From: Scheffersomyces stipitis CBS 6054
Taxonomy: Eukaryota > Ascomycota > Pichiomycetes > Serinales > Debaryomycetaceae
NCBI RefSeq assembly: GCF_000209165.1
Contig: NC_009042.1
Location: forward strand, 1,736,001-1,800,000
Direction of reading: 5' to 3'
Length of the DNA: 64,000 bases
A model generated the notes under the pieces. It worked only from the letters and a program-made list of their open reading frames with translations, was not told the origin of the DNA and made no database searches. Shown one piece after another: positions 1 through 64,000 of this stretch. A program made the translations under genes and the position numbers. Position 1 is the first letter of the stretch; each line of letters starts with the position of its first letter.

Positions 1-483
1 TTGTGTATTGTTATCGGCAAGACAGGTAAGAACATCAAAGAAGAAGAAGCATTGAGCTACGTTGCTGGTTACGTTGCTGGTAACGACGTTTCTGCTCGTA
101 ACTGGCAAAAGGATCCAGAGTTCGCAGGTGGTGTTCCACAATGGTGTTTCTCTAAGAGTTTTGATAAGTACGCTCCTTTGGGTCCAGCCTTGGTTTCTAC
201 TCAAGTGATCCAAAACCCAGGCACTCTTAACTTGCAAACTACAGTCAACGGTGAAGTGCGTCAAGACACTAACACCAACGATCTTTTGTTCGGAGTTCCA
301 AGAATCATTTCTTTCATTTCCCAAAACACTACTTTGGAAAAGGGAACTGTCATTATGACCGGTACCCCAAGTGGTGTTGCCATGGGTATGAAGCCAGCCC
401 CTGTCTACCTTAAGAATGGTGACATTGTTGAAGTCGCTATCGAACAAATCGGTACCGTTTCTAACAAGATGGCCTTTGAGTAA
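1..483 (+). CDS. Fumarylacetoacetate hydrolase (FAH) family protein, 3' part
   Basis: This is the last 160 codons of a gene that begins before the window; the frame is open from base 1 and ends at TAA 481-483. The protein has the FAH-fold signature GYVAGNDVSAR followed by WQ, and later TGTPSGVAMGM, both typical of the FAHD1/FAHD2 group. Members hydrolyse or decarboxylate acyl-pyruvate or oxaloacetate-like substrates with a divalent metal, often in mitochondria. The metal-binding acidic residues near the start of the domain are outside the window, so activity and targeting cannot be judged. A paralogous isomerase or hydrolase role is equally possible. Family assignment is firm; the substrate is not known. 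Confidence 0.85.
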   Translation: MCIVIGKTGKNIKEEEALSYVAGYVAGNDVSARNWQKDPEFAGGVPQWCFSKSFDKYAPLGPALVSTQVIQNPGTLNLQTTVNGEVRQDTNTNDLLFGVPRIISFISQNTTLEKGTVIMTGTPSGVAMGMKPAPVYLKNGDIVEVAIEQIGTVSNKMAFE

Positions 484-844
484 GTAATCAGTATACAGTT
501 CTTTATAGATTGAATTTAATGGTGCGAGAGAAAATAATTTCAACTTTCAAAATGTGTAAAGATGTCAAATTAATGCTTGGCGAAATCTCGGAAAACCGAT
601 CCTTCGTTTCAGAGAAGGTTCGGAGTCTGGAGAATCAACTCTAGAGGGCCGAAAAATTCTAAGTGGTGGCCTTTGCATAATTACATCTTACACTGTGTAG
701 CTTTGGGACGCATGGATTAGGGTACTTCCATAGGCTAATAAAAATTCTTATTACTACGATCTACATAGAATGCCTATATTGGCAAAATGTATGGGAAAAC
801 ATCCACTTCAACTCTATTTCTAGCTTAACTATATTGTTCAACAG
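484..844. other. Convergent intergenic region
   Basis: This 361-bp gap lies between two convergent 3' ends. I see no ORF of note, RNA gene or repeat in it; it presumably holds both 3' UTRs and polyadenylation signals. Confidence 0.5.
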
Positions 845-1255
845 CTACAAATATTCGCATTGAGCTCCATCAACAAAACCCTGCTTAACGTCTCCGAAGA
901 TTGCTTTTTTTGGAATAAAATCACCAAAGCTATTGTCAAGAAGGGTACTTCTGAGGAAGGTGACTTCTCCATTATGCTTCATAGGCTTGGTAAGAATACT
1001 GCAACCGCATTCGCCACAGAATAGCTTCTTCTTGGGAAATCCGCTTTGAGTTTTGGTGATGGTGTATTCCTTCATACTTGAGTTTTTGTCTTGGATCTCA
1101 ACTTTGCTGGTTTCATACTTAGCAAGAACTTGACCCAAGTGTCCAGCACCTTTACGGCAGTCTGTACAGTAACATACCAAAGTAGCTTCTGGCTTCGATC
1201 TAACAGTAAATTCAATCGAACCACACACACATGAACCTCTATATTCTTCCGTCAT
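845..1255 (-). CDS. GFA/CENP-V family zinc-binding protein
   Basis: The 136-residue protein has the complete cysteine pattern of the glutathione-dependent formaldehyde-activating enzyme (GFA) family: C9-x-C11, C28-x-C30-x2-C33 and C80-x2-C83-x-C85, which bind structural and catalytic zinc. Length matches single-domain members. The family name comes from bacterial Gfa, but most fungal members have no proven substrate and some are described only as CENP-V-like, so a formaldehyde role should not be assumed. The ATG at 1253-1255 starts directly before the conserved block (GSCVCGSIEF), which supports this start. It is convergent with the FAH-family gene. Confidence 0.85.
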   Translation of the reverse strand: MTEEYRGSCVCGSIEFTVRSKPEATLVCYCTDCRKGAGHLGQVLAKYETSKVEIQDKNSSMKEYTITKTQSGFPKKKLFCGECGCSILTKPMKHNGEVTFLRSTLLDNSFGDFIPKKAIFGDVKQGFVDGAQCEYL

Positions 1256-1881
1256 TTCAAGTGGTTTTACCTTACTATGCTGATCAACTTGTGACTCTAC
1301 GACAAGAAAAGAAGTGATCTAAATATTCAATTTGTCTTATTGTGGGGTGGCACATGTACGTGTAGAAATATTGTATATTATACCTGCACCCTCTATCAGT
1401 ACAGCGGAACGGATATGGCTAGAAGTCTTAACGGATTCCCCATTCTTTGAAATCAACCAGCTATGCGCGGCCAATGGCAAGTAAAAGAACTAGAAATTCA
1501 AAAAATATTACTGGTAGTGGGGTCCGCTTCCTGATATGCATAAAAAATATGCGGCACGAGATACCGACCCGCTTCTTACACAATATCCAAAAGGCTTGGT
1601 TTTGCAATTTAGCAATATTCGCCCGTGCCAACAACATTAATTTATCAAAATTAATGGACCCCACTAGTCATGTTGACAAGGTTGGTTGCTACAGCTCCGG
1701 GGTTCAAAAGGTGATTTACCCTGGCAAACACAGGAGTCCGGTATTAATTAGATGACGATAATATAGGAGTCACCTCAACTAACAAGTGGTAATTCACTCG
1801 GTTATTTTATTAATCCCCTCTAACTAGGAAAACTAACTAAGCAAACGGAGTTCAAATACTCCCGGCTGATAAAATTCTATT
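1256..1881. other. Intergenic region upstream of the GFA-family gene
   Basis: This 626-bp stretch holds the GFA-family promoter and the 3' flank of the zinc-cluster gene. Open frames on both strands here lack ATG starts or resemble nothing I know. I see no RNA gene. Confidence 0.4.
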
Positions 1882-4167
1882 CTAGCTTGAAAACCGATTC
1901 ATATCTTCTCGGTAGAAGAATGGTCCTCCAAATGGACCCGCAGTATCATATAATAATGAATAGAGAACATCGGAAGGAACATGCAAAGGACTACTTTGGG
2001 CTGAACTGCTGTCCACTGTAGGAATATCAATATGCCGTTTTTGTTGGAACCCAGATGTCTGAACTCTTTCCCCCATAATTTCCAATATCTTCAAGCACCG
2101 CACTGCCGACTCTGATTCGCCTTGGTAACTGGCCAACATTTCTAATCCGTTGGCCCAGGCAGTGGTGAACATATCCGTGCTAGTTTCTTTTTGTAGGGTA
2201 GGCTTAAGCTTAGCCGCCAACATTACTGTCTCGGCACTGTACAAGTAGAACACATTATACCAACTAGCGGGCAAAAGCAGTATGTCTTCGGCCCTATATT
2301 TTTTGACCACCTGAATTAATTCGATTGCCGCTTCCACACAAAGCAAAGATATCGACTTTGTGGTATTGGAGTACAATTCGGAGTGAATCTCTCCTTTGTT
2401 TGTTGAATTTTTTTTAGGAAATAATACACGGCGATAGAGAACCATCTTCAAATGCAAATACCGCAAGTGAAGAACGATACTCTGGCGACGGAAAGGTTTT
2501 TCGTGCAACTCAAATCCGAATTTGATGTGTGTAGGTACACTATCATGAAATTTGTTGAGTCTTTCTTCGATCTGAAATATGCTGAGAAAGAGATCAACAA
2601 ATTCTGGCTCGCTGCTAGAATAGAATATCTTCAAAATATCAGCAAGAATATCGTAGAGCTTAACTGTTTCATTAAAGAAGCACATGTATGACGGGCGAGT
2701 AGACGGCAAGTACGAATCGTCCGAGATATTCTCATCATCAACTGCAGAAGGTAAAGGCATACGAGAGTCATGCATTACCATCATAGGTCTTCCCAATGTC
2801 ATAGATACTATTCTATCCATCATTAGACATCCATGCCACAACCTCTTCCTCATCTCCTTTTCTATATAGTTATCTGTCGAGTCAAGATTCTGTTCTTCGT
2901 GTAACCCCAAGCCCTGAGCTATACGGATCGCCAATCCTATGATATTCCAGCACCCAGCCAGCCTGGTTGTAGCTTGTAAATACTGACCCGTAAGAAGTAA
3001 CGCTTGAACCAACAAGAGTGAACCGGCATCCATAAGATGAAACCGGAGCAACTCCTGGGACCGCTCAAAGTACATGTCAGCATTAGCGAAGCTCTCCTGA
3101 CGGTCGTTGTCTAGCAGGAGGCGGGATCCAAATGCAAATATGATATTTAGAATAGAGTAGAAAAGCTCATCCACTTCATAGGATCCTGCGTCAGCAGACC
3201 AGATCTCATCATAGGCAGCCATAAATGTTGGTTCGTGTACAAAAGGGTAGAGATTGTACGTGAATTCGAAGTAGTTTCTCACGTAGCGATCAGCAATGCT
3301 TCGTGGAGGCACCAACATGTCTGACAACCCTCGGGTGCTTCTGGCATCGTTACGAGACATCTTGTACTTGACTCGTTCCGTCATATCTGTATCTTCCGAG
3401 TCCGAGTATCTCTGAAAACCTCCATCAACTGCGGTGGCTAGTTCTTTCATGAATGAAACTGCAGCTGAAGATCCGTAGAAGTTCTTGTCTTTGTTCCTGT
3501 TCCCTGAAAGTGAGCCTGCTCCCATGGCATCGGCACTGGAATCGTCATCTTTATAAGCAGCCGAAGTGGCCAGTCCATTTACAGTATAATCTACAGAGTG
3601 CTTATCGTCGTTGTTCAACATCAACGACTTCTTGTCGTTGGAGTTGGGGTAGGCGTATGAAGGAGCATGGCTATCATTCAGGGAGCTCACGGACATGGCA
3701 GTAAACTCCAGATTGCGAGGAGGCTGGGGCGTTATACGGCTATTCATTGGAGCATGTAATTGCTGGTTAGGAAGCAGAAGCTCTTGGATTGGAAGTTGTT
3801 GATGGTTTTGTTGGAGGTTTTGCTGATTCAGATTTTGGCTATGAAGTATGTCACTAGTGGGTGAGGGGTCAATTCTGAGACTACCTTCAGTTGGAGGCTC
3901 TTCTGACGAGCATTTGTTGGCAACTTTTGCGTTACCTTCAGCTTGGGGCCCGAGGATGCCCAACTTCTCTTCGAGTGTCTTGACGTACTGGACGGATACC
4001 TGAGCTCGAGGGTACTTCCGCTCAAACTTGCATGGAATGTTGCGCTTCATACATGTTCCGCAAACCGGTTGGATTCCATCACAGCGGGTCTTTCTCTGGC
4101 GGCACCGGTCGCAAGCCAAGTTGGCACGGACTCGTTTGGGTGTGGACTCTTTGACCACAGTAGTCAT
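1882..4167 (-). CDS. Zn2Cys6 fungal transcription factor
   Basis: A 761-residue regulator. The N-terminus carries a canonical binuclear zinc cluster at C19, C22, C29, C36, C39 and C46 (spacing CX2CX6CX6CX2CX6C), followed by a basic linker and a short coiled-coil dimerisation segment (VKTLEEKLG). A Gln/Asn-rich linker follows at about 105-140. The middle third (about 290-560) has the fungal_trans fold, including GCWNIIGLAIRIAQGLGLH and KRLWHGCLMMDRIVSMTLGR. It is probably nuclear and binds CGG-type DNA as a dimer. Targets cannot be read from sequence, and no metabolic gene is directly paired with it. The ATG at 4165-4167 lies shortly before the zinc cluster. Confidence 0.9.
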   Translation of the reverse strand: MTTVVKESTPKRVRANLACDRCRQRKTRCDGIQPVCGTCMKRNIPCKFERKYPRAQVSVQYVKTLEEKLGILGPQAEGNAKVANKCSSEEPPTEGSLRIDPSPTSDILHSQNLNQQNLQQNHQQLPIQELLLPNQQLHAPMNSRITPQPPRNLEFTAMSVSSLNDSHAPSYAYPNSNDKKSLMLNNDDKHSVDYTVNGLATSAAYKDDDSSADAMGAGSLSGNRNKDKNFYGSSAAVSFMKELATAVDGGFQRYSDSEDTDMTERVKYKMSRNDARSTRGLSDMLVPPRSIADRYVRNYFEFTYNLYPFVHEPTFMAAYDEIWSADAGSYEVDELFYSILNIIFAFGSRLLLDNDRQESFANADMYFERSQELLRFHLMDAGSLLLVQALLLTGQYLQATTRLAGCWNIIGLAIRIAQGLGLHEEQNLDSTDNYIEKEMRKRLWHGCLMMDRIVSMTLGRPMMVMHDSRMPLPSAVDDENISDDSYLPSTRPSYMCFFNETVKLYDILADILKIFYSSSEPEFVDLFLSIFQIEERLNKFHDSVPTHIKFGFELHEKPFRRQSIVLHLRYLHLKMVLYRRVLFPKKNSTNKGEIHSELYSNTTKSISLLCVEAAIELIQVVKKYRAEDILLLPASWYNVFYLYSAETVMLAAKLKPTLQKETSTDMFTTAWANGLEMLASYQGESESAVRCLKILEIMGERVQTSGFQQKRHIDIPTVDSSSAQSSPLHVPSDVLYSLLYDTAGPFGGPFFYREDMNRFSS

Positions 4168-4619
4168 TCTAACAAGTTTGCTGGACTCAAAAACTAAGAA
4201 AAGAAAAAGTTACAAAAGATAAAAGAAACTAAGATCTAAAGAGTATGGGGAAAAATGGAGTAGATCTTTTTTTTTTTCGCAGTGCGTATTATTAGTGCAG
4301 GATTCATCTTCGAAATTAGGTTTATTTTAGTAGAGCTTGAGGCAGGCTAAATGGCGAGTACGACTTCTGTCCTACAGAAACTATGCTAGCAAAAATCGAG
4401 TAAGATAAGTAATATCTATGTCACTTATTAGTTTTAATTGCTTCATTTTAAGTAGGACATGGAAGTCGTAGTATTTCAATAGAGGATATTTTGGTGCTTT
4501 TTCTGTGTTTTTAAGTATCATATTTTCAGAGATTTTACTCTTGAGCACTACCTACATCCCTGAGAACAGTTGAATTAGTCATTTCATTAGCTATTATTAA
4601 TAATAATAAGGTGTCGTTA
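4168..4619. other. Promoter of the zinc-cluster gene
   Basis: This 452-bp gap is the promoter of the leftward zinc-cluster gene and the 3' flank of the F-box gene. It holds an 11-base T tract (4267-4277) running into the TTTTTCGCAG element at 4273-4282. Nothing else is recognised. Confidence 0.5.
4273..4282 (+). promoter_or_regulatory. TTTTTCGCAG promoter element
   Basis: This copy of a recurrent 8-10 bp motif lies about 105 bp upstream of the zinc-cluster start codon, at the end of a T tract. Similar copies sit before several unrelated genes in this window. The reverse complement (TGCGAAAA) resembles the Swi4/SBF-type CGAAAA core, but the binding factor is not known. Confidence 0.35.
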
Positions 4620-6437
4620 CTATGCGGCCGTGAGTGATCTGTGGTAAGGGGCTCTTATTTGGTTTGCACCGTCGAACTCCACGAGAACTCCCCCTAAGTT
4701 AACGGCCGTGAGCTTGGGGTTTTCTCTTTTAATGATGTCCACCAACCTGTAGAGACAGTTGTGGAGGAACAATCTGTTGTAATCGACCAAGTCATCGTTA
4801 TTCAAAAACGGCTTGTCGTTCGAATTGATGATTGAGTTAATCAGGAATAGGTTCTGGTTGAGATACTTGAACTGCTGCTTTAGCTTGGAGATCAAGTAGT
4901 TGAGGAAGTTGATGTTGGACTTATTAGTGCCAATCTTAGACCCAGACAAGTTGGAAGAACCCTGAGTGCTAGCGTTGATGCTAAAGCTCTTGAATTCGTG
5001 CTTGTAATTGTTGTTTGAGTCGTACGAAGAAAGACTATTGAACAAGAACCGGGTCTGACAACACGAGGAACATTCGCATTGGTTGAGCAATGTATCAAAG
5101 TAGCTTCGTCTGACACTGTCGTGATTTCTGCCGTCCATCTTATGAAAAAAATCAGGAAGATTGACCAACCAGTTGTTGAAAAAGTCGGGAATCACGAGAT
5201 TCTGCAAGTTAGGGAGATGGGAAACTGTGTTAATCAACTTCTGGATTGAAAAGTTGATTGCATGGTTAGATGTCGAATCCAATCTGATGAAATCGTTTAT
5301 GTTCAAGTAAAGCGACTCAAGCGACTCGAACTTGCTGAGAAAGTCCGGACATGAGAGTAAACAGTTGAACTGATACAAGTTTTGTCTCAAGTTGTTGGAC
5401 TTGTAGTTGATGATACTCAACTTGCGCAAGATTGAACCATGTGCTGCGTTTTGCAAGTCGTTGAAAAATTGTAGAATACAGTCACAATCGTGATGCAAAC
5501 AGTTCAACTTCAACTCGAGCTGATCCAACTGGTTGATGTCCACCAAGAGAGACAACGATTCAAACGTTAAGCGGGATTCGTACCAATGCGTGTGAGAGCT
5601 TGTGATCGAGAGCTTCGACATGTTGCGCATGAGCGGAATATCCAGCTGAGTTATTCCTGTAGAATTGAAATAGTTGAGGAACATGGCAGTAGAGATAGGC
5701 GAGTTCAAGTACAACCCCTGGAGGGTGGCCAAGTTGTTCATTAAAGGGGCTGGAATTGCAGCTGGCGGAGTATCTTTGGTAGTGTTGAAGAGTGACTCGT
5801 TCTCGATGAAGATGTCGAGCTCTTGGAGGTTTCTGTTGTAGGGCAATTGGAACAACTCGTCGAAATTGAATATCGTCCAGTTTTTGAGATTATTTATCTT
5901 CAAGTTCACTGGCTTGCTAACACAGTCGTCCTCGAGGTATTCAGTAGAGTTGTTGAATACGAATTGGTTTATAGACTGGTAATGACGGAGGTTTCCTATG
6001 TCGAAGTTGATGAAAGTGATGTTGTGGGATGGAATTAAATCCCATAGTTTGAAGAAACGCACATACAACTTTGAATAGTCATTCACGATGAAATTGGACT
6101 GTGAGTGTATTATTAGTTTGTGGACAAGTGAGAAGTTGGAAGCAGTGAGATTATTGGCAAACGGGGCCATATGGGAGATAGGCAAGCACGAATAGTACTC
6201 ATCGAAGCGGCTGTCGGTTGAAGCCACTTTGGGATGGTCGTCGCAAAGGATGATTTTACGGTAGATTCTAATGTTGCACAACCGGTTCAAATAACGGTTG
6301 ACGTACGACAAGGCTACCAATTCCTGTTGGTCCAAGCTGTTTATGACAATGTTGAGAAGTTCGTAGGGGAGCAGTTGCAAAAAGTCGGTATTATGCTGCG
6401 CTTCCTGTGCCTGCAGCGCAGATAATGTGGAGAACAT
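4620..6437 (-). CDS. F-box protein with leucine-rich C-terminal region
   Basis: The reading frame is open further upstream, but the first ATG is at 6435-6437, giving 605 residues. Residues about 18-60 match an F-box (LLPYELLNIVINSLDQQELV, then a Tyr-Val-Asn-Arg segment), the Skp1-binding module of SCF ubiquitin ligases. The rest is Leu/Asn-rich with irregular LRR-like segments (for example LQELDIFIEN, LDQLELKLNCL, LESLYLNINDF), presumably the substrate-binding part. A cysteine cluster, CECSSCC, lies near residue 455. It resembles the uncharacterised LRR F-box proteins of yeasts; I cannot name an orthologue. It likely acts as a soluble adaptor in nucleus or cytoplasm. Confidence 0.75.
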   Translation of the reverse strand: MFSTLSALQAQEAQHNTDFLQLLPYELLNIVINSLDQQELVALSYVNRYLNRLCNIRIYRKIILCDDHPKVASTDSRFDEYYSCLPISHMAPFANNLTASNFSLVHKLIIHSQSNFIVNDYSKLYVRFFKLWDLIPSHNITFINFDIGNLRHYQSINQFVFNNSTEYLEDDCVSKPVNLKINNLKNWTIFNFDELFQLPYNRNLQELDIFIENESLFNTTKDTPPAAIPAPLMNNLATLQGLYLNSPISTAMFLNYFNSTGITQLDIPLMRNMSKLSITSSHTHWYESRLTFESLSLLVDINQLDQLELKLNCLHHDCDCILQFFNDLQNAAHGSILRKLSIINYKSNNLRQNLYQFNCLLSCPDFLSKFESLESLYLNINDFIRLDSTSNHAINFSIQKLINTVSHLPNLQNLVIPDFFNNWLVNLPDFFHKMDGRNHDSVRRSYFDTLLNQCECSSCCQTRFLFNSLSSYDSNNNYKHEFKSFSINASTQGSSNLSGSKIGTNKSNINFLNYLISKLKQQFKYLNQNLFLINSIINSNDKPFLNNDDLVDYNRLFLHNCLYRLVDIIKRENPKLTAVNLGGVLVEFDGANQIRAPYHRSLTAA

Positions 6438-7702
6438 AGTGAGACGAGATGAGCGAGATGAGCTGATCGCCACTGGAAGAGACGAGCTGGAGTAGCGGCA
6501 ACAAAGCAAAAGTTCAAGTATTAGTAGGAAGTCTCTTGAATATGACACATCCTACTTGGACCTAGACACACGTCACCTTATATAGTATATTTGAAAATGA
6601 ATGATATCTGTGTTTGTCCCAACTTCCCAACTGTGGAGAGCCCCAGTGTGTACCGGACTGCGCTCATATTGCCTCATGGTTACAACGGCCAGACGGGAGC
6701 GCAGCTCATTTTGGGGCCATGGCTCAAAAGGGCACCTGCAGTGGAATAATGTCAACAGAAAGCGCATTTCCACAGCTGGCGGCTGTTGCAATAGATTTGG
6801 TCATCAGCTGTGCTGCCTGAATGGTCTCGATGGCGGGAATAGCGAAAAGTGCTCTCATTCACCTTCCCAAATTCCCTGCTCTTATTCTGTAGCTACTCCT
6901 TATTCTTTACGTTTCCCTTTTGCTCGCTTGCTCTGTGCCTCCTATTCTTCATCCCTACATTCCTACATAGCTAGCGCCTTTCAACCCCATACAGTCACAC
7001 ACGGCCAATGTCTTGGAATAGCCGCCTGTGTTGCAAATTCCCTTTAAGCGTGAAAAAAGTTCCGGAAAAAAAAACTCACAGTTTCATCGAGGTTTCAGGT
7101 TGTTCTTTTTTCTCGGATCCACCACAGTACACTAGGCATGACCTAGCAGCTGTCAGCTAGCATGGACATGTACCTCCTGGCGTCCGCTTCACTGCTGCAC
7201 TCATTTCTCAAAACACGAGGGTCATCGGGTCACAGGCTCACTCGGACTTATTGTTCCATAATGGCCGCAAAATCCTGTAGTCAAGAAAAACGCCCAAATG
7301 AGCCTGCTGGGTTGAACGGAACATCCACCACTACGAATCTAGCTTCGTCGGTAATACCAATGCCACAGCGTAGTACAGACACATGTCTGTAACCCAAATA
7401 TAACTGCCACATGCCTAGAATTGCGCAGAAACAGAAAAACTGGGCTTATTCTTCAGCATCGTCAACCGCCAACAGACAATGTAGCAGTGGTTTCTTGTAG
7501 AGTATAAGCGAATATACCACTTCTGTATGTCAAGATATGTGTATGAAGTGCCACCAAGAAAAAGTACGCCATTATTGTAACTGTTCTGTTCAATTTATTG
7601 TTACTTTACTGTTACTAATAATACTATAAATTACTTTTTTGTCAGGACTCCTGAGTCATCGAATAAACACTGGATCTGGCCAAGATTTCCCAACACACAT
7701 CC
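6438..7702. other. 1.27-kb intergenic region without a supported gene
   Basis: This is the upstream region of the F-box gene and the 3' flank of THP1. Two ATG-started frames (148 and 76 codons, at 6601 and 7162) are Cys/Ser-rich and resemble no family I know, so I do not call them genes. TAGCCGCC at 7019-7026 matches the core of the Ume6 URS1 element (TAGCCGCCGA), about 580 bp from the F-box start. No tRNA or repeat was seen. Confidence 0.4.
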
Positions 7703-9076
7703 CTACTTTTGCATCCATCGGTCGGAATTCTTGTTATTCCAGAACCTGGCAATATTCGCCTCGTCCACTTTGGGAAAGGTTGCAGTTTTGCTTAGAGCCA
7801 CTTTGCGTACTCTGGGGAAGATCTTCCCCTTGAGCAAGTTCTGGTCTATGATGGAAATGAACAAGTTCTCTATAATAGAATCATCGTCAAGCTCCTGGAC
7901 CAGACTTACCATAGGTAATGTAGGCTGTAGTCGTGAAATATCTGGTCCTAGGGACAATTTCATGCTTATTCTCACCACTTCGTAGTCTAAGCTGGATGGT
8001 CTGCCCAAGCGGATCCATGCCAACTTTATCAAGTTACGAAGAATGATGACTTTACTCTTATTAATAAGCAATAATAAAACATTTGCGTCTTGTAAGTATT
8101 GGTAGTTTTCTACTACCACATCGTTGAACAAAAGAAAATTACCCAGCTTGATGGCTGCGCTCAACCGCATGTAGATATTGAAAAAAGGAGGTGGTGGAGT
8201 ATGTTGATAGTACACTTGTGAAATGTACTGGAAATTAGGTACTTTTCCGATGATCAAACTAAGTGGTAGCAAATAGTTGAGAATTCTGTTGATGTTAGAG
8301 GTAGACGTCGAGGGACAATTGAGCATACACCACAAGAAATGGTCGTAGCTGTCGATTATCTGTTGTTTGATCAAGTAAAACTTAGCAAGGTAGTAGCGAT
8401 ACTGTACTTGTTCATTTTTGCTGAAGGAAGAAAATGTCAAGTTGGCATTGTTCATATTGGAGAAAATGTTTCTACAGAGCAAAGGGTTGCCGATCTGAAA
8501 GTAGACTGAGCACAACTTGATACTAATGAATAGGAAAATGGTCCTTTTGTTTTCGTTCACGTCATTGATTTGCGATCTGATGTTGTTGAACATTTTCAAC
8601 AAGATCGAAGCGAGAAACGTAAGTCTAGGCAGTGAACAATGTTCTTTAGCGTATAATTGTGCATCTAGACTACGAGCTAGTGGTAAAATCACGCTTATGC
8701 TATCGCGGACTAATGAGCTGAGCAAATATCCGTTTTTGTTGTTGTTGAAAGCTACTGATAAATCATTAATGAAAGTTCCATAGAGATCAAAAGACTCAAG
8801 AGAAGACCATGGATTGAGTTGGTTACTCAATTTGATGAAGCTCAAGACAACTTCGTTGAACGCAAGCCATTCGTCGTTGAAGAGGCGATGAGAATCGACT
8901 GCTTTCGATAACTGTGCATCTTCTAGTTGGAAGTTGATCAGATTCAATTGGACAATGTATGGGTTTTCCTGGGGATTGACATTTAACAAAGTAGTGAGTT
9001 TACTGATTTGATGTTGCTGATTCGGTATTCTCGCTACAGCAGCGATTTCCGCTAGATACTGGTTGACGAGATCCAT
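7703..9076 (-). CDS. THP1: Thp1, PCI-domain subunit of the TREX-2 mRNA export complex
   Basis: The 457-residue protein matches yeast Thp1 in length (about 455) and layout. In TREX-2, Thp1 pairs with Sac3 at the inner face of the nuclear pore and couples transcription to mRNA export. Recognisable blocks are the N-terminus MDLVNQYLAE, the central helical repeats with RYYLAKFYLIKQQIIDSYDHF, then RILNYLLPLSLIIGK, and a C-terminal winged-helix PCI region ending near KVALSKTATFPKVDE. The frame is open nine codons upstream, but that codon is TTG. The ATG at 9074-9076 aligns with the Saccharomyces start. It is divergent from UPF3 with only about 200 bp between start codons. Confidence 0.85.
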   Translation of the reverse strand: MDLVNQYLAEIAAVARIPNQQHQISKLTTLLNVNPQENPYIVQLNLINFQLEDAQLSKAVDSHRLFNDEWLAFNEVVLSFIKLSNQLNPWSSLESFDLYGTFINDLSVAFNNNKNGYLLSSLVRDSISVILPLARSLDAQLYAKEHCSLPRLTFLASILLKMFNNIRSQINDVNENKRTIFLFISIKLCSVYFQIGNPLLCRNIFSNMNNANLTFSSFSKNEQVQYRYYLAKFYLIKQQIIDSYDHFLWCMLNCPSTSTSNINRILNYLLPLSLIIGKVPNFQYISQVYYQHTPPPPFFNIYMRLSAAIKLGNFLLFNDVVVENYQYLQDANVLLLLINKSKVIILRNLIKLAWIRLGRPSSLDYEVVRISMKLSLGPDISRLQPTLPMVSLVQELDDDSIIENLFISIIDQNLLKGKIFPRVRKVALSKTATFPKVDEANIARFWNNKNSDRWMQK

Positions 9077-9280
9077 TATAGTTGCATTGTAGACAAGTTT
9101 CAATCGTATACTCTTCGCTTTATAGAGCTTAATGGAAAGATATAGGCGTAGTGAAAAATGCGACTGGAGTGAAAAATATTTTATATGCTATGCAATTTTT
9201 CACATCTTGAGACTTTTCAATTAAACGTAAAATAAAACGGTTTCATACCAAACAAGGCATTATTTGAAAATAAGGACACA

Positions 9281-10642
9281 ATGGCCAGTGTCACGCCGTC
9301 AAGACAGGCTGTGCCGTCGCATCCAAAGAGCCAATTGTTACACGATTCTTCTAGCATTTCAAATGGGCCATCTAGTGTCTCTAAAACTTCAAAATCAAAT
9401 GAATCATACTCCAATGTGAAAGTGGTGCTACGACTTTTGCCTCCAACTTTGGACGAAAACGGTTTCTATGACCAGTTGTCCGCTTTCTACGACGTCAACT
9501 CTCCTAATATTACAAGCAAATATTATGTTAAGGGAAGCTATCCTGCAAAACCTTTCGAAGCTCCTATCTATTCCCGAGCCTATATAACATTCCATACATC
9601 TGATGATGTAGTATTCTTCATGCTGAGTGTCAATGGCAAACCATTTGTTGAGCCAGAAACTGAAGACAGCTTCACTCCGCTAGTTGAGAGAGCCATATTC
9701 AACAAGATGCCAGCCAAAGATGGTAAAGAGGAATCGATCACAGAAAAGTCTTCCGTAGAAGGCAGTGAGTTGTTCCAGGAATTCGTGAAATTTTTGAATG
9801 GTGAAACCAAAGAGTACAATATAGTCCAGCTTGTGAAGTTAAACAAGCGAAGGGCCAGAGAAAAATTAAAGAACGAGAGAAAGAAGGAAAAGAAAGCTGC
9901 CAAGGCTGCGGAAGCTAAGATTGCCAAATTAAAAGACAAGAAGGGCAAGAATAAGAAAGAAATAGTAGAAGAGAACAAATCCAAGAAGGAGGTTAAGAGA
10001 GATGTTTTGCCCAAAGATGATGAGTTAACAGAGGAGACTAAGAAGAAGAAAAGAAAGAGAAAATCAAAATCTAAGAGTCAAAAGGACATTGATCAGAATA
10101 CTCCTTCAAAGGCTACCGATGAACAAAATGAGTCTTCTGAAGCGAAGTTGAAGAAATCTCCAACGGGTAATGAAACAGAAAACAAGTCGAAAAACAAAAG
10201 ATCTCGATCGAAAGAAAAGTCAAAAGAAAGAGAAACCACAGGTGAAATACCGAAAGATAAGAAGAAACTGAAAAATGACAAAAGAACTAAAGAAGCACAA
10301 GTTCAAAAGGAAAAGGAAAAGGAGAAGAGTAGATTCGAGCTGAACTCAAAATCGGAATCAACAGAAAAGTCACCTTCTTCAAAAAATAGTGAACAATCTG
10401 ATATCTCAGATAAACCCAAGAAAACACGCAAAAAGAAGATTAAGGAATTTAATGATAGAATGAAAGACGATACCAAGAAAGACGATACCAAGAAAGATGA
10501 CCCTAAGGATATGAAGCAGAAAAAATCTTCATCTAAAAACACAAAACAGCAAGACAAACCCGAGCAAAAAACACCAGTTTCCAGTGGAGATCTGGCGTCC
10601 AAGAAACCTAAGTTGAAGGTTTTGAAGAGACCGGAAGTCTAG
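9281..10642 (+). CDS. UPF3: Upf3, nonsense-mediated mRNA decay factor
   Basis: A 453-residue protein. Residues about 43-180 form the Smg4/UPF3 RNP-type domain (NVKVVLRLLPPTLDENGFYD, later SRAYITFHTSDDVVFFMLSV and LFQEFVKFLNG), which contacts Upf2. The C-terminal half is a long Lys/Glu/Ser-rich disordered tail with nuclear-localisation-like clusters (KKKKRKRKSK) and a short repeat of Lys-Asp-Asp-Thr-Lys (codons near 10470-10500). Upf3 shuttles between nucleus and cytoplasm and acts with Upf1 and Upf2 to degrade transcripts with premature stops. Start ATG is 9281-9283. It shares a short divergent promoter with THP1, so two mRNA-fate genes could be co-expressed. Confidence 0.88.
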   Translation: MASVTPSRQAVPSHPKSQLLHDSSSISNGPSSVSKTSKSNESYSNVKVVLRLLPPTLDENGFYDQLSAFYDVNSPNITSKYYVKGSYPAKPFEAPIYSRAYITFHTSDDVVFFMLSVNGKPFVEPETEDSFTPLVERAIFNKMPAKDGKEESITEKSSVEGSELFQEFVKFLNGETKEYNIVQLVKLNKRRAREKLKNERKKEKKAAKAAEAKIAKLKDKKGKNKKEIVEENKSKKEVKRDVLPKDDELTEETKKKKRKRKSKSKSQKDIDQNTPSKATDEQNESSEAKLKKSPTGNETENKSKNKRSRSKEKSKERETTGEIPKDKKKLKNDKRTKEAQVQKEKEKEKSRFELNSKSESTEKSPSSKNSEQSDISDKPKKTRKKKIKEFNDRMKDDTKKDDTKKDDPKDMKQKKSSSKNTKQQDKPEQKTPVSSGDLASKKPKLKVLKRPEV

Positions 10643-11157
10643 CTGCAAAGTGAATTTATAAATCACCAGAATGTCCGGAATGAATGTGGAATAATACTAA
10701 ATTTATTATACTTATATTTGATAGAATTAGATGATAGCCTAATGTGAAGCATAAGTAAAACTCTATGTGTATAAAGTGTATAAATATTCTGTTGATCCCT
10801 AACCTTTCCTTCTAGGATAGTACCTGCGATGCGGTCAATGTCCGTGATAAAATGCAGCCCCTAACAGCCGCCTAAGCACAAACGCACAGCAGAAAAATAT
10901 TCTCGCTCCGAAGCGCGTCTTTTGTTTTGTAAATAAAACAAAGCCGATCTCGATAATATAGACAATTTTCAGAGCTTAGTATACTTATCAATGCATTAGT
11001 AAGTTTTTCTTTTTCTTTTATTGCATTCTGTTCAATCTTCTTTCATTCATATTATTAAAACCCCTACTCCTTCAGGGTAGGCAGAGCATGCCATTGTTGA
11101 ATTAAACCACAGAAAAAGTTGCAAAATACCAAATTCTTTACTATTTAGATCACAATC
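10643..11157. other. Intergenic region before the LRR gene
   Basis: This 515-bp gap holds the UPF3 3' flank and the LRR-gene promoter. Besides the inverted repeat at 10921-10942 and T-rich tracts near 11000-11040, nothing is recognised. Confidence 0.4.
10921..10942. repeat. Perfect 8-bp inverted repeat with 6-bp spacer
   Basis: TTTGTTTT (10921-10928) and AAAACAAA (10935-10942) flank GTAAAT. It could be a small hairpin or a paired binding site; the sequence is vaguely Forkhead-like. It lies about 220 bp upstream of the LRR gene. Confidence 0.4.
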
Positions 11158-12642
11158 ATGGAGAAGGAAAATCCTCTATTGCCATTTGCTTTCAACAGCT
11201 CTTCGTTCAACGATAACCTCCCATTAGACACAACTCCACGGAAAAGAGCTGTACGGGACGAAAATGTCAGTTTGGCTTATCGTACCCGGAAGTCGGAAGC
11301 TTCGCGAACTCTCAACCGTCCCACATTGGCATTTGCTCCCAGTCTCAAACGTAAAATGGGAGAAAGTTTCAATGAAAAAGATGATATCAAGAGAAGAGAA
11401 ACGGAATTCGACAGCGAGCCCACTGTTGTAGACTTCGAGGAAGATTTCTCGCCTCAGTTGGAAGATTCAGAAGAGGACGACTACAAGGAGAATATCAGCT
11501 ACAAGTCAATCTTACCTCCAAGTAGTCCACCATTGGACCATCCGCTAGTTTCCGAATTTGACTTCAACACAAATACGAACTCTCGGTATGACCTTCCGGA
11601 ATCCCCGGAAAACAAGCACGACTACAACGATTTCCCAAGCGAAGTCGATTGGTTCAAATACGGAGAAGAGGCCACTATGGTGAGGTCTCAGTCTCAATCT
11701 TATTCACCAGTCAAAGCAAAACAATTCAGTTCAGAGGCCGATTTCGGAATCGACAGTTTCAACAGATTCAAAAATATAAGCAATCGCTGCCCTTCATCCA
11801 CTGGAGACAGAGCTTTCGAAGAGTCACAGGTTTCGTATGTCAAAGCCCGAGACATTATCTTAGCAAGTTTTGAAGATGTCAAGACAGTCATCGACTTGGA
11901 AGGCATGAGCTTGTACGAATTGCCGGATGAAATCAAGGACATGAATAACTTGGTCATTTTCCAGTCTGATTTGGAACCCATTTCGTACCAGCTCTACTTA
12001 TCGAACAACAAGTTAAGATGCTTACCTCCTTCACTATTTAAATTCACAAAGCTCAACGTACTTGGTTTGAGACAGAATAAGATAAGCAGTCTTCCAGCAT
12101 GTATCAATAAGTTAGTTCATTTGACTGATTTGAATATCGGTTCCAACAGATTACAATTTCTACCAAGTCAGATCCTTGAATTGCCTTCTTTGCAAACTTT
12201 CAGAGCTGGTCCCAACCCATTTCTAAAAGTGCCAGAAGATGCTATTCCTGTGGAAAATATTGAAGGGAATAGCTTACGACAAAAGAAATTTGTATCGAAA
12301 CCTCGTATTCTTGCTTCCAACCGTAGTTTGGTTCCATCGCTCAAGACAATTTGCTTAAATAGGATTGCTCAATATGATGTTTCGTACCAAGAAACGAAGA
12401 AATGGAAGAAATTCACACCAAAACTCTACCATAGCATGATAATTCGGGCAATCAAGAAAGGTCATTATCACCAGAGCTGCAGCGAATGTTCCAACATTGT
12501 AGTGGAAGCATATGCAGAGGTGTTTGAATGGTGGGACATATTGCAGAATAAGAATGTTCCTGTCAGAAGACAACTTTGTTCTGGAGGCTGTTTAGAGAGA
12601 TATCAAGCACATAATATTAACGAGATAGATGAAATTGCATAA
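11158..12642 (+). CDS. Leucine-rich-repeat protein with Cys-containing C-terminus
   Basis: A 494-residue protein. The first 200 residues are acidic and Ser/Pro-rich with probable disorder and possible CDK sites (for example SYSPVKAKQ). Residues about 245-380 carry four to five leucine-rich repeats of the SDS22/Ras-group type (LYLSNNKLRCLPPSLFKF, LNVLGLRQNKISSLP, LTDLNIGSNRLQFLP). The conserved-looking C-terminus has paired cysteines, CSEC and later CSGGC, which could bind zinc. Fungi have similar orphan LRR proteins, but I cannot assign a function or symbol. The ATG at 11158-11160 is the first in frame, and the gene is convergent with the BAR-SH3 gene, only 19 bp apart. Confidence 0.7.
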   Translation: MEKENPLLPFAFNSSSFNDNLPLDTTPRKRAVRDENVSLAYRTRKSEASRTLNRPTLAFAPSLKRKMGESFNEKDDIKRRETEFDSEPTVVDFEEDFSPQLEDSEEDDYKENISYKSILPPSSPPLDHPLVSEFDFNTNTNSRYDLPESPENKHDYNDFPSEVDWFKYGEEATMVRSQSQSYSPVKAKQFSSEADFGIDSFNRFKNISNRCPSSTGDRAFEESQVSYVKARDIILASFEDVKTVIDLEGMSLYELPDEIKDMNNLVIFQSDLEPISYQLYLSNNKLRCLPPSLFKFTKLNVLGLRQNKISSLPACINKLVHLTDLNIGSNRLQFLPSQILELPSLQTFRAGPNPFLKVPEDAIPVENIEGNSLRQKKFVSKPRILASNRSLVPSLKTICLNRIAQYDVSYQETKKWKKFTPKLYHSMIIRAIKKGHYHQSCSECSNIVVEAYAEVFEWWDILQNKNVPVRRQLCSGGCLERYQAHNINEIDEIA

Positions 12643-12661
12643 TTACTAGTACCAATATAAA

Positions 12662-13876
12662 CTAATCCCTGGGCGAATATTCTTCTACGTAGTTCCTTGG
12701 AAAGATTCCAACTACTCCATCCAACTCCCCTTTCCACCAGTTTCCATTCCTAGTTAACACCGTGATAATATCACCATGTTTGAATGAAAGATCACCTTCC
12801 TGCTGTCCCTCAAAGTTAAATTTTGCCATGTAGTAGTAGGAGTTGGTCTCCTTGAGAATGGGGTTCCTGTTCTCTGGTTCTAAAGCCAAAGTAATATCAG
12901 AAAGATACCGGTCTCTAAAGTTGATTAGAGTGAGTTGGTTAATGGAGTCATAAGCTCCCAAACTGTCAATGGAATTTTGAGTCATAAGCTCATCTGCGAA
13001 ATTGGGAGACGAAATGATTCTGACATCCAAATTGATGAAATTGGCATACGATTTGCATCTGCTTGAAAATTGAAAGTAGTTCATGAGCTGGACATAGTAG
13101 ACGTACTCCTGCAAAGGGGTCAAAATCAATTCCACCAACTTCAAGAAATAGGGTAATTCTTTTTTTAAGAGATCATTAATCTCATCAAACTTGACCTTAT
13201 TCTCTTCCAATTTTCTCTCTGAACTGAACAATTGCTGAGACTGCTTAACAGTAAGCTCTCCAGACTTTTGCTTTAAAAGCAAGTTGTCATGACTATTGTA
13301 GACTTTGTCGTAGTCTACCAAGGCATAAGACCTGACTCTTATCTTCTTGTGAATATTGTTTATATTTGAGTATATTTCTTGGATTTTCAGCTCAACCATA
13401 GCTGCAAGGGTTTTGGTTTCATTCTCAATTTCAGATTTGCACATATTTATTGTTTCAATGTAGTTGTTCACGTTTTGCCATTTCCTGTATTGGTCTTCGA
13501 AAACTTGGGAATTGGACTGTTCACCAGTCTTCTTCGCTAGATCTTCGTATGGATCATAGAGAAGAGAATAACCTTTGCCAACCGCTGTACTTCTATCCAA
13601 CAATGTTAAGGTACTTTTGGAATACATCTTGACATACTTTTCTACCGATTGAAGTGTCTTTTCCGTTTCCTTAAATTGCTTCTCTAAATAATTGAATTCC
13701 TCATCAGATGTATATGAGCCATTTCCAAATTTGATTCTCTGTTTGAGAAATTGGGGAGTTCTTTTAAGATAATTCCAATCCAACTCCTTGGTACTTGATT
13801 TGATGCGACTGTCTACTACTTTGAGCTGTTTTGACATCATCGATGAAAGTTGGCCGTAGCATGTTTCTTCACTCAT
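12662..13876 (-). CDS. BAR-SH3 protein, Rvs167/amphiphysin family
   Basis: A 404-residue protein with an N-terminal BAR domain (about 1-245; helices containing KRTPQFLKQRIKFG and LKKELPYFLKLVELILTPLQ) and a C-terminal SH3 domain (about 345-400; AKFNFEGQQEGDLSF, NGNWWKGELDGVVGIFPRNY). BAR dimers bend membranes at endocytic sites, and the SH3 domain recruits proline-rich actin regulators. The linker is shorter than the Gly/Pro/Ala-rich linker of S. cerevisiae Rvs167. Candida species carry several Rvs167-like proteins, and this may be one of the shorter paralogues (Rvs167-2 or -3 type) rather than Rvs167 itself. Start ATG is 13874-13876. Confidence 0.85.
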   Translation of the reverse strand: MSEETCYGQLSSMMSKQLKVVDSRIKSSTKELDWNYLKRTPQFLKQRIKFGNGSYTSDEEFNYLEKQFKETEKTLQSVEKYVKMYSKSTLTLLDRSTAVGKGYSLLYDPYEDLAKKTGEQSNSQVFEDQYRKWQNVNNYIETINMCKSEIENETKTLAAMVELKIQEIYSNINNIHKKIRVRSYALVDYDKVYNSHDNLLLKQKSGELTVKQSQQLFSSERKLEENKVKFDEINDLLKKELPYFLKLVELILTPLQEYVYYVQLMNYFQFSSRCKSYANFINLDVRIISSPNFADELMTQNSIDSLGAYDSINQLTLINFRDRYLSDITLALEPENRNPILKETNSYYYMAKFNFEGQQEGDLSFKHGDIITVLTRNGNWWKGELDGVVGIFPRNYVEEYSPRD

Positions 13877-13918
13877 TTTGTATGGATGGTTATCAGATTT
13901 GTGGAAATAGACGCTTAC

Positions 13919-13927
13919 TTTTCGCAG
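13919..13927 (+). promoter_or_regulatory. TTTTCGCAG promoter element
   Basis: This motif copy is about 45 bp upstream of the BAR-SH3 start codon. A near-inverted TTTTTCTGCGA follows at 13931-13941. Confidence 0.35.
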
Positions 13928-14322
13928 CCATTTTTCTGCGACACATTAGTATGACTATAAACAACACTCTAATAAGCTCACACTAGGAATTGTAGCATAT
14001 GTTAATAATGAGTCAAAGAAGCATATGAGCTTTTGTTCCCGTATCTTTGATATATTTAGTAGTATCACTATTCATACGAATGAAAGATTTTTATATGATT
14101 TTGTCAAAATTTCACGAAGAATAGTAAATCTTCAAGAAACATCGAAAAGAGGTTTTATATTACGAACATGAACATTAGTAGCTAGATTAGCATAGTTTGA
14201 AGGAAAAACCTCAAATATTTCCAACAACATCAATTCCATCCACAGTCTACAATCCTTTATTTAGTGTGTAACCTTTTTCAAGTGGCACTATGTTTGGAGA
14301 TTTCAGATTCTCGCAAGATTTT

Positions 14323-14331
14323 TTTTCGCAG
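14323..14331 (+). promoter_or_regulatory. TTTTCGCAG promoter element
   Basis: This motif copy sits at the end of a T tract about 65 bp upstream of the PTH1 start codon. Confidence 0.35.
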
Positions 14332-14369
14332 CATATTTATCTACAGCTCCAATTTTGACAATCTACAGT

Positions 14370-14399
14370 ATGATTAATCTTTTTAAGCAGACAAGATGA
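14370..14399 (+). promoter_or_regulatory. uORF overlapping the PTH1 start codon
   Basis: A nine-codon frame starts at ATG 14370-14372 and stops at TGA 14397-14399. Its stop overlaps the PTH1 ATG (14396-14398) as ATGA. If transcripts begin upstream of 14370, ribosomes would meet this ATG first, so PTH1 translation would need leaky scanning or reinitiation. The transcript start is not known. Confidence 0.4.
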
Positions 14400-15040
14400 T
14401 GATACGACACCTTGCCGCTTCATATCTTGTACCCATACGGCCGAGCACAGTTTCTCAATCAAGGAGGCTACTTTTTATAGCCTCGATAGGCAATCCGGAG
14501 CCCAAATATGAGGGAACTAAACACAATATTGGACATCGAATGCTCGATCAACTAGTGGATATATACTGGAAAGACCATCTAGTGAAAGATGGCCCTTATT
14601 ACAGGTCGACTAAGTATTCCAATATTGTCCTATTCAAATCCAATGACTCATTGATGAATTTACAAGGAAAGGCTGTTTCCAAGCATTACAGACAATTCCA
14701 GAAGGATTCACAGCTTGTGATACTTCATGATGAACTCCAGGTGCCAGTGGGTAAGTACCAGATTCGGAAGCCTAGTACTAGTCCCCGTGGGCATAATGGA
14801 TTGAAGTCAATAAACCAGCACCTACCCAATAATTACACTAAAGTTGCCATTGGCATTGGAAGACCATCCGACAAACGTCATGTTGTAGATTATGTGATGT
14901 CTAAATTCAAGGATCTGGAACTCGAGGAGTTAGATTTTGAAGTTTTGCCCAAATGTGTTAAAGAGCTCGAGAAACTTGTGGAAATGGATAAGGAGGCAAG
15001 AAAGGAGAGAGTAGACAAGAAAGTTGAAGTATCTGTGTAA
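14396..15040 (+). CDS. PTH1: Peptidyl-tRNA hydrolase, Pth1 type
   Basis: The 214-residue enzyme hydrolyses the ester bond of peptidyl-tRNAs dropped by ribosomes. Bacterial-type Pth motifs are present: FIASIGNPEPKYEGTKHNIG with the catalytic histidine, LMNLQGKAV, LVILHDELQVPVGKYQIRK with the conserved aspartate, and RGHNGLKSI. The residue before GHNGL is Arg rather than the usual Gly. The basic, Ser-rich N-terminus (about 1-25) looks like a mitochondrial presequence, as expected for yeast Pth1. The C-terminus is acidic then Lys-rich. The in-frame ATGATG at 14396 gives two adjacent start choices, and a uORF overlaps the first. Confidence 0.9.
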   Translation: MMIRHLAASYLVPIRPSTVSQSRRLLFIASIGNPEPKYEGTKHNIGHRMLDQLVDIYWKDHLVKDGPYYRSTKYSNIVLFKSNDSLMNLQGKAVSKHYRQFQKDSQLVILHDELQVPVGKYQIRKPSTSPRGHNGLKSINQHLPNNYTKVAIGIGRPSDKRHVVDYVMSKFKDLELEELDFEVLPKCVKELEKLVEMDKEARKERVDKKVEVSV

Positions 15041-15295
15041 AAGCTGTAGATTAATGTAGACAATAGACAAATATGTACATAGTAGAACTGTATGAACAGC
15101 AATAATACATTTTTATAATACAGCAAATATAGTAAAGAATAGCAGACAAGAAAGAATAAGCCTATTATGAGCTATTATGTCGTTTTGAATAGATTCAAAC
15201 TAGACGTTGTATACTACAAATGCCATAATTAAGAAGAGGTCTTTGATAAATTCGTTGCCCATAGATCACATGTTTAAGCTACACCAACGAATAAA

Positions 15296-15505
15296 ATGAC
15301 TGACAAGTCCAACAAACATTTCCTTACAGTGAGAACTGTCCCAATAACCACAACGGCAACATCAATAGAGCAACCAGACCTACTATATTTCAAGGCTGCC
15401 ACATTCTATTCTCAGTACTCACACATTAACTCTCAAATTTCTATCTCCAGATCATCTGACTCAAAGTCCAAGAGGCTGAGACCAACGCGCATTTTATACC
15501 TGTAA
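15296..15505 (+). CDS. Possible small ORF, 69 aa, unrecognised
   Basis: An ATG-started 69-codon frame lies between PTH1 and ATG101 on the same strand and ends 101 bp before the ATG101 start. The product is Ser/Thr-rich with a basic end (SKRLRPTRILYL) and matches no family I know. It may be a chance frame in the ATG101 upstream region or a uORF of a long transcript. Confidence 0.2.
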   Translation: MTDKSNKHFLTVRTVPITTTATSIEQPDLLYFKAATFYSQYSHINSQISISRSSDSKSKRLRPTRILYL

Positions 15506-15606
15506 ACTAATCTGCTATACTGGACTAAGCAACTGAGTGTTCTTGCCCCTTTCGTTAAACACAGTAAGACACTAAGCAATTGGCTTAGGAACCCGCCAGA
15601 CACATA

Positions 15607-16598
15607 ATGGAATTCTTTCTCCAGCTTGCGGCCGAGAGGTCTGTCGTCCGTGAGTCTATCAAGGGTAAGTAATGTTGGAAGTGTGCGATTATGGAATCTG
15701 TATAAGATTGATGGAACAATACCACGAGAAAGCCATCAAAGCATTATGGGATCATAAGATATAGAGAATACTATAATGAGATAATATGGAGCATATAACT
15801 GAGATCTATAACCGATAGTTCATGGTTCTACAACTTGTAGAAGAAAATCTACCACTAATTGTGCAATCCATAGACAATACCCATCATATACTATCTTATT
15901 CATGACTCTATAATCATAACGTACAGACAAGTACTAACTTTCTAGGTGTAATATGGACCATTTTCTTCCATCGACTCTTCGGCCCCATAACTCCAGTGAC
16001 AAACGAATTCCTCAACACCACGTATCCAATGGCAGCGAACTTGCCAGACTTGGATTCCTTAATAGACGAGAAGATCAGCAGACTCATTCGACAGTTTGAT
16101 TCGGTGAACGCCAAAACAGGACGCATAGTTATCAAATTCCTAGATAAGAATAAGTCGAAGTCAAAGAAAAAGACCGGCTGGTTTGCTAAAGCAGACAGTC
16201 CTGAAGACGAAGTCAAGGTGTGGGAAGTATGGATATTAACAGTAACGTGCATTCCGCTAGAGGAACCGAGAGATAGCAATACCAGTAACAGCAGCAACAG
16301 CAACAACAGCAATAGCAATAACAACAATACTAGCAACAATAGTAATAACGATAGTAGCAATGGAAACAACAGCCCAGCTATCGAGATTTCCATCCGGAGT
16401 TTCGACGAAAACCTCAATAAGATTATAGATATCGCTGATACCCACAAAGACCACATTCCGCCCATCATGACGTTGGATAGCTCTCCGTTCCCATATGTAA
16501 TTGAAGTAGGGCAACCCACCAGCAAAGAAGGTGAAGAGCACGATGAGAGCTGGGGTGAATATATCAAAAAAATGCTGACTCGGTTCAATGAGATATGA
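15607..16598 (+). CDS. ATG101: Autophagy protein Atg101 (HORMA domain), two exons
   Basis: The gene is join(15607..15664, 15946..16598) and encodes 236 residues. Exon 1 gives MEFFLQLAAERSVVRESIK; the codon for Gly20 is split by the intron. Exon 2 continues VIWTIFFHRLFGPITPV and carries the Atg101 hallmarks: the start block ending in FFHR, a basic stretch before Gly-Trp-Phe (W98-F99, the position of the WF finger), then KVWEVWILTV matching PWEVWTVKV of animal ATG101, and the end block DHIPPIMT...PFPYVIEV plus a terminal amphipathic helix WGEYIKKMLTRF. An Asn/Ser-rich insert occupies about residues 130-162. Atg101 pairs with Atg13 in the Atg1/ULK initiation complex. S. cerevisiae lacks it. Assignment is by motif reading, not search. 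Confidence 0.85.
15665..15945 (+). other. Spliceosomal intron of ATG101
   Basis: The 281-bp intron begins with the canonical GTAAGT (15665-15670), has a perfect TACTAAC branch site at 15932-15938 and ends TTTCTAG at 15945. The branch-to-acceptor distance is very short. Splicing joins exon 1 in phase 1 to exon 2 and restores the conserved N-terminal block of Atg101, while the unspliced frame stops at TAA 15670-15672. Confidence 0.9.
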
Positions 16599-16789
16599 TA
16601 GTATAGAGGGTACTTATCAACATAAACTATAGACAAGTATCTACATCTACCGGTATATATAAAGATGATAGAATAATGATAATAGTATATACTCTTTCAA
16701 TATATCATGTTGGTATACCCAAACATATAGTAAATCTAATCATCCATTTTCCACTCTACCATTGCTATATTCCCCTAAATACATAGCAT

Positions 16790-17278
16790 CTACAAATTAG
16801 CACTGTGCAAACCTTCTTCTCCTCTGACCAATATACATTCGTCTTCGTAGACTACCTTGCTGAACAAGCCGATCTTTTCAGCTGTATCCAACACTTCCTG
16901 GTCGTAGCTTCCAGGTTGAAACCATAATCCCTTGACGATGTTTTCGTAACCCTCTACATCAGCTATCTGCTTTAAGGTAGTTGTTGTGATATGAGGAGGA
17001 GTCAAGAAAGAGATGCTCAATCCATCCACGTCCAGCAACTTATAACCGTTCAAATCTGACTTGGCTACAATAGACTCCAAAATCTGAGTCACATTAGAAA
17101 TGACATTTTGACCCAAAATCTCCTGTTCTCTAGGGTTTATTGGTATAGCCGTTAAGTTGTGAGAGACATACCAGCTCAAGATCTTGAATCCGAATTTCGT
17201 AGGATTGTTACTGGCTCCAGCCACAGCATATTGTCTGGTAGGGCCAAAAAAGGCTCTGATTTTGGACTTCATAGACAT
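16790..17278 (-). CDS. CoA-binding (YccU-type) Rossmann protein
   Basis: A 162-residue single-domain protein of the CoA_binding_2 family, related to the nucleotide-binding half of succinyl-CoA ligase alpha subunits. Visible features are the start block FFGPTRQYAVAGASNNPTKFG with the glycine/serine loop, the strand-turn AIPINPREQEILGQ, the central LSISFLTPPHITTTT, and GLWFQPGSYDQEVLDTAEK. It lacks the catalytic histidine domain of the ligases, so it is more likely a CoA or nucleotide binder of unknown role. The start ATG at 17276-17278 leaves a short basic N-terminus. It is convergent with ATG101. Confidence 0.85.
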   Translation of the reverse strand: MSMKSKIRAFFGPTRQYAVAGASNNPTKFGFKILSWYVSHNLTAIPINPREQEILGQNVISNVTQILESIVAKSDLNGYKLLDVDGLSISFLTPPHITTTTLKQIADVEGYENIVKGLWFQPGSYDQEVLDTAEKIGLFSKVVYEDECILVRGEEGLHSANL

Positions 17279-18143
17279 GCTGGAAATTTGCTGATGTTGT
17301 GGTTTTCAGTGAAAATATAGAGAATCAGACCGTATGTCTTAAGCTTTTAAGATAAACCACCGCTACTTCGGAAAAAGTTGAAAAGCTGAATAATCCTAAT
17401 CTAAAGAACTTCCTTGTGATAAATCTGGGGAAGTCGTGTGCAGAGCGAAATTCATTAAATGGTTGCAACCAACACATATAGAATGTCCACACAGCAGCAG
17501 ACTTTGTTCTGTAAGATATTGATTATAAGTGTCGAAGAAACCAGTTAGTTGTAATACAATATATGACTTATTTTCGTAAAGAATTTCTGAACAAGAACTT
17601 TGTCTCTACTACCAGATTCTGCAATTTCAAACCCCGAATGGGTAAAGTAACATAGGGCACAAGGAATTACTTTGGTTAAGAACCCAAGTAGAGCTCATAA
17701 TAATAACCTTTTAATCTTAAGAGAATCTTGCTTATTCGAATCCAAAATGTTTGTTATCTTATGCTGACCTTATAGTTCTTGTTGAAGGTACTTTGAATAG
17801 GCTGCGAAATTATGTATTTTCTAGCTTGCAACCCTGAATGGTCCCTCCAGCTAATAAAGAACTGTATCAAACAAACCAACCATACCTACAGAACCACTCC
17901 CTATGCCCTTACCTTTCTCAAAATGTCAAATCTTCCATACAAATGCCACTATTCATTGCCATCTAAAGGGTATCTCTATGTCCCAATGCTTACATAAGCC
18001 ATTTATCAGCATAAATTTTTCTGTACTATACAGCCGTTCATCAGAAGAGAATAGTTTAAGTATTTCTACCCCCTCATTAGCGCTCTATTCCATTTTTCGG
18101 CTTCAAACTCGAGTATTCAATCGCTTACAGTATCGGTAGTAAT
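17279..18143. other. Divergent promoter region
   Basis: This 865-bp region holds the promoters of the CoA-binding and zinc-cluster genes. Two short frames (about 60-78 codons near 17812-18139) resemble nothing. No RNA gene or repeat is recognised. Confidence 0.4.
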
Positions 18144-20609
18144 ATGCCTAAAGAAAAACGAACAAAGCCGTGTTCGAACTGCAAAAAGTCCAAAGTCAAG
18201 TGTATATACGAAGGTTCTCTACCATGCCAAAGATGCGTGAGGACTGGCCAGGCAGTCAACTGTATGTTTGTGCCGAAGTTACCTTCCTTGAAGTTACCAC
18301 CCATATCCAGCCAGGTTCCACAGCCTGTTTCAGTAGAAAGACCGAGCGAAATGTCATTACCTCCATTGAATCCATTAGGCATAACCAATGGAGCTATGAC
18401 TCCTGTAAGGCAGAACGAGCAATTCATAGTATCACACAATCCCGTCGTTAGCCATGTACAACGGCCACCAGCTAGCGACAACCAATGGAAAGCGCAAATA
18501 GAAACGAGAATGAATACATTTGATAACAAGCTCAGTGACTTGGTCGACATCTTGAAGACTAACCAGCAGTTCATGATGGATAGCCAGTACCATAGTCGAA
18601 ACCAGAACCCACAAATTCTATATGAACAATTTCCATACCAGCAGCAGCACAGCAGCATACAAGGCAATATCCAACACAGAAACAATATCTCACATAATAA
18701 CATTTCACATAACTCACATCTTCACCAAGCCCAGATTCTGCTGGCTACTTATAGCAGTTATCCGGCCTCCAGAGCCTATTCTCCGGTGCAGCCCATTGCT
18801 CCACAACCACAATATCAAACTGTGTCGTATCCAATCGGCACAAATAGCAGTAATGACAGTAGCAACAGTACCTTTTCTAACGAGATACCGTCAGATAGAA
18901 GAAGAAAGGCAGAAGAACAACCTACAGACGCCAAGCGTAAAAGGACAAACAACGAAGAGATACAGTATCCCGTAGATTTTCGTGATGGATTTTTGTCTAA
19001 AGACGAGGCCAATAATCTCTTTGCCTACTTCGATGCGAATATCTCCCAACAGCTCTTTGGATTCGAGATTTCTAAAGTGTCTGTAGACTCCATCTGGGAT
19101 TCATGTCCCGTGCTTGTCTGTGCCATATGTACCATCGCTTCTATACATCATCCGTCTCTTTCGAAGAAGTCGAAGCAGTTGCAAGTCTATCTTCAGGACT
19201 TGTGCCAGACTTTACTTTTCAAAGGAAAACCAGAAACCGAGACAGATGGATTCAACACCATAGTTGCGCTTATATTGTGTAGTTTCTGGCTCTCAGACTC
19301 GCAGATGTTCACGGGTCTAGCAATGCAGCTTGCAAAAGAGTATGGCTTCAACAATCCATACAGCAAGAACAAGGATAAGTTGAAGCTATGGTATCTTCTT
19401 TACGTTCTAGACGGTCAGCAGAGTTTGACGTTTAATCGACAGCCCTTAGTGAATGCACAGGAATTCTCCTTGAAACACAGCAGGGAGATTCTTTTGACAG
19501 AACAAAACCCATTACAAATTGACAACAGCAAAAATGGCAAGTCAAATATATTGTTGGACAGCGAAGAATTAAAGGAAAAACTGGAATCTTCTAATGCTGC
19601 TGACGTAAGAAAGGAAAGATTCACAGATATGAGATTGGTATCTCAAGTAGAATACAATCAAGCATTGAATGAAGCTTTCCAAGGAAATGCATGGGATCTC
19701 TTGGCTCCTTCTTCATTCGGTATTCCTTCGAAGAGCAACTTGGAGTTGGACAAATGGATGGTTTCTTGGACTGTATTACTTTCTCCAGGAAATCATGGAG
19801 CTGTGTGGTCTTCCAAATCCACATTGATCTACTATAACTTCGCCAAGATGCACATAAACTCTTCAGCCGTGAGACAGCTTCAAGTTAACCCCAGCGACAA
19901 TATTAATATGTTACCCAAATTGAACGAAAACGCCAACTACCCAGAAAATACTAGAAGAATAGACTCTCAAGTAGCACCAGCAGATTCAAGCGACGAAGAC
20001 ACGGACGACGATCTGCCCTCACCTTCCGATGAAGACGAGTTTATCTCAAATGAGGGTATAATGTCAAAAGACGAGAAGATTGTTACAGCCTCTATAGCAG
20101 TCAGTGCAGCTCAAACAGTGTTGAACTTGGTAATTAACGACAAAGACATCCTTGACAACTTGAAATACGTTCCTGTTCACATCCACATCATGCTTTATTA
20201 TGCAGCCTTGCTCTTAATCAACCCACCTCTAGAGTCCATTAACCAATCCGTAGAATTTAAACCCGAGGACTATTATCTGCAGTTGTTGAACAATATTAGA
20301 GTAATCAAGACTCTTCAGAAGAAGATCTACAACAACTTACCGATTGACACTAAGTTTGGGAATAGACTCATTAGAAGTTTGAATGATATCGTTGATGAAA
20401 AACTCACCAGCTTGAAAAAGTTGTTGGTGGAGTTGCCAGAAAGCAATGCAAAGATAGAACTTTTGAAGAACCACACTTCTCTTATCGATTCAATAGACGC
20501 TAAAAATATTGTCGAAATTTTTGAGAACGATAGCACCAGCAGCAGAGGATCAACTCCAGGTCCAGAAAGAATCGCGGCATGGCCAGGTTCAAATCATGGT
20601 CACCCATAG
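18144..20609 (+). CDS. Zn2Cys6 transcription factor
   Basis: An 821-residue regulator with a zinc cluster at C10, C13, C20, C28, C31 and C40 (CX2CX6CX7CX2CX8C) starting almost at the N-terminus. A Gln/His/Asn/Ser-rich linker spans about 150-260. The middle region has FRDGFLSKDEANNLFAYFDA, then PVLVCAICTIASIHHPSLS and ALILCSFWLSD...GLAMQLAKEYGF, the layout seen in Aro80- and War1-like regulators, although I cannot assign an orthologue. An acidic Ser/Asp patch (SSDEDTDDDLPSPSDEDE) near residue 615 could be an activation or phosphorylation segment. It is probably nuclear. Base composition is like its neighbours. Confidence 0.85.
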   Translation: MPKEKRTKPCSNCKKSKVKCIYEGSLPCQRCVRTGQAVNCMFVPKLPSLKLPPISSQVPQPVSVERPSEMSLPPLNPLGITNGAMTPVRQNEQFIVSHNPVVSHVQRPPASDNQWKAQIETRMNTFDNKLSDLVDILKTNQQFMMDSQYHSRNQNPQILYEQFPYQQQHSSIQGNIQHRNNISHNNISHNSHLHQAQILLATYSSYPASRAYSPVQPIAPQPQYQTVSYPIGTNSSNDSSNSTFSNEIPSDRRRKAEEQPTDAKRKRTNNEEIQYPVDFRDGFLSKDEANNLFAYFDANISQQLFGFEISKVSVDSIWDSCPVLVCAICTIASIHHPSLSKKSKQLQVYLQDLCQTLLFKGKPETETDGFNTIVALILCSFWLSDSQMFTGLAMQLAKEYGFNNPYSKNKDKLKLWYLLYVLDGQQSLTFNRQPLVNAQEFSLKHSREILLTEQNPLQIDNSKNGKSNILLDSEELKEKLESSNAADVRKERFTDMRLVSQVEYNQALNEAFQGNAWDLLAPSSFGIPSKSNLELDKWMVSWTVLLSPGNHGAVWSSKSTLIYYNFAKMHINSSAVRQLQVNPSDNINMLPKLNENANYPENTRRIDSQVAPADSSDEDTDDDLPSPSDEDEFISNEGIMSKDEKIVTASIAVSAAQTVLNLVINDKDILDNLKYVPVHIHIMLYYAALLLINPPLESINQSVEFKPEDYYLQLLNNIRVIKTLQKKIYNNLPIDTKFGNRLIRSLNDIVDEKLTSLKKLLVELPESNAKIELLKNHTSLIDSIDAKNIVEIFENDSTSSRGSTPGPERIAAWPGSNHGHP

Positions 20610-20714
20610 TATACAATTTCCAAGTTACAATTAAATACAGATGTTTTTAAAGGTTCGATAATAGACAAACGGATAGATTCCTTATGTGTATAATATAATG
20701 CAATAAATATGTAA

Positions 20715-23045
20715 TTAATCTTGAGAAGTGACAAACGGTTCTTCCGTCAACTGCAAAATACTAGAACGTTCAACGGGATCCCATACAAATATCTTCTGAA
20801 GGAAACGAAGGAACAGCTTGTTCAACTGCGAGGGACATTTGTTCAAACTCAAATATATTTCCAAGTTTCTGGAATTTAACTTAAACTGCTTCTTAGCCGA
20901 ATACGCTGTTGAGTTGGCATTATGGTAGTTAAGCAACGACATATTGATTTTTCCATTAATGTCAAACAACCTGAACAATAGCGTTTTCTTTATTAGCTTT
21001 TCATTGACATGGGGACTATTTTCGTTCATTTCGAAAGACTTCTTTTGAACCGACCTTGTCAAAGACTTCCTCAATCTTAAGATAGTTGTACTTTTTGGTG
21101 CTCCGAACAATTCTAGAATTAATCCTACCTGTTCTATTTCGTTCTTGCCTGGCAATAGAGGAACACCAGTAAAAAGTTCAGCAATGACACAGCCTAAGGA
21201 CCAAACATCAATTCCTTCGGTATAATTGGCACCTATGATGACTTCTGGTGCTCTGTAGAATCTTGACTGGATATACGTGAATGAAATTTCATTACTTAAG
21301 CACGATGATCCAAAATCAATTATCTTAACGACAAAAGTACCAACTTGTGGCAGATGTGGCAACTGGATCATAATGTTTTCGGGCTTTATATCACAATGTA
21401 TAACATTGAGTCTATGCATATATTGCAAACCATTCAAGATTTGCTTTGTTATTGATTGAACAATATTCAAGGAGAATCCTCTGAACTGACTTACTTCTAG
21501 CAATGAGTAAAGGTTTATAGACAATAATTCTGTGACAATGCACATATGACTCCTGAAATTAAAATGGTCGTAGTACTTAAGGATGTTTTCGTTTGTTTCC
21601 TTTTCATTTAATAGTCTGAGCATTTTTATTTCGTTGATAGCTTGCAAGGACCAATTAAGATCGTTCTTAATGATTTTAGTAGCAACAAGCCGACTAGAAT
21701 ATTTGTGATCTTTGCTCATTATCACGTTTCCAAATGATCCATTGCCCAACATTTTCAACACTTCAAAACGATAGTTGATGTGATCTCCTTCGACGATAAT
21801 GTAGTTTCCATTCGCATCATCAAAACCAAAGTTATTCTGATAGTTCTTGATATTCAAATTTCTCTCTATTCCTTGTGGCACAAAATAAAGTTGCTGTTTC
21901 CGGATGATCTCTCCCCTTTCATAGATATTCATCTTGAGCTTAGCAAGCTCAACTGCCTGTATTGGCTTCGCTTCTGGACAATCCGAATCTCCTTCGTTGG
22001 GAAAGAGTTGTTCATCAAACGCATATAATATGGAGAATAGTTCCGTAATATCGTTAACTTTCACACTGTTGATATCTTTGTTTTCCATACCTACTTTCTC
22101 CTGGCGATTAAGGATCTGCGAAGGTGTACTTCTTCTTGTTGTTTGCAAAACAGGAGCTACTCGTGGTTTCACTTCAGATTCCAAGCTATTAGGATAGAGT
22201 CTATTGAACACGTTATTGACTGACTTTAACGGAAGTGGCTGCGACGCATTCCGTATTACCTTTTGCTTTGTAGGCGAGTCTTCCCCCGGCATTCCTCCGT
22301 ACTTAGCGGGTAAGGAGTAGGGCAAATTGGTGATGTCCGAAGGCAGTGTTTTCGAAGGAAAATTCGAAGACAACAATCTTCTTGATCGGAGATTATGAGA
22401 AAGTTGTCTTGAGTATTCGAGGCGTTTTTTAGTGGCAGAACCAGTCGTAAGATACGGCTGATTTGGTTTGGAGAGTCCACCCGAGTATGTGCTGTGTTTC
22501 TTCTGGATAGAAGACGATGTTTCTCTCATAAATGAAAACTGGTAGTCTTGTTTCGAAGCTGCTTTTTCAGACATCGGATAGCTTAGTAGTCTTTTGTCTG
22601 ACGGATGGATTTTCGTAGTGGATAATGACTTCTTTTCTAGAGATGGTACAGTGGAAGGGGTAGAGGGAGCACCACAGTTATTGCTATTGCTATTGTAATT
22701 GGACTCGTAATGGTTTCTCAAAGGAGTACTAATAGTGTTAGCAATAACATTATTAGTAATGATGGTGTTATTGTTGATAGTGTTACTTGTATTGTTTGTC
22801 TTTCCGACAATATTTGTATCGACAATGCCATTGCCATCATATCGGTGGATTAAGGAATCCGAAGATGAAACATCTGATGTGGAGGATGGTGAGGTAGCCG
22901 TGGATGGCGGATCTGGAGGGGGGAAATATATCTGGTTCTGAGGAGGATAAAGGTTTTGTGGGTAGACTTTTTTTCGTCTTGTGGGCGACTTGTTGATGTT
23001 TATACGTGAGAACTCATCTTCGACACAGACCAGATCCTCGGACAT
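20715..23045 (-). CDS. DYRK-family protein kinase, Pom1/DYRK2 type
   Basis: A 776-residue kinase. The first 330 residues are disordered, rich in Ser, Pro, Arg and runs of Asn/Thr. A DYRK-homology box (NNFGFDDANGNYIIVEGDHI) precedes the catalytic domain (about 420-772): Gly loop GNGSFGNV, Lys in VATKIIKN, catalytic loop HCDIKPEN, IIDFGSS and activation loop FTYIQSRFYRAPEV. The DYRK Tyr-x-Tyr signature has Phe in place of the first Tyr; the second, autophosphorylated Tyr is kept. The homology box points to the Pom1/DYRK2 class rather than Yak1. In fission yeast Pom1 marks cell ends and sets division timing; that role here is inference. Start ATG is 23043-23045. Confidence 0.88.
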   Translation of the reverse strand: MSEDLVCVEDEFSRININKSPTRRKKVYPQNLYPPQNQIYFPPPDPPSTATSPSSTSDVSSSDSLIHRYDGNGIVDTNIVGKTNNTSNTINNNTIITNNVIANTISTPLRNHYESNYNSNSNNCGAPSTPSTVPSLEKKSLSTTKIHPSDKRLLSYPMSEKAASKQDYQFSFMRETSSSIQKKHSTYSGGLSKPNQPYLTTGSATKKRLEYSRQLSHNLRSRRLLSSNFPSKTLPSDITNLPYSLPAKYGGMPGEDSPTKQKVIRNASQPLPLKSVNNVFNRLYPNSLESEVKPRVAPVLQTTRRSTPSQILNRQEKVGMENKDINSVKVNDITELFSILYAFDEQLFPNEGDSDCPEAKPIQAVELAKLKMNIYERGEIIRKQQLYFVPQGIERNLNIKNYQNNFGFDDANGNYIIVEGDHINYRFEVLKMLGNGSFGNVIMSKDHKYSSRLVATKIIKNDLNWSLQAINEIKMLRLLNEKETNENILKYYDHFNFRSHMCIVTELLSINLYSLLEVSQFRGFSLNIVQSITKQILNGLQYMHRLNVIHCDIKPENIMIQLPHLPQVGTFVVKIIDFGSSCLSNEISFTYIQSRFYRAPEVIIGANYTEGIDVWSLGCVIAELFTGVPLLPGKNEIEQVGLILELFGAPKSTTILRLRKSLTRSVQKKSFEMNENSPHVNEKLIKKTLLFRLFDINGKINMSLLNYHNANSTAYSAKKQFKLNSRNLEIYLSLNKCPSQLNKLFLRFLQKIFVWDPVERSSILQLTEEPFVTSQD

Positions 23046-23524
23046 TATAACAGAAGTGTGAAGACAAAAGGATGGAAGCGAGGACAGAAAAATATACTGT
23101 TAATGAATATGTTTCGTTGTTAGTTGCAAAGTTGCAGCCCAGTGAAACTGAATTGTCAATGTTGTCATATTGGAAGGTACACGACACCAGATTCAATTTC
23201 TTTCGGTTGAGTATGGAAGAGAAAGACTGATTCGAGCGAGTGGAAGAAGCGGTTGCAGAGGCATTTATGATCTGAGAGACATCGACAAGGATACTGAAGA
23301 GTACCGTAGAGATACTATAGATATATCATACGTTCTCTGTTTAATTTATAGAAGAGAATATAAGGGTTTTGATAGAATAAATCAATCTTCAGCTATTAGC
23401 CACGGACTTTTTCACTTTATCTGTACGCCCCATTGCTAGAAACCAGAAAGACACTGTTACCAGCAACATACAGAATTCACACCTGTTATACACACATTGA
23501 CGTTATAGCGATCAACTGCATCCG
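23046..23524. other. Divergent promoter, kinase gene and small ORF
   Basis: This 479-bp region lies between the kinase gene and the 118-codon gene. Open frames inside lack ATG starts. A purine-rich stretch occurs near 23215-23310. No element is recognised. Confidence 0.4.
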
Positions 23525-23881
23525 ATGAGCGTATTGACAAATCCTTCCAGCTACAGTCCGCGGGAGGTTCTTCTTCTCGTACAGCTTCTCCATACACACA
23601 CGATTCTAGACCCGCAGGGCATAACCAGTGCCTCGGACGAAACCATCCAGAAGGTTCTAAACGAGTGGAAGAACCATGCCAGCGTCAAGATGGAACAGCG
23701 GGTCATCAAGGTAAACACGCGGTTGCAACTCAAGGAGTTGTACGAGAATCTACTCAAGAAATACGAGGTGGATCTGACAGTGGATTTGGCCAATATCATC
23801 TTCTACTCCAGATTGGAAGAGTTGGAGAACAAAATTCAGGACTATAAGAAGGAATTCCAGGAGACGCTCGAAGAGCAATAG
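23525..23881 (+). CDS. Small helical protein of unknown function
   Basis: An ATG-started 118-residue frame. The product looks genuine: it has a hydrophobic helix (REVLLLVQLLHTHTIL), a middle KVLNEWKNHASVKMEQRVI, and a charged coiled-coil-like end (RLEELENKIQDYKKEFQETL). There is no signal peptide or membrane segment. Length and layout are those of a small subunit of a larger nuclear complex (a Swc7-like subunit was considered from the start motif), but I cannot support a name. It is divergent from the kinase gene, 479 bp away. Confidence 0.6.
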   Translation: MSVLTNPSSYSPREVLLLVQLLHTHTILDPQGITSASDETIQKVLNEWKNHASVKMEQRVIKVNTRLQLKELYENLLKKYEVDLTVDLANIIFYSRLEELENKIQDYKKEFQETLEEQ

Positions 23882-24716
23882 GATAGAGACATAAGAAGCA
23901 TATAAATTTACGAAGTAACGATAGAGATAAATGTAATCAGGAAAGCAATGTCAAACATGAATATAGAAGGAATACTAAGTGAAAATATGGTAGAGCGAAG
24001 AATGAATTGAAGAGAGTTCTTGCCACTTTTCACCTTCCAACCAACAGCCATCAGTATACTGACAAGAATGTGTGAATATACACCCGGATGTAGCAATTTT
24101 GTACAAGATAAAATATTGATTTTTCTCCTTGACCTTAGCAAGAGCCCGTAGACCACTATTTGTTCCATCAGCCCATATTTCTTCTCCATACAAAGATCCT
24201 CTCTAAAACTTCCTTGCATATTATTATTCTTTTGCGCACCCCAGATTTCTCCACCGCATGTGATAATGAAAACCCATTACTGCATTCAAAATCATCATCA
24301 ATGACTCCATGTTCATTCAGAAGTCTAAAACAGACTAGTTTGCCTAATAAGTCAAATCTTGCAGACGCCGCACATCGGATCTGTTTCCTAAAGCAACGTC
24401 CGATTTTTCCTTTAGTTGAAGTGTTCTTTTTACTCTCTCACTTCTTCTTCAAGTCTGGACCGAGGAATAGAGAACAAACAGATCTCAAATCATAGATTGT
24501 CAACCGGGTAAGAGTACTCCTCAACAAATAGCACAACATACACTACAGCGTTTGTACTGTTGATGGAGACGATATATATATCCCCAATACCTGTTATTTA
24601 TAGAGCTGTTTCTGTTTGTGATCTTTTTCACTTTCAATATATCGCTGCCATTTTGTTGACCGTTCACAGTTCATAGTTCAATCTCCATATCACAACTGTC
24701 TAGTCTAGTATTCACC
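23882..24716. other. Intergenic region before the ABC transporter gene
   Basis: This 835-bp stretch contains A/T-rich promoter sequence, including TATATATA near 24573. Open frames on both strands (up to 111 codons) have no recognisable motifs. No RNA gene was seen. Confidence 0.4.
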
Positions 24717-26786
24717 ATGACAAACTCAGTCTCCACGTTCAACCCGGCGCATCCCAACAACTCGCTTGCGTTGTCGCTCTTCAACGTGTACAAGTCTAAT
24801 CGGTCGTTGTTTCTCAATTCTTCATATATCATTCTCATCACTTTGGCCTTTTCTAGGGCTACCAACACGGGCGAGAAAAGAGACCTAGACATCTCCAAAG
24901 ATAAGAAGAGAATTGACGAAAGGGCCTCGTCACATCCTAAGTTGTCTAAGGAGTCGTTCTACCGCCTTGCTCGTGCCATCTTTCCCTCAGCGACAGACCC
25001 TACCATCTTGTACTTTTTGGGCCACTCGATTCTTCTAGTCTTCAGAGCTCTTCTCACTATAAAGGTCGCTAGTTTAGATGGTCAGTTGGTAGGAGCGTTA
25101 GTGACGAAGAGATTGAGAAAGTTTGCCAAATTGCTTATGATTTGGATGGGATTAGGTCTTCCAGCTTCTATCGTCAACGCTCTTTTGACCTGGACAAAAC
25201 AGAATTTGAGTAAGGCAATCAGGGTCAACCTCAACAACAGCATAATGGACGACTACTTGCCAGACAACTTAGACGCAAACTACTACTCGTTGATCCAGTT
25301 GTCAGGTAATAAGATCAAGGATCCGAACCAAAGAATCACTACCGATATCACCAGATTGAGTTATGCCTTGAGTAGCTTACCGGGGCAATTGTTGAAACCA
25401 ACTTTGGACTTACTCTTGTGTGCACAGCAGTTAAGTAAAAGCGGTGTAGGTAACGGCGAGGGTACATTGGCTCTTGGAATGCTTGCCCATTTCTCTACAA
25501 TGATCTTGAGATTCTTCTCCCCGCCTTTCGCCAAATTGGCATCAGAAAGAGCCAATCTTGAAGGTCAGCTACGTTCTTCTCATTCCAAGATTGTGAGCAA
25601 CAGCGAGGAAATCGCTTTCTTGAGAGGGCATCAACGAGAGTTGGATTACATCGACTATTGCTACTACACCTTGGAGAGATTCCTGAAGAACGAGATTTGG
25701 AAAAAGGCAATTCATGAAATTGCGCAAACTTTCATTGTCAAGTACTTCTGGGGTGCAGCTGGTTTGGTGTTGTGTTCAGCTCCAATTTTTATCAACAAGT
25801 ATCTTGGCGAAGACCCAGATGCCGACCATGCTGGTGACTTCATCACTAATAGAAGATTGTTGATGAGTGCCTCTGACTCGTTGGATAGATTGATTTACTC
25901 AAGAAGATACTTGCTTCAAATCCTTGGTCATGCCACCAGAGTTTCCGACTTACAAGACACTTTGTTCGAGTTGAAGAACAAGAAGAAATCGACAAAAAAT
26001 ATCGAAATGAACAACGAAGAAATTACCTTCAAAGACGTCAGATTGTTGACTCCAGCAGATGTTACCTTGATCGAGTGCTTGAACTTTTCAATAAAGAGAG
26101 GTGACCATCTTTTGATTGCTGGTCCAAACGGTTCTGGTAAATCTTCTCTATTCAGAATGTTAGGTGGTTTATGGCCATGCAAGGAAGGAAGTATAACCAT
26201 TCCTAACACAGAGAATATGTTCTACTTGCCACAGAGAGCTTACTTGTGTCAAGGTTCATTAAGAGAACAAATAATATATCCTCACAACTTGAAACAGTTT
26301 AGAGCCAGCCAAAAAACCGACCAGGATTTGAAGGATATCTTGACTCTCTTAAAGTTAGATGATCATTCAGACCGTTTGGATGATACCACCAATTGGAGTG
26401 AAGAGTTGTCTACCGGAGCCCAGCAAAGACTTGCCATGGCCAGATTGTACTACCACAAGCCTAGATTCGCAGTTTTGGACGAATGTACTTCAGCCGTATC
26501 TCCTGATATGGAGCAATTCATGTACAAACATGCCCAAGAACTCGATATCACGGTGTTGTCTGTTGCTCATAGACCCGCTTTGTGGCATTTCCACAAATAT
26601 TTATTGAAGTTCGATGGAAAAGGTGGGTACTACTTTGGAAAGCTAGATGCTGAAAAGAGATTGCAGTTCGAACATGAAAGAATTTTGCTCGACAAATCTT
26701 TAAGAGATGTACCAAACTTGAGAGAAAGATTATTTGAATTGAAAAAGGTGTCTACGGCTCAACATAAGAAGATTGACCATATATAG
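24717..26786 (+). CDS. PXA2: Peroxisomal ABC half-transporter (ABCD family, Pxa2-like)
   Basis: A 689-residue half-transporter with an N-terminal membrane domain (about 15-380) and a nucleotide-binding domain (about 440-680). The ABCD-specific EAA-like loop NSEEIAFLRGHQRE is present. Walker A is GPNGSGKS (469-476), the signature is LSTGAQQRLAMAR in place of LSGGQ, and Walker B leads into FAVLDECTSAVSPDME. ABCD proteins import very-long or long-chain acyl-CoA into peroxisomes as heterodimers, Pxa1 with Pxa2 in yeast. The degenerate signature suggests an asymmetric pair. It is shorter than Saccharomyces Pxa2 (about 850), mainly at the N-terminus. The Pxa2 assignment over Pxa1 is moderate. Confidence 0.75.
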   Translation: MTNSVSTFNPAHPNNSLALSLFNVYKSNRSLFLNSSYIILITLAFSRATNTGEKRDLDISKDKKRIDERASSHPKLSKESFYRLARAIFPSATDPTILYFLGHSILLVFRALLTIKVASLDGQLVGALVTKRLRKFAKLLMIWMGLGLPASIVNALLTWTKQNLSKAIRVNLNNSIMDDYLPDNLDANYYSLIQLSGNKIKDPNQRITTDITRLSYALSSLPGQLLKPTLDLLLCAQQLSKSGVGNGEGTLALGMLAHFSTMILRFFSPPFAKLASERANLEGQLRSSHSKIVSNSEEIAFLRGHQRELDYIDYCYYTLERFLKNEIWKKAIHEIAQTFIVKYFWGAAGLVLCSAPIFINKYLGEDPDADHAGDFITNRRLLMSASDSLDRLIYSRRYLLQILGHATRVSDLQDTLFELKNKKKSTKNIEMNNEEITFKDVRLLTPADVTLIECLNFSIKRGDHLLIAGPNGSGKSSLFRMLGGLWPCKEGSITIPNTENMFYLPQRAYLCQGSLREQIIYPHNLKQFRASQKTDQDLKDILTLLKLDDHSDRLDDTTNWSEELSTGAQQRLAMARLYYHKPRFAVLDECTSAVSPDMEQFMYKHAQELDITVLSVAHRPALWHFHKYLLKFDGKGGYYFGKLDAEKRLQFEHERILLDKSLRDVPNLRERLFELKKVSTAQHKKIDHI

Positions 26787-26848
26787 CCTTACAAAGTGAA
26801 TATGCTAGTGCGAGTTACCTAATATAATGGAGATAGCTAAACATGTAG

Positions 26849-26858
26849 TTTTTCGCAG
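26849..26858 (+). promoter_or_regulatory. TTTTTCGCAG promoter element
   Basis: This motif copy is about 105 bp upstream of the coiled-coil gene. GTTCGCAACC follows about 20 bp later (26869-26878). Confidence 0.35.
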
Positions 26859-26961
26859 CCATTTAAATGTTCGCAACCATTTTATTGTGCGAAATGGCGC
26901 TAACTTCTTTGAACTCAACTGATAGACATTCACATAACATTTTCACAATTTCAAGGGAAAC

Positions 26962-29241
26962 ATGTTTAAAGGAGTGTTCCCAAGATCCAGAGAAAGGGAG
27001 AATTCGTTTGGATTTCCACGAGTTGGAGCAGGGATTTCAAGTGCTCCTTCTAGTTCCAGCTCTGAAGGCAATAGTTCAGAAGAGATGATACTTAGCGGCG
27101 ATGTTCCTAAATTGAAGAAAAGTAGATCATTCTGTATTCCAATAGAGCCTCATAATCTTGAAAAATTGGCAAACGAAAGCTCTCAAGATGTTAATGAAAG
27201 TTTTGATCCTTTCTCCCCTTCAAGACTTGAAAGGAGCAAGAGTATGACTTTCAGTTTAGAAAGGAAAAGTAGCTTCGGAGTTCTTTCAAGACCAAAATCT
27301 GTTACATTTAGCTTGCTTGAAGAGGAAAGAGTCGATGACGAGCAGGAGGTTTCAAACGGGTTTCTTGAAGAAGCAGGAGGTGTACGCGAGGAGATGGTTA
27401 CAAAGGAAAGGTTGTTTTCTCCAAGAGAAGATGAAGCAGATGACGAGAAGTCCAACACCAACACGAACTCCGACATTCCAACACCAAACTTACACTCAGA
27501 GTATGATGGCCCAGGAAATTACGGAGAGTCAAATGAATTCAATTGTTCATCAGAGTATTCTTCTCCTCTTGAAGAAAAGCAAGAACCAGAAGTTAAATTT
27601 GAGACAATAAGGGACTACAGAAGCTACGAAAATGATATCCAAAGTTTGTTCTCCAAAGAGTTAACAGGAAGTGAACCTGACTTTTCGGAGCCACTAGAAG
27701 AGCCTCATACAATTACCAAGAACAGTGAAGTCCAAACTGCCGAAGAAGAAGATGAAGTATTTCACTCCTTAAAAGCACTTGCTGCTTTAACAGGCATTGA
27801 AGATATAGCTTTGAAATACGCCAACAATTACGAACTCTCATCAATAATCTTTTCTTTGGCTAAAAGTATTGAATCTAAAATTAGAGATACTACTTCCAAA
27901 TTGGAGTCGAGGAATGCCGAATATCTTGAATTGGAGAATCAGCACGAGATTGAAATGACACAACAAGTGGAAGAATTCGAACAATTGAAGAATGAAAAAA
28001 ACCTCCTTAATGCTGAGTATGAAACCTTTAAACAAAATACCGTTCTTGAAAAAGAAGAAGAAACCGAGAAGTGGAATCGTTACTACAAGCACCAGAATGA
28101 GCTCCGCGAAATCGTGAATGAGAAGGTGGAAGCTTTGAAGACAATAAGTTTGAGCGGATATGAAGTTTCCACCTACGGTAACCTCGTTGAAGCTGTTAAA
28201 GCAGTGGTTGAAAGCGAAAGTAGCCTAAAAGAGGAAGTGAGCTTGTTCAAAGGTATCCAAGAAGAGAAAGAGAAACAGGAAAATGAAGATAAGAAAGAAC
28301 TCCAGAGTACTAAAGATGCACTCAATTCAGTAATCTTTGGACTCGACTCGGCAATTGCAGAGAAAGAACAACTTCAATACAAGTTTGACGAACTAAAAGC
28401 CCAAGTTCTGAGAAACAACCTAAATGAATCTGAAAAGAATGAGGAACATGCTGAAGATGAAAAATTGGTTCTGCTTCAGTACAAACAAGCTTTGAGTCCG
28501 AACGAAATGGCTGCGAAAATTAATTCTGCAACGATTAAATCACTATCAACTCAACAGGAACATCAGATACACACATTGAACAAATTGCTTGAAGAAACTG
28601 AACATAACATAAAAGATGCTCTAGAAAAGACAACAAGTAACTTACTGGAATATCCAGGAATGTTGAAGCACAAAGAACAGGAGATTATTGACCTAAAAGA
28701 ACTACTTATTCTTCACGAGAGATCCGAATCACAGCTCAACGAATCATTGAGAAACTGGAAGAACGACCACCAGAATTTAATGAAACAGGTCGAGAAGCTT
28801 ACTGCTAAGGTGGATTTGTCGAAAAAGCAAAAGGATGCAGCTTCTGTTACAATTAATTCCTTGAAAGAATCTTTGGCCCAAATGGTCTCAGAAAAGATAG
28901 AGCTTTCCAAGTTAAACTCTATTCTACAACAGTACAACAATGACCTTGTGAAATGTTCCTTGCAAACTTATAAAGGGTGTTATGAAGGGTTATCACCACT
29001 TCTCTACGAAGAATCTAGAACCTATTACTTGCGATTGTACGAGTTTATCGAATCCAAAAAGGAAAATATCCCTGCTATCGAGAAGATGTCCAGATTCTTC
29101 ATAAGATCCATTCAGGACTTAGCAGATCAATTCAGAGCTAATGAAGAGCTTCTAGAGAAGGAAATACAAGGGAAACAAGCAGGATTCAAGGATATATTCA
29201 CTGGAATCACAGTATCAGCACAATCAAATAACTCATTTTGA
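26962..29241 (+). CDS. Long coiled-coil protein of unknown function
   Basis: A 759-residue protein. The first 270 residues are acidic and Ser-rich and include three related basophilic-kinase-like sites: KKSRSFCIP, RSKSMTFSLE and RPKSVTFSLLE. From about 290 to 700 the sequence is almost continuous heptad-type coiled coil (for example EFEQLKNEKNLLNAEYETFK and VEKLTAKVDLSKKQKD). The C-terminus (CYEGLSPLLYEESRTYYLRL, then FIRSIQDLADQFRANEELLE) is less repetitive and may be a targeting domain. Length and layout suggest a spindle pole, cytoskeletal or vesicle-tether scaffold, but no orthologue is recognised. The ATG at 26962 is 175 bp after the ABC gene stop. Confidence 0.6.
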   Translation: MFKGVFPRSRERENSFGFPRVGAGISSAPSSSSSEGNSSEEMILSGDVPKLKKSRSFCIPIEPHNLEKLANESSQDVNESFDPFSPSRLERSKSMTFSLERKSSFGVLSRPKSVTFSLLEEERVDDEQEVSNGFLEEAGGVREEMVTKERLFSPREDEADDEKSNTNTNSDIPTPNLHSEYDGPGNYGESNEFNCSSEYSSPLEEKQEPEVKFETIRDYRSYENDIQSLFSKELTGSEPDFSEPLEEPHTITKNSEVQTAEEEDEVFHSLKALAALTGIEDIALKYANNYELSSIIFSLAKSIESKIRDTTSKLESRNAEYLELENQHEIEMTQQVEEFEQLKNEKNLLNAEYETFKQNTVLEKEEETEKWNRYYKHQNELREIVNEKVEALKTISLSGYEVSTYGNLVEAVKAVVESESSLKEEVSLFKGIQEEKEKQENEDKKELQSTKDALNSVIFGLDSAIAEKEQLQYKFDELKAQVLRNNLNESEKNEEHAEDEKLVLLQYKQALSPNEMAAKINSATIKSLSTQQEHQIHTLNKLLEETEHNIKDALEKTTSNLLEYPGMLKHKEQEIIDLKELLILHERSESQLNESLRNWKNDHQNLMKQVEKLTAKVDLSKKQKDAASVTINSLKESLAQMVSEKIELSKLNSILQQYNNDLVKCSLQTYKGCYEGLSPLLYEESRTYYLRLYEFIESKKENIPAIEKMSRFFIRSIQDLADQFRANEELLEKEIQGKQAGFKDIFTGITVSAQSNNSF

Positions 29242-29294
29242 GTCAACGAGATTTCTAGATAGTCTATATACGACGTCTTCTCTTTCGAATGCAA

Positions 29295-30881
29295 CTAACG
29301 TGAAAAGCACGTATCAACAAAATTTCCACCTTGTAGCAAGCCCGTGAGTACTCCTGGTAGAACTTCGACCTGTAACGGTTCGAATGGAAAACTTTCTCCA
29401 TCCACTGAAATATAATGCTGCTCATTCCGCGGTATCTTTGGAATCAATCTGTAAGACGAAATCTTAGCATGATGTACTTTTTCGTTATGAACATGCAATC
29501 CCTTGTCTAAGGACATGAGAATGGAAGCGGTTTCCATTACAGAGGTTTTAGTATCTGTGAGGATCATGTCCATAGATCCGTCATTTGGTAGAGCTGCTGG
29601 AAAAAACTGGACATCGTTGGAAATATATGGCATCTTACCTACGTAGAGAATGTTGACATTGTCCGATATGTTTTGGCTTATTTTAGTCCATGATTCAGGT
29701 GGTGGATGGTTCAATTTTGGTCCCTTGACTTGCAACCGCTCTTCATTCAATAGTGGCAATTCACCATCATCTTGTGAATGATGTTCTATGCGAGCTGCTG
29801 TCGAATTTGAATTCTGGTGATAAGTGTCGAAATGGGCAGAGAGTTCTTGTTTTGAATTGGTCAAGAAATCGACATACAATTCACAGGGAAACTTTCTTCT
29901 TGCCAAAATACCGTGTAAAACCCCAACATCAAATCTGATCGCCCCCATCCACCTCAAATGTTCCGTGCCAATATCAGCATCCGCAATAACACCATAACAT
30001 TGCGTCAAGAAGGATAACTTGATTTTCTCGTTAGGACCTACACCTTGAGTCACAGCCATGAGGTCAAGCTTAGTTCTCTTTGCCTTTAACATATGAAAAG
30101 TAGCCATGGAAGCATCATTACTTCCATGGGTACTGAGAGAAAGGGCATTACCAGAGCCACACGGAAGTTGGGTGATGGCTATTTTGTTGAAAGCAGACAC
30201 GCCCTTATCTGGCCTTTCGTAAAAACCGTTAATGATTTCATGCGGGATTCCATCTCCTGAACAACATGCTATTACATCGTACTTGGAGATATCTAGTTCA
30301 CGCCCGATATCGATTCCATGCTTGTGGTAACTTGTTTCCTGAATAGTAATCTTGGCTCTGGCCGCCTTTAAAATTGGCTTTATTTCCGTATTGTAGATCT
30401 TCAAAGCCTTTCCTTGACCACCGTGAGGATTTATAATCACCAAGACTGACGGTTTCACGATATGGTTCTTGTAGGATTTAGCTAGTATTGAATTAGATAA
30501 TTCCTGGAGATTGTTATAGAGAGCACGGTAGTTTTGGATCAGAATACGCAAGGTGACTGGCTCGAGCGACAACTTGCCCTTTGGTTTGACGTATGTGATT
30601 TCCAAGTCGTCTTCTTGGACCTGGCCCGTTTCATCAATGACAGGCTGTACCCAGAGGATGTTTCTGTATGGAATTCTTGAACGGTTATCTTCCAACTCGT
30701 AAGCCGGACCGGGTGCAGATTTCCAGCTGCAAAATGAATATGTACTGTCCACAGAGTCATCCTCAATTGCTAGCAATTCCTGGGAATCAATCTGGATCCC
30801 GAAGTCTTGAAGCGTCGCGCGTATGGAGTCCTGCTGGTGGTATATGAGCCTTTCTGTGCTGAGATTATTATGGAGGGTCAT
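29295..30881 (-). CDS. LCB4: Sphingoid long-chain base kinase (Lcb4/Lcb5)
   Basis: The frame is open to 31019 with no ATG; the first ATG is at 30879-30881, giving 528 residues. The diacylglycerol-kinase catalytic fold is clear: NPHGGQGK (about 151-158), the active-site loop CSGDGIPHEIINGF (about 207-220), then LPCGSGNALS and an LDLMAV block. A variable acidic/His-rich insert lies around 375-400. The C-terminal C5-type segment includes ISVDGESFPFEPLQVEVLPG. The enzyme phosphorylates phytosphingosine and dihydrosphingosine at membranes. S. cerevisiae has two paralogues; which one this corresponds to cannot be read. It is convergent with the coiled-coil gene, about 50 bp apart. Confidence 0.88.
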   Translation of the reverse strand: MTLHNNLSTERLIYHQQDSIRATLQDFGIQIDSQELLAIEDDSVDSTYSFCSWKSAPGPAYELEDNRSRIPYRNILWVQPVIDETGQVQEDDLEITYVKPKGKLSLEPVTLRILIQNYRALYNNLQELSNSILAKSYKNHIVKPSVLVIINPHGGQGKALKIYNTEIKPILKAARAKITIQETSYHKHGIDIGRELDISKYDVIACCSGDGIPHEIINGFYERPDKGVSAFNKIAITQLPCGSGNALSLSTHGSNDASMATFHMLKAKRTKLDLMAVTQGVGPNEKIKLSFLTQCYGVIADADIGTEHLRWMGAIRFDVGVLHGILARRKFPCELYVDFLTNSKQELSAHFDTYHQNSNSTAARIEHHSQDDGELPLLNEERLQVKGPKLNHPPPESWTKISQNISDNVNILYVGKMPYISNDVQFFPAALPNDGSMDMILTDTKTSVMETASILMSLDKGLHVHNEKVHHAKISSYRLIPKIPRNEQHYISVDGESFPFEPLQVEVLPGVLTGLLQGGNFVDTCFSR

Positions 30882-31788
30882 ATTGTGGCGTATGAAGTCA
30901 AAACTAGGCGGCAACACAGAGAAGGGGAAACAGATAAGATTAAATACGAGAATTGAAAAGATATGAAGAAAAGTGAATAAATTGTATGTGAGTAGCTGGG
31001 GCAAATGTTTATTTTTCACCGCTTACCGCGCCTGCTCGCTTCTTGGTACAATAAGAAAAATTAAAATCTAAAAGGCCCGTAATATGAATGCCAAAAGATA
31101 TTAAGCGATATTGAGCCTATGAATTTCTTTCAAAATATGGCTTTCTGTGGGTATATGAACTTCTATGAAGTAAACAAAATGAACAGATTATGACCAATCC
31201 CTGGAAGATTTAACTGTTGAGAAAATAAAGATCTTTGGATCTGAGAGCATATGCCCGTCTATCTAGGCTTGCAATTGAAAGACAGTAGATGAACAAATAA
31301 GAAATACCATATCTAGATATAAACTAGTTACTTGCATACATGTGTTATAGACTTATAATGACATCTCCGACTACATCTATTTTTCTTCAGCAGAATACTC
31401 CAGCTGGACTACGATAGCTCTAGGGATACACAACAACTCTCAAGAGTAGATATGTCACAACTAATTCTTCAACAGAAGTACACTTACGTTCAAGAAGCCG
31501 TATATTCTTGACTAATACTATACATCCAACTACTCGAACCCAGCAGGTATCCAGCAAATGCAATTCTAATATACTCCCTCAAATATAGCCCTGCTGGCCC
31601 TGCTGGCCCTGCCATATGTATGGTCTGGTTATTCGCAGCACCAGTACCCAAACCTTTGGGGTATCATCACGGAGATTGCTATCACCATGCAGGCCACCAA
31701 CCATGACTTCATCTATTTTATCCGAAATCGATATTTGAAGAGTCTTAGTAAGTGGTATTAGTATTGCCTTCACCAATACCATAGCAAG
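30882..31788. other. Divergent intergenic region upstream of LCB4 and the EEP gene
   Basis: This 907-bp region includes a 2.8-copy tandem of GCCCTGCTG (31588-31612) about 180 bp upstream of the EEP gene. ATG-less frames only; no RNA gene is recognised. Confidence 0.4.
31588..31612 (+). repeat. 9-bp tandem repeat, 2.8 copies
   Basis: GCCCTGCTG is repeated at 31588-31596 and 31597-31605, with a partial third unit to 31612. It is a GC-rich patch in an A/T-rich promoter. Confidence 0.8.
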
Positions 31789-32751
31789 ATGGGAATCTCC
31801 GCTCTCTTCAGGAAGGCTGCCAGACTGAAGTCTAACGGGAATCCCATTTCTTCAAGTACCGGCACATCCCAAAACCCCACAATTAGCCATGGAGACAGGG
31901 CTAGCGATGCTCATCTTAGCCAAAAGGAACAAACAACTAATTCTAACCCCAGACGCAAATCTGTAGAGCCTGTAACGATACAATTGTATTCGCATAACAT
32001 ACGTTGCGACACCTGGAACCTCAAACGGAATGAAGAGTCTTGGGCAAAGAGGAGAGCCAGAGTTATAGACTGTATTACCCACTGTTCAGCTCATCTTCCC
32101 ACCATAGTGGGTCTCCAAGAAGTCAAGAAGAACCAGTTGGACGATATAATCCAAGGTTTAGGCTCTGGATGGGACTACTTTGGCGTTGGTAGAGACGATG
32201 GCATTGATAAAGGAGAATTTGCACCCATTTTCTACAAATCATCGGAGTGGCAGTTAGTATCTGGAACCACATACTGGTTGAGCGAAACACCTGCTAAGCC
32301 AAGTAAAGGCTGGGACGCAGCACTACCCCGTATAGTAACCTCCATAATAGTTAAACACAAGCAGCTGGGTAGGGAAATCAAATGTATGAACACCCACTAT
32401 GACCATAAAGGAAAAGAAGCCAGAAACAACTCTTCCAGAATGATAAAAGAACTAGCTTCTGACCATAGCCATGTATGCTGTGTACTTGGAGACTTCAACG
32501 CTGAACCTGACCATGTGGCCTATCTGATTCTTGCATCAGGCAACTTGTTGGATACAGCTACAAATTGTTTTAAGAGAGATGGCTTTCAGTATACTTTCTC
32601 TGGTTTCAGCAAGGAAGAAAGTGAAAGTACCATAGATTATATCTGGGTAACACTTCCAGCTCGTATCCTAAAGTTCCATGTGATGAATAATGAATTCAAT
32701 GACAGAAACTTCTCCGACCACCGTCCTCTCAGTACAATTATCCAAATCTAG
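31789..32751 (+). CDS. Endonuclease/exonuclease/phosphatase-fold protein
   Basis: A 320-residue protein with a disordered 60-residue N-terminus and an EEP domain (about 62-320). Catalytic motifs are visible: the N-terminal LYSHNIRCDTWN, the metal-binding glutamate in IVGLQEVKK, MNTHYDHKG, the Asp-Asn pair in VLGDFNAEPDH, and the terminal Asp-His in FSDHRPLS. This family includes nucleases, deadenylases and inositol phosphatases; the sequence is closest in feel to secreted or cytosolic fungal EEP proteins of unknown substrate. No signal peptide is evident at the chosen ATG (31789-31791), although the first 13 residues are basic and amphipathic. The substrate is not known. Confidence 0.85.
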   Translation: MGISALFRKAARLKSNGNPISSSTGTSQNPTISHGDRASDAHLSQKEQTTNSNPRRKSVEPVTIQLYSHNIRCDTWNLKRNEESWAKRRARVIDCITHCSAHLPTIVGLQEVKKNQLDDIIQGLGSGWDYFGVGRDDGIDKGEFAPIFYKSSEWQLVSGTTYWLSETPAKPSKGWDAALPRIVTSIIVKHKQLGREIKCMNTHYDHKGKEARNNSSRMIKELASDHSHVCCVLGDFNAEPDHVAYLILASGNLLDTATNCFKRDGFQYTFSGFSKEESESTIDYIWVTLPARILKFHVMNNEFNDRNFSDHRPLSTIIQI

Positions 32752-32901
32752 ACCCAGCCTAAATCTCTACAATTTCTGATAGATATAAAAAACTTTATAT
32801 TAATGATAGCAATATATGACGTGTACGAAGAATTGTAACTATCAAAGAATCGAGTCTAAAGAATCAACAACTATTTAGAACATGTTTCTCTAACGTACTC
32901 A

Positions 32902-35769
32902 TTATTCTTCTTCCAATTCTTTTAAGTCTTCAGCACTCAAAGTGAAAGGTTCAGGAATAGGAGCTTCCGTTGTATTCAATTGGCGCACAGTCCGTATTAT
33001 TTCAACTGGCTCTTCAGGCTTCGTATCTTCCAAAACAATAATACCACTGGTGCCTCTGAATTTCCTTATTGGTACAAATCTATCATCTTTAATGAAAGAA
33101 ACATAATTGGACTGAGCAGGCAACACTCTGGTAAGATTAGAAACCTTGAATGCTGTCTTAGTGTAACGAACTGGCACAGACTCATTCTTGTTGTCCTTCG
33201 AATCTTCAGATTTGTCACTCTTGTCCTTTGCTTCGTCCTTATCTTTCTTTTCATCACTTAATACTTCAACCTTGGGCTTTTCTTCAGGTTTTTCGTCGTC
33301 TTCGTGCTTCTTGCCCAACTTCTTCTTGGCTCTAGTTTTTGCTCTTGCAGTAGTAGACAACACAGCAGTTGCTATCTTGTCCGGTTGTTTCTCCTTAGCC
33401 TCTTCCACCTTTGGAGGGTACTGGAATAATTCTGGTTTGGTGTGGCAGTTGAACTCGAACTGAGGTGCCTTCAAGTCGCCTCTAACACCAATAATCGATG
33501 TAGGAGCAAAAGACAACGACAAAAAGTGTGCCAATGGGAACCAGTACCAGGATTGAACAAACACCGTCAAACCAACAATAGCCTTGATATTCAAGGTGTT
33601 AGTCTGGGCATTCTCCAAATGAATAGTAACATTACGCCCACCTGCATCTATTATACCCTGAGCCAAAGTAGCACCAAACTTAGCCAAAGCATCTTCGTGT
33701 TTATTCTTAATGGTATCAGCAAGCTGTTTGGTGAAGTCCTTAACCTTTGGATAGGCGAATTCGTTCTGTTGTATCAAAATCATGGAGCTGGCAATCAAAG
33801 CTCCCTGTCTTACAAAATCAACAGGATCCTTAGTCAATGGCTCAAGAACTTCAATTGCCGGAGCATAGGCCCTACCAGCACAAGAAATACCCAAAGCAAG
33901 AGCAGTACCATAACGAACGTGTGGATTATGAGATTGAGACAACAATTCCACAATTTGTGGGGCAGCTGTGTAATCACGGATCAACAAGAATCCTAAACCA
34001 AGAACGGAGGCTCTTCTGACGTCATCAGATGGATCGGAAACAGCATAATGCAACAATTTCTTTATGGCAGAGTTGCTGCCGGTACCCGCATATGCCAAAG
34101 AAATAGTGAAAGCACCACCATATCTTAAGATAGAAGACTCTTGAGTCATCAACTTGTCAATTATACCATCAGCCTTCTCTTCACGACCATAGTTCAACAA
34201 TGCAATACCGATAGCCAAACCACGGATGATATTCTCATGCTGGGTCTCTTGAGCATAGGTGAGCATATCGTTTATGGCGTTTTCGTTACCAGAACCCAAC
34301 ATCACCAAACCCATAGCCAAACCAGCAGCTTGTCCAGAAATAGCCGAATCAGAATACAAGACTACCTTAAGAGCCTCGTAAAGACTTTCGCTTCCAGAAG
34401 CCATACCTGCTACACCAGCCCCCAAAGCAGCACCATGCAACATGACATCGGTATCATTGCTTCCTGCGGAGTTTCCGTGTTCATCAATATACAGCTTCAA
34501 GTAGTCAATAATTTCTCTTCCGTGACCAGCGTAGATCAAACCCAATGCAAACAAAGAACCACCTTTAGTATGAGGAGCACCAGAAGAACCAGGAAGATAT
34601 GGCTTTAAGATACTACGTCCTTGAGATAAGTTGCCCTTGTGAATTACACCCAAGGCTGCTGTAGCAGAAAATTTGGACCAATTGGTAGCTCTGCCCAACC
34701 ATTCCAAATTCTTTCTGAAGAAAGAGTCGTCTGTCGTACCAGCATGCATAAATGCATTGGCAAAGGTTACGGCAGAATGGAAAATAGATGATCTACCTTC
34801 CAACAAGTTCTTGGTCTTGTTCAAAATGGTGATGTCTGTGTTGTTGTTTTTGTATAAGAAGGTGATATCCAAATCACATGTAGGTACACCGGACAAGATC
34901 GTCAAGATCTTCTTGAGAATGGCATTGGTCTGATCAAGCGTCTTGTCGCTACTTAAGACATTGATCACATTATCCAACAATTCCTGCGAAGCAGTATTTA
35001 CCAAGTCAAACGAAGCCTGGTAGGCAATCAAGTCTTCCTTCTTGTCTACCAATTCTTTAAAAAGTTCTATAGCCAAAGTTGAGTCATTCAACTGGACAAT
35101 GATCTTGATCACGGTGAAGAAATCGTGATTGTTGGACAAAGTCATCAACAACTGGATCAACGAATTCAACACTTTCGTTCTGAAAGTCGTATTGTTAATA
35201 ACAGTGTTAGAACACACCAACACGTAGTTTATTAAGTTCAATGCGTTTTCTTCGTTGCTCTTGATTTGCTGTTTCAATATGTCTTCTACAATATCCAATC
35301 TGAAGCTTTCCAATGAGATACCAAGGGCCAACTTCAACTCGTTGGCAGAGATACACTTTTCCAACATCTTGTTGAAGACTGCAGCCAAGCGAGTGTCGAT
35401 CTCTACGGAGTCATCAGAAAACTTCTTCTGCGATAATGAGTTGTAGAGATTGATACATTGCGAAACAATGGTTTCAATATACTGAGACTGTTCTTCAATG
35501 TTGAACTCATCACCAGCAAATAACGAGTACTTGACGGAAGCTTCAAAATCGCCCAAATTGTAGTAGACTTTTGAGACAATAAGTGCAGCCAACGATCTGC
35601 TGACAAAGTTTTCGTTTTCGTAGAGTTCTTCCAAGTCTGTAATGTTGTTAGCGATCTCAGCCCACAACTGGTCAACAACGTTGTTCAACGATTGTAAGGC
35701 ATATGACTTCAAGCTGTCATCTTGCTCAACTAAAAGAGCCAAGTACGGAGCAGCAGATACCAAAGCCAT
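32902..35769 (-). CDS. RPN2: 26S proteasome regulatory subunit Rpn2
   Basis: A 955-residue protein, close to the usual length. Rpn2 is the large non-ATPase scaffold of the 19S base, docking Rpn13 and Rpn1/Rpt subunits. The N-terminal helical repeats (about 1-350) are followed by proteasome/cyclosome repeats (about 390-710), for example HGAALGAGVAGMASGSES, GQAAGLAMGLVMLGSGNE and VRRASVLGLGFLLIRD. A KEKE-type charged insert (about 815-870) and the terminal FTLSAEDLKELEEE are also typical. The ATG at 35767-35769 starts in the conserved first helix. Upstream lie a TGACTCA site at 35850 and a PACE-like GGTGGCAA at 36010, both plausible stress-response inputs. SER33 follows, as in S. cerevisiae. 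Confidence 0.95.
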   Translation of the reverse strand: MALVSAAPYLALLVEQDDSLKSYALQSLNNVVDQLWAEIANNITDLEELYENENFVSRSLAALIVSKVYYNLGDFEASVKYSLFAGDEFNIEEQSQYIETIVSQCINLYNSLSQKKFSDDSVEIDTRLAAVFNKMLEKCISANELKLALGISLESFRLDIVEDILKQQIKSNEENALNLINYVLVCSNTVINNTTFRTKVLNSLIQLLMTLSNNHDFFTVIKIIVQLNDSTLAIELFKELVDKKEDLIAYQASFDLVNTASQELLDNVINVLSSDKTLDQTNAILKKILTILSGVPTCDLDITFLYKNNNTDITILNKTKNLLEGRSSIFHSAVTFANAFMHAGTTDDSFFRKNLEWLGRATNWSKFSATAALGVIHKGNLSQGRSILKPYLPGSSGAPHTKGGSLFALGLIYAGHGREIIDYLKLYIDEHGNSAGSNDTDVMLHGAALGAGVAGMASGSESLYEALKVVLYSDSAISGQAAGLAMGLVMLGSGNENAINDMLTYAQETQHENIIRGLAIGIALLNYGREEKADGIIDKLMTQESSILRYGGAFTISLAYAGTGSNSAIKKLLHYAVSDPSDDVRRASVLGLGFLLIRDYTAAPQIVELLSQSHNPHVRYGTALALGISCAGRAYAPAIEVLEPLTKDPVDFVRQGALIASSMILIQQNEFAYPKVKDFTKQLADTIKNKHEDALAKFGATLAQGIIDAGGRNVTIHLENAQTNTLNIKAIVGLTVFVQSWYWFPLAHFLSLSFAPTSIIGVRGDLKAPQFEFNCHTKPELFQYPPKVEEAKEKQPDKIATAVLSTTARAKTRAKKKLGKKHEDDEKPEEKPKVEVLSDEKKDKDEAKDKSDKSEDSKDNKNESVPVRYTKTAFKVSNLTRVLPAQSNYVSFIKDDRFVPIRKFRGTSGIIVLEDTKPEEPVEIIRTVRQLNTTEAPIPEPFTLSAEDLKELEEE

Positions 35770-35849
35770 TTTATTAATGATTTATAGAGATGTGGTGGAT
35801 GTTGTGTAAATCGTTGAATGCAATCACCGAGAGATATGAAGAATGTAAA

Positions 35850-35856
35850 TGACTCA
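35850..35856. promoter_or_regulatory. TGACTCA bZIP (Gcn4/AP-1-type) site
   Basis: A perfect TGACTCA palindrome lies about 80 bp upstream of the RPN2 start codon. Gcn4- or AP-1-type factors bind this sequence; function here is inferred. Confidence 0.45.
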
Positions 35857-36009
35857 GGATAAGAAAATGATTTTTAACTTTCTCTGACTCGATAGCAATA
35901 GTCTGAAGGCTCTGGATGGTTACAATCAGCGATAAAGATTCAATTCCCAACACTAGTCTACTAATCAGACACTTCGGGATAAATAGTGGTAGATTATAAA
36001 GTTATTTAG

Positions 36010-36017
36010 TTGCCACC
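36010..36017 (-). promoter_or_regulatory. PACE-like element (GGTGGCAA)
   Basis: Read on the minus strand this is GGTGGCAA, eight of nine bases of the S. cerevisiae proteasome element GGTGGCAAA bound by Rpn4. It is about 240 bp upstream of RPN2 and in the gene's orientation. Candida Rpn4 is reported to prefer a shifted motif, so relevance is uncertain. Confidence 0.4.
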
Positions 36018-36469
36018 AAAGTCGAGACTTTCGGTTGAGAGTGTGCAGGTGCAACTGCGGGTTACCCGGAGAATGATCCATAGTTAACAAGAAAACACTT
36101 CAATATGGGTCAATTGTCATGAAGTTTGGGTATATGAGACGTGAATTGCATTACCAATGTCGGATTACTATTGTTATTAGAATTTGTCCCTTTGTATTTT
36201 GTTGTCGTTAAATATCTATCAATATTTTCAGTGTGTTGAAATGGAAATGGGTGCAAAAAATTGAATGAAAAACGAGCATTTATGGAGAGACCGTTATCAT
36301 GAGGACAGCACAACACGCCAGTCTAATATGTTACAATACGGGTGGGAAGGACTTCACGACAAGACTACACTCTTCCGCTTCTTGACCGGTATGGCCACAC
36401 CTACACTCAATCTATAGTAGCATTAATTAGTATATACGCATAGGTAGATTTTTAGAACATTTATATAAT

Positions 36470-37876
36470 TTAGTACAACAAACGGGTAGCGATCTTGTAT
36501 GGAGTCTGTTCCAATTGTTCATACAATGACTTGATATCGGTGATGTCCACATCAGAGATATCGGCCATCAAGTAGGCGATTTCGCCCTGGGAATCAGTGA
36601 ACTGCTTCTCGATATTGTGGTTGGACAAGATGTTGTTGACAGTCTTCAAAACACCAGGCACGTTTTGATGGATGTACAAAACTCTGACAGTGTTTTGCTG
36701 GTCCAAGTCCAAGGCCCTCAACGAGACTTCTGGGAAGTTGACGGCACCAGTAGAGTTACCTTCATTGATGTATTTGGTCAAGGCAGAACCGACTTCAACA
36801 CCAATTGCCGACTGGGCCTCTTCTGTAGAACCACCAATGTGAGGCGACAAAATGACGTTTCTCAACGAGCACAAGTCCGAAGCCCAGTCGTTCAACGAGT
36901 TGACAAACAAGTCTTCACCGTTCTTGGCTGGTTCGTTAGGATACACGTCCAAGGCAGCACCGGCAATCTTTCCAGCCTTCATGGCCTGAACCAAAGCTGG
37001 GATATCTACAACGGTACCTCTGGAGGCGTTAATTACATAAGAGCCATCTTTCATAGCAGCGAACTGAGGACCACTCAACAAATTCTTTGTTTCTGTAGTG
37101 GCAGGAACGTGACACGAGACAAAGTCAGCTCTGGACAACAAGTCGTCTAAGGTGTCAACCTGCTTGGAGTTACCCAATGACATAATCATCATGATATCGT
37201 AGTAGATAACATTCATACCCATGGCTTCAGCCAAGACTGACAACTGGGAACCGATATGGCCGTAACCAATGATTCCCAAAGTCTTACCTCTGATTTCCCA
37301 GCATTTGGAAGAGACTTTGTTCCAGGTACCAGTGTGCATTTCAATCGAACGGTCACCCAATTGTCTAGCCAAAGTGATGATTTCAGCAATAACCAATTCA
37401 GCAACGGATCTGGAGTTGGAGAAAGGAGAGTTGAACACAGCAATACCCGACTTTGCAGCGAACTCAAGATCGACCTGGTTGGTACCGATACAGAAACAAC
37501 CAATAGTGACCAAATTGCGGGCATGCTGTAAAACCTTTTGGGTCAACTTGGTCTTGGATCTGATACCGATGGCATGCACGTCCTTGATCTTCTCAATCAA
37601 CTCATCTTCAGGCAACGAGCTCTTATAGAACTCAACCTGGTAGCCCTGGTTGTGGAAAATATTTATGGCAGTCTGGTTGACGTTTTCCAACAACAAGATC
37701 TTGATGTCTCCGGTGGAGAATGGCTTCAATGCCTTGGTAGGCTTCTGGTTCAACTGCATGTACTGCGACAAGTACAGTTGAGTAGGAGAAGTCGAAACAG
37801 CATTGGTTCCATTGGGAGAACTAGAAAGGTTCAATGCCTGTTGAAACGAGTCGGCAATTTGCTGTGGAGAAGACAT
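36470..37876 (-). CDS. SER33: 3-phosphoglycerate dehydrogenase (Ser3/Ser33)
   Basis: A 468-residue enzyme catalysing the first step of serine synthesis from 3-phosphoglycerate with NAD+. The D-2-hydroxyacid dehydrogenase parts are complete: IGCFCIGTNQVDL, FNSPFSNSRSVAELVI, nucleotide loop GIIGYGHIGSQLS, catalytic Arg in NASRGTVVD, Glu in YPNEPAKNGE and His in SPHIGGSTEEAQ. The C-terminal ACT regulatory domain (about 395-468) ends LEQTPYKIATRLLY. A serine-feedback role for the ACT domain is known for the family. The ATG at 37874-37876 precedes a poorly conserved 50-residue lead. Several Gcn4-like half sites and one TGAGTCA lie upstream, consistent with amino-acid control. Confidence 0.93.
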   Translation of the reverse strand: MSSPQQIADSFQQALNLSSSPNGTNAVSTSPTQLYLSQYMQLNQKPTKALKPFSTGDIKILLLENVNQTAINIFHNQGYQVEFYKSSLPEDELIEKIKDVHAIGIRSKTKLTQKVLQHARNLVTIGCFCIGTNQVDLEFAAKSGIAVFNSPFSNSRSVAELVIAEIITLARQLGDRSIEMHTGTWNKVSSKCWEIRGKTLGIIGYGHIGSQLSVLAEAMGMNVIYYDIMMIMSLGNSKQVDTLDDLLSRADFVSCHVPATTETKNLLSGPQFAAMKDGSYVINASRGTVVDIPALVQAMKAGKIAGAALDVYPNEPAKNGEDLFVNSLNDWASDLCSLRNVILSPHIGGSTEEAQSAIGVEVGSALTKYINEGNSTGAVNFPEVSLRALDLDQQNTVRVLYIHQNVPGVLKTVNNILSNHNIEKQFTDSQGEIAYLMADISDVDITDIKSLYEQLEQTPYKIATRLLY

Positions 37877-38199
37877 GATAATTAGCTGGAGTTGTTATAA
37901 GAAAATCAGAATAATCTATTCGGAATGAACACTTTTGATCACTTTACACTGAAAAATTCTGATACTCAAAATTCTTTAACTATTTAAATACAAGAATTTA
38001 ATGAGAATTGGTTCAGTTTCAAATCAAATGTCTAACAAAGGTGCAATTGTCTTTGAAGAAGAATAAAAGAAAGAATACAATTTCAAAACCATCCAGATTC
38101 CACTGAAAATTATCTGGAACCGAAATTGAATGGACTCCTGTGTCTTGCAGATTACTTTAGATTAACTGAACAAATGAGTAATATACGATGGAATCAGAT

Positions 38200-38211
38200 C
38201 CGGCCGGCCGG
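38200..38211. repeat. 12-bp G/C-only palindrome
   Basis: CCGGCCGGCCGG is a perfect palindrome with overlapping CGG and CCG triplets, the half sites used by zinc-cluster regulators. It stands out in an A/T-rich promoter, about 325 bp from the SER33 start. Confidence 0.8.
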
Positions 38212-38264
38212 TAGTGATGTAACTCGCCATATCCGACTATGCGTATCACCTGGATTAGGGGTAC

Positions 38265-38271
38265 TCACGTG
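38265..38271 (+). promoter_or_regulatory. TCACGTG E-box (Cbf1-type)
   Basis: The core CACGTG with a 5' T matches the Cbf1-preferred form. It is the first of three copies in this gap. Confidence 0.4.
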
Positions 38272-38578
38272 CTTTTCACTAATACAAGGCACATTTCCGG
38301 CCATGACTCCCACTCCCGTCTCATGAAAAATTTTCAAGCCCATAGTTAGCAGGCGACGTGGGCCAACGATGTGTTGGCACTTTTTCTTGACCCATCTAAA
38401 CACAGCCCAACAGCACGTCATCACCAAACGTCATAATTCACACTCTCCACTTCCGGAGGGCTTATATGTTCTTCCGGGGTACTTCTGATACAGTTGCAGC
38501 ATGGGTAGTCTTCGATAAGTGGGCCAGAGTCGAAGTCTCGTCCCGCCCAGAGTCAAAACAGACTCCGACTCATATCGG

Positions 38579-38585
38579 TCACGTG
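38579..38585 (+). promoter_or_regulatory. TCACGTG E-box (Cbf1-type)
   Basis: The second TCACGTG copy lies about 40 bp from the TGAGTCA site. Confidence 0.4.
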
Positions 38586-38621
38586 CCTCAAGTCAACTGG
38601 CTCAACAACCATGCAACAGTT

Positions 38622-38628
38622 TGAGTCA
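38622..38628. promoter_or_regulatory. TGAGTCA Gcn4-type site
   Basis: A perfect bZIP palindrome about 745 bp upstream of SER33. GAGTC or GACTC half sites cluster nearby at 38525-38570 and TGACTC lies at 38304-38309. Confidence 0.4.
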
Positions 38629-39001
38629 TACGATGCTGACGTGAGCGATTAGTCAGCCGTCTTCACGACTGTCGTTGACAGATTGCCAGTTTGGGAGGTG
38701 GTTGGTTGCTTGCTGACGAATCTGTCCGATCTTATCTTGAATGTGTCCCTTCTCCTTGGCTCAGGAATTCTTTCTCTTTACATTTGCGATGCACACCAAG
38801 GAACAAAAGTGTCTTTCAAAATTCCTGAACCATGCAATTAAACCATCTGACCATACGATAATTTAACTGGAAACGGAAAAGACATCTATGGCCACTCTCC
38901 TATCAACAGCCTCGCTATTAATGTAGAAAACAGCCATGAACATTCCTCGTAACCACCCCTTCGAGGAGGGCAGAGACATTAGTACGGCTAGTTGTAGATA
39001 T

Positions 39002-39009
39002 TCACGTGA
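39002..39009. promoter_or_regulatory. TCACGTGA E-box palindrome
   Basis: The third copy is a full 8-bp palindrome TCACGTGA, about 1 kb upstream of the kinesin start. Confidence 0.4.
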
Positions 39010-40006
39010 CACAAAGCTTGCCAGATATTTTGTAGGCTCGCCAGCTTCAGAGTGAGAAAAAGTCTGCAAAAGTGGATTTAGTAAATAGTGAGATGACCGC
39101 AGCGAGCCAGATCCTTCACGGATGTATCTGTGTACCCTCCGTGTGCTCAAACTGAAATCGTCCCTTATCTGAGGTGCCTGGGAAGTTTTGGCTGGTGCCT
39201 GAGTCTACAAATTCGTCTCGTATTTCCGTCGTCTAGCAGACGCGAATACACGCTTAAAGATATTTACTTTTTGAGCCCTGTACGACTGTCATTTTTGTCT
39301 GGCGAAGTATCGTCTAGGAGACATTCTTCTCTATCATGTGCCATCTGACTTTGACATAACACTGGAGGCTCCTCGAGCCGCCTCGTAGCCAAGCAATCCT
39401 TGGAATAACCTTCGCTTACATTCTTGGGAGAACTGGAGGAGGAGTTTGATTTGATTTGATTTTCCGAATTGGTGTTGATTTGTTCTTTGTGAATATTTTT
39501 GTCTCATATTTTGATTTCAAATATTTTTCTTGTTTCCATATCTCGGTTTGTCCTTTTGGCTGTGAATATTACTTTTGCCAGATACTTCTTTTCCTGCCAG
39601 CAGAGCATGGTATTACAGAAGAGCCAGCCGTATTGAAGTATATCTCATAGAATTATCTTGCATTCAAAGCGTTCCGATCTTTTGGTCTCGTGTTCACTTC
39701 CGCCGTATCGCTTCGTGTTCTGATACAAATTGAATCCGTCACAAATACCATACATTCCATATTCCATTACACGTTACATAGACACCCCAGCCACCGATAG
39801 AACCGCTTATCACACGTATCCCGTATCGCATTATCACATAGTCACTAGTGTCAATCCACTTCTCATCTAATATCACAGTTATACCCATCTTCACATTCGT
39901 TAGCCCATCATTCATTCATATAAAAGTTGTATTATCTGTACACCACACACTTTTCCATTGATACACATAACAATCGCTCCGACACTCAATTTTCATCATT
40001 TTCATC

Positions 40007-42256
40007 ATGTCGTGCAAATCCTATGACGAGTCGCTTTCCAGCAACGATCTGTTTGAAAGAGAGGAATCGAAACAGATGTCCTCACCCTTCAACTACTTGT
40101 CGCGCTCTTCGTCAAACCTAGCATCTAACATTTCGCTCACTAGATCGGTCTTGCCCACCAACAACGTTAAGGTCGTTTGTAGATTCAGACCAACGACAGC
40201 CGAGGAAAAAGCCGCATATGACGATAACTCTGTAGTGTATCCCAGCATTCATACGGTTTCGGTAAAGTCCAAGGACATCACCAATAGTTTCACATTCGAC
40301 CGTGTGTTTGATCCCAACTCGAGCCAAAGAGACATATACGATTATTGCATCCCTGAGACCGTAGACGATCTCATGAACGGCTACAATGGCACAATACTTG
40401 CCTACGGCCAAACAGGGAGTGGAAAATCGTACACCATGATGGGTAAACCTGAAGGAGACGAACGTGGTTTGGCATCAAGAATAGCAGAAGACATCTTTGA
40501 TAGAATTGCCCACGGATCCCTGGAAATTGAGTACACCTTGGCAGTATCCTTCTTTGAAATCTATATGGAACACATAAAGGACTTGATTGACTTGTCCAAT
40601 AACGACAATGCTGACCACAAGTTCTCAATCCACGAAGACAAGCTCAATGGGATACATGTCAAAGGAGTAGCACAAGCATTTGTCACCACCAGCGAGGAAA
40701 TGGTGCTGATTTTGAATGGAGGATTGAAGAAAAGAAGTACATCGTCGACGTTTCTGAATCTTGAATCATCTCGTTCACACGCCATTTTCCAGATAGACCT
40801 ATCACAAAAACACTCACAAACTGAAGTTATAAAGAAATCACGATTGTTCCTCGTAGACTTGGCTGGTTCAGAAAAAGTAGACAAGACAGGAGCTCAGGGT
40901 CAGACTTTGGAAGAGGCAAAGAAAATCAATAGCTCTTTGGCTGCTCTTGGAAATGTCATCAATTCCTTGACGGACGGAAAGTCTACCCATATTCCATATA
41001 GAGACTCCAAGTTGACGAGAATTCTCCAAGAGTCTCTCGGTGGTAACTCAAGAACGTTGCTCATAGTGAATTGTTCTCCATCCACTACAAACGAATTAGA
41101 GACTTTGTCAACACTCAGATTTGGAACAAGAGCCAAAAATATCAAAAACGTAGCACATGTGAATACCGAACTCTCCAGTGCCAGTCTCAAACAAAAAGTG
41201 TCACAATTAGAAAAGATCAACGAGAACAACATGTCGTATATCAAACAATTGGAAGCTGAACTAGCAGACTGGAGATCAGGAGAAAAATCTCCCCGTGGTC
41301 TTCAACCACCAAATTCGTTTTTAAGTAAGTCCATGGGTTCACCTGACACGCCTACCAAGGACAAGTACCATTCTAGAATACCTTTGCCAATTGCGACATC
41401 TCCTTCTAAGGCTAAGTTGCTCTTCAACGAAGAAATAGCAAGAAAGGACAAGAAGCTTCAAGAATTGGAAAATACAATATTGAGTATGAAAATGCTGAAC
41501 TTGAAAACTTCGCATACCGAAGAATCTAAGTTGTTTTCATTGGAAAATTCCTTACACAAGATAAGCAACAAACTAAACGATGTCGAGTTGATCAATATTA
41601 ATTTACGGAAGCACTTATTGATCAGCGAAAAGATTATAGAATCTCGTGATCTGAAAATCAATAAGTTAAAGAATGCATTGAAGGAACAACAACTATTGAT
41701 CTCAAGAGAGACCTTGGGTTTCCGCAACAAGCTTGCTGACATTCAAACTAAGCTTGAGGAACTCAATAACAAGAAACACGAGGAGTTGAAACTCCGTCGT
41801 GAAACATTAGTCTGGGAAATGGAAAAGGACAAATTGAAACACAAATCGAATGGTTCAAAAGATACCGAGAAAGACGCCAGAATACTGCTAGTCTCCGGAT
41901 CAGAAACATTGGCTGAAAAAGAAAATCTTCATGAAGGTTTCTCTATCAACCTGTCTAAGAAGTTGCACTCCCCCAATACCTTCACTGACAGATTACCAAG
42001 TTTAAAAACAATACAGACTGCGGACCTGGACATCATGAACTTCCATCAAGAGTATCTTTCTGTAAGCGAGTTCTTGTCTGAAAGTAGAAGACGGTCAAAC
42101 ATGATTGAAGCTGTCATAAACGACGCAGAAACATCTGAAACATCAGGAATGTTCGATAGTTCGCCTTCAAAATCACCCACCAAGGGAATTAATCTCCGTA
42201 TAATTAAACCCATTCGAGGAGGAGCATTACCCAATCCAATCAATTTATTTCATTGA
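40007..42256 (+). CDS. KIP4: Kinesin-1 (conventional kinesin heavy chain) family protein
   Basis: A 749-residue plus-end motor with an N-terminal motor domain (about 53-390). Motifs: VKVVCRFRP, FDRVFD, nucleotide loop GQTGSGKS (134-141), switch I NLESSRSHAIF, switch II LFLVDLAGSEK, and SSLAALGNVINSLTDGK with YRDSKLTRILQESLGGNSRT. These blocks match fungal conventional kinesin closely. The stalk (about 395-640) is coiled coil, interrupted by a Ser/Pro-rich hinge. The C-terminus carries the CDK-like SPSKSPTKG. It is shorter than Neurospora KHC (about 930). Candida has a KHC homologue named KIP4, and that symbol is used tentatively. Start ATG 40007 follows a very long 5' region. Confidence 0.85.
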   Translation: MSCKSYDESLSSNDLFEREESKQMSSPFNYLSRSSSNLASNISLTRSVLPTNNVKVVCRFRPTTAEEKAAYDDNSVVYPSIHTVSVKSKDITNSFTFDRVFDPNSSQRDIYDYCIPETVDDLMNGYNGTILAYGQTGSGKSYTMMGKPEGDERGLASRIAEDIFDRIAHGSLEIEYTLAVSFFEIYMEHIKDLIDLSNNDNADHKFSIHEDKLNGIHVKGVAQAFVTTSEEMVLILNGGLKKRSTSSTFLNLESSRSHAIFQIDLSQKHSQTEVIKKSRLFLVDLAGSEKVDKTGAQGQTLEEAKKINSSLAALGNVINSLTDGKSTHIPYRDSKLTRILQESLGGNSRTLLIVNCSPSTTNELETLSTLRFGTRAKNIKNVAHVNTELSSASLKQKVSQLEKINENNMSYIKQLEAELADWRSGEKSPRGLQPPNSFLSKSMGSPDTPTKDKYHSRIPLPIATSPSKAKLLFNEEIARKDKKLQELENTILSMKMLNLKTSHTEESKLFSLENSLHKISNKLNDVELININLRKHLLISEKIIESRDLKINKLKNALKEQQLLISRETLGFRNKLADIQTKLEELNNKKHEELKLRRETLVWEMEKDKLKHKSNGSKDTEKDARILLVSGSETLAEKENLHEGFSINLSKKLHSPNTFTDRLPSLKTIQTADLDIMNFHQEYLSVSEFLSESRRRSNMIEAVINDAETSETSGMFDSSPSKSPTKGINLRIIKPIRGGALPNPINLFH

Positions 42257-42933
42257 CTTTTGATCTCTAAAATAGAATAGTAACATATCAATGCACGAAT
42301 GAAACGAATTCCTTCAAAACTTGGGTAAATTCCACAATACTGATTCACGTACAAACTTTTGTAGACAATCGTCCTGTGGGAATCCTCCGTTATTGGGTAT
42401 AAAACCACAAGGCGACAATGTGGCTACCTTCCTTGTAAATATCTACCTCTGGTATTGCCACCTTGAGGTTTATATTAATTGTAGACAAGAGCCTTGCTTG
42501 CTAGTGAACCCATCTATATCAAAGTTTTATGTGTTCGTATTTGGAGGGCCAAGTTTCTCACCTAATGGGAAACTGCAAGCTAGGAAGCTCTTAAAGCTGC
42601 ACCTGAATTTGCAAAATAAAGTCCAATCTGTCGTTCTGTTTAGTTTGTTCTGCTGAATTTGTCCATATATCCTTTCTCTTCTATTGTAATGCAGATCCAA
42701 TAAACCATTTTCTTTCTATTTTCAGAAGCTATCTTCTCCAGGTTCTTCTTGGACCGTTCACTCACAGCTTACCTTTTGGAAGTGATAGTCACAGATGCTC
42801 CGCAGATCACAAAGGCTCTGAGGTAGCCCTATCGATCCACCAGTAGTTAAGGCAACTTTTCCATAGTCAGCGACACTGGCCACTGCTATTGATACGAAAA
42901 CAAGATAGGAGTAGCAACTTTCAGATCCAATGA

Positions 42934-43299
42934 AGCTTTACTTCAATCAACCCCACAATTCGTGCGAAAAGAGCGAGGCCTCAGACAAAATCCGGGGTAG
43001 CGCTTTTCACTTTAGCTATTGAATTTCACATAAGGAAAGCTGCTCTATTTGAGCTGAGAATCCACAAGAATAATAAGTTTGAAAAAGAAGAAATCATTGA
43101 TTGGTTACCATCTATACAATGCTTGGTAAGCGATATTTTCAAGTTTTTGAATAATTGTACCCAATATGGTTTTCTGCGGCAGTATAATATTCTTAGTCTA
43201 TGCATGCAACTAATACCGGTTCCAACACTCAAATACATTTCCAATTTACTATTCAAGACTCCGGTACCAATGATTGAGAAGGAGTATAAAAGGCTATGA
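42934..43299 (+). pseudogene. Possible degraded gene fragment (ATG-less coding-like frame)
   Basis: A 121-codon open frame begins after TGA 42931-42933 and ends at TGA 43297-43299. The translation looks protein-like, with alternating charged and hydrophobic helices (KFEKEEIIDWLPSIQCLVSD, FLNNCTQYGFLRQYN, PTLKYISNLLFK). The first ATG is only in the last third. It could be the C-terminal relic of a decayed gene, a 3' exon or chance. No family is recognised. Confidence 0.3.
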
Positions 43300-43528
43300 A
43301 CGATCAGAAGGATGCAACTTAGGAGTTTCGGCTCTCGGCTTTTCCAAGCTCTTGAAGTACATGAGCCAGGTAAAAATTATGTACATAATTCATTTTGTAG
43401 TTACAGAATTGCTCCCAAATTTGTATAGATATGTTGTCCTAGATTGCTGACCATGTACTAATTGCCTCTTCTAATCGCTCTTCCGTCATTCTCGTATTCC
43501 TGGCCCCTTTTCTTATCTTAATCAATGT

Positions 43529-43585
43529 GCGGAATTATACCTCCTTGTCTTATCTCAGTTTGCACGCGGAGTTATATCTCCTTGT
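43529..43585 (+). repeat. Duplicated imperfect palindrome in transporter promoter
   Basis: Two 20-bp imperfect copies, at 43529-43548 and 43566-43585, are spaced 37 bp start to start. Each holds a dyad: GGAATTATACCTCC and GGAGTTATATCTCC. They lie about 130-190 bp upstream of the transporter ATG, where a regulator site is expected. Confidence 0.6.
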
Positions 43586-43715
43586 AGATGAGAATGCACT
43601 ATTTAAAATACATAAAAGAGATTCATTCGAACCATTTTGTCTCTTAAGCAAATGCTTCTAAACCAGAAACAATATAGCAGAGGATAAAAAGTAGAACCTA
43701 CTGGATAGCAAGAAT

Positions 43716-45131
43716 ATGTCGTCTACGGAATCTATAGAGCTCACTCATATTAGACATGCCAATTCGCAAGCTTCTTTTACGGTAATAAACTCGTCTTCAG
43801 GAGCAGTTGACATTTCTGAAGAAAGCATAGCAATACAACGACAAGAGGTTGACGGAGAAGAAGAATCAGAAGATGAATATTATCCTGAAGGAGGATGGAG
43901 AGCATACTTGGTGATTTTCGGCTCGTTTTTGGGGTTGATAGTCAATTTGGGTGTCATCAACTCCATTGGTGCCGTTCAAGCATATGTCTCTACCCACCAG
44001 TTAGCACTCGTAGATGCAACTTCTATCTCGTGGATTTTTTCCATCTACTTGGCTTTGGCTTATGCCTTGGGAAGTATTGTTGGACCTATCTTTGACAGAC
44101 GAGGACCCCTAGAGCTTCTTATTGCTTCAACATTATTGATTTTTGTTGGTTTAATGGCATCTGCCAACAGTACGAAAGTGTACCATTTTATTCTCAGTTT
44201 CGTAGCTTTAGGAGTTGGTAATGGTATAGGTATGACTCCTTTGATAGGGGTCATCAGCCACTGGTTCAATAAGAAGAGAGGAAACTTTACCGGTATTGCC
44301 ACCAGCGGGGGCTCTGTAGGTGGATTGGTGTTTCCGTTGATGCTTAGACACACTTATGCTCAATATGGATTCGTCTGGGCCATGAGAATATTTGCTTTCG
44401 TATGTTTGGGATGTATGGTGTTATCTATATTCTTGGTGAAGGGCAGATTCAAGCGTGAATCCAAAAAACACGATGTTCAATACTTCAAATCCAAGTGGAA
44501 TAATGGTATAGAGAATTTCCTGATTGCAAATGTGTGGGCAGCAAGCACATCTAAGTTTGCTTTTCTAATTGCTGGAGCTTTTTTTGGCGAATTATCCTTG
44601 GTATTGCTTCTTACGTATTTTGCAACTTATGCTATGGCTCAAGGTGTATCCGAAGCCAACTCTTTATTGCTACTTACCGTGTGGAATGCAACAGGTATTC
44701 TTGGAAGGTGGATACCAGGTTATCTTTCGGATTATGTTGGTCGCTTCAACATCAATATTTTAATGCTTTTCAGCTTCAATGTTAGCATATTTGTCTTGTG
44801 GCTACCATTTGGGTCTAGTTTGAAAGTTCTATTTGCATTTGCCGCTATCGGTGGCTACTGTCTGGGGTCTATTCTCAGTCTTCTTCCTGCTTGTTTGTCT
44901 CAGATTACTCCAGTCAATGAAATAGGCACCAAGTATGGTTTTTTGAATACGATTTTGAGTATCGGTAACTTAGTTGGTCTTCCAATAGCGAGTGCAGTGA
45001 TACAGAATGGAAGCACCCATAACTACAATAACTTTGTGGTATTTGTAGGTTTGCTATCTGTATTGGGTACAGTCTTTTGGTATACTAGTCGTTTCATGAT
45101 CGTAGGAAACAGACTAAATGTTAAAGTATAA
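43716..45131 (+). CDS. MFS monocarboxylate-transporter-like protein (MCH type)
   Basis: A 471-residue membrane protein with about 12 transmembrane segments. An acidic N-terminal tail (about 1-58) ends in YYPEGGWRAYLVIFGSFLGL, the typical entry to TM1 of the fungal monocarboxylate porter-like (MCH/Esbp6) group. GPIFDRRGPLELL is the loop 2-3 motif, and GVISHWFNKKRGNFTGIATSGGSVGG spans the family-specific TM5 region. Saccharomyces MCH proteins do not transport monocarboxylates, and one (Mch5) carries riboflavin, so the substrate is open. It sits next to LAC12 in convergent orientation, only 64 bp apart, so a link to sugar or product transport is possible but unproven. Confidence 0.85.
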   Translation: MSSTESIELTHIRHANSQASFTVINSSSGAVDISEESIAIQRQEVDGEEESEDEYYPEGGWRAYLVIFGSFLGLIVNLGVINSIGAVQAYVSTHQLALVDATSISWIFSIYLALAYALGSIVGPIFDRRGPLELLIASTLLIFVGLMASANSTKVYHFILSFVALGVGNGIGMTPLIGVISHWFNKKRGNFTGIATSGGSVGGLVFPLMLRHTYAQYGFVWAMRIFAFVCLGCMVLSIFLVKGRFKRESKKHDVQYFKSKWNNGIENFLIANVWAASTSKFAFLIAGAFFGELSLVLLLTYFATYAMAQGVSEANSLLLLTVWNATGILGRWIPGYLSDYVGRFNINILMLFSFNVSIFVLWLPFGSSLKVLFAFAAIGGYCLGSILSLLPACLSQITPVNEIGTKYGFLNTILSIGNLVGLPIASAVIQNGSTHNYNNFVVFVGLLSVLGTVFWYTSRFMIVGNRLNVKV

Positions 45132-45195
45132 GTCGATAGAATCGTCCTCACATTAAATTATATACATCAGTAAATTAAGTCAGAAACAGTAATGT

Positions 45196-46968
45196 TCAAT
45201 TCATTCCAGACTTTCTTCTAGAAACGTATTGCCCAACTGATCTCATATATAACCAATTGATTTTTGGTCCATCTTCATCTGAATAGTCACCCACAGAAAC
45301 CTTTCTTGGATTTCTGGCTTCAAAGATTGCATCGATTTCTTCCAAGGACTTTCCTTTAGTTTCCACGAAAAAGAAGTAGATAATTATACATTCAAATATG
45401 TCCCAGAAGACGTAAAATACATAGAACCAGTATTTTATATTTTCCATGGCGGCGGGAGCTGCAAATTGATTGATGAACTGGGCACAGCCAGCAGTTATAT
45501 TGAGAACTATCATGGATCGAGATCTCAAGACGTTAGAAGATATTTCAGCAGGATAGATAGGTTGCATAGGGGTAAACGCAAATGAGAACATTACCCCAAA
45601 GAGATATATGAAAACAATAGCTGTTGTTGAAGCAGCAAAAGCACTTGTAGCCTGATATCTTGCAGTTGCAACTGCCAATCCAGTGAGACATGCTGAAGCA
45701 GCCAACGTGGAGAACATGAACATCTTTCTTCTGCCAACTTTTTGATGTGCAAATGAACCAGCAATAGAGGAGAACCAAGATATCAAAGAATAGAAGGCAT
45801 TCATCAAGACATTGGTGCTAACAGTTGTCATTCCTATGTTTCTGAGCATAGTGGGCAAGTAATAAGAGCAAACATTATTTCCACTGAACTGACCAAAGAA
45901 TGCCATCAAGATAACAAGAATAGAACGATAAGCGTTATTATTTTGGAATATGGGGCGGAGGTCCAAAATCTTTAAAGACTGAGCTAGCTTATTGCCCCTA
46001 AACGATTCATTAATCTGAACCATTTCGTGCTCTAGTAATGGATGCGAGAAATCTCCATTGCAATGGTACTTGGCAATCATTTCTTCGGCTTCCTTTTCTC
46101 TTCCAACGCCAACCAACCATCTGGGGCTTTCAGGAATAAAGAAACCAAAGATTCCCACCAATCCAGGGAAAACAGCTTGAATTCCAAGAGGTAAACGGAA
46201 AGCTAACTCAGTCCCTCCAAGGTTGACATTAGCACCGTAACTAGTAAATGCCGCCAACACAGACCCTATGTACCACAAAGTATTGTAACAACCTGCAACA
46301 ACTGATCTGTTGTACGTGTTGGCAATTTCTGTGACATACAAAGAGGCCGATGTGTTGGCAAGCGTAGTGAAAAAAGAAAGAACAAATCTTCCAGCAATAA
46401 GAGTTTCCTTGTTCTGGGCAAAAGCAGTGATGATAGCTCCAAGAACTGTACCCCAACAGCCAATAAGAATCAACTTCTTTCTTCCCCAAAAATCAATTAG
46501 AGGACAGAAGAATGCTGCACATATCTGGGCAACATTGTAGATGGAAAAGACTAGACCAGTAGAAGTGGAAGAATTGATGCTAAGATTAAATTTGTCCAAG
46601 TAATCTTGTTGAGTGTAGATACTGGACATCAAGGACCCATCGAAGCCTGTATTTGTCGAAACAAAATAGACCACTGAACATGTCAAAAGGAGTGGGATCA
46701 TGGGTCTACTAAGCAAAGGAAAGCCTTTCTCATTGTAGGCTTCATTTACTTTGTAGAAGTCTTTGCTATCTTCATCTTTCAAGGCAAGTTTCTCTTGACT
46801 GCCTTCCATTTCATTCTGCTCATACTTAACTTCACTTTTGCTAAGCATTTCAGAGGACATATTGATATCAGAGACAATATTGAAAGCGTAATTGTTTTGG
46901 TTCAAGACACCGAGGTGGCTCTCTTTTATAGTTTCACTTCTAGCAATTCTTTTGGGCAACCCCAGCAT
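45196..46968 (-). CDS. LAC12: Lactose permease Lac12 (MFS sugar transporter)
   Basis: A 590-residue transporter closely matching Kluyveromyces Lac12 (587). Shared blocks include STGLVFSIYNVAQICAAFF, ESPRWLVGVGREKEAEEMI, KYHCNGDFSHPLLEHEM, ILVILMAFFGQFSGNNVC followed by SYYLPTMLRNIGM, and VFIYLFGVMFSFAFTPMQ. The C-terminal FFVETKGKSLEEIDAIFEAR is the sugar-porter motif. It imports lactose, and in related proteins galactose or cellobiose, by proton symport at the plasma membrane. The long N-terminal tail (about 1-85) is cytoplasmic and charged. It is divergent from LAC4, which hydrolyses the imported sugar, with 824 bp between them. Start ATG is 46966-46968. Confidence 0.92.
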   Translation of the reverse strand: MLGLPKRIARSETIKESHLGVLNQNNYAFNIVSDINMSSEMLSKSEVKYEQNEMEGSQEKLALKDEDSKDFYKVNEAYNEKGFPLLSRPMIPLLLTCSVVYFVSTNTGFDGSLMSSIYTQQDYLDKFNLSINSSTSTGLVFSIYNVAQICAAFFCPLIDFWGRKKLILIGCWGTVLGAIITAFAQNKETLIAGRFVLSFFTTLANTSASLYVTEIANTYNRSVVAGCYNTLWYIGSVLAAFTSYGANVNLGGTELAFRLPLGIQAVFPGLVGIFGFFIPESPRWLVGVGREKEAEEMIAKYHCNGDFSHPLLEHEMVQINESFRGNKLAQSLKILDLRPIFQNNNAYRSILVILMAFFGQFSGNNVCSYYLPTMLRNIGMTTVSTNVLMNAFYSLISWFSSIAGSFAHQKVGRRKMFMFSTLAASACLTGLAVATARYQATSAFAASTTAIVFIYLFGVMFSFAFTPMQPIYPAEISSNVLRSRSMIVLNITAGCAQFINQFAAPAAMENIKYWFYVFYVFWDIFECIIIYFFFVETKGKSLEEIDAIFEARNPRKVSVGDYSDEDGPKINWLYMRSVGQYVSRRKSGMN

Positions 46969-50915
<3,947 letters not shown>

Positions 50916-51517
50916 AAAAACAAATTCTTCTATAGTTCGAGATAAAAGAGAGATCTGACTACCTAATTGACTATTTGAAAATCCACATTTCATGAATAAA
51001 TGTCACTATATTATCGAGAACTATAATCTGTTGCAGCATAATCAATTATATTATGAGTCTACATAAAAATAATAGAAGGAAAAGCGACTAACTGAAAAAT
51101 TATATTATGTAGTGAAAGAAAATGCACAAAATTTAAAGAATCGAGTTGAAGAAATGGGCACATTAATGACTTAAACTGAAACTAGCAACAATACCGTTTT
51201 GAGAAGCTTTAATCTTGATTTGGTTCAGATCAATGTTTAAGTGATTATCCAAGTATGGAGCATTCGTCGTATCTACTCTGCACGTGCTGGGAGCCATAGC
51301 AGAGCCATAGCAGAGTTAGACTGGGCACTGAGGCAGCGAAGTACTTCTCATTACTACATACGCCGGAGATCCGCTAGCATGGATATGTATTAGGAAATTT
51401 TGAAAGAAAGGGTATGCTCATTTAATTATGGTATAAGAGGGGAAGTAAAGAAATATATAGAACAAAGCAAACTATGGAACAGAACCGAAATCTAGCGAAC
51501 ATTACAACATAAATTGC
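50916..51517. other. Convergent intergenic region downstream of LAC4
   Basis: This 602-bp A/T-rich gap lies between two 3' ends. It contains CACGTG at 51281-51286 and an 11-bp tandem duplication AGCCATAGCAG (51292-51313). No gene is visible. Confidence 0.45.
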
Positions 51518-51985
51518 CTAACATGGGCAGACGGTGGTGTACAACACCACAAGCTCGTAGACTGCAGTTACCCCACTGTCAAGAACGGTGGTCTTAGTTT
51601 CAGTGGCTGTAGAGTAGTCTCCAGGTGGAGCGGTGTAATCAGCGAAAAGGTTAGAAGTAGGCGAAGTCGAGGCCGTAGTTGTGGGAGTAGCAGCATCAGT
51701 AGTTGCTGGAGGGGAACCCGAGACTGTAGCACCAGTAGCAGGTGAAGCAGTGGCAGTAGAACCAGAGAGAGTCAGGTATCCGGTACTACCAATGATGGTT
51801 TCAGTGGTGAGCACACCGTCCCCGTTCGTATAGATGTACTCAGTTTCGTAGATTTGCTCTACCACTGACACGGTAGTTGTGGCGGTGATTGTAGGAGTGA
51901 CTTCCACAGTGGTAGTGGTGTCAGCAGCATTAACAGCAGAGAGACCAAGCAAGGAAAGAAGAACAAGAGAATACAACTTGGTCAT
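51518..51985 (-). CDS. Small secreted Thr/Ser-rich protein ending CPC
   Basis: The frame is open to 52195, but the ATG at 51983-51985 starts a clear signal peptide (MTKLYSLVLLSLLGLSAVNA), so the product is about 155 residues, 135 after cleavage. The mature part is rich in Thr, Ser, Ala and Pro and likely O-mannosylated, with a central Tyr-rich patch (YETEYIYTNGDG). The only two cysteines are in the last three residues (TTVCPC). TTVCP-like motifs are common in Candida cell wall proteins, but there they precede a GPI signal; none follows here. It could be a soluble or disulfide-linked wall protein. No orthologue is recognised. Confidence 0.7.
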   Translation of the reverse strand: MTKLYSLVLLSLLGLSAVNAADTTTTVEVTPTITATTTVSVVEQIYETEYIYTNGDGVLTTETIIGSTGYLTLSGSTATASPATGATVSGSPPATTDAATPTTTASTSPTSNLFADYTAPPGDYSTATETKTTVLDSGVTAVYELVVLYTTVCPC

Positions 51986-52415
51986 CCTAGAAATTTGACT
52001 ATTGTATGGTTGAAGGAATGTAGAAGCAAGCACGAAGCAGCGAGATAATGTTTGATGAAGTAAAAGAAAGCAGACCCAGACAAGTTTTACATTCTCAGCT
52101 GTACGGGAGAAATGAATGAAATTATATATAATTAGAGAAGTTTGGTCACTATGACATGCAGAAACACGAATATGCACGGTGGGATCACCAGCCATTCAAA
52201 TGAGGAAATGCAAGTCCAAGTACGAACCAGAAGTGAGCTGAGCTGGGCCAAGATGCACTGCGTCTAGATATCTATGGCTACATGGAAAACGATTAACAAT
52301 GCCAATCAAAACCCTCGAAGAAAACAGTTACATGAAATTCCTTTGTAGGTATCGTATATTGGATTCATTTGTTTGGTGCATATGCGCCTGCTGCATATGG
52401 ACAATAATTATTACT

Positions 52416-52568
52416 TTACTGACGCTTTTTCGCAGCAGCTTTTTTAGGTATTTTCTAGCCAGCACTAATGGCCAATCTTCCGGCACATAGTTCCGACGAA
52501 TAATGTCTTTTTGGATCAATTCCCAGCTTTAGTAAGTAAAGTACAGCTTTCTTTGTGCTGGACTCCAT
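52416..52568 (-). pseudogene. Possible small relic: 37-codon ORF with in-frame TAG then basic tail
   Basis: On the minus strand an ATG at 52566-52568 opens 37 codons (including KLGIDPKRHYSSELCAGRLA), then TAG at 52455-52457. The frame resumes for 12 codons, KIPKKAAAKKRQ, before TAA 52416-52418. The basic tail overlaps the TTTTTCGCAG element, so part of the impression may come from T-rich DNA. Chance is a real alternative. Confidence 0.2.
52426..52435 (+). promoter_or_regulatory. TTTTTCGCAG element
   Basis: This copy of the recurrent motif is about 440 bp upstream of the secreted-protein gene. Confidence 0.3.
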
Positions 52569-53949
52569 TGTTACTAGCATCTATTATGGCTTGCTTTAAT
52601 TATGTGTTCATTGTTTGATCTGCCGGTTTATTGTCTTGCGCAAGTTTAGCCAGTACAGAAGCATGGCCAATCTCAAATCTCAGGTTGGGGATTGAAGTCG
52701 ATGGTTTTGTCCGGCACCACCCCGGTTTTCATTCTTTCTCTTACTTTTAGTTTAGATGCACAGCTTAGTTATCGTGCCACTGCCCACGTTAAGATATCTC
52801 GACAAAATAGTAAACCAAGCAGCTGTGGAATTGTTCCAGTCCACAATTTGGTAGCAGCACCATGTTACTAAGAAAAAGAATCGAGCATCTCACTGCGATT
52901 TGCTACGATAATCTTATAATCTTGAAATCTCATTTTGCGATACACTTACGTAATTACCTACCCCCTACCCCTACTTTCGCCAGCCAGCTTGCCAGCAATA
53001 TGAGCAAGTATAAGCGAATGGCAATACCGCGGTAGCAGTAGCACTTCGCACTGGCTTCAGCTCATCCATCTCTCGCCCGGAACATGAACAAAATATCCAC
53101 CCTCGGATATCTCGCACTGGCAACTTTAGATGTCCGTGCTTTGTGTCTTGCATCTGCTAGTACATACAGAATTTGACACTGTTAAATCGATCCACTATTC
53201 GCCCCAATCTGGACACAGTTTTCCGCTTCTGGAAATCTCCATTACAGCCAGAAGGTTACACTATTCCATAATCCTGGTCAAGACACAACACGGTGGTTAT
53301 CCACATCTCCTTAGACAAGACTAAATCAACTCGTCAAATCAATGTCCCAAAATGGCTTGCGATCTTTGCAAGCATTCTGAACTGGTGCATGACGTACAGA
53401 ATATTATGGAGTAACTACAGTTTTTTTATCATTACCTTTAAGCTTTTATTAGGAATAGTTAACCGTGAAGCTGTTGCCGTTGCACCAGAAATACGAATAG
53501 AGAATACGGAACTTTGCCTTTTAGAGTTGCCATAATCGCGTGTTGTACTCTTTTCTTGGTTTTGATCTCAATCTGAACCAGCGCATTTCTTGTCTTGCAG
53601 AATGTCCGCCTTGGAAGCGGCACTCCTTTACTGTACCTCTAGGTAGCCCTGTTCTAAGACACTTCTTTTGTTTGAATCGAGAAAGTTGGTATTGCAAGTC
53701 GAAGGTATCGACCTCTATTGCTTGATGGTGAATCTGGGTTTAGACGATCTTTTTGATCTACTTTCTATTTTCACTAACCACCCAATAGTCGGCTATTCTT
53801 CCCTTCCATTCCTATCACCAAACATCATCTTTTGGCTCTTAAATACTCTGCCTGTTGCTGTTCATCTTCAGAACAATCGTGTGCATTCTCTGCTATTACA
53901 GCCCATGGCTCGGACGCAATGGCTCCTCTCAACTACATCATTTGCACTG

Positions 53950-54390
53950 CTATTCTTCAGGAGTTGTTCTCTTCTTGATGTCATCGATAGAGTCCACCAA
54001 TCGCGGAAACTCGTTGCCCAACTTCTCTCCAAGAACATCTCGCAAACGTGCAAATGCTTTCATCTTGCCTTTGAGTCTTGCATTACTTTTGGCAGTGACT
54101 TCAATAAATTCACGAGTGTAGATGTCCGGGTTTCTTCCATCTTCTATGTACGATATCACGTCCACTGGAATTGGGAACTGGTGAGTAAATGGGCTCGAAG
54201 TCAAGCCAGAGAGTTGACTAATCACCTGGTTGGTCTTGTGGGTGAGTGCCGTATGCGATTGTTGGGTTCCTTGGTTGTCGTGAACTAGAACTCCAAGCTC
54301 TATGAACGACTCTATAAGAGCCAGCACCTGATCAGCTGTAGCCAAAAGAGGCTCGTTTTCGTCTTTTTGTTCAATCGTAGAAGTAGTCAT
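53950..54390 (-). CDS. NUT2: Mediator subunit Med10 (Nut2)
   Basis: A 146-residue protein. Med10 is a small essential subunit of the Mediator middle module, bridging activators and RNA polymerase II. The family pattern is visible in LALIESFIELGVLVHDNQGT, then TNQVISQLSGL, FPIPVDVISYIEDGRNPDIY with TREFIEVTAKSNARLKGK directly after, and FARLRDVLGEKLG. Length fits (157 in S. cerevisiae). The ATG at 54388-54390 gives a short acidic lead before the first helix. A 620-bp open frame on the opposite strand is a shadow without known motifs. The V-ATPase f gene lies 2.6 kb away, a neighbourhood also seen in S. cerevisiae. Confidence 0.92.
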   Translation of the reverse strand: MTTSTIEQKDENEPLLATADQVLALIESFIELGVLVHDNQGTQQSHTALTHKTNQVISQLSGLTSSPFTHQFPIPVDVISYIEDGRNPDIYTREFIEVTAKSNARLKGKMKAFARLRDVLGEKLGNEFPRLVDSIDDIKKRTTPEE

Positions 54391-55124
54391 TCTGACTGTA
54401 GACTCTCTATTGGAGATTGTAGATTGAAGAGCTCGTTTCGACGAGATGAAAGTGTTTTTGACGCGATTTTCGCTATTGCTAGTAGAAACTGAAGATTGGA
54501 AGATTGGTTGGTAAGATCGATATTATCGTTTCGATGCAATTGTTCTCCAAGTTCTAAGTTGTCAATACTAAGTACAACTTGCTAATAAGGAACAGAATGG
54601 GCTAGACCAGCTTCTCCTCCGTCGTATCACCAGGCACTACTCTGTACACCAACGGAAACTCAAAGTTGTTCTCAAACTCATTCTAACGGTTGTTTCAGTT
54701 TATTTTGTCGTTCCTGTACGCAATCAGCCCAAACTCTACCGACTGGTTAAAGTAGTGTCGCTGTTTAATCTCACAAAAGTTCGTCACAAAGTTCTTGAAC
54801 TTTTTCTGGTGGGCACTTTTCTCTTTGCACCCAATTGGTTCAGCCAATGCAAATTACACATACCCCTACAACTGCACGCTGTTGATACACACGGTTGTTG
54901 TTCTATACTACTGTCATATACAACTGCCATAGCTATTGGTTATTTACTAGCAGTGAAAGACTTAGCATTTATCGCTCACTACCTAGGCATAGTAGGTTCA
55001 AATAAAGCAGAATTCCACAACTCCAGTCTTACTGACCATTGCTAGACATAGCTATACATCACTAAAGCTGGACACTTGCATGCATTGGTACACTGGCGAC
55101 TGTCATAAATAATTGATATCCGTA
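54391..55124. other. Divergent intergenic region with an interrupted coding-like frame
   Basis: This 734-bp gap holds the promoters of MED10 and the following rightward gene. A leftward frame at 54602-54853 looks coding but has two internal stops (listed separately). TTTTCGC occurs at 54468-54474. The rightward 96-codon frame at 54755 begins with GTG, not ATG. Confidence 0.4.
54602..54853 (-). pseudogene. Coding-like frame with two in-frame stops, possible pseudogene
   Basis: Reading leftward, the frame is open from 54853. It gives protein-like sequence including KKFKNFVTNFCEIKQRHYF and SVEFGLIAYRNDKIN, then TGA (54695-54697), four codons later TAG (54683-54685). It then continues in the same frame with EFENNFEFPLVYRVVPGDTT to TAG 54602-54604. 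No ATG begins it; TAA closes it at 54854-54856. A GTATGT upstream suggests a possible intron, but the only in-frame acceptor gives about 41 bp, which is very short. No family is recognised. Confidence 0.35.
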
Positions 55125-55997
55125 ATGTCGTTCGTCATATCTTTCAGCTACGATAAATACAAGTATCTTGATGCTATAAATCTGCCGTCGCCATACAAAT
55201 CGTTTCAGGATCTGGAATATGGGTCGCCCACTCCGTCCCGTATAGTCAGACTCCAGTACAATAATAACAACAATATCAACCGATCGGCCGATTCGCTGTA
55301 CATGCTGCTGCTGCCTTTGAGAAGCTCAGCATATAGACATAGAAACCGTACACCTACTCCAGAAGCTGTGAATTCCAACACGAAAAATAGCCCGGGTTCG
55401 GGCCCAGGTTCAGGTTCTTCAGCAGGATCAGCAGGACATTCGAGAAATTCATCTTCTGGCTCAAACTATCATAGCCCGGTTTCCGGAGGCTCTAGCATCA
55501 ATAGTCCAGGCAGTTCAGGACACGGCTCTCTAAAGCTTACATACACATACAATAAGCGGGTTCCAGAAGCTCTTGATCTGATTGGCCAGTACAGCGAAAG
55601 ATATGTCACCGGTAAGTTCTCTCCTTCTGGACAGACTTCAGTAGTACACAACCAACAACTAGAGCAGGAATGGTATGCGGACGTAACGACTGTAGCAGAT
55701 AGGCTCCACCTCTTGCGAGAATTGTATCGAGCCACACAATTGATCAAAAAGAGAAAGATCGCTGGCAAGTTTGACGCCGGCAGTTTCCTTCCAGTGGTGG
55801 ATGTAACTGCAGCTACGAATTCAAATAGCCCATTGCATCTGACACCGTTTGGTCTGGATGACGATGAAACAGAACGACAGTTCAATGCCAATCTGCTGCA
55901 GCAGGAAGAAGACGACAGTTCCAGCAATAGCAATACCGACAACTCGTTGCCGCTTGGTCGGAGAACGCCCAGGAAAAGGGTCCAGTTTCTGGTATAG
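55125..55997 (+). CDS. Low-complexity protein with C-terminal RVxF-like motif, unknown
   Basis: A 290-residue protein from the ATG at 55125-55127; the frame is open four codons further up but begins with TTG. The N-terminus (MSFVISFSYDKYKYLDAIN) and a middle helical segment (WYADVTTVADRLHLLRELYR, then ATQLIKKRKIAGKF) look conserved-type. Between them lies a Ser/Gly/Pro-rich stretch (about 85-145). The extreme C-terminus, RRTPRKRVQFLV, contains RVQF, which fits the RVxF docking motif for protein phosphatase 1, preceded by a TP site. A PP1-regulator role is only inferred. It lies between MED10 and the V-ATPase f gene. Confidence 0.6.
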   Translation: MSFVISFSYDKYKYLDAINLPSPYKSFQDLEYGSPTPSRIVRLQYNNNNNINRSADSLYMLLLPLRSSAYRHRNRTPTPEAVNSNTKNSPGSGPGSGSSAGSAGHSRNSSSGSNYHSPVSGGSSINSPGSSGHGSLKLTYTYNKRVPEALDLIGQYSERYVTGKFSPSGQTSVVHNQQLEQEWYADVTTVADRLHLLRELYRATQLIKKRKIAGKFDAGSFLPVVDVTAATNSNSPLHLTPFGLDDDETERQFNANLLQQEEDDSSSNSNTDNSLPLGRRTPRKRVQFLV

Positions 55998-56990
55998 GCT
56001 GGTAAAGGGTGGGTAGCGTTTCGTATGCTATGTAGATAAAATGGGCATTCTAGATGGCGAAACAAAATAGGTTAGCTTCGAGTTGTCCACAGGTACAAGG
56101 AAACAAAATATTACAACAAAAGAAAAGGTTTTTAGATTAAACAGCATGTAGAGGAGATCTGACATGAGAATATTAGTACACTCTACTAATATAAATAATA
56201 GCATACCAAATATCCTTAGGATAAGGCGAATACACGAATACAATGCTTGAATATCTGGGCAACCACCCAACGCATGCGCAAATTCCAGTAGAATTTCAAT
56301 AGAAGCTTGCACGTTTTACAATCTTGAGAGACGACTACACTACTGAATTCAAGAAAGGTACATTTAAGTTCAGAAGAATAAAAAAAACCATTTTGAAAAT
56401 CAATCTCATCAGATATGCACCCGCAAGATAATAAATGTATGCTGCACTTGTAAAATACGCAGAACAATTGTAGACATGAAAGGCCCTGAGATCCGGCTCA
56501 GTGCAAACGGAACCATAGATTAGGAACCTTGATTCGGACAACATTGTCAGAGAAGTGGAGAAACTACACGCCCCTGCAGTTTCATCTTGGTAAAGATTGT
56601 CGGTGGTCTACGATAATACTGTAGACCTGAAATTAGGGTGCAGATATTAATTGCAAAATTCCATAAAGTCGCATATATTTTACTGGAACAAAAGGTACCA
56701 CCACCACCGGTGCACGTGAGGAACCGATTAGCTGAATACCGTAAGGACGAACAGTAGGCAGAGACTCCAAGTGGTTCCTTCAAAAATACAGTAGGCACGG
56801 TGTCTCTTGTTACATCGGTGTAGAGATTTGTCGTTTTTTGGGTTGTGTCATAGAAAGTCGCGATAACGACATTACGTCCATGTCGCCCTGCACACTGTTT
56901 CTTCTCATATATCGACAATTAACAGAGATAACTTACAAGTGTAGCTAAAAAGAAGTTATCTTTCAGACGGTATCCTTGCTGCCATTCACC
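55998..56990. other. Intergenic region upstream of the V-ATPase f gene
   Basis: This 993-bp gap has several leftward frames. One of 69 codons (56335-56544) has an ATG and hydrophobic segments, but no recognisable motif. The 123-codon frame at 56547-56918 begins with TTG. CACGTG occurs at 56713-56718. No RNA gene was seen. Confidence 0.35.
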
Positions 56991-57245
56991 ATGAAGCCAG
57001 TCGTTTCTACCGGAAATGCGTACTGCTGCACAATTTTGTCATCTTTTGCTATTGTAATCTTGTCTGTGATTGGCTACTTGTTTAAAATTGGCCATGAGTC
57101 CATGATGGGATCCATTAACGATCCTGAAGATGGAGAGGCTGTAGCCAAAACCGTTTTCGGAGCAGTCTTTGTTTATTTGGGATTCTTCTTGTTCTGTGGT
57201 TTGCAAATCCTTTTGATCAGAAGACAGGACAGAATTCAGTTGTAG
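56991..57245 (+). CDS. V-ATPase Vo subunit f (YPR170W-B/RNASEK family)
   Basis: An 84-residue membrane protein from the ATG at 56991-56993; the frame continues five codons up but starts with TTG. It matches S. cerevisiae YPR170W-B almost throughout: MKPVVSTGNAYCCTILSSFA, the loop HESMMGSINDPEDGEAVAKT and the end FFLFCGLQILLIRRQ. Two transmembrane helices are visible (about 12-35 and 56-78). This subunit was identified in the membrane-embedded Vo rotor-stator sector of the yeast V-ATPase and is related to animal RNASEK. A gene this short is easily missed by length filters. Confidence 0.9.
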   Translation: MKPVVSTGNAYCCTILSSFAIVILSVIGYLFKIGHESMMGSINDPEDGEAVAKTVFGAVFVYLGFFLFCGLQILLIRRQDRIQL

Positions 57246-57649
57246 TAGTCAATAATCAACTACTTAACAGAATGCTTATTCTCAAATTCTTAATCTCATA
57301 ATTCATGAATGCAATTATTCACATCCAGATTGATTTACAAAACTTACAACTTTCAATTAGCAAAGCCGGTAGTTCTACAATATTCACTTCATCACACAGC
57401 TTTCGGTGTATAACTTTCATATAGAATACATTAAAATATTAGACTTATTGTAGAATGTGGGATATATCGACGAATGTAGTGGAATCTAAAGTTGATATCT
57501 TCTGATGGAATTGAGCAAAGGGGGTATTGAGAAGTAAATTCATATTCATACTGAGAATGAATTGAACACCATCATATCAATATATACGCATTGTAGTAGT
57601 TTTATGATATACAATTAAACTGTTTTACTTCGTGGAAATATATTCATTG
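57246..57649. other. Convergent intergenic region
   Basis: This 404-bp A/T-rich stretch between convergent 3' ends holds nothing I recognise. Confidence 0.5.
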
Positions 57650-58666
57650 CTATAACTTGGCTACGCTTTCCTTGCCTCCCTTCCAGTGGACGCCACCGCT
57701 CCAGTCGCAGAGGTCAAACACCAATTGTCTAAGTTCTTCCAATTCTTCTTCGGTTGCTCCCACATTGCGGGCACCCTTCAAATGGCCCTTCAATTGTGGA
57801 TTCACGTCCTGTGGAATCAAACATGTGACTACACACATAGATGTTTCCTTGGCCGATAAGATATCGGTGAAACTCAAGAGAGGAGAGTAGACGTTCTGGT
57901 ATGCAAAGTACCACAAGTCCGGATAGGCGTTGTACATCTGTCTTCTGATCCGGGTGTTGATTTTGTTTGTGTAGATGGAGTTCCAGAACTCAGAGCCTCT
58001 TGTCAAGTTCTTCTGGATTTCACGTGTATCAACAGAACTTGGAGAGATCGCTCCATCGATAGTTTCAGTAGCCGGCCAGCCTGGCTCCTTTCTTCCATTG
58101 AAATGTGTTCCACTCACATCTTCGCCTACGATTTCCGATGAAGGAAGATGGCCCGGAAGTACAATGGGCTTTCTAGCTGGCAATTCTGAGGGCCTGATGC
58201 TGGTGGGCGTTACGCTCTTCAAGATCATAAGAGCATTGATCGCCTTCGGTAACCCAGAAAGGGCAGCTGACTTGAGAATCACTTCTCTGAACTTTGCAGC
58301 AATAGCAGATTGCGAATGGTGAATATCCTCAGACTTAGTGAATTTGAACTTCACAGGCAACTTGTTGTAGTATGTAAAGGGAATCATCAAATCTGGCAAT
58401 TTGACTCCCACGGCATCGAAGTCTTTAAACCTCTCTGAAGACGAAATTGAATCCTGGGCTAATTTCAACAAATACGTGTCTGTCAACAAAGACTTTTCTT
58501 GCGAATACTCCAATAACTGCTGTCTCAAAGCAAAGTGGAACACTTTCGGAATCTCCTGGGGTTCGTTGATCACTGTAAGAGCAGCACAGGCTATCAAGTA
58601 CCACGAATTATGGAGATTTGGATAATTGTAAGCCAACTTGACCAATCTTTCTGCCGTCAAGACCAT
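57650..58666 (-). CDS. PXP2: Peroxisomal carboxymuconolactone decarboxylase-like protein (Pxp2-like)
   Basis: A 338-residue protein ending in AKL, a strong type 1 peroxisomal targeting signal. The C-terminal part (about 225-330) has an AhpD/CMD-like fold: RRQMYNAYPDLWYFAYQNVY, ILSAKETSMCVVTCLIPQDV and LKGHLKGARNVGATEEELEE. It lacks the usual CxxC redox pair of AhpD; a single cysteine lies in the MCVVTC stretch two residues from another. S. cerevisiae Pxp2 (YJR111C) is a peroxisomal matrix protein of this family next to YMR1, and here YMR1 is two genes away. The enzymatic activity is not known. Start ATG is 58664-58666. Confidence 0.75.
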   Translation of the reverse strand: MVLTAERLVKLAYNYPNLHNSWYLIACAALTVINEPQEIPKVFHFALRQQLLEYSQEKSLLTDTYLLKLAQDSISSSERFKDFDAVGVKLPDLMIPFTYYNKLPVKFKFTKSEDIHHSQSAIAAKFREVILKSAALSGLPKAINALMILKSVTPTSIRPSELPARKPIVLPGHLPSSEIVGEDVSGTHFNGRKEPGWPATETIDGAISPSSVDTREIQKNLTRGSEFWNSIYTNKINTRIRRQMYNAYPDLWYFAYQNVYSPLLSFTDILSAKETSMCVVTCLIPQDVNPQLKGHLKGARNVGATEEELEELRQLVFDLCDWSGGVHWKGGKESVAKL

Positions 58667-59304
58667 TTTGAAATATCACTAGAAGAAATCAAAGAAAAGA
58701 AGATACTGGATGAATAAATCGACGTCTTACGATATCTACCAACTTCAGAAGTCCGAAGTACGAAAGATTTTGTATTGAATCTACCCAACCTTTAAGCGAT
58801 TGCCAGGTCAAAATGCAAGCCAGATAATGGTATACAATTCTCAATAGATAGCTATCTAGACAATGGTAAGTCTGGATGGTTGAATTGGAATCCTCCCGTT
58901 CAAAATGATTCAATAGTGAATCTGAAAAAATGCTCACTAAAATGCGGGGGTTGACCTCGGTGAATAATTTTGTTTGAGTGTGAAACATTTTTGTGCATTT
59001 CGGATTTACTGTATGTGCTTACTCCCCGGCTATACAAACTGGACTAGGGCCAATCAAAAAATGGGCATGAGACTTGCCTCTGTCTCCCAAGTATAGGTGA
59101 ATGTAGTTCAGATTGCCTTCTACTAGTAGTTAGTGTTCCTAACCCCGAAATCAAATTACAATTAGCTCCTGGCTATACCCAGTTGCTCTTCTCAACCAGG
59201 ATGGCTGCGAATTAATTTGGGTGCAAATATATTAATTCTATCTTTCTATCGTTTTCTCTCTCTAAAATTAACTGTATTATTATTTACTCTGATATATCGG
59301 ACGG
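58667..59304. other. Intergenic region between AFG1-like and PXP2-like genes
   Basis: This 638-bp region is the PXP2-like promoter and AFG1 3' flank. A 99-codon ATG frame (58689-58988, leftward) ends only 22 bp before the PXP2-like start; its position makes a separate gene unlikely. No motif is recognised. Confidence 0.4.
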
Positions 59305-61464
59305 CTATTGCTCCGTAGTCCTCGATCCCGTTCTTATCCAAGCTCGACTAATAACGTCCTTTAGCTTTTTTCCTTGTTGAGTTGTCCAAGGACTCATTCC
59401 CCAAAAGTGCTCAATGTTAAACGTTGGAGCTATACGACTATTAAATTGATGGAATGGAATCTCATGTGCTGCAGAAACATTCTTGGGCAATGCATCTTTG
59501 AGATATCTGCGTGCCATTTCTCTTATGTTCTTATTCTCTGAGATCAATGCATCTACTTTAGCATTGGCATCATCTATCACATCTTGAACCAGTGGTTTAT
59601 TAGAAATATAAGCCAACTGGGACCTCTTTTCTGATGGTTCCCACGGTCTCATACTAGAATCTACTGGTACCCATCGGTTGGCGGTTCTCCAGACTTCAGA
59701 CCCAACCATTTCTGTGATTCTCAGAACAGCTCTTTTGAATGCAAACTTCTCATCGTCACCTGTGAAAGCTCTCAAGTTCTTAAAATCGACATCCTCTTCA
59801 TTCTTTTTCGAATTGTCTCCCACGATTGCGTTTTTCAAGTTTTTGGCAAACTCATTGAAATTCTCCATACTCTCCTGGTCATACGAAGCAACGTTTGGAC
59901 GATAAGGACTAGAAGCAGCAATGGCGGTCTTCGCAAACATCTCTTCCTCTTGCACTTCTAGTCTATTACTGTCTATTGAATCAATAATGTTCTCCAACTT
60001 TTCCCTAATCTCTGGCTTGAGGTTATCCAGGGCATCCGGGAAGAATAGATAATCTACTTCCACTTCACTTCTCATGAAGAACTGGCACTTGGCTTCATAG
60101 ATGGCATCCAAGAAAGTAATAAACCTTCTTGCTTCATTTTTCATCTTGGTAGTCATAATCGGAACGTTGTCTAAGATCACTGTCTTGTATCTTGAAGCTA
60201 GTGTTATGTAGTCAGACGAAGAATACAATCCCTTACAGATATAAGAATAATCGAGGTAACACACTGTATCGTTGTTGAAAGTAAGAGGAATATACGTTGT
60301 TCTATTGTACACTGTAAGTGAAGAAGGTTCTCCCAAAGACTCTAGTGGTATGTCGTCGCTTAATTCGGGAGAATCTTCTGAAATACCAATTGCTTTGGTT
60401 TTCAAGAGTCTGAGCCACTTGATATCATGATCTGCGACATCCAGTTTGACAATCAAATACGGATCGCTGGATGCTTGAGCTGCAAAGCTAAGTCTATAAT
60501 CTGTCGTAGATCTCATATCCACAGACATACATCTTGCATTCAAGATACTTACAAAAGAATGGAATTTCTTCTTGTGGAATTCGTTAGAATAAAGCTCCTC
60601 GGGTAGTTTGTTAGATGTTGCAACCAAGACACCACCTAATTTGAAGTAGTAGGTGAAGAGGATTTTTATGATGTTGGCAGCAGCGATGTCGGGAAGCATG
60701 AATTCGTCAAGCATGAGAATGGTGTTCTTTTGAATCATCTTTTGTGCTATTTCAAACAACACGAACTCGTTTTCCATGGTATATTTGAGTTGGATTTTCT
60801 CTCCGTTCTTCAAAGTAGACGTCAAAAATCTCTCTTTCTGAATTTGGTGCATCTCAGCAAACACCCAGAGAATGAAGTTGTTGTAGTGCCATCTCATTTT
60901 GGATTTGTGAGGTAACGAAGCAGCAAAGATATCCATGAGCATCGACTTCCCGCATCCTACTTCTCCATTTATGATAAGTCCCTGGGGAGAGGCAAAGTTG
61001 TAGAGCTCATCTTCGTCAGTGATGAAACGTACTATCTGCTTCTTCTCCTTTTCAGGATCCTTCTTGAAAAGACTCAGAATAGCACTTAAAGGAGTACGTC
61101 GGGCTTCAGCCTGTTTCACCTCTAGTTTTCTAAGTAACAAGCTGATTTTGATCAGAAGCTCTTCTGGAGGTGTGTACTCAAGAACTCTATGGTAGAGCTT
61201 TTGGAACTCCTTCATGGCCCTGAGCTGAAATTCGTCTTTCTGCAAGATTCCCTGAGCTACATAGTTCTGGTAGAGAATGAACGGATCTGTAATGGCAATA
61301 GCTGTATCTTCAGAATTGCTCTCTATACTATGTTTTCTGGCAGAGGGCAATCTACCATCAACTCCACAGGGCCCAGAACTCACTGATAGAGTAGAGTAGA
61401 ACCATCTGGCTTGAGCTCTGGAATTTGCTAAGCAATTTCGATATAGCAAATTACGATATTTCAT
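59305..61464 (-). CDS. AFG1: AFG1-family mitochondrial AAA-type ATPase, long form
   Basis: The frame extends to 61596 without ATG; the first ATG is 61462-61464, giving 719 residues. The N-terminus (MKYRNLLYRNCLANSRAQAR) is a typical mitochondrial presequence. The ATPase core has Walker A GEVGCGKS (167-174), Walker B ILMLDEFMLPDIAAANII and the sensor segment GVLVATSNKLPEELYSNEFH. Later blocks (MSVDMRSTTDYRL, ARRFITFLDAIYEAKCQFFM) also fit AFG1/AFG1L. Afg1 helps degrade or assemble cytochrome oxidase subunits at the inner membrane. It is about 200 residues longer than S. cerevisiae Afg1 (509), mainly through a C-terminal extension, so it could be a diverged paralogue. Confidence 0.78.
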   Translation of the reverse strand: MKYRNLLYRNCLANSRAQARWFYSTLSVSSGPCGVDGRLPSARKHSIESNSEDTAIAITDPFILYQNYVAQGILQKDEFQLRAMKEFQKLYHRVLEYTPPEELLIKISLLLRKLEVKQAEARRTPLSAILSLFKKDPEKEKKQIVRFITDEDELYNFASPQGLIINGEVGCGKSMLMDIFAASLPHKSKMRWHYNNFILWVFAEMHQIQKERFLTSTLKNGEKIQLKYTMENEFVLFEIAQKMIQKNTILMLDEFMLPDIAAANIIKILFTYYFKLGGVLVATSNKLPEELYSNEFHKKKFHSFVSILNARCMSVDMRSTTDYRLSFAAQASSDPYLIVKLDVADHDIKWLRLLKTKAIGISEDSPELSDDIPLESLGEPSSLTVYNRTTYIPLTFNNDTVCYLDYSYICKGLYSSSDYITLASRYKTVILDNVPIMTTKMKNEARRFITFLDAIYEAKCQFFMRSEVEVDYLFFPDALDNLKPEIREKLENIIDSIDSNRLEVQEEEMFAKTAIAASSPYRPNVASYDQESMENFNEFAKNLKNAIVGDNSKKNEEDVDFKNLRAFTGDDEKFAFKRAVLRITEMVGSEVWRTANRWVPVDSSMRPWEPSEKRSQLAYISNKPLVQDVIDDANAKVDALISENKNIREMARRYLKDALPKNVSAAHEIPFHQFNSRIAPTFNIEHFWGMSPWTTQQGKKLKDVISRAWIRTGSRTTEQ

Positions 61465-61934
61465 TTCGAAATTTTCCTGGATAGCTCTACAAGCGTCCTC
61501 AAATACAAAACAGAAATGAAACTTATCTATTCCACCGGCTGTTCGGAATTGCAAAGAGTCCTGTTCACAAGTAGAAGTAAATTGCCAAATCGCCAAAAAT
61601 CGTTATTGTACTTTACCGAATCCGGGGAAGATTTTCGCATTTGATTTTCTTATCAATTTTTCCGATCTGAGTTGCAAATTAAACAGGTTTTTCCAACTCA
61701 ATAATTACTCTATTAACTATTCAAATAGAACACAGTTTTTCACTTCCAATTATGGGTTTGAAATTTAGAATATTACTGGTTTCTATGTTACTTTAGTTAT
61801 AGTATTTACTAATCTGTTCATTACTATTTAGGAAAATCATTTGTCTTCTTTTCTTTTTCATTTCTATCTTATATTAATCATTATGATCTATGAATACGTA
61901 AGTCATTAGGGTTGTCTGTAGGCTATATATCTAG
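61465..61934. other. Promoter of the AFG1-like gene
   Basis: This 470-bp A/T-rich region includes TTTTCGCA at 61632-61639, about 170 bp upstream of the AFG1 start. No gene is visible. Confidence 0.45.
61632..61639 (+). promoter_or_regulatory. TTTTCGCA promoter element
   Basis: This copy of the recurrent motif is upstream of the AFG1-like gene; here a T, not G, follows the core. Confidence 0.3.
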
Positions 61935-64000
61935 CTATTCAATGGAAGTGTTACTGTCGCTGTTGGCCGAGGCAATACTGTTTCCACCAATTTGGTTGAG
62001 TTTCATTTGGGCAAACTTCCGGTCCAAAGAGTTGGACAATCCATTCATTTCTTCGTCAGATCTGCCGTACAACTCGAACCACCATTTGACATCGGCAAAG
62101 TTGAAGAAAATCGCACCATCGTCTGTCTCTACATCTCCATCGTATAGTCTGTTGGTGAACTCAGCTGGTCTAGAATTGAAGTAGTCCCAAACAGAAACTG
62201 TAGACTCAGGCACCTTGTGAATATCTAAGAGTTCACGTTCAGAATCACACAAGAAAGAACCGTACTGACAAGAATAGTAATGGTAGAAGAGTCTCTTCAA
62301 GAATCGACTGTTGAACTCAAACTTGGAGGGATGCTGACGATATATCTGATATACACAATCAAGGAACTGGTGGAAAATTGGTGATTTCTCGCTGCTGCCA
62401 GTGTACACCGAGCTGGCTGCACCATACTTGCCATTTTCGCCATTTTCGGCATCTGAATTGAGTGGAGAAATGGAATTCTGGGCTGTTGTTTTGATATGAT
62501 TGGCAGCTCTCAGTAAGAACGACGCAATATTCTTTCCTGATAAACCGCCATTGGAACCAGACGACACTTCAATGATCTCAGAAGCTTCCAGAGATGTCTC
62601 AGAAACGTATCCTTTCAGTGGTTCCAGTGAAGGAGTCAGAGTCAATTTTGGTTCCTTCTTGATAATGGCACCTATGCAGCCTCCATGGTCGCCTCTGGTA
62701 GCAAATTTGAAGCCAAAACTAACCCATTCTTTCTCTATAAGTACCATGAATCCCTTCATTGTTCTATAGTATGGATCAAGGCATAGCTGCAGTAAAGCAG
62801 ACACCTGGGACGTGCGGTCCCAGCCATCTGAGCAATGGATTATGACATTAGTGTTGTTCAAATGAACAGACTTTGCGATTCTATCTACGGACTGCAAGAT
62901 GATGGACAATCTATGGAGCCACTGGGTCTTCGTCAATGCCTGCTGAAGTAAAGGATACGAACTCTGGGTCTGTTGGGCATTTGAAGAGACTGGGAATCTA
63001 TCCAAGTCGTTAAGAATCGAATTTAACTTGTTCAACGAATCTCTCATGACATGAATATTGTCGATGTTACAGAAGATCTTGTTCACCTGTCGCAAACTGC
63101 GTTGGTGTTCTTGATAGTCCGACTCATGATCAGGAGTGGAATTTGATTTTGCAAGCCTTCCGCGATAATTATCGATGTTTTCGGTTCCTGCTCCCAAAGC
63201 GTGCTGGGCCATGGCGTTAGTAATCGGCCTTAAATCTACTAGAAGATTACGCTGTGGCTGGCTCTGAAATTCGTCATCCTGCGATAGGTTGTCAGCCCTT
63301 TCTCGATCTTGAGAGTGGAAGATTTCGCTTATCAACTTTTCGTCTTGGATAGATCTGTTCTGAAGATTTAGTCCTACGAGTGGCTGAGCACACCTGGCGA
63401 TTACATTGCCATTGACTCCACCACGGTGTCTATATACGATGGCCGGGATCCGCTGCTTCGAGCGGAACTTTCCAGCATGCTTTAGCACGTTATCAGAAAT
63501 GGTGCTAGGGACTACAAGCAATTTGGGATATGAGGGACAGAATCTGTAATCTTCGTTAACACGAGACATTCTCCAGTAATCGTCATTTTCTCGAAGCAAG
63601 CCTTGTCTTGTGAATTCATTGATGGGGTCGTAGATGTCCCAACCCTTCAACTCGAGCTTCTGCTCAAACATGTTGGGCCGGTACTCGTAGGCATATAGTG
63701 ACTTGATATCATTTTCAGTGCGTGACACTGTGATCAATGAGCTGAGGTTGGAGAAAACTTCTGTGCTGACTGAGTCATTGACAAAGTCGAATGAGTAGTA
63801 TGTGAAGTCTTTGCATTGCAATCGGATATGTGATGCTGAGTATAAGTCGTAATTGGTGCTGGCATACGATGACGAAGAATCCACAGAGCCGTTGCTGTTA
63901 CTATTACTATTACTAGTAACGCTGTTGGCACTGTTGTTTGCGCTAGGTTTATTGTCGACATTTCCATTATTGGCATTATTATGGTTGTTTATAGTGGAGC
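61935..64000 (-). CDS. YMR1: Myotubularin-type phosphoinositide 3-phosphatase Ymr1, 3' part
   Basis: The frame runs open to the window edge with no ATG before the first conserved block, so the gene starts beyond 64000; about 688 codons are visible. The visible N-terminus is Asn/Ser-rich (SNSNSNSNGS), then a GRAM/PH-like region and the phosphatase domain, with GWDIYDPINEFTRQG, RRGGVNGN-like RIPAIVYRHRGG, and the active-site loop HCSDGWDRTSQVSAL (Cys-x5-Arg). It ends with a myotubularin tail, LYDGDVETDDGAIFFNFADV. Ymr1 removes the 3-phosphate of PI3P and PI(3,5)P2 on endosomal membranes. A CTG codon (62790-62792) follows the active-site loop, where Ser fits well. Confidence 0.92.
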   Translation of the reverse strand, partial: STINNHNNANNGNVDNKPSANNSANSVTSNSNSNSNGSVDSSSSYASTNYDLYSASHIRLQCKDFTYYSFDFVNDSVSTEVFSNLSSLITVSRTENDIKSLYAYEYRPNMFEQKLELKGWDIYDPINEFTRQGLLRENDDYWRMSRVNEDYRFCPSYPKLLVVPSTISDNVLKHAGKFRSKQRIPAIVYRHRGGVNGNVIARCAQPLVGLNLQNRSIQDEKLISEIFHSQDRERADNLSQDDEFQSQPQRNLLVDLRPITNAMAQHALGAGTENIDNYRGRLAKSNSTPDHESDYQEHQRSLRQVNKIFCNIDNIHVMRDSLNKLNSILNDLDRFPVSSNAQQTQSSYPLLQQALTKTQWLHRLSIILQSVDRIAKSVHLNNTNVIIHCSDGWDRTSQVSALLQLCLDPYYRTMKGFMVLIEKEWVSFGFKFATRGDHGGCIGAIIKKEPKLTLTPSLEPLKGYVSETSLEASEIIEVSSGSNGGLSGKNIASFLLRAANHIKTTAQNSISPLNSDAENGENGKYGAASSVYTGSSEKSPIFHQFLDCVYQIYRQHPSKFEFNSRFLKRLFYHYYSCQYGSFLCDSERELLDIHKVPESTVSVWDYFNSRPAEFTNRLYDGDVETDDGAIFFNFADVKWWFELYGRSDEEMNGLSNSLDRKFAQMKLNQIGGNSIASANSDSNTSIE

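What the first reader, a model, noticed from the sequence alone, without database searches (positions are those of the whole stretch)
15607..16598. A spliced ATG101 gene in a budding yeast
Sequence shows a 19-codon exon with GTAAGT, a perfect TACTAAC branch site, TTTCTAG, and a second exon. Splicing joins them into 236 residues that match the length and motif order of Atg101: an N-terminal block ending FFHR, Gly-Trp-Phe at the WF-finger position, VWEVWILTV and a C-terminal amphipathic helix. It is known that S. cerevisiae lacks Atg101 and uses Atg29-Atg31 with Atg17 to support Atg13. I infer that this lineage keeps the ancestral Atg1-complex partner. Neither exon alone gives the full protein, so the gene is easily left as a hypothetical protein.
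Basis: partly seen in the sequence, partly recalled or inferred. Interest (0 to 1): 0.85.

Follow-up and report, generated by a model that had tools for sequence, protein, structure and literature searches.

The report
Spliced ATG101 autophagy gene in Scheffersomyces
This yeast carries a real, intron-containing gene for Atg101, an autophagy-starting protein that baker's yeast lacks; databases already list it, but it makes a question about how yeasts rewired autophagy testable.

Summary

It is not new: the protein is deposited, its sequence implies the same first junction, and UniRef names it Autophagy-related protein 101. That version apparently lost 12 residues to a false 36-nt intron.

ATG13, ATG17, ATG11 and ATG9 are present. 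No ATG29 was found; ATG31 gave one sub-threshold trace. Atg9's tail lacks the human-type docking motif. Atg29 profiles reach filamentous fungi, so 'ancestral Atg101, derived Atg29-31' is too simple. Reciprocal loss fits better, but absence is unproven.

The parts
15607..15664 (+). ATG101 exon 1: 19 codons plus the first base of the codon for Gly20 (MEFFLQLAAERSVVRESIK-G)
   Evidence: 12-15 of 19 residues identical in the 15 other cleanly joined homologues
15665..15945 (+). 281-nt intron, phase 1: 5' GTAAGT at 15665, 3' TTTCTAG ending at 15945
   Evidence: the deposited S. stipitis protein implies the same junction; several relatives' models show leftover residues at the same junction
15932..15938 (+). 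branch-site consensus TACTAAC
15946..16598 (+). ATG101 exon 2 with TGA stop; most of the HORMA domain of Atg101
   Evidence: PF07855 113.5 bits alone, 131.2 spliced; genome search hit G000:C2:1751942-1752475
16179..16184 (+). Trp98-Phe99 codons, WF-finger position
   Evidence: invariant in the 53-row alignment (53 of the 54 homologues); aligned with the S. pombe WF and human W-P-F positions
16275..16373 (+). Asn/Ser-rich low-complexity insert (residues 130-162) in a loop of the HORMA fold
   Evidence: mostly absent or variable in the relatives aligned
16342..16377 (+). 36-nt GT..AG stretch missing from the deposited protein P0001, probably a false annotated intron (keeps frame)
   Evidence: deleting exactly this stretch reproduces P0001, and no other 36-nt deletion in exon 2 does; a separate ENA-sourced fragment, P0003, keeps it (hit, sequence)
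16551..16589 (+). C-terminal helix (residues 222-234)
   Evidence: AF2 model helix at P0001 residues 210-222; the C-terminal region aligns to that of S. pombe Atg101

Best explanation
The locus is a two-exon ATG101 gene of Scheffersomyces stipitis, the only one found in its genome. Shown by sequence: it encodes a complete Atg101 with a predicted HORMA fold, the WF-finger residues and a C-terminal helix; its partner Atg13, the scaffolds Atg17 and Atg11, and Atg9 are encoded elsewhere in the genome. Inferred: as in fission yeast and humans, the protein pairs with the Atg13 HORMA domain, stabilises it in the Atg1 kinase complex, and helps to recruit downstream autophagy factors through the WF finger and C-terminal helix. 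The stated confidence covers these points. Inferred and much weaker (about 0.45): the ancestor of budding yeasts had both Atg101 and Atg29; the Saccharomycetaceae lost Atg101, while the CTG clade kept Atg101 and lost recognisable Atg29.
Against: No transcript, protein or interaction data were available. The genome searches for Atg29 had no positive-control genome, so absence is not shown. One sub-threshold ATG31 trace exists on C5: 18.1 bits, E 0.0188 for the genome; 22.9 bits, E 9.3e-05 against Pfam, cut-off 25, when the 50-aa piece is scored alone. One review says that budding yeast gained Atg29 and Atg31 (PMC4931673, passage), which is against shared ancestry of Atg29. The S. stipitis Atg13 HORMA region matches Lachancea Atg13 (4j2g, 150.7 bits) better than fission-yeast Atg13 (4yk8, 107.7 bits), and the Atg9 tail lacks the human P-x-x-H motif. 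The complex is therefore not simply fission-yeast-like, and Atg101 may work differently here.
Confidence: 0.87

Rival explanations
1. Only exon 2 is translated, from an internal start, and exon 1 with its splice signals is a coincidence.
For: Exon 2 alone already matches PF07855 at 113.5 bits; the splice-signal pattern alone is expected by chance about 1.13 times per window.
Against: Exon 1's translation matches the N-terminus of the 15 other cleanly joined homologues at 12-15 of 19 residues, adds 17.7 bits, and forms the first strand and part of the first helix of the modelled fold. The deposited protein implies the same junction.
Confidence: 0.02
2. It is another HORMA protein (Rev7 or Mad2 type) and not Atg101.
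Confidence: 0.01
3. The CTG clade keeps Atg101 and also has highly diverged Atg29 and Atg31, so the complex contains both sets of subunits.
For: M. oryzae is reported to have both Atg29 and Atg101 (PMC9643702, unpublished data quoted there). The tools gave no positive control for Atg29 in a yeast genome. There is an ATG31-like stretch on C5 just under the Pfam cut-off.
Against: Atg29 profiles reach filamentous fungi and Trichomonascus, but none of the 54 rows of 98 that show an organism is a CTG-clade yeast. The ATG31-like stretch is a 49-codon ATG frame ending in a stop, with no C-terminal part of the family seen beside it, by eye only. Atg31 is said not to fold properly without Atg29 (PMC4506457, passage).
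Confidence: 0.25

Closest known systems
Schizosaccharomyces pombe Atg101 (Mug66, PDB 4yk8 chain A)
   Different: S. stipitis has an Asn/Ser-rich insert (residues 130-162) and an Atg13 closer to the Lachancea one than to that of S. pombe
Human ATG101 (5c50, 4wzg, 5xuy, 8do8)
   Different: 17-22% identity. Human ATG9A has a C-terminal HDIR with P834 and H837 (PMC9931213); the S. stipitis Atg9 tail has no P-x-x-H
Deposited S. stipitis CBS 6054 'predicted protein' / UniRef Autophagy-related protein 101 (P0001)
   Same: Same gene; its sequence implies the same first junction
   Different: 224 aa instead of 236; it lacks what 36 nt of the Asn/Ser repeat encode
Atg29-Atg31 of S. cerevisiae (Atg17 partners)
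   Same: Also accessory subunits of the Atg1 complex
   Different: No detectable sequence or structural similarity to Atg101, and they bind Atg17/Atg11, not Atg13 (PMC4506457)

Membership tests
ATG101 (PF07855) | Match above the curated Pfam cut-off | tested here: met
   131.2 bits against cut-off 26.5, profile positions 2-157 of 158
ATG101 (PF07855) | HORMA fold closest to solved Atg101 | tested here: met
ATG101 (PF07855) | WF finger | tested here: met
   W98 F99 invariant in the 53-row alignment and aligned to the S. pombe and human positions; the loop has low confidence in the model
ATG101 (PF07855) | C-terminal helix that recruits the PI3K complex in human ATG101 | tested here: inconclusive
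   A helix is predicted at P0001 210-222 and the region aligns with S. pombe; amphipathicity and function not tested. Role from PMC6952983, passage
ATG101 (PF07855) | Binds and stabilises the Atg13 HORMA domain | not testable with these tools
   Atg13 matching PF10033 over positions 1-233 of 233 is present in the genome; no interaction data
ATG101 (PF07855) | Required for starvation-induced autophagy | not testable with these tools
   No phenotype data
Human-type HORMA-dimer docking of Atg9 | Atg9 C-terminal HDIR (conserved P834 and H837, i.e. P-x-x-H, at the extreme C-terminus) | tested here: not met
   The S. stipitis Atg9 frame of 1004 aa from its first Met has one P-x-x-H, at residue 698; none lies after it. 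HDIR definition from PMC9931213
S. cerevisiae-type Atg17-Atg29-Atg31 complex | ATG29 and ATG31 genes present | tested here: inconclusive
   No ATG29 match; one sub-threshold ATG31 match; no positive-control yeast genome available

The most novel reading that the evidence does not exclude
The CTG-clade yeasts and the Saccharomycetaceae are a reciprocal-loss pair. From an ancestor with both Atg101 and Atg29, one line kept Atg101 and lost Atg29/Atg31, and the other did the reverse. S. stipitis then has a hybrid Atg1 complex: Atg101 with a budding-yeast-like Atg13, a separate Atg17 and Atg11, and an Atg9 without the HDIR motif. Atg101 there would have to act without the human-type Atg9 docking.
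Probability: 0.45. Interest if true: 0.6.

Novelty: already known. Interest (0 to 1): 0.38.

Why it matters
A review states that Atg101 is absent from budding yeast and that species tend to have either Atg101 or Atg29-Atg31, and calls the reason a riddle (PMC4506457, passages). A budding yeast with Atg101 and no recognisable Atg29 would let the two solutions be swapped and compared within one subphylum. It also cautions against using 'budding yeast' to mean S. cerevisiae: 19 named homologue rows, two of them Candida albicans, carry the gene.

Tried and rejected
The splice-signal pattern as stand-alone evidence was rejected: chance gives it about once per window. A looser pattern gave a second, minus-strand site at 25413, not followed up. 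Another HORMA family was rejected.

ATG31 candidate on C5 (L005): I first read the wrong strand of the locus and saw by eye a plausible Atg31-like stretch there. Pfam found nothing in its two pieces or in the two frames joined with X, so that was a false match by eye. The true hit lies on the other strand: a 50-aa piece scores 22.9 bits, E 9.3e-05, cut-off 25. It is a 49-codon ATG frame ending in a stop, in a gap between genes near a tRNA-like stretch (both by eye only). Left as unresolved, not accepted.

ATG29: the Pfam model and three proteins (S. cerevisiae, Trichomonascus, Aspergillus) gave nothing in the genome. An alignment query was not accepted for this genome. The tool warns that an empty answer without a control shows nothing.

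Atg13 'cap' test: I recalled that budding-yeast Atg13 has an extra element that makes Atg101 dispensable, but no passage that I saw defined it, so it was not tested. Qi et al. (PMC4598286) is not held.

Literature: Atg101 with stipitis 0 papers; with Debaryomyces 0; with Atg29, budding yeast and Saccharomycotina 0. Judged from titles and abstract starts: Atg101 with Yarrowia 3 papers; with Candida albicans 26, 25 listed; with Pichia pastoris 49, 12 listed. Of 67 papers with Atg101, Atg29, Atg31, yeast and evolution, 25 were listed, and I looked inside a few. The mixed searches were uninformative, because they ranked papers without Atg101 or stipitis. I saw no paper in these listings about Atg101 in CTG-clade yeasts. 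Of the papers opened I saw passages only, plus one section each of PMC9643702 and PMC9931213. Suzuki 2015 and Noda and Mizushima 2016 were not read.

Full report
Where it is. The genome search places the window on contig 2 of a 15,441,179-base, 8-contig genome. The best homologue, P0001, is 'predicted protein [Scheffersomyces stipitis CBS 6054]' at 94% identity over 100% of the query. S. stipitis belongs to Serinales, Debaryomycetaceae. That CTG is read as Ser there is established knowledge; the only CTG codon of this gene is codon 230, and the deposited protein has Ser there.

The gene. Exon 1 is 15607-15664, the intron 15665-15945 and exon 2 15946-16598; the product is 236 aa. Exon 1 read through meets a stop after 21 codons, and exon 2's frame is closed upstream at 15903. 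The splice-signal pattern itself is weak evidence: one occurrence on the two strands of the window against a mean of 1.13 in 200 order-1 Markov simulations, 124 of which had at least one. The coding evidence is strong. The spliced protein scores 131.2 bits with PF07855 and exon 2 alone 113.5 (cut-off 26.5). Exon 1 scores 15 of 19 against a typed family consensus, while the best other 19-mer in six frames scores 8 (127,882 19-mers scanned in all). In the 15 other cleanly joined homologues, some of them from the same species, 12-15 of the 19 residues are identical.

Relatives. The protein search returned 54 proteins, all with PF07855. Nineteen rows show an organism, and all are CTG-clade yeasts to my knowledge: Scheffersomyces, Priceomyces, Suhomyces, Yamadazyma, Spathaspora, Candida, Metschnikowia, Debaryomyces and Diutina. 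The other 35 rows show none. The search reaches only relatives that share short exact words, so it does not map the limits of Atg101 among yeasts. In my script 16 of 54 had a clean N-terminal junction. Five had the N-terminus but an irregular junction, 15 had the W-x-x-FF motif without a recognised N-terminus, and 18 started later. Two of the 15 (P0024, P0025) visibly carry a variant N-terminus (ANRS, ADRS) that my pattern missed. Six models (P0008, P0009, P0021, P0023, P0024, P0025) carry extra residues between KG and the next conserved Trp, as expected if the same intron was mishandled.

The deposited version. P0001 implies the same first junction but is 224 aa. Removing exactly 16342-16377, a 36-nt GT..AG stretch in the Asn/Ser repeat, reproduces it, and no other 36-nt deletion in exon 2 does. 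A separate ENA-sourced fragment, P0003, keeps the stretch. I read this as a false annotated intron; no transcript data and no gene record were available.

The rest of the complex. One ATG13 locus (271.7 bits), two ATG17-like loci (255 and 200.2 bits; read as Atg17 and, from its longer frame, Atg11) and one ATG9 (585.1 bits) were found. The Atg13 HORMA region matches Lachancea Atg13 4j2g at 150.7 bits and S. pombe Atg13 at 107.7. ATG29 was not found with PF18388, S. cerevisiae Atg29, or Trichomonascus and Aspergillus Atg29, which themselves match PF18388 at 73.1 and 98.3 bits. None of these searches had a positive-control yeast genome. The Atg29 profile search returned 98 proteins. By my count 54 rows show an organism: 28 Saccharomycetaceae, 1 Trichomonascus, 25 filamentous fungi and no CTG-clade yeast; 44 rows show none. 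ATG31 gave one sub-threshold match (18.1 bits, genome E 0.0188; 22.9 bits, E 9.3e-05, cut-off 25, when the piece was scored alone), which I do not accept and cannot exclude.

Atg9 tail. In human cells the extreme C-terminus of ATG9A (HDIR, residues 830-839; P834 and H837 highly conserved, excluding budding yeasts) docks on the Atg13-Atg101 dimer (PMC9931213; section 7 and passages seen). The S. stipitis Atg9 frame has one P-x-x-H, at residue 698 of 1004, and none after it. This yeast has therefore kept Atg101 without a recognisable HDIR.

What it means. [quoted passage not shown] Another says that budding yeast lost ATG101 while gaining Atg29 and Atg31 (PMC4931673, passage). Against that, a third reports Atg29 and Atg101 together in M. 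oryzae, as unpublished data (PMC9643702, passages and section 7), and the Atg29 profile reaches filamentous fungi here. I therefore favour a history in which both were present in the ancestor and were lost reciprocally. The Atg101 half is well supported here; the Atg29/31 half is not proven.

Verdict. The finding is real and correctly interpreted at the level of the gene. It is already in public databases under the right name in UniRef, so the novelty is low. The possible reciprocal loss and the missing HDIR give it moderate interest.

Noticed in passing
16342-16377: The deposited S. stipitis protein P0001 lacks 12 residues, apparently because a 36-nt GT..AG stretch of the Asn/Ser repeat was annotated as an intron.
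   Followed up: yes
L005 (G000:C5:1250292-1250441, minus strand): ATG31-like stretch in a gap between genes, 22.9 bits as a 50-aa piece (cut-off 25), in a 49-codon frame ending in a stop.
   Followed up: partly
L006 (Atg9, G000:C8:114475-116043): The S. stipitis Atg9 tail lacks the P-x-x-H motif by which human ATG9A binds the Atg13-Atg101 dimer.
   Followed up: partly
14396-15040: Upstream neighbour on the same strand is a peptidyl-tRNA hydrolase, PF01195 139.8 bits.
   Followed up: no
16790-17278: Downstream neighbour on the minus strand is a CoA-binding-domain protein, PF13380 88.9 bits.
   Followed up: no
12662-13876: Minus-strand protein with BAR and SH3 domains, Rvs167-like by domain order (the name is recalled).
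   Followed up: no
18144-20609: Zn(2)-Cys(6) fungal transcription factor, Zn_clus 23.6 and Fungal_trans 24.6 bits.
   Followed up: no
15914-16636: A 240-aa open frame runs antisense to ATG101 exon 2 under the bacterial code; probably mechanical.
   Followed up: no
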